This document shows positions 1-8,273 of a stretch of DNA of 8,273 bases, piece by piece. Source of the stretch: Treponema sp. Its GTDB lineage: Bacteria; Spirochaetota; Spirochaetia; Treponematales; Treponemataceae. A program made the position numbers and the translations under genes. Every line of letters begins with the position of its first letter. Positions within the stretch are counted from its first letter, which is position 1. A model generated the notes under the pieces. The model worked only from the letters and a program-made list of their open reading frames with translations. It had not been told where the DNA came from and searched no databases. The stretch spans positions 1 through 8,273 of the forward strand of contig JAFYDO010000012.1 in NCBI GenBank assembly GCA_017544745.1, given 5' to 3'.

Positions 1-248
1 CTGTCATCCTGTCCCGGAATTGTTACTACAAGACTAGGGCGTACACCGGAGCTTACACGGCTGTCGGGAGCTTCAAAGCGTTCTATATTTTCAAAGCCGT
101 TATCTTTGAGCCAGGCCTCCAGCGCATCACATTTTTTGCTCTCACCGTCTCCACCACCCTCCGGCGCAATTGCAGGAATACTTGTGAGCAGGGTTTGAAG
201 GGCAACGATGTCGGCACGTGCCCCATCCAGATATTCGCGTGCTGACAT
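1..248 (-). CDS. M20-family metallopeptidase/deacylase, N-terminal fragment (runs off the left edge)
   Basis: About 82 codons are visible, starting at the ATG at 248-246. The N-terminus contains LTSIPAIAPEGGGDGESKK at about residues 25-43, then a hydrophilic helix, then SSGVRPSLVVTIPG at about 67-80. The order P-A-I-x-P-E-G-G-G, helix, R-P-x-L-V-x-x-I-P-G matches the N-termini of M20 metallohydrolases (the DapE/ArgE/Xaa-dipeptidase group), zinc enzymes that remove acyl or peptide groups from amino-acid substrates. The first metal-binding motif (SHxDxVP) would lie just beyond position 1, so catalytic competence and substrate cannot be judged. The start shares the last base of the galE stop (TAATG), and a GGGAAG lies about 10 bases upstream, so translation is probably coupled to galE. 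No signal peptide is seen, so the protein should be cytoplasmic. Family is fairly sure; substrate is unknown. Confidence 0.8.
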   Translation of the reverse strand, partial: MSAREYLDGARADIVALQTLLTSIPAIAPEGGGDGESKKCDALEAWLKDNGFENIERFEAPDSRVSSGVRPSLVVTIPGQDD

Positions 249-1210
249 TACTTGTATACTTCCCATGTTGTGCTTACCAGAGTATCTACATCGCTGTATT
301 TAGGTTCCCAGCCCAAAAGCTCCTTTGCACGTTTAGAGGTTGCATACAGACAGGCAGGGTCTCCGGGGCGGCGCTCTACATCTTCGGAAGGAATTTCCTT
401 TCCGGTAATGCGGCGTGCAGCATCAATAATTTCTTTTACTGTAGTTCCCTTTTCGGTACCAAGATTTACAGTAACACTCTTATCATTTTTAGTAATATAA
501 TCCAGAGCCATTACATGAGCGCGGGCAAGGTCTGTTACATGAACATAGTCACGGATACAAGTTCCGTCGCGGGTATCGTAGTCGGTACCAAAAACCTTCA
601 TACCGTCCTTCATACCGGCAGCAACTTCCATTACACGAGGAAGCAGGTTTGCAGGATTCTGTTCCAGCCCGCGGATTTCTCCATCAGGGTCATAGCCTGC
701 TGCATTAAAATAACGCAAAGCAGCAAAACGCATTCCACGAAGCTTGTCGTACCAGGCCATAAAGCGTTCAATTTCAAGCTTGGTAAAGCCGTAGTAGTTT
801 TCCGGATTTTTTGGATGATCTTCATCAATAGGAAGATATTCAGGTGCGCCAAAAACAGCAGCAGAAGAAGAAAAAATCATTTTCTTACAGCCAAACTTTA
901 CAGCAGCATTCATAATATTGATTGTTCCCGTAATATTGTTCACGCTGTATTTTTCAGGCTCAATCATACTTTCGCCCGCTGCTTTAAATGCGGCAAGGTG
1001 TACAAATGCATCAAAGCCCTTTTCAAAGGCCTTTTCCAGATCCTGAGGAATAAGGATATTTCCGTAGATAAAATCATTCTGTGGAAAAAGATTGCAGCGC
1101 AATCCGCTGGACAGGTTATCAAATACAGTTACCTTGTGTCCTGCCTTCATCATTTCCTTTACAACGTGACTTCCGATATAACCGGCTCCACCAATAATCA
1201 ATACCTTCAT
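248..1210 (-). CDS. galE: UDP-glucose 4-epimerase (GalE)
   Basis: This 320-residue cytoplasmic short-chain dehydrogenase interconverts UDP-glucose and UDP-galactose with bound NAD, supplying galactose units for glycolipid or polysaccharide synthesis or feeding galactose use. The N-terminal Rossmann motif GGAGYIG is at residues 7-13, and the acidic residue D31 ends the second strand (VFDNLSSG), as in NAD-binding members. The catalytic set is present: SSSAAVFG at 114-121 and the Y140xxxK144 pair. ALRYFNAAG at 164-172, the TRDGTCIRDYVHVTDLA stretch at 213-229 and RRPGDP at 280-285 are the usual GalE substrate-site signatures. Length is slightly shorter than E. coli GalE (338) and typical of bacterial forms. 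It is the second gene of a three-gene unit, 4 bases after the lipoprotein stop. A good AAGGAG ribosome site sits 7 bases before the ATG. Related UDP-GlcNAc epimerase activity cannot be excluded. Confidence 0.95.
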   Translation of the reverse strand: MKVLIIGGAGYIGSHVVKEMMKAGHKVTVFDNLSSGLRCNLFPQNDFIYGNILIPQDLEKAFEKGFDAFVHLAAFKAAGESMIEPEKYSVNNITGTINIMNAAVKFGCKKMIFSSSAAVFGAPEYLPIDEDHPKNPENYYGFTKLEIERFMAWYDKLRGMRFAALRYFNAAGYDPDGEIRGLEQNPANLLPRVMEVAAGMKDGMKVFGTDYDTRDGTCIRDYVHVTDLARAHVMALDYITKNDKSVTVNLGTEKGTTVKEIIDAARRITGKEIPSEDVERRPGDPACLYATSKRAKELLGWEPKYSDVDTLVSTTWEVYK

Positions 1211-1214
1211 AGCG

Positions 1215-1658
1215 CTACTCCTTCTGGCCTATTAAAAATATTCGTATATATACATATGGATTTTCAAGCTGTCCATAATAATCACTGTTTAGTCTTACCC
1301 AGATTTCTTCAATCATCCAGGCTTCTTCTTCGGAATAAGAAAGCTCTGTAATTTTATGTCTGCACATATCACTGTCGCTTCCTTCTACCTTAACGACACA
1401 AAGCTCAAGTCCGTCCTTATTTATGTCCGAAAAATATTCTTCAAGCTCTGCGTGTTTTTCATCAAGCACAAGCTCTACCCATTCAGGATATTCCTTTCCA
1501 AAACCTCTGTACTGCCAGTCATCAAAACGGACAACAGAAAACTCCTGTTCTTGCAAAGTGGAATCAGATTTATTTGTAGAGGCACAGCCTGTAAGCATTA
1601 ATAAGGAAGCTGAAAAAAGCAGGCAAAAAAGACCTGAAATTGATAAACCTTTTTTCAT
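1215..1658 (-). CDS. Small predicted lipoprotein, unrecognised family
   Basis: About 147 residues from the ATG at 1658; an in-frame ATG at 1667 would add three residues. The N-terminus is a lipoprotein signal: MKKG, a hydrophobic core, then LMLTGC, placing the lipid-modified cysteine at about residue 25. The mature part is acidic and Trp/Tyr-rich (for example RFDDWQYRGFG, and later EEEAWMIEEIWVRL) with no TPR, enzyme or binding motif I know. It is probably attached to the inner or outer membrane facing the periplasm. I prefer the start at 1658 because the ATG at 1667 lies within the TATAAT -10 element of its own promoter, and transcription would begin at about 1659-1658. No Shine-Dalgarno sequence precedes either ATG. 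It is the first gene of the unit with galE and the M20 peptidase. Function unknown; galE linkage alone is weak evidence for an envelope-sugar role. Confidence 0.75.
   Translation of the reverse strand: MKKGLSISGLFCLLFSASLLMLTGCASTNKSDSTLQEQEFSVVRFDDWQYRGFGKEYPEWVELVLDEKHAELEEYFSDINKDGLELCVVKVEGSDSDMCRHKITELSYSEEEAWMIEEIWVRLNSDYYGQLENPYVYIRIFLIGQKE
1218..1225 (-). promoter_or_regulatory. Ribosome binding site of galE
   Basis: AGAAGGAG reads on the minus strand 7 bases before the galE ATG at 1210. Its last G is immediately followed by the TAG stop of the upstream lipoprotein, so a ribosome terminating there would be standing on the galE site. This supports translational coupling and fixes the galE start. 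Confidence 0.75.
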
Positions 1659-1665
1659 ATCTATC

Positions 1666-1694
1666 ATTATACAATAACTCTATGTTAGATTCAA
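1666..1694 (-). promoter_or_regulatory. Sigma70-type promoter for the lipoprotein-galE-peptidase unit
   Basis: On the minus strand TTGAAT (1694-1689), a 17-base spacer and a perfect TATAAT (1671-1666) form a good housekeeping promoter. The expected start of transcription, 7-8 bases after the -10, falls at about 1659-1658, exactly on the ATG at 1658. This predicts a leaderless message. Seen in sequence; activity is inferred. Confidence 0.65.
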
Positions 1695-1702
1695 ATATGT
1701 AC

Positions 1703-1732
1703 TTGCTATTTTGGGAGTATTTTTAGTATTAT
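1703..1732 (+). promoter_or_regulatory. Promoter for the TPR lipoprotein gene
   Basis: TTGCTA (1703-1708), an 18-base spacer and TATTAT (1727-1732) lie just before the gene. Six bases separate the -10 from the ATG at 1739, so transcription would start on or next to the start codon. An overlapping alternative -10, TATAAA at 1732-1737, would place it at the in-frame ATG at 1745. It faces away from the promoter at 1666-1694 in the same short gap. Confidence 0.5.
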
Positions 1733-1738
1733 ATAAAT

Positions 1739-2170
1739 ATGAACATGACTATTAAAAACAGAACAAAAATTGCTGCTGCAATTCTCACTTTGGCCCTTAC
1801 TCTTGCATTTACGGGCTGTAATTCTACAAAAAATATTCCTGATGATTTATCTGCTCCACAGCTTTTGCAGAGAGGTCAGGCAAGCCTTGATAATTCAGAT
1901 TATAAAACTGCCGAAAAATATTTCTTAAAAACTATAGAACAGTATGGTGACGACACAGATACTTACATCGAAGCCAAATACGAGCTTGCTCATCTTTATA
2001 TAAAAACAAAGCGCTACGACAAGGCCTATGACAATCTGTCAGAGATTCTTGAATTATATGATTATGCAATTGCAGGAAGCTTACCGGCCGCTTATAAAAA
2101 GCTTGCTCAGATAGAAATGGACAAGATTCCGTCTGCAAAGCTGGAAGAACTCCAGAACTCTAGTCGCTAG
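1739..2170 (+). CDS. TPR-repeat lipoprotein
   Basis: This 143-residue protein has a lipoprotein signal peptide: basic N-region (KNRTK), hydrophobic core, then AFTGC with the lipidated Cys at residue 27. Two tetratricopeptide-like helical pairs follow. The first (about 41-74) contains LLQRGQASLDNSDYKTAEKY; the second (about 76-109) contains AKYELAHLYIKTKRYDKAY. Such repeats are protein-docking scaffolds, and small TPR lipoproteins such as BamD act at the outer membrane. This one is much shorter than BamD and cannot be equated with it. No clear Shine-Dalgarno sequence is present; ATGs at 1739 and 1745 are both in frame and the message may be leaderless. The gene stands alone on its strand, converges on the vWA gene and overlaps it by 11 bases. 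Domain call is firm; the role (periplasmic adaptor) is inferred. Confidence 0.85.
   Translation: MNMTIKNRTKIAAAILTLALTLAFTGCNSTKNIPDDLSAPQLLQRGQASLDNSDYKTAEKYFLKTIEQYGDDTDTYIEAKYELAHLYIKTKRYDKAYDNLSEILELYDYAIAGSLPAAYKKLAQIEMDKIPSAKLEELQNSSR
2160..2170. other. Convergent 3' overlap of the TPR lipoprotein and vWA genes
   Basis: The two genes share 11 bases, CTAGTCGCTAG. The plus-strand stop is the TAG at 2168-2170 and the minus-strand stop is the complement of CTA at 2160-2162. There is no room for a terminator hairpin between them, so both transcripts must end inside the opposite gene or run antisense into it. Confidence 0.85.
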
Positions 2171-3416
2171 GCAGTAAAATAGCTTTTACATTAATTTTCT
2201 TTGTCTCTGCTTTTTCCATTACAAAGTCTTTGGAATATTTACCAAGTCCTCGTGGCTTTGGATGAGGTTCTGCGTCTCCAATCAGAATAATCTGACGGTT
2301 TACATTATCTCCAAGCCGCCAGTTGTAATATTCGCAGGAAGCAAAAATTGCTTCGTAAACTGCTTCCGGAATATCGCCGCCTTCCTTACCCATTATCTTT
2401 ATTGAATTAAGATTCTTATTAAAAGTCTGAAGGTTTTCGGTAAAGCCAAAGAATTTAACAGGCAGGCCCTTGTAGTTAAACGAATCTCCGTAATCACGGT
2501 AGAACAAAAGGCCAAAACGCACTTCTTCAATATTCTTAAAATGCTCCATCAAAGCAGGAAGCAAATCTGTCTTTAAGGTTTCTATATCGTTTTTCATACT
2601 GCCGGTTGCATCAATTGCAAATACAACATCAAGAGGAGCGCCTTCATCCTCAAGAATCTCCATTATATCGGCCACAATAGTTTCGGGTCCCTTGGAATAA
2701 ACTACAAAATCAGAGAGCTCTGAAAATTTCTGGCTTGCAAGAGGATTATAATCTGCACTCAAAATTACTGCAGGCTCTGGTTCCGGTTCCGGCGGATTTT
2801 TCTTAGGCTTTTTGCGGGCTTCCAGATTGAACATAAAAGGACTATCCATATAGTCTCCGGTATAGTCGGCATATGGTTTTTCAAAGGTACGGATATTTAT
2901 AAAAGTTCCTTTTCCAACTTCAACAATACCGTTACGGCTCCATTCGTATCCATACTGAAGCACCGGCGGAATAAAAATATGAAAGGCCTGGTCAAAAAAG
3001 TCGTTTTTTTCCGGAGTAGAATCAATAAGGCTGTATTTTGCACCCTCCGAAACCAGCTGCTGTCCGTCCAGATAGCGTATTTCATCTCCGTTTATAGGAT
3101 TATATTCAGTTGCGCGGTAGGCATAGTTATCTGCTTTTCCGGTAGGATCGCGTGTAGTTTCTGTAAGCAGGATGGAATTTACACCAGCAAGCTTGCGTAC
3201 ATAAAGATGATAACCTGCAATATTTCCGTCTGCATCGCGTTCTTCTATAAGCTTTACGTCATCTGCAGTAATGCGCATAGCCTTCTGTTTAGCAGTATAT
3301 TCAATTTTTTGACTCCCCGCTGTGGAATCTTGAGAAAAAAGCCCTGTCTGAGTAAAAACAAACAAAAAAGCAGGAATAATATAAGCAAAAATTTTCTTTT
3401 TATTATACAAAAACAT
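2160..3416 (-). CDS. Secreted von Willebrand factor A (vWA) domain protein
   Basis: This 418-residue protein begins with a signal peptide: KKK, a hydrophobic core at about 9-26, and likely cleavage after LFS at 28. Residues 30-200 form a region of unknown fold rich in charged and aromatic residues. A Pro/Glu linker (PPEPEPEP, 208-215) precedes a C-terminal vWA domain at about 260-416. The metal-site motif is VVFAIDATGSM at 264-274 (D269-x-T271-x-S273, a common DxTGS variant of DxSxS). It is followed by LLFYRDYGD at 303-311, GGDIPEAV at 346-353 and the distal GDAEPHP at 380-386, all expected of a functional metal-dependent adhesion site. vWA domains bind protein partners through a divalent metal. 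Export suggests a periplasmic or surface role. The protein ends two or three residues after the last predicted strand, with no anchor. Its start is poorly marked: no convincing ribosome site is seen. Confidence 0.85.
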   Translation of the reverse strand: MFLYNKKKIFAYIIPAFLFVFTQTGLFSQDSTAGSQKIEYTAKQKAMRITADDVKLIEERDADGNIAGYHLYVRKLAGVNSILLTETTRDPTGKADNYAYRATEYNPINGDEIRYLDGQQLVSEGAKYSLIDSTPEKNDFFDQAFHIFIPPVLQYGYEWSRNGIVEVGKGTFINIRTFEKPYADYTGDYMDSPFMFNLEARKKPKKNPPEPEPEPAVILSADYNPLASQKFSELSDFVVYSKGPETIVADIMEILEDEGAPLDVVFAIDATGSMKNDIETLKTDLLPALMEHFKNIEEVRFGLLFYRDYGDSFNYKGLPVKFFGFTENLQTFNKNLNSIKIMGKEGGDIPEAVYEAIFASCEYYNWRLGDNVNRQIILIGDAEPHPKPRGLGKYSKDFVMEKAETKKINVKAILLPSD

Positions 3417-3441
3417 AGTTACTTATCGGCTTTTCGGTGGT

Positions 3442-3471
3442 TATATATTAGGAATTGCAAATTTTTAGCAA
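3442..3471 (-). promoter_or_regulatory. Possible promoter of the vWA gene
   Basis: On the minus strand TTGCTA (3471-3466) and TATATA (3447-3442) are separated by 18 bases. Transcription would start near 3435, giving a short leader of about 20 bases before the ATG at 3416. The leader has no clear Shine-Dalgarno sequence. The match is modest and the region is AT-rich, so this is a weak call. Confidence 0.35.
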
Positions 3472-3483
3472 CGGGGGTACAAT
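3455..3483 (+). promoter_or_regulatory. Promoter of the YidD-containing operon
   Basis: TTGCAA (3455-3460), a 17-base spacer and TACAAT (3478-3483) fit a sigma70 promoter. The start point expected from it is about 3490, the second in-frame ATG of the first gene. The spacer contains GGGGGT (3473-3478), one base from GGAGGT, which could instead serve as ribosome site for the ATG at 3484 if a more upstream promoter is used. The two readings are mutually exclusive for a given transcript. Confidence 0.5.
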
Positions 3484-4020
3484 ATGAGCATGAAATTCAA
3501 GGCTTTTATCGTTATTTTAGTATTTTTTGGTTTCTCAACCGCCTTATTTGCCAAGCCTGTAGCCTATTCATTTTCTGGTTTTGGCGGAGGACTTCCTTCT
3601 TCTGCTTATGCAGGTGCAGATACAGCAACCTCTAAAAAAATCATAATTGAAGACGATGACGATGATGATGATTATAACGATGACTATTATAGCGACGAGC
3701 CTACAGTAAACAAAGGTAAGAATACTGCCCTTATTGTAACCGGTGTGGTCGTTGGTCTTGTTGCAGTTGCCGGTGTTATTTACGGAACCTACTATTTTAC
3801 AAATCAGTCCAGCGAATGTTGCGCCCAGGCTACCGACAGCTTTATTCAGGGTTGTGGCGAAGGCTGTGGAGATGCCTGTGAACAGAGTATGGAACAGGCC
3901 TGCAGCGAGTCATTATCCAGTGCCTGCTCTTCCAACTCAAGTACTGTAACCTGCAGCGAGGCTTCTATAGGAGCGATTTTTGGAAATGGATTACAGATTA
4001 TTCCAATCTTTATTCCATAA
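3484..4020 (+). CDS. Exported membrane protein with poly-Asp tract and cysteine-patterned C-terminal region, unrecognised
   Basis: 178 residues from the ATG at 3484 (176 from the ATG at 3490). Residues 3-23 are a signal peptide (MKFK, hydrophobic core, cleavage likely after LFA). A Gly/Ser-rich stretch leads to an acidic block: seven consecutive Asp at 57-63, then more Asp with Tyr to about 72. A hydrophobic segment at 81-103 is a probable membrane helix. The C-terminal part has eight cysteines (112, 113, 124, 128, 132, 140, 148, 157), rich in Ser, Gly and Glu, and ends in a hydrophobic tail (161-178). Membrane topology is ambiguous: lysines flank the N-terminal side of the helix. It is the first gene of a four-gene operon and overlaps the LolA-YidD gene by 41 bases. 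I do not recognise the family; a structural or metal-binding envelope role is only a guess. Confidence 0.8.
   Translation: MSMKFKAFIVILVFFGFSTALFAKPVAYSFSGFGGGLPSSAYAGADTATSKKIIIEDDDDDDDYNDDYYSDEPTVNKGKNTALIVTGVVVGLVAVAGVIYGTYYFTNQSSECCAQATDSFIQGCGEGCGDACEQSMEQACSESLSSACSSNSSTVTCSEASIGAIFGNGLQIIPIFIP
3969..3973 (+). promoter_or_regulatory. Ribosome binding site that decides a TTG start
   Basis: AGGAG lies inside the end of the preceding gene, 6 bases before a TTG at 3980 and 12 before an ATG at 3986. The better spacing favours the TTG; the two choices differ by two residues and leave the signal peptide unchanged. Confidence 0.55.
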
Positions 4021-5032
4021 AAAATCGCAGAAAAGCCTGCTTTTTTTTACCGTAGTTTTTTTATTTTCTCTTTTTCCTTTAACAGCCGCTTCAAAGTCTA
4101 TTTCTTCTCTTTCGCTTGATTTTACACGCACCGAAGAAATTGCTTCTGATTCAACAATGACAGGAAGCATACTCTATACCGCTTCTCCGTTTTTCTTTCT
4201 TTTTAAAACAAGCCTGCCCCAGCCGCAGGAGGTTTTTATAAATGAGGACGGAGCCTTTATAATTCAGGATGATACAATCTATGAACTTGAAGAAGGTGCC
4301 GAATACCTTGAACAGATCTGTAAGGATTTTTTAAACTGGTTCAAAGAGGATTTTGGACTTACAGAATCGTCCTTTATTCCACAACAGCGTGCAATGGAAA
4401 ACGGTCTTGTCGTAACCCAGTGGAATTATTCAAAGCAGGACAGCCACCCCATAGATACTGTAATGGTTTATACCGACATGACCGGTAAAACACGTACACT
4501 CAAAATGTACATGGATTTTTCTACACTGCTTACACAAACCCAGCTGAACGAATATAAGTATTATAACGGAAGAAATTTTCCGGTTCAGATAACCTCTACC
4601 TCTTATGAAAATAACGAGCCGGTTTTAATTACAAAACTAAGCTTTTCGAATATTGAATTTAACAGAGCCTCGAGTATGGAAGCAACAGAACCGCTAAAGG
4701 ATGCTTCCGTTCTTACTGCTTACGCAAGGCCGTCCGAAGTTCAGGCACAAACTTATTATGTTTCCATTCCGTCTGTACTGTTGAATACCTCGTTCAGATT
4801 TTACAAAAGATTTATTACTGAACAGGATATGACCAACTGTCCTTTTTATCCTTCCTGTTCGCAGTACATGGTTGATGCTGTAAGTCAAAACGGTTTGTTC
4901 GGAATATTTCAGGGACTGGAACGACTCAAGCGCTGTACAAATGCAGAACACAAAAGAGACCTCTACCCTACACTCAGTAACGGTAAGCACTATGATCCGG
5001 TTCCTGCAAAAAAAGCAAAGGGGGAACAATAA
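3980..5032 (+). CDS. Fusion of a LolA-like lipoprotein-carrier domain with a C-terminal YidD domain, exported
   Basis: 350 residues. The N-terminus has a basic region (HKKSQK), a hydrophobic core at about 19-36 and likely signal cleavage after TAA (37). Residues 40-230 read like a LolA-type half-barrel that binds lipoprotein acyl chains in the periplasm: SLDFTR, then TGSILYTASPFFFLF (61-75), then EVFINEDGAFIIQDDTIYEL (84-103), then FPVQITS and LSFSNIEFN near 200-228. Residues 263-342 are a YidD domain: FRFYKRFIT (272-280), CPFYPSCSQYMVDAV (287-301), LERLKRCT (313-320) and YDPVP (338-342), including the family's conserved cysteines. YidD normally is a small stand-alone protein at the inner face of the inner membrane that helps YidC insert proteins. 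Here a signal sequence should place it in the periplasm. YidD assignment is strong; LolA-like is moderate. Confidence 0.85.
   Translation: MEMDYRLFQSLFHKKSQKSLLFFTVVFLFSLFPLTAASKSISSLSLDFTRTEEIASDSTMTGSILYTASPFFFLFKTSLPQPQEVFINEDGAFIIQDDTIYELEEGAEYLEQICKDFLNWFKEDFGLTESSFIPQQRAMENGLVVTQWNYSKQDSHPIDTVMVYTDMTGKTRTLKMYMDFSTLLTQTQLNEYKYYNGRNFPVQITSTSYENNEPVLITKLSFSNIEFNRASSMEATEPLKDASVLTAYARPSEVQAQTYYVSIPSVLLNTSFRFYKRFITEQDMTNCPFYPSCSQYMVDAVSQNGLFGIFQGLERLKRCTNAEHKRDLYPTLSNGKHYDPVPAKKAKGEQ
5019..5024 (+). promoter_or_regulatory. Ribosome binding site of the first TPR/TM2-like paralog
   Basis: AGGGGG inside the last codons of the LolA-YidD gene lies 7 bases before the ATG at 5032. That ATG shares an A with the upstream stop (TAATG), giving coupled translation and probably similar output of the two proteins. 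Confidence 0.6.
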
Positions 5033-5922
5033 TGAAAAAAATAAATATATTTTTATGCTTACTGACTCTGTGCTGGTTTACAGGTGGGGCTAACCAAATC
5101 TTTGCACAGGAAGTTTCTGCCTATGCACCATCTACTGTAAAGGCTTTTGCAGATTCACTTTACAGTCAAGGCTTTTTATCTCAGGCAGAAGGCGAATACA
5201 AGCGTTATCTTTTTTCTGTGGAATTCAGTTCGCAGGAGGAAGCAGTACAGAGCCTTGATTTTCAGTCTTCGCTTAGCACACTGTGTAATATTTACAGGGC
5301 ACAGCAGAATATAACCGGCATCAACTGGCTTGAGAAGAATTTTTACAAGAATGCGCAGCTACAAACTAAACAAAGGCTAAAGCTTTTGCAGGGTAAATAT
5401 ATTTTTATGGAAAGAAATGCACCGGCTTTTAAGGACTTTTACCAGCCGCTCGACCTTGATTCCTTTACTCCCGATTTTTCGAATCTTGTAAAGGCATCGG
5501 ACTATGTACTTAACAAAAATATTGATGAGCTTTCTAAGCTTTGTACACAGATAAACCAGCTGCAGGGAGACAATTCACTTTTCATAAATCTTGGAGAATT
5601 GAGCAATTCATATAAGCTTAAAAAACCTGGCGTTGCACTTTTACTTTCTTCGCTTATCCCAGGAAGCGGCAGATGGTACACAGGTTCGTTTGCAGCTTTT
5701 ACAGGAAGCTTTCTTTCAGTAGGTTCTTTTGTTGCGGGCACTGTAGTTACGGGAATCCAGTCTCAATGGAAAAGCTGGCAGCCATACGTTTTTGGAGCCT
5801 GCGGACTTGTTTTATATATTGTAGATTTATACGGCTCATACCAGAGTGCAAAGCGCTATAACGATGCACTTTACCGTCACCTATGCGAGGAAACAGAAAA
5901 AATATATGAAGCAGTTTATTAG
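5032..5922 (+). CDS. Exported TPR-like protein with C-terminal TM2/DUF5683-like hydrophobic domain (paralog 1)
   Basis: 296 residues. A signal peptide (MKKINIF, hydrophobic core, IFA cleavage after 25) is followed by a helical, TPR-like region. Its first pair, around 36-62, includes FLSQAEGEYKRYLF. Residues 30-195 should therefore be periplasmic. The C-terminal part has three hydrophobic stretches, at about 198-217, 222-241 and 251-268. The first carries KKPGVALLLSSLIPGSGRWY, with the P-G-x-G-x-x-Y-x-G pattern found at the first membrane hairpin of TM2 and DUF5683 proteins. A basic YGSYQSAKRYN segment (267-277) follows. It resembles the next gene over its whole length, implying tandem duplication. 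The operon position directly after a YidD fusion suggests work in envelope protein assembly, but no member of this exact architecture is known to me by function. Confidence 0.8.
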   Translation: MKKINIFLCLLTLCWFTGGANQIFAQEVSAYAPSTVKAFADSLYSQGFLSQAEGEYKRYLFSVEFSSQEEAVQSLDFQSSLSTLCNIYRAQQNITGINWLEKNFYKNAQLQTKQRLKLLQGKYIFMERNAPAFKDFYQPLDLDSFTPDFSNLVKASDYVLNKNIDELSKLCTQINQLQGDNSLFINLGELSNSYKLKKPGVALLLSSLIPGSGRWYTGSFAAFTGSFLSVGSFVAGTVVTGIQSQWKSWQPYVFGACGLVLYIVDLYGSYQSAKRYNDALYRHLCEETEKIYEAVY

Positions 5923-6808
5923 GTTTTGCACAGCCGCTTTTATTACAGCTGTATTTTTGTTTCCCGTTTTTGCGATAGACACTGTTCCTGCTGCAGACGT
6001 CTACGAGGATGTTTTTTTGTACGCTCAAAAGCTTGAACAGGGAGGTGCCCTGGAAGAAGCCGAGGTTGAATACAAGCGCTATATTTTTCTGCAGGATTAT
6101 TCTGCGGGAGTTCATCAGACTCAAGCCTTTTCAAGTCTTGCACAGCTTTATGCTAAAAAGGAACAGTGGCAGCTGGCCGCAGATTCAATGAACCAGGCAA
6201 TTCAAAGCTCAATAAACGACGGACAAAGGACAGAAGAAACAGATTTGCTACGGCTCAGGCATATTCAGTATCTTTCGCATCTTAGCAGTAACCTCTATAT
6301 TTTTTCGTACATCAATTTTCCCGACTTTTCGACGGATGTACGGCAGGCCGCTTTTCTTGCAGATTTTAAGAACTGCATAGAGCAGGAGCTCTGGCAAAAC
6401 GCAAAGGACAAATTTGATTTTGCACAGCGGGAGTTCCCTGATCTGTTTACACAGGAACAGGCTCAAACTATAAACTCAAGCTTTCAAAGTATCTTTGCTT
6501 ATAAACCAAAAAAGCAGCTTCTAGCAGGTTATCTTTCATTTATTCCGGGTCTTGGCCAGCTTTATGCAGGAGATCCGCTGGATGCACTCAATGCCTTTGT
6601 TTTAAACGGTTCGCTAATTGCAGTAAGTGCATGGTCACTTTGTACACTGGACTTCTGGACCTTCTCTTTATTGGAGTTTAATCCCCTGGCACATTTTATG
6701 AAAGGCAATATTTACAATGCCCAGAAGGATGCTTATGAGTATAATCAGAGGAAGCTCAAGGCTTTTTCAAGCCAAATTCTGGATATTGTGGATGAGAAAA
6801 TACATTGA
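5906..6808 (+). CDS. Exported TPR-like protein with C-terminal TM2/DUF5683-like hydrophobic domain (paralog 2)
   Basis: 300 residues from the ATG at 5906. An open frame from 5846 would add 20 hydrophilic residues before the signal peptide and is unlikely to be used. With the 5906 start, the signal peptide begins MKQFIRF and is cleaved after VFA (23), and the shared motif AE(G/V)EYKRY(L/I)F falls at residues 52-61 in both paralogs. A TPR-like region spans about 32-100. The C-terminal domain begins with KKQLLAGYLSFIPGLGQLYAGD (given here as positions 202-223; the key signature is PGLGQLYAG), followed by hydrophobic segments at about 226-245 and 248-266 and a NIYNAQKDAYEYN basic/aromatic stretch near 268-280. 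The start lies 17 bases inside the upstream gene; a weak GAGG sits about 15 bases upstream. The stop overlaps the next promoter. It probably acts with paralog 1, possibly as a hetero-oligomer (inferred). Confidence 0.8.
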   Translation: MKQFIRFCTAAFITAVFLFPVFAIDTVPAADVYEDVFLYAQKLEQGGALEEAEVEYKRYIFLQDYSAGVHQTQAFSSLAQLYAKKEQWQLAADSMNQAIQSSINDGQRTEETDLLRLRHIQYLSHLSSNLYIFSYINFPDFSTDVRQAAFLADFKNCIEQELWQNAKDKFDFAQREFPDLFTQEQAQTINSSFQSIFAYKPKKQLLAGYLSFIPGLGQLYAGDPLDALNAFVLNGSLIAVSAWSLCTLDFWTFSLLEFNPLAHFMKGNIYNAQKDAYEYNQRKLKAFSSQILDIVDEKIH

Positions 6809-6832
6809 AAAATCCATAAAATGCGTTATAAT
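6805..6832 (+). promoter_or_regulatory. Strong sigma70-type promoter overlapping the preceding stop codon
   Basis: TTGAAA (6805-6810), a 16-base spacer and a perfect TATAAT (6827-6832) stand in the short gap before the 358-aa gene. The TGA stop of paralog 2 (6806-6808) is part of the -35 element. Transcription would begin around 6839-6840, giving an AT-rich leader of about 24 bases with no Shine-Dalgarno sequence. No terminator hairpin is visible in the gap, so read-through from the upstream operon is also likely. Confidence 0.7.
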
Positions 6833-6863
6833 AAACTTTATAAATACTTAAATTCTTTAGACT

Positions 6864-7940
6864 ATGCAGCAAAACAATTTTGAACAGGTAGATCTCAGCA
6901 CTTTCTTTGACTCACAGGACGAAAGTCCCATCAACGACCAGAAAGCCGAGATGCTCACTACAAAACAGAAAGAACTCATACAGGAAGTAATGCCGCAGAT
7001 AAAAGCCATAGATCCCGAAAAGGCCGAAAACTTTGAGGAAAGGCTTAAATCTCTGGAGGCTCTGGCACAGGCTGTTGCTCAATTTCCTTCTCTTCTGGAA
7101 AAGCATGAGCTTATTGGCGGTACCCGTACCCCTACTTCCTTAATTGATTCGCTCATAGACCATCAGAATGCGGGAGATGCTACGCTGCAGCTTCCGTCTA
7201 AAGCAATGCTTGGAAAAGGACTTCTTGTTGCAAAAATGCACACCTTTTCAAGCTTTGCAAAATATACACATCACATTGCAGAACTCAAAAAATATTCCAA
7301 AGCCTTTGATACAGAAACTGTTTCTTCCATGTACTCGCTGCTCATCGAAGACGTTTACTTAAACTTAATCCGCGATACCACACAGCCAATGGAATTCCGT
7401 CGGGAATGGGCACTGTCACTTCTGCTGCTTTGGGAGCATTGGAACGACCAGGGAAGTGCTCAGGTTGCACCCGTATTGGAATCTGTATGGATGGCACGTC
7501 GACGCCTTGCTCCTGCTTTTGGAACTATGATGGGTACAAGCGAGCTCCTGCTTATTTCCATGCAGATGGATGACCAGTGGATTGCGTTTATAAAGCAGAA
7601 GCTTGGTGAACCAGGGGTTTCGCAGGCAATGGAGGAATTCCTTTTTGGCATTTCGTTTGAACAGATAAATACACTCCGCACAATCTTAAAGGAAAAAGGC
7701 ATTCCTGCAATTGGTCGTGATGAAGTAAGCAAGTTTCTGGGCGAACACGTAAAATCAGATGCGGGACTTGACTACCGAGACTTTTATGCAAAATATACAA
7801 TTCGACGCGATGATGCACGCTCACGTACAAGGCTCAAATTAAACGGACCTCATAAGACACTGGAAGATTACTTTATTCAGTTTGTAACGGAGCAAAACAA
7901 GGAGAAGCAGAACAATGATACTTTCGCAAAATCCAAATGA
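6864..7940 (+). CDS. Unrecognised soluble protein, 358 residues
   Basis: I do not recognise this family. There is no signal peptide or membrane helix, so it should be cytoplasmic. It is predicted mostly helical. Residues 1-60 are hydrophilic and charged (possible coiled coil or linker, about 31-72), and 110-310 look like a compact helical core with a Trp-rich patch (REWALSLLLLWEHWND at 180-195, then VWMARRRLAPAF at 208-219). The C-terminal 40 residues are basic then polar (YTIRRDDARSRTRLKLNG at 311-328), compatible with nucleic-acid or protein contact. Its last 26 bases overlap the XRE regulator gene, so the two are translated together and may share a pathway. It has its own strong promoter but no visible ribosome site. 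It is probably a lineage-restricted spirochaete protein (inferred). Confidence 0.75.
   Translation: MQQNNFEQVDLSTFFDSQDESPINDQKAEMLTTKQKELIQEVMPQIKAIDPEKAENFEERLKSLEALAQAVAQFPSLLEKHELIGGTRTPTSLIDSLIDHQNAGDATLQLPSKAMLGKGLLVAKMHTFSSFAKYTHHIAELKKYSKAFDTETVSSMYSLLIEDVYLNLIRDTTQPMEFRREWALSLLLLWEHWNDQGSAQVAPVLESVWMARRRLAPAFGTMMGTSELLLISMQMDDQWIAFIKQKLGEPGVSQAMEEFLFGISFEQINTLRTILKEKGIPAIGRDEVSKFLGEHVKSDAGLDYRDFYAKYTIRRDDARSRTRLKLNGPHKTLEDYFIQFVTEQNKEKQNNDTFAKSK
7899..7904 (+). promoter_or_regulatory. Ribosome binding site of the XRE regulator gene
   Basis: AAGGAG lies within the end of the 358-aa gene, 10 bases before an ATG at 7915. It supports starting the regulator there, with a 26-base overlap between the two genes. 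Confidence 0.65.
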
Positions 7941-8273
7941 GGAAGATAAACAGAAAAAAGTTCCATACCACTTTGGCGAAAAGCTTCGTCAGGTAAGAGA
8001 GAAAAAAGGATATACCTTAAAGGTTGTTGCTCAAAAAGCCGGAGTAAGTGAAAGTCTTGTTTCTCAGATTGAGCGCAATCATGTTTCACCTGCAATTGAT
8101 ACCCTGCTTGCCCTTGCAGACGTTCTGGACATAAACCTGGAATTTCTTTTTGAAGAATACAGAAAGGTTCGTCCTGTAACAATAATTCATGCAGGAGAAC
8201 GTCCGACTGTACGCGAAGATGAAATAATTTACGAAGAGCTTGCAAATCCAAAGGATTCAAGAGGCGATGTTTC
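7915..8273 (+). CDS. XRE-family transcriptional regulator, probably with C-terminal cupin sensor (truncated by the right edge)
   Basis: 119 codons are visible. After a polar N-terminal tail, residues 20-79 form a classic Xre/Cro helix-turn-helix: FGEKLRQVREKKGYTLKVVA, then KAGVSESLVSQIERN (41-55), then SPAIDTLLALADVLDINLEFLF (58-79). The SxLVSQIERN recognition helix and SPxxxTLLxLAxxL are characteristic of the group. The following VRPVTIIHAGERP (85-97) is what usually links this HTH to a small cupin ligand-binding domain in the roughly 180-residue XRE-cupin regulators, but the cupin itself lies beyond the window. It should be a cytoplasmic DNA-binding repressor or activator responding to a small molecule. 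It is translationally coupled to the unrecognised gene before it; target genes cannot be told, though XRE-cupin regulators often control adjacent metabolic genes. Confidence 0.88.
   Translation, partial: MILSQNPNEEDKQKKVPYHFGEKLRQVREKKGYTLKVVAQKAGVSESLVSQIERNHVSPAIDTLLALADVLDINLEFLFEEYRKVRPVTIIHAGERPTVREDEIIYEELANPKDSRGDV

What the first reader, a model, noticed from the sequence alone, without database searches (positions are those of the whole stretch)
3980..5032. LolA-like and YidD domains fused in one exported protein
The C-terminal 80 residues carry the full YidD signature (CPFYPSCSQY, LKRCT, YDPVP), while the 190 residues before it read like a LolA/lipoprotein-sorting half-barrel behind a signal peptide. 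One protein would join lipoprotein carriage with a membrane-protein insertion factor. YidD is normally about 70-85 residues alone in the rpmH-rnpA-yidD-yidC cluster, so both the fusion and the location are unusual.
Basis: partly seen in the sequence, partly recalled or inferred. Interest (0 to 1): 0.72.

Follow-up and report, generated by a model that had tools for sequence, protein, structure and literature searches.

The report
Exported YidD fused to LolA-like carrier
A gut Treponema gene joins a lipid-carrier-like domain to a YidD domain that appears to work outside the cytoplasm, and it opens a view on an overlooked exported class of YidD proteins with recurring partner genes in several bacterial phyla.

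Summary

The interpretation changes. Four of four related Treponema genomes also carry ordinary yidD in rpmH-rnpA-yidD-yidC. The fused domain belongs to a different, apparently exported YidD class, with an N-terminal export signal, Asp before Cys1 and Asp/Glu-Arg in the helix. A domain tree separates fused plus exported from canonical YidD.

The class has recurring partners. Of 150 listed yidD places in the phylum sample, 52 of 74 with long frames and 0 of 76 with short frames have a TPR protein with a Pro-Gly-x-Gly membrane hairpin within 600 bp; the window has two. LolA-like and exported YidD are separate neighbours in three other lineages. In Pseudomonadota exported YidD lies beside pseudopilin genes (22 of 24 loci).

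Best reading: an envelope module in which YidD docks a hydrophobic-cargo carrier at the periplasmic face of the inner membrane. Export, docking and cargo are inferred, not shown.

The parts
3986..5032 (+). Fused gene: export signal + LolA/LolB-fold domain + linker + exported-class YidD domain (ORF open from TTG 3980; likely ATG start 3986)
3980..4087 (+). N-terminal export signal, aa 1-36 (hydrophobic 12-mer, Kyte-Doolittle mean 2.8; cleavage site not predicted)
   Evidence: helix aa 6-31 in the model
4091..4699 (+). LolA/LolB-fold domain, aa 38-240 (aa 231-240 modelled with low confidence)
4700..4765 (+). Linker, aa 241-262 (mean pLDDT 43-45 over aa 241-260; least conserved part against L001)
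   Evidence: identity 0.55 to L001
4766..5008 (+). YidD domain, exported class, aa 263-343, with leading helix 263-280
4838..4861 (+). Cys1-x5-Cys2-Ser core (CPFYPSCS), preceded by the class-typical Asp (aa 283)
   Evidence: invariant columns in A1; class signature
5032..5922 (+). Partner gene 1: export signal, TPR domain and C-terminal Pro-Gly-x-Gly membrane hairpin; overlaps the fused gene by 1 base
5903..6808 (+). Partner gene 2: paralogue of partner 1 (ORF open from 5846; likely ATG 5903), overlapping partner 1
3484..4020 (+). Upstream overlapping gene: exported protein with a hydrophobic segment and a Cys-rich tail; found in 4 of 7 fused loci examined (window, L001, L002, L096), membership of the module uncertain

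Best explanation
The protein is the fused form of a two-gene unit (LolA-like + exported YidD) within a wider envelope module (exported YidD + one or two TPR/Pro-Gly-x-Gly membrane proteins). Proposed working: the protein is exported by its N-terminal signal (inferred from sequence). The YidD domain lies on the periplasmic face of the inner membrane through its leading helix and meets the TPR/Pro-Gly-x-Gly partners there (inferred from recurring gene order, and from one YidD-partner fusion in another phylum). The LolA-like half-barrel, on a flexible tether, takes up a hydrophobic client, a lipid-anchored protein or a lipid, at that spot and moves it on (inferred from the fold). Shown: the fusion, the LolA fold of the model, the separate YidD class, the partner linkage. 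Not shown: topology, binding, client, route.
For: Canonical yidD is separately present in 4 of 4 related genomes. Tree of 133 YidD domains: canonical (45) on one side of a branch with SH-aLRT 94, fused (35) together with 99, nested with exported (53). Signatures, canonical / exported spirochaete / exported Pseudomonadota / fused: Asp before Cys1 1 of 52 / 44 of 53 / 23 of 24 / 35 of 35; [DE]R 0 / 50 / 24 / 35; Gly-Gly 48 / 0 / 0 / 0. Hydrophobic export-type stretch before the domain: 82 of 84 exported, 3 of 46 canonical. Partner within 600 bp: 52 of 74 long-frame (at least 110 aa) against 0 of 76 short-frame yidD places among the 150 rows listed, in 52 of 52 downstream on the same strand. Unfused LolA-like + exported YidD + partner(s) in G749, G108 and G439; hhalign 97.0, 95.1 and 96.6% against a best of 1.5% in 60 control ORFs. 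In G749 the exported YidD has a lipobox-like LSSC. YidD and a Pro-Gly-x-Gly partner in one protein in L153.
Against: The YidD part of the model is poor (10-residue means of pLDDT 51-71), so its fold rests on sequence profiles. Export was judged by a hydrophobicity rule, not by a trained predictor or experiment. Partner linkage is not universal: 22 of 74 long-frame yidD places have no listed partner within 600 bp (some are canonical genes in long frames, four have one at 600-1200 bp), and 66 of 150 listed partner places have no listed yidD within 2 kb. A LolA-like neighbour was established in only three unfused lineages; other loci have a gene that looks by eye like an outer-membrane protein (no Pfam match), secF, or nothing recognisable upstream. 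The G054-type upstream gene did not match (hhalign 0.7%). The fold does not fix the client. The domain trees have only 70-75 columns; the first warns that long branches meet (L110 and two more with the fused group), and the wider one needs 2 label changes to split canonical from the rest. Against L002 dS is near saturation and the signal region is unconstrained (dN/dS 0.98).
Confidence: 0.5

Rival explanations
1. The YidD domain still works as a YidC-type insertion helper: either it stays in the cytoplasm by unusual topology, or it acts on the same nascent clients from the outer side, with the LolA-like part receiving newly inserted proteins.
For: It scores over both curated YidD cut-offs. Pseudopilins, next to exported YidD in Pseudomonadota, are inner-membrane proteins (general knowledge), so a membrane-insertion link is conceivable.
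Against: A transmembrane-like segment between the domains was found in 0 of 32 fused proteins; a canonical yidD is present as well in 4 of 4 genomes; class-specific residues differ.
Confidence: 0.15
2. The LolA-like part is a periplasmic sensor or peptide binder of the RseB/MucB kind rather than a carrier, and YidD is just a membrane-surface anchor for it.
Confidence: 0.2
3. The module is an accessory part of a secretion or pilus-like machine, as its Pseudomonadota relatives suggest, and the Treponema version has kept that role with machine genes elsewhere in the genome.
For: 22 of 24 Pseudomonadota exported-yidD loci have a pseudopilin motif within 3 kb; L175 holds T2SSE, T2SSF, a DUF6677-like protein, YidD, T2SSG and GspH in a row.
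Against: No pseudopilin motif within 3 kb in 5 of 5 Treponema loci or 55 of 55 spirochaete loci.
Confidence: 0.15

Closest known systems
YidD, membrane protein insertion efficiency factor (PF01809, TIGR00278; E. coli YidD)
   Same: Profile match over both curated cut-offs; Cys1-x5-Cys2-Ser core, Arg-Cys, C-terminal Asp-Pro-Val-Pro
   Different: Apparently exported; Asp before Cys1; Glu-Arg instead of the canonical Lys/Arg-Arg; no Gly-Gly; not in the rpmH-rnpA-yidC cluster; fused to another domain
LolA/LolB superfamily (PF03548, PF17131; DUF1329, RseB/MucB and LprG show the same fold)
   Different: No Pfam LolA hit for the fused protein; 7-12% identity to the five best solved matches; fused to YidD
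TPR proteins with DUF5683/DUF6677-like Pro-Gly-x-Gly ends (the downstream partners)
   Same: TPR fold predicted at mean pLDDT 93.7; weak DUF5683/DUF6677 matches in 6 and 5 of 16 members
   Different: No curated family was found to cover them whole; function unknown
Type II secretion operons of Zetaproteobacteria and another, unnamed Pseudomonadota order (that of G531)
   Same: Contain an exported YidD of the same class and, in 7 of 24 loci, a Pro-Gly-x-Gly protein
   Different: No pseudopilin motif near the Treponema gene; there the YidD third Cys is lost (0 of 24 keep it; 35 of 35 fused do)

Membership tests
YidD (PF01809/TIGR00278), as a domain family | Profile score over curated cut-offs | tested here: met
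   50.8 bits against 27; 51.9 against 40
Canonical YidD (cytoplasmic insertion factor) | Small stand-alone protein in the rpmH-rnpA-yidD-yidC cluster | tested here: not met
   Fused gene lies elsewhere; the cluster holds another yidD in 4 of 4 relatives
Canonical YidD (cytoplasmic insertion factor) | Falls with canonical YidD on a domain tree and shares its residues | tested here: not met
   Separated by a branch with SH-aLRT 94; signatures differ
Canonical YidD (cytoplasmic insertion factor) | Assists YidC-dependent insertion | not testable with these tools
   Needs an insertion assay
Exported YidD class (defined here) | Export-type signal before the domain, Asp before Cys1, [DE]R, TPR/Pro-Gly-x-Gly neighbour | tested here: met
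LolA/LolB superfamily | Half-barrel fold | tested here: met
LolA sensu stricto (PF03548) | Pfam gathering score | tested here: not met
   No hit; unfused relatives 21.5, 13.6 and 13.7 bits against 23.6
LolA sensu stricto (PF03548) | Carries lipoproteins from LolCDE to the outer membrane | not testable with these tools
   Needs binding and transfer assays
Type II secretion system | Pseudopilin gene nearby | tested here: not met
   0 of 5 Treponema loci have a pseudopilin motif within 3 kb

The most novel reading that the evidence does not exclude
There is a widespread second class of YidD that works on the periplasmic side of the inner membrane, as part of a module with TPR/Pro-Gly-x-Gly membrane proteins. 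The module has been plugged into different envelope machines: LolA-like carriers in spirochaetes (fused in Treponema) and type II secretion in Zetaproteobacteria and another Pseudomonadota order. YidD would then be a general membrane-surface handover domain, not only a YidC helper.
Probability: 0.5. Interest if true: 0.82.

Novelty: new variant of a known kind. Interest (0 to 1): 0.7.

Why it matters
YidD was found in nearly all genomes sampled here (for example 287 of 296), yet what it does is poorly settled. A class that looks exported, has recurring neighbours and is fused to them at least twice (to a LolA-like domain in Treponema, to its TPR/Pro-Gly-x-Gly partner in L153) gives testable partners and a test of whether the domain acts on membranes in general. 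It also points to an unassigned component beside gspG in type II secretion operons, and to an additional LolA-fold protein in spirochaetes, whose lipoprotein sorting is less well understood than that of E. coli (general knowledge).

Tried and rejected
Chance match or frame artefact: rejected.

Fused YidD as the only YidD of the cell: rejected for 4 of 4 relatives; not testable for the window's own genome.

LolA-like upstream genes in G054, G190 and G211 looked LolA-like by eye, and the two tested have weak PF17131 hits below cut-off. They did not match the fused N-domain (hhalign 5.1% with three sequences aligned; 0.7% with one), so I do not count them. The 366-385 aa upstream genes of L086-L090 did not match either (0.1%).

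Solved structures of YidD: none convincing by sequence for an exported profile (best E 0.26), none for a canonical protein or the whole fused protein. The YidD half of the model was too poor for a fold comparison, and rows of the fold list span aa 38-245 only.

Promoters and terminators in 3300-7000: about what shuffled sequence gives (9 against a mean of 7.1, 5 against 3.7). Tandem repeats: none.

Counts and selection. Partner linkage: one search was a first count (58 of 89 against 0 of 77) that mixed in 16 rows picked by hand and counted one G200 place twice. One search repeats it on the 150 rows listed and the 150 listed alone (52 of 74 against 0 of 76); I use that. Both lists are cut by the tool, so they are not the whole sample. 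The 55 spirochaete loci were mostly fetched because of partner adjacency, so their 54 of 55 is not an independent test. On the L012 side I picked 11 loci by frame length or N-terminal match; L154 and L155 turned out to be canonical-type and were put with the canonical group, the other 9 are counted. The 24 Pseudomonadota loci are 24 of 46 hits. In one search a motif filter dropped 6 of 9 L012-side sequences; the 3 left have Asp 3 of 3, [DE]R 3 of 3, Gly-Gly 1 of 3. Controls for hhalign were 60 of 136 ORFs of similar length. Pseudopilins were found by a motif and confirmed by Pfam in two loci only (L157, L175).

Literature. No title or abstract start that I saw speaks of an exported YidD, YidD in type II secretion or a LolA-YidD fusion: 7 of 8 papers listed; 40 of 104; 2 of 2; 6 of 6; 7 of 7; 12 of 17; none found. 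Searches gave listings that I did not read further. For PMC13066512, PMC3573977, PMC6822775, PMC8082313 and PMC10502375 I saw only passages on YidD. The library holds open-licence papers only; Yu et al. 2011 is not held.

Full report
Observation. The ORF at 3980..5032 on the + strand is open over 350 aa. Its likely start is the ATG at 3986, where the 99%-identical protein P0001 starts. The C-terminal part scores over both curated YidD cut-offs: PF01809 at aa 270-322 with 50.8 bits against 27, TIGR00278 with 51.9 against 40. The N-terminal part has no Pfam LolA hit, only DUF4292 at E 0.064, below its cut-off. A protein search found 85 homologues covering 74-100% of the query, all with PF01809; the one that bears an organism name (P0005) is Treponema, as are the records of the four loci with a full-length match. 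In the genus of G001 10 of 98 genomes hold the fusion: nine along its whole length and G728 in part, from base 11 of its contig. In the family sample 4 of 110 do. Against L001, dN/dS is 0.155 for the LolA-like part, 0.35 for the linker and 0.07 for YidD; against L002, 0.19 and 0.06 with dS of 2.2-2.3, near saturation, and 0.98 for the signal region. Both domains are therefore kept.

Where is ordinary YidD? In G001-G004, genomes of the four closest loci, PF01809 finds two places each (4 of 4): one with a frame of 85-98 aa scoring 106-111 bits, and the fused one scoring 54-58 bits. The short one lies in rpmH-rnpA-yidD-yidC in 4 of 4 (I read the names rpmH, rnpA and yidC from the sequences, not from a profile call). 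So the fused YidD is an extra paralogue.

A second YidD class. Many genomes of the phylum have a second YidD, mostly of about 110-180 aa, with an N-terminal hydrophobic segment. A tree of 133 domains puts the 45 canonical ones, including those of other phyla, on one side of a branch (SH-aLRT 94) and the 35 fused ones together (99), nested with 53 exported ones; the program warns of long branches between the fused group and L110 with two others. With 167 domains including other phyla, fused (99) and Pseudomonadota-exported (98) each hold together, and canonical against the rest needs 2 label changes. Residues divide the classes: Asp within five residues before Cys1 in 1 of 52 canonical, 44 of 53 exported spirochaete, 23 of 24 exported Pseudomonadota and 35 of 35 fused; [DE]R after the helix in 0, 50, 24 and 35 of the same; Gly-Gly before the C-terminal motif in 48, 0, 0 and 0. 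A hydrophobic stretch before the domain is present in 51 of 52, 8 of 8 and 23 of 24 exported proteins of three phylum samples and in 3 of 46 canonical ones. In G749 the exported YidD carries a lipobox-like LSSC. Among fused proteins of at least 320 aa, 30 of 32 have the N-terminal segment and 0 of 32 a transmembrane-like stretch between aa 60 and Cys1. The simplest topology puts the whole protein outside the cytoplasm.

Partners. The two genes downstream in the window (5032-5922 and 5903-6808) are paralogues: export signal, TPR domain and a C-terminal membrane hairpin with an invariant Pro-Gly-x-Gly. Their curated matches are weak (DUF5683 in 6 of 16, DUF6677 in 5 of 16). The four genes from 3484 to 6808 overlap one another, as in one transcription unit. 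I compared places listed for YidD and for this partner in the same 296 genomes; each list shows 150 rows. Of 74 YidD places with a frame of at least 110 aa, 52 (in 51 genomes) have a partner within 600 bp, all 52 downstream on the same strand. Of 76 places with shorter frames none has. Against this, 22 of the 74 have none that close, and 66 of the 150 listed partner places have no listed YidD within 2 kb. In the phylum sampled around L012, whose record is a Cytophagales assembly, nine exported-type loci have the partner in 9 of 9, eight of them two in tandem; two further picks proved canonical. In one of the nine, L153, YidD and partner are a single 400 aa protein.

LolA-like neighbours. The fusion joins genes that are separate neighbours elsewhere: G749 in the same family (248 aa LolA-like, 127 aa YidD, partner), G108 in the phylum sample and G439 in the other phylum. 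By profile comparison with the fused N-domain these score 97.0, 95.1 and 96.6%, while 60 control ORFs reach at most 1.5%. G108's protein also leans to Pfam LolA (E 2.1e-4, 21.5 bits against 23.6); the other two reach only 13.7 and 13.6 bits. A 240 aa gene in G054-type loci did not match (0.7%).

Type II secretion. In 200 genomes of the phylum of L005 (a Gammaproteobacteria record, hence Pseudomonadota), 46 have an exported YidD at E of 1.7e-18 or better; the next hit is at 4.9e-16. Of 24 of these loci that I fetched, 22 have a pseudopilin motif within 3 kb, 21 of them at 227-296 bp and L184 at 712 bp. The two exceptions are L183, the weakest of the 46 hits, and L170, a middling one. Seven of 24 have a Pro-Gly-x-Gly protein; 46 canonical loci have neither. 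Pfam confirms one operon: T2SSE, T2SSF, a DUF6677-like protein, YidD, T2SSG, GspH (L175), and T2SSG beside YidD in L157. Named relatives of the L176 protein are Mariprofundus, Ghiorsea and other Zetaproteobacteria; the order of G531 (L157) is not named. No pseudopilin motif lies within 3 kb in 55 spirochaete loci. In G016 the neighbour is secF-like (Pfam SecD_SecF_C, 230 bits).

Reading. The best-supported account is an envelope module in which an exported YidD domain sits at the periplasmic face of the inner membrane with TPR/Pro-Gly-x-Gly partners, and in Treponema carries a LolA-type half-barrel on a flexible linker. Docking by the leading helix, contact with the partners and handover of a lipid-anchored or lipid client are inference. 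Canonical YidD's role with YidC rests on Yu et al. 2011, which I know from passages of reviews and citing papers and could not read.

Novelty. Where databases name these proteins they use the generic YidD name or 'hypothetical protein'. In the listings I saw of an open-licence library no title or abstract start speaks of an exported YidD, of YidD in type II secretion or of a LolA-YidD fusion (one search listed 40 of 104 papers, 12 of 17); subscription papers are largely missing from it. I rate it a new variant of a known kind.

Noticed in passing
L157:3242-8410, L171-L182, L184 (Pseudomonadota): Exported YidD encoded beside pseudopilin (gspG-type) genes, in several loci with a short Pro-Gly-x-Gly protein between gspF-like and yidD genes; an unassigned component of type II secretion operons.
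   Followed up: partly
L153:4099-5301: Exported YidD and a TPR/Pro-Gly-x-Gly partner-like sequence in one 400 aa protein.
   Followed up: yes
L156:1881-3047: Exported YidD at the end of a protein with a phospholipid-methyltransferase-like (PEMT) domain, beside pseudopilin-like genes; could be a read-together of two genes.
   Followed up: partly
L098:6955-8424: 489 aa ORF joining a sequence that looks like an outer-membrane protein to an exported YidD with an internal signal-like stretch; either a second fusion or a lost stop codon in an assembly.
   Followed up: partly
L092:6893-8218: A secF-like gene lies directly upstream of an exported yidD.
   Followed up: yes
window 3484-4020: Exported protein with a hydrophobic segment and a tail rich in Cys, overlapping the start of the fused gene; no Pfam family over its cut-off.
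   Followed up: no
window 2160-3416 (-): Exported protein with a von Willebrand type A domain (Med25_VWA 27.5 bits, cut-off 21), with relatives in L001 and L002.
   Followed up: no
L086:4579-5448: A further DUF5683-type gene (27.0 bits, cut-off 26.7) three genes upstream of an exported yidD, in an envelope-type cluster whose gene families recur in five other spirochaete loci.
   Followed up: no
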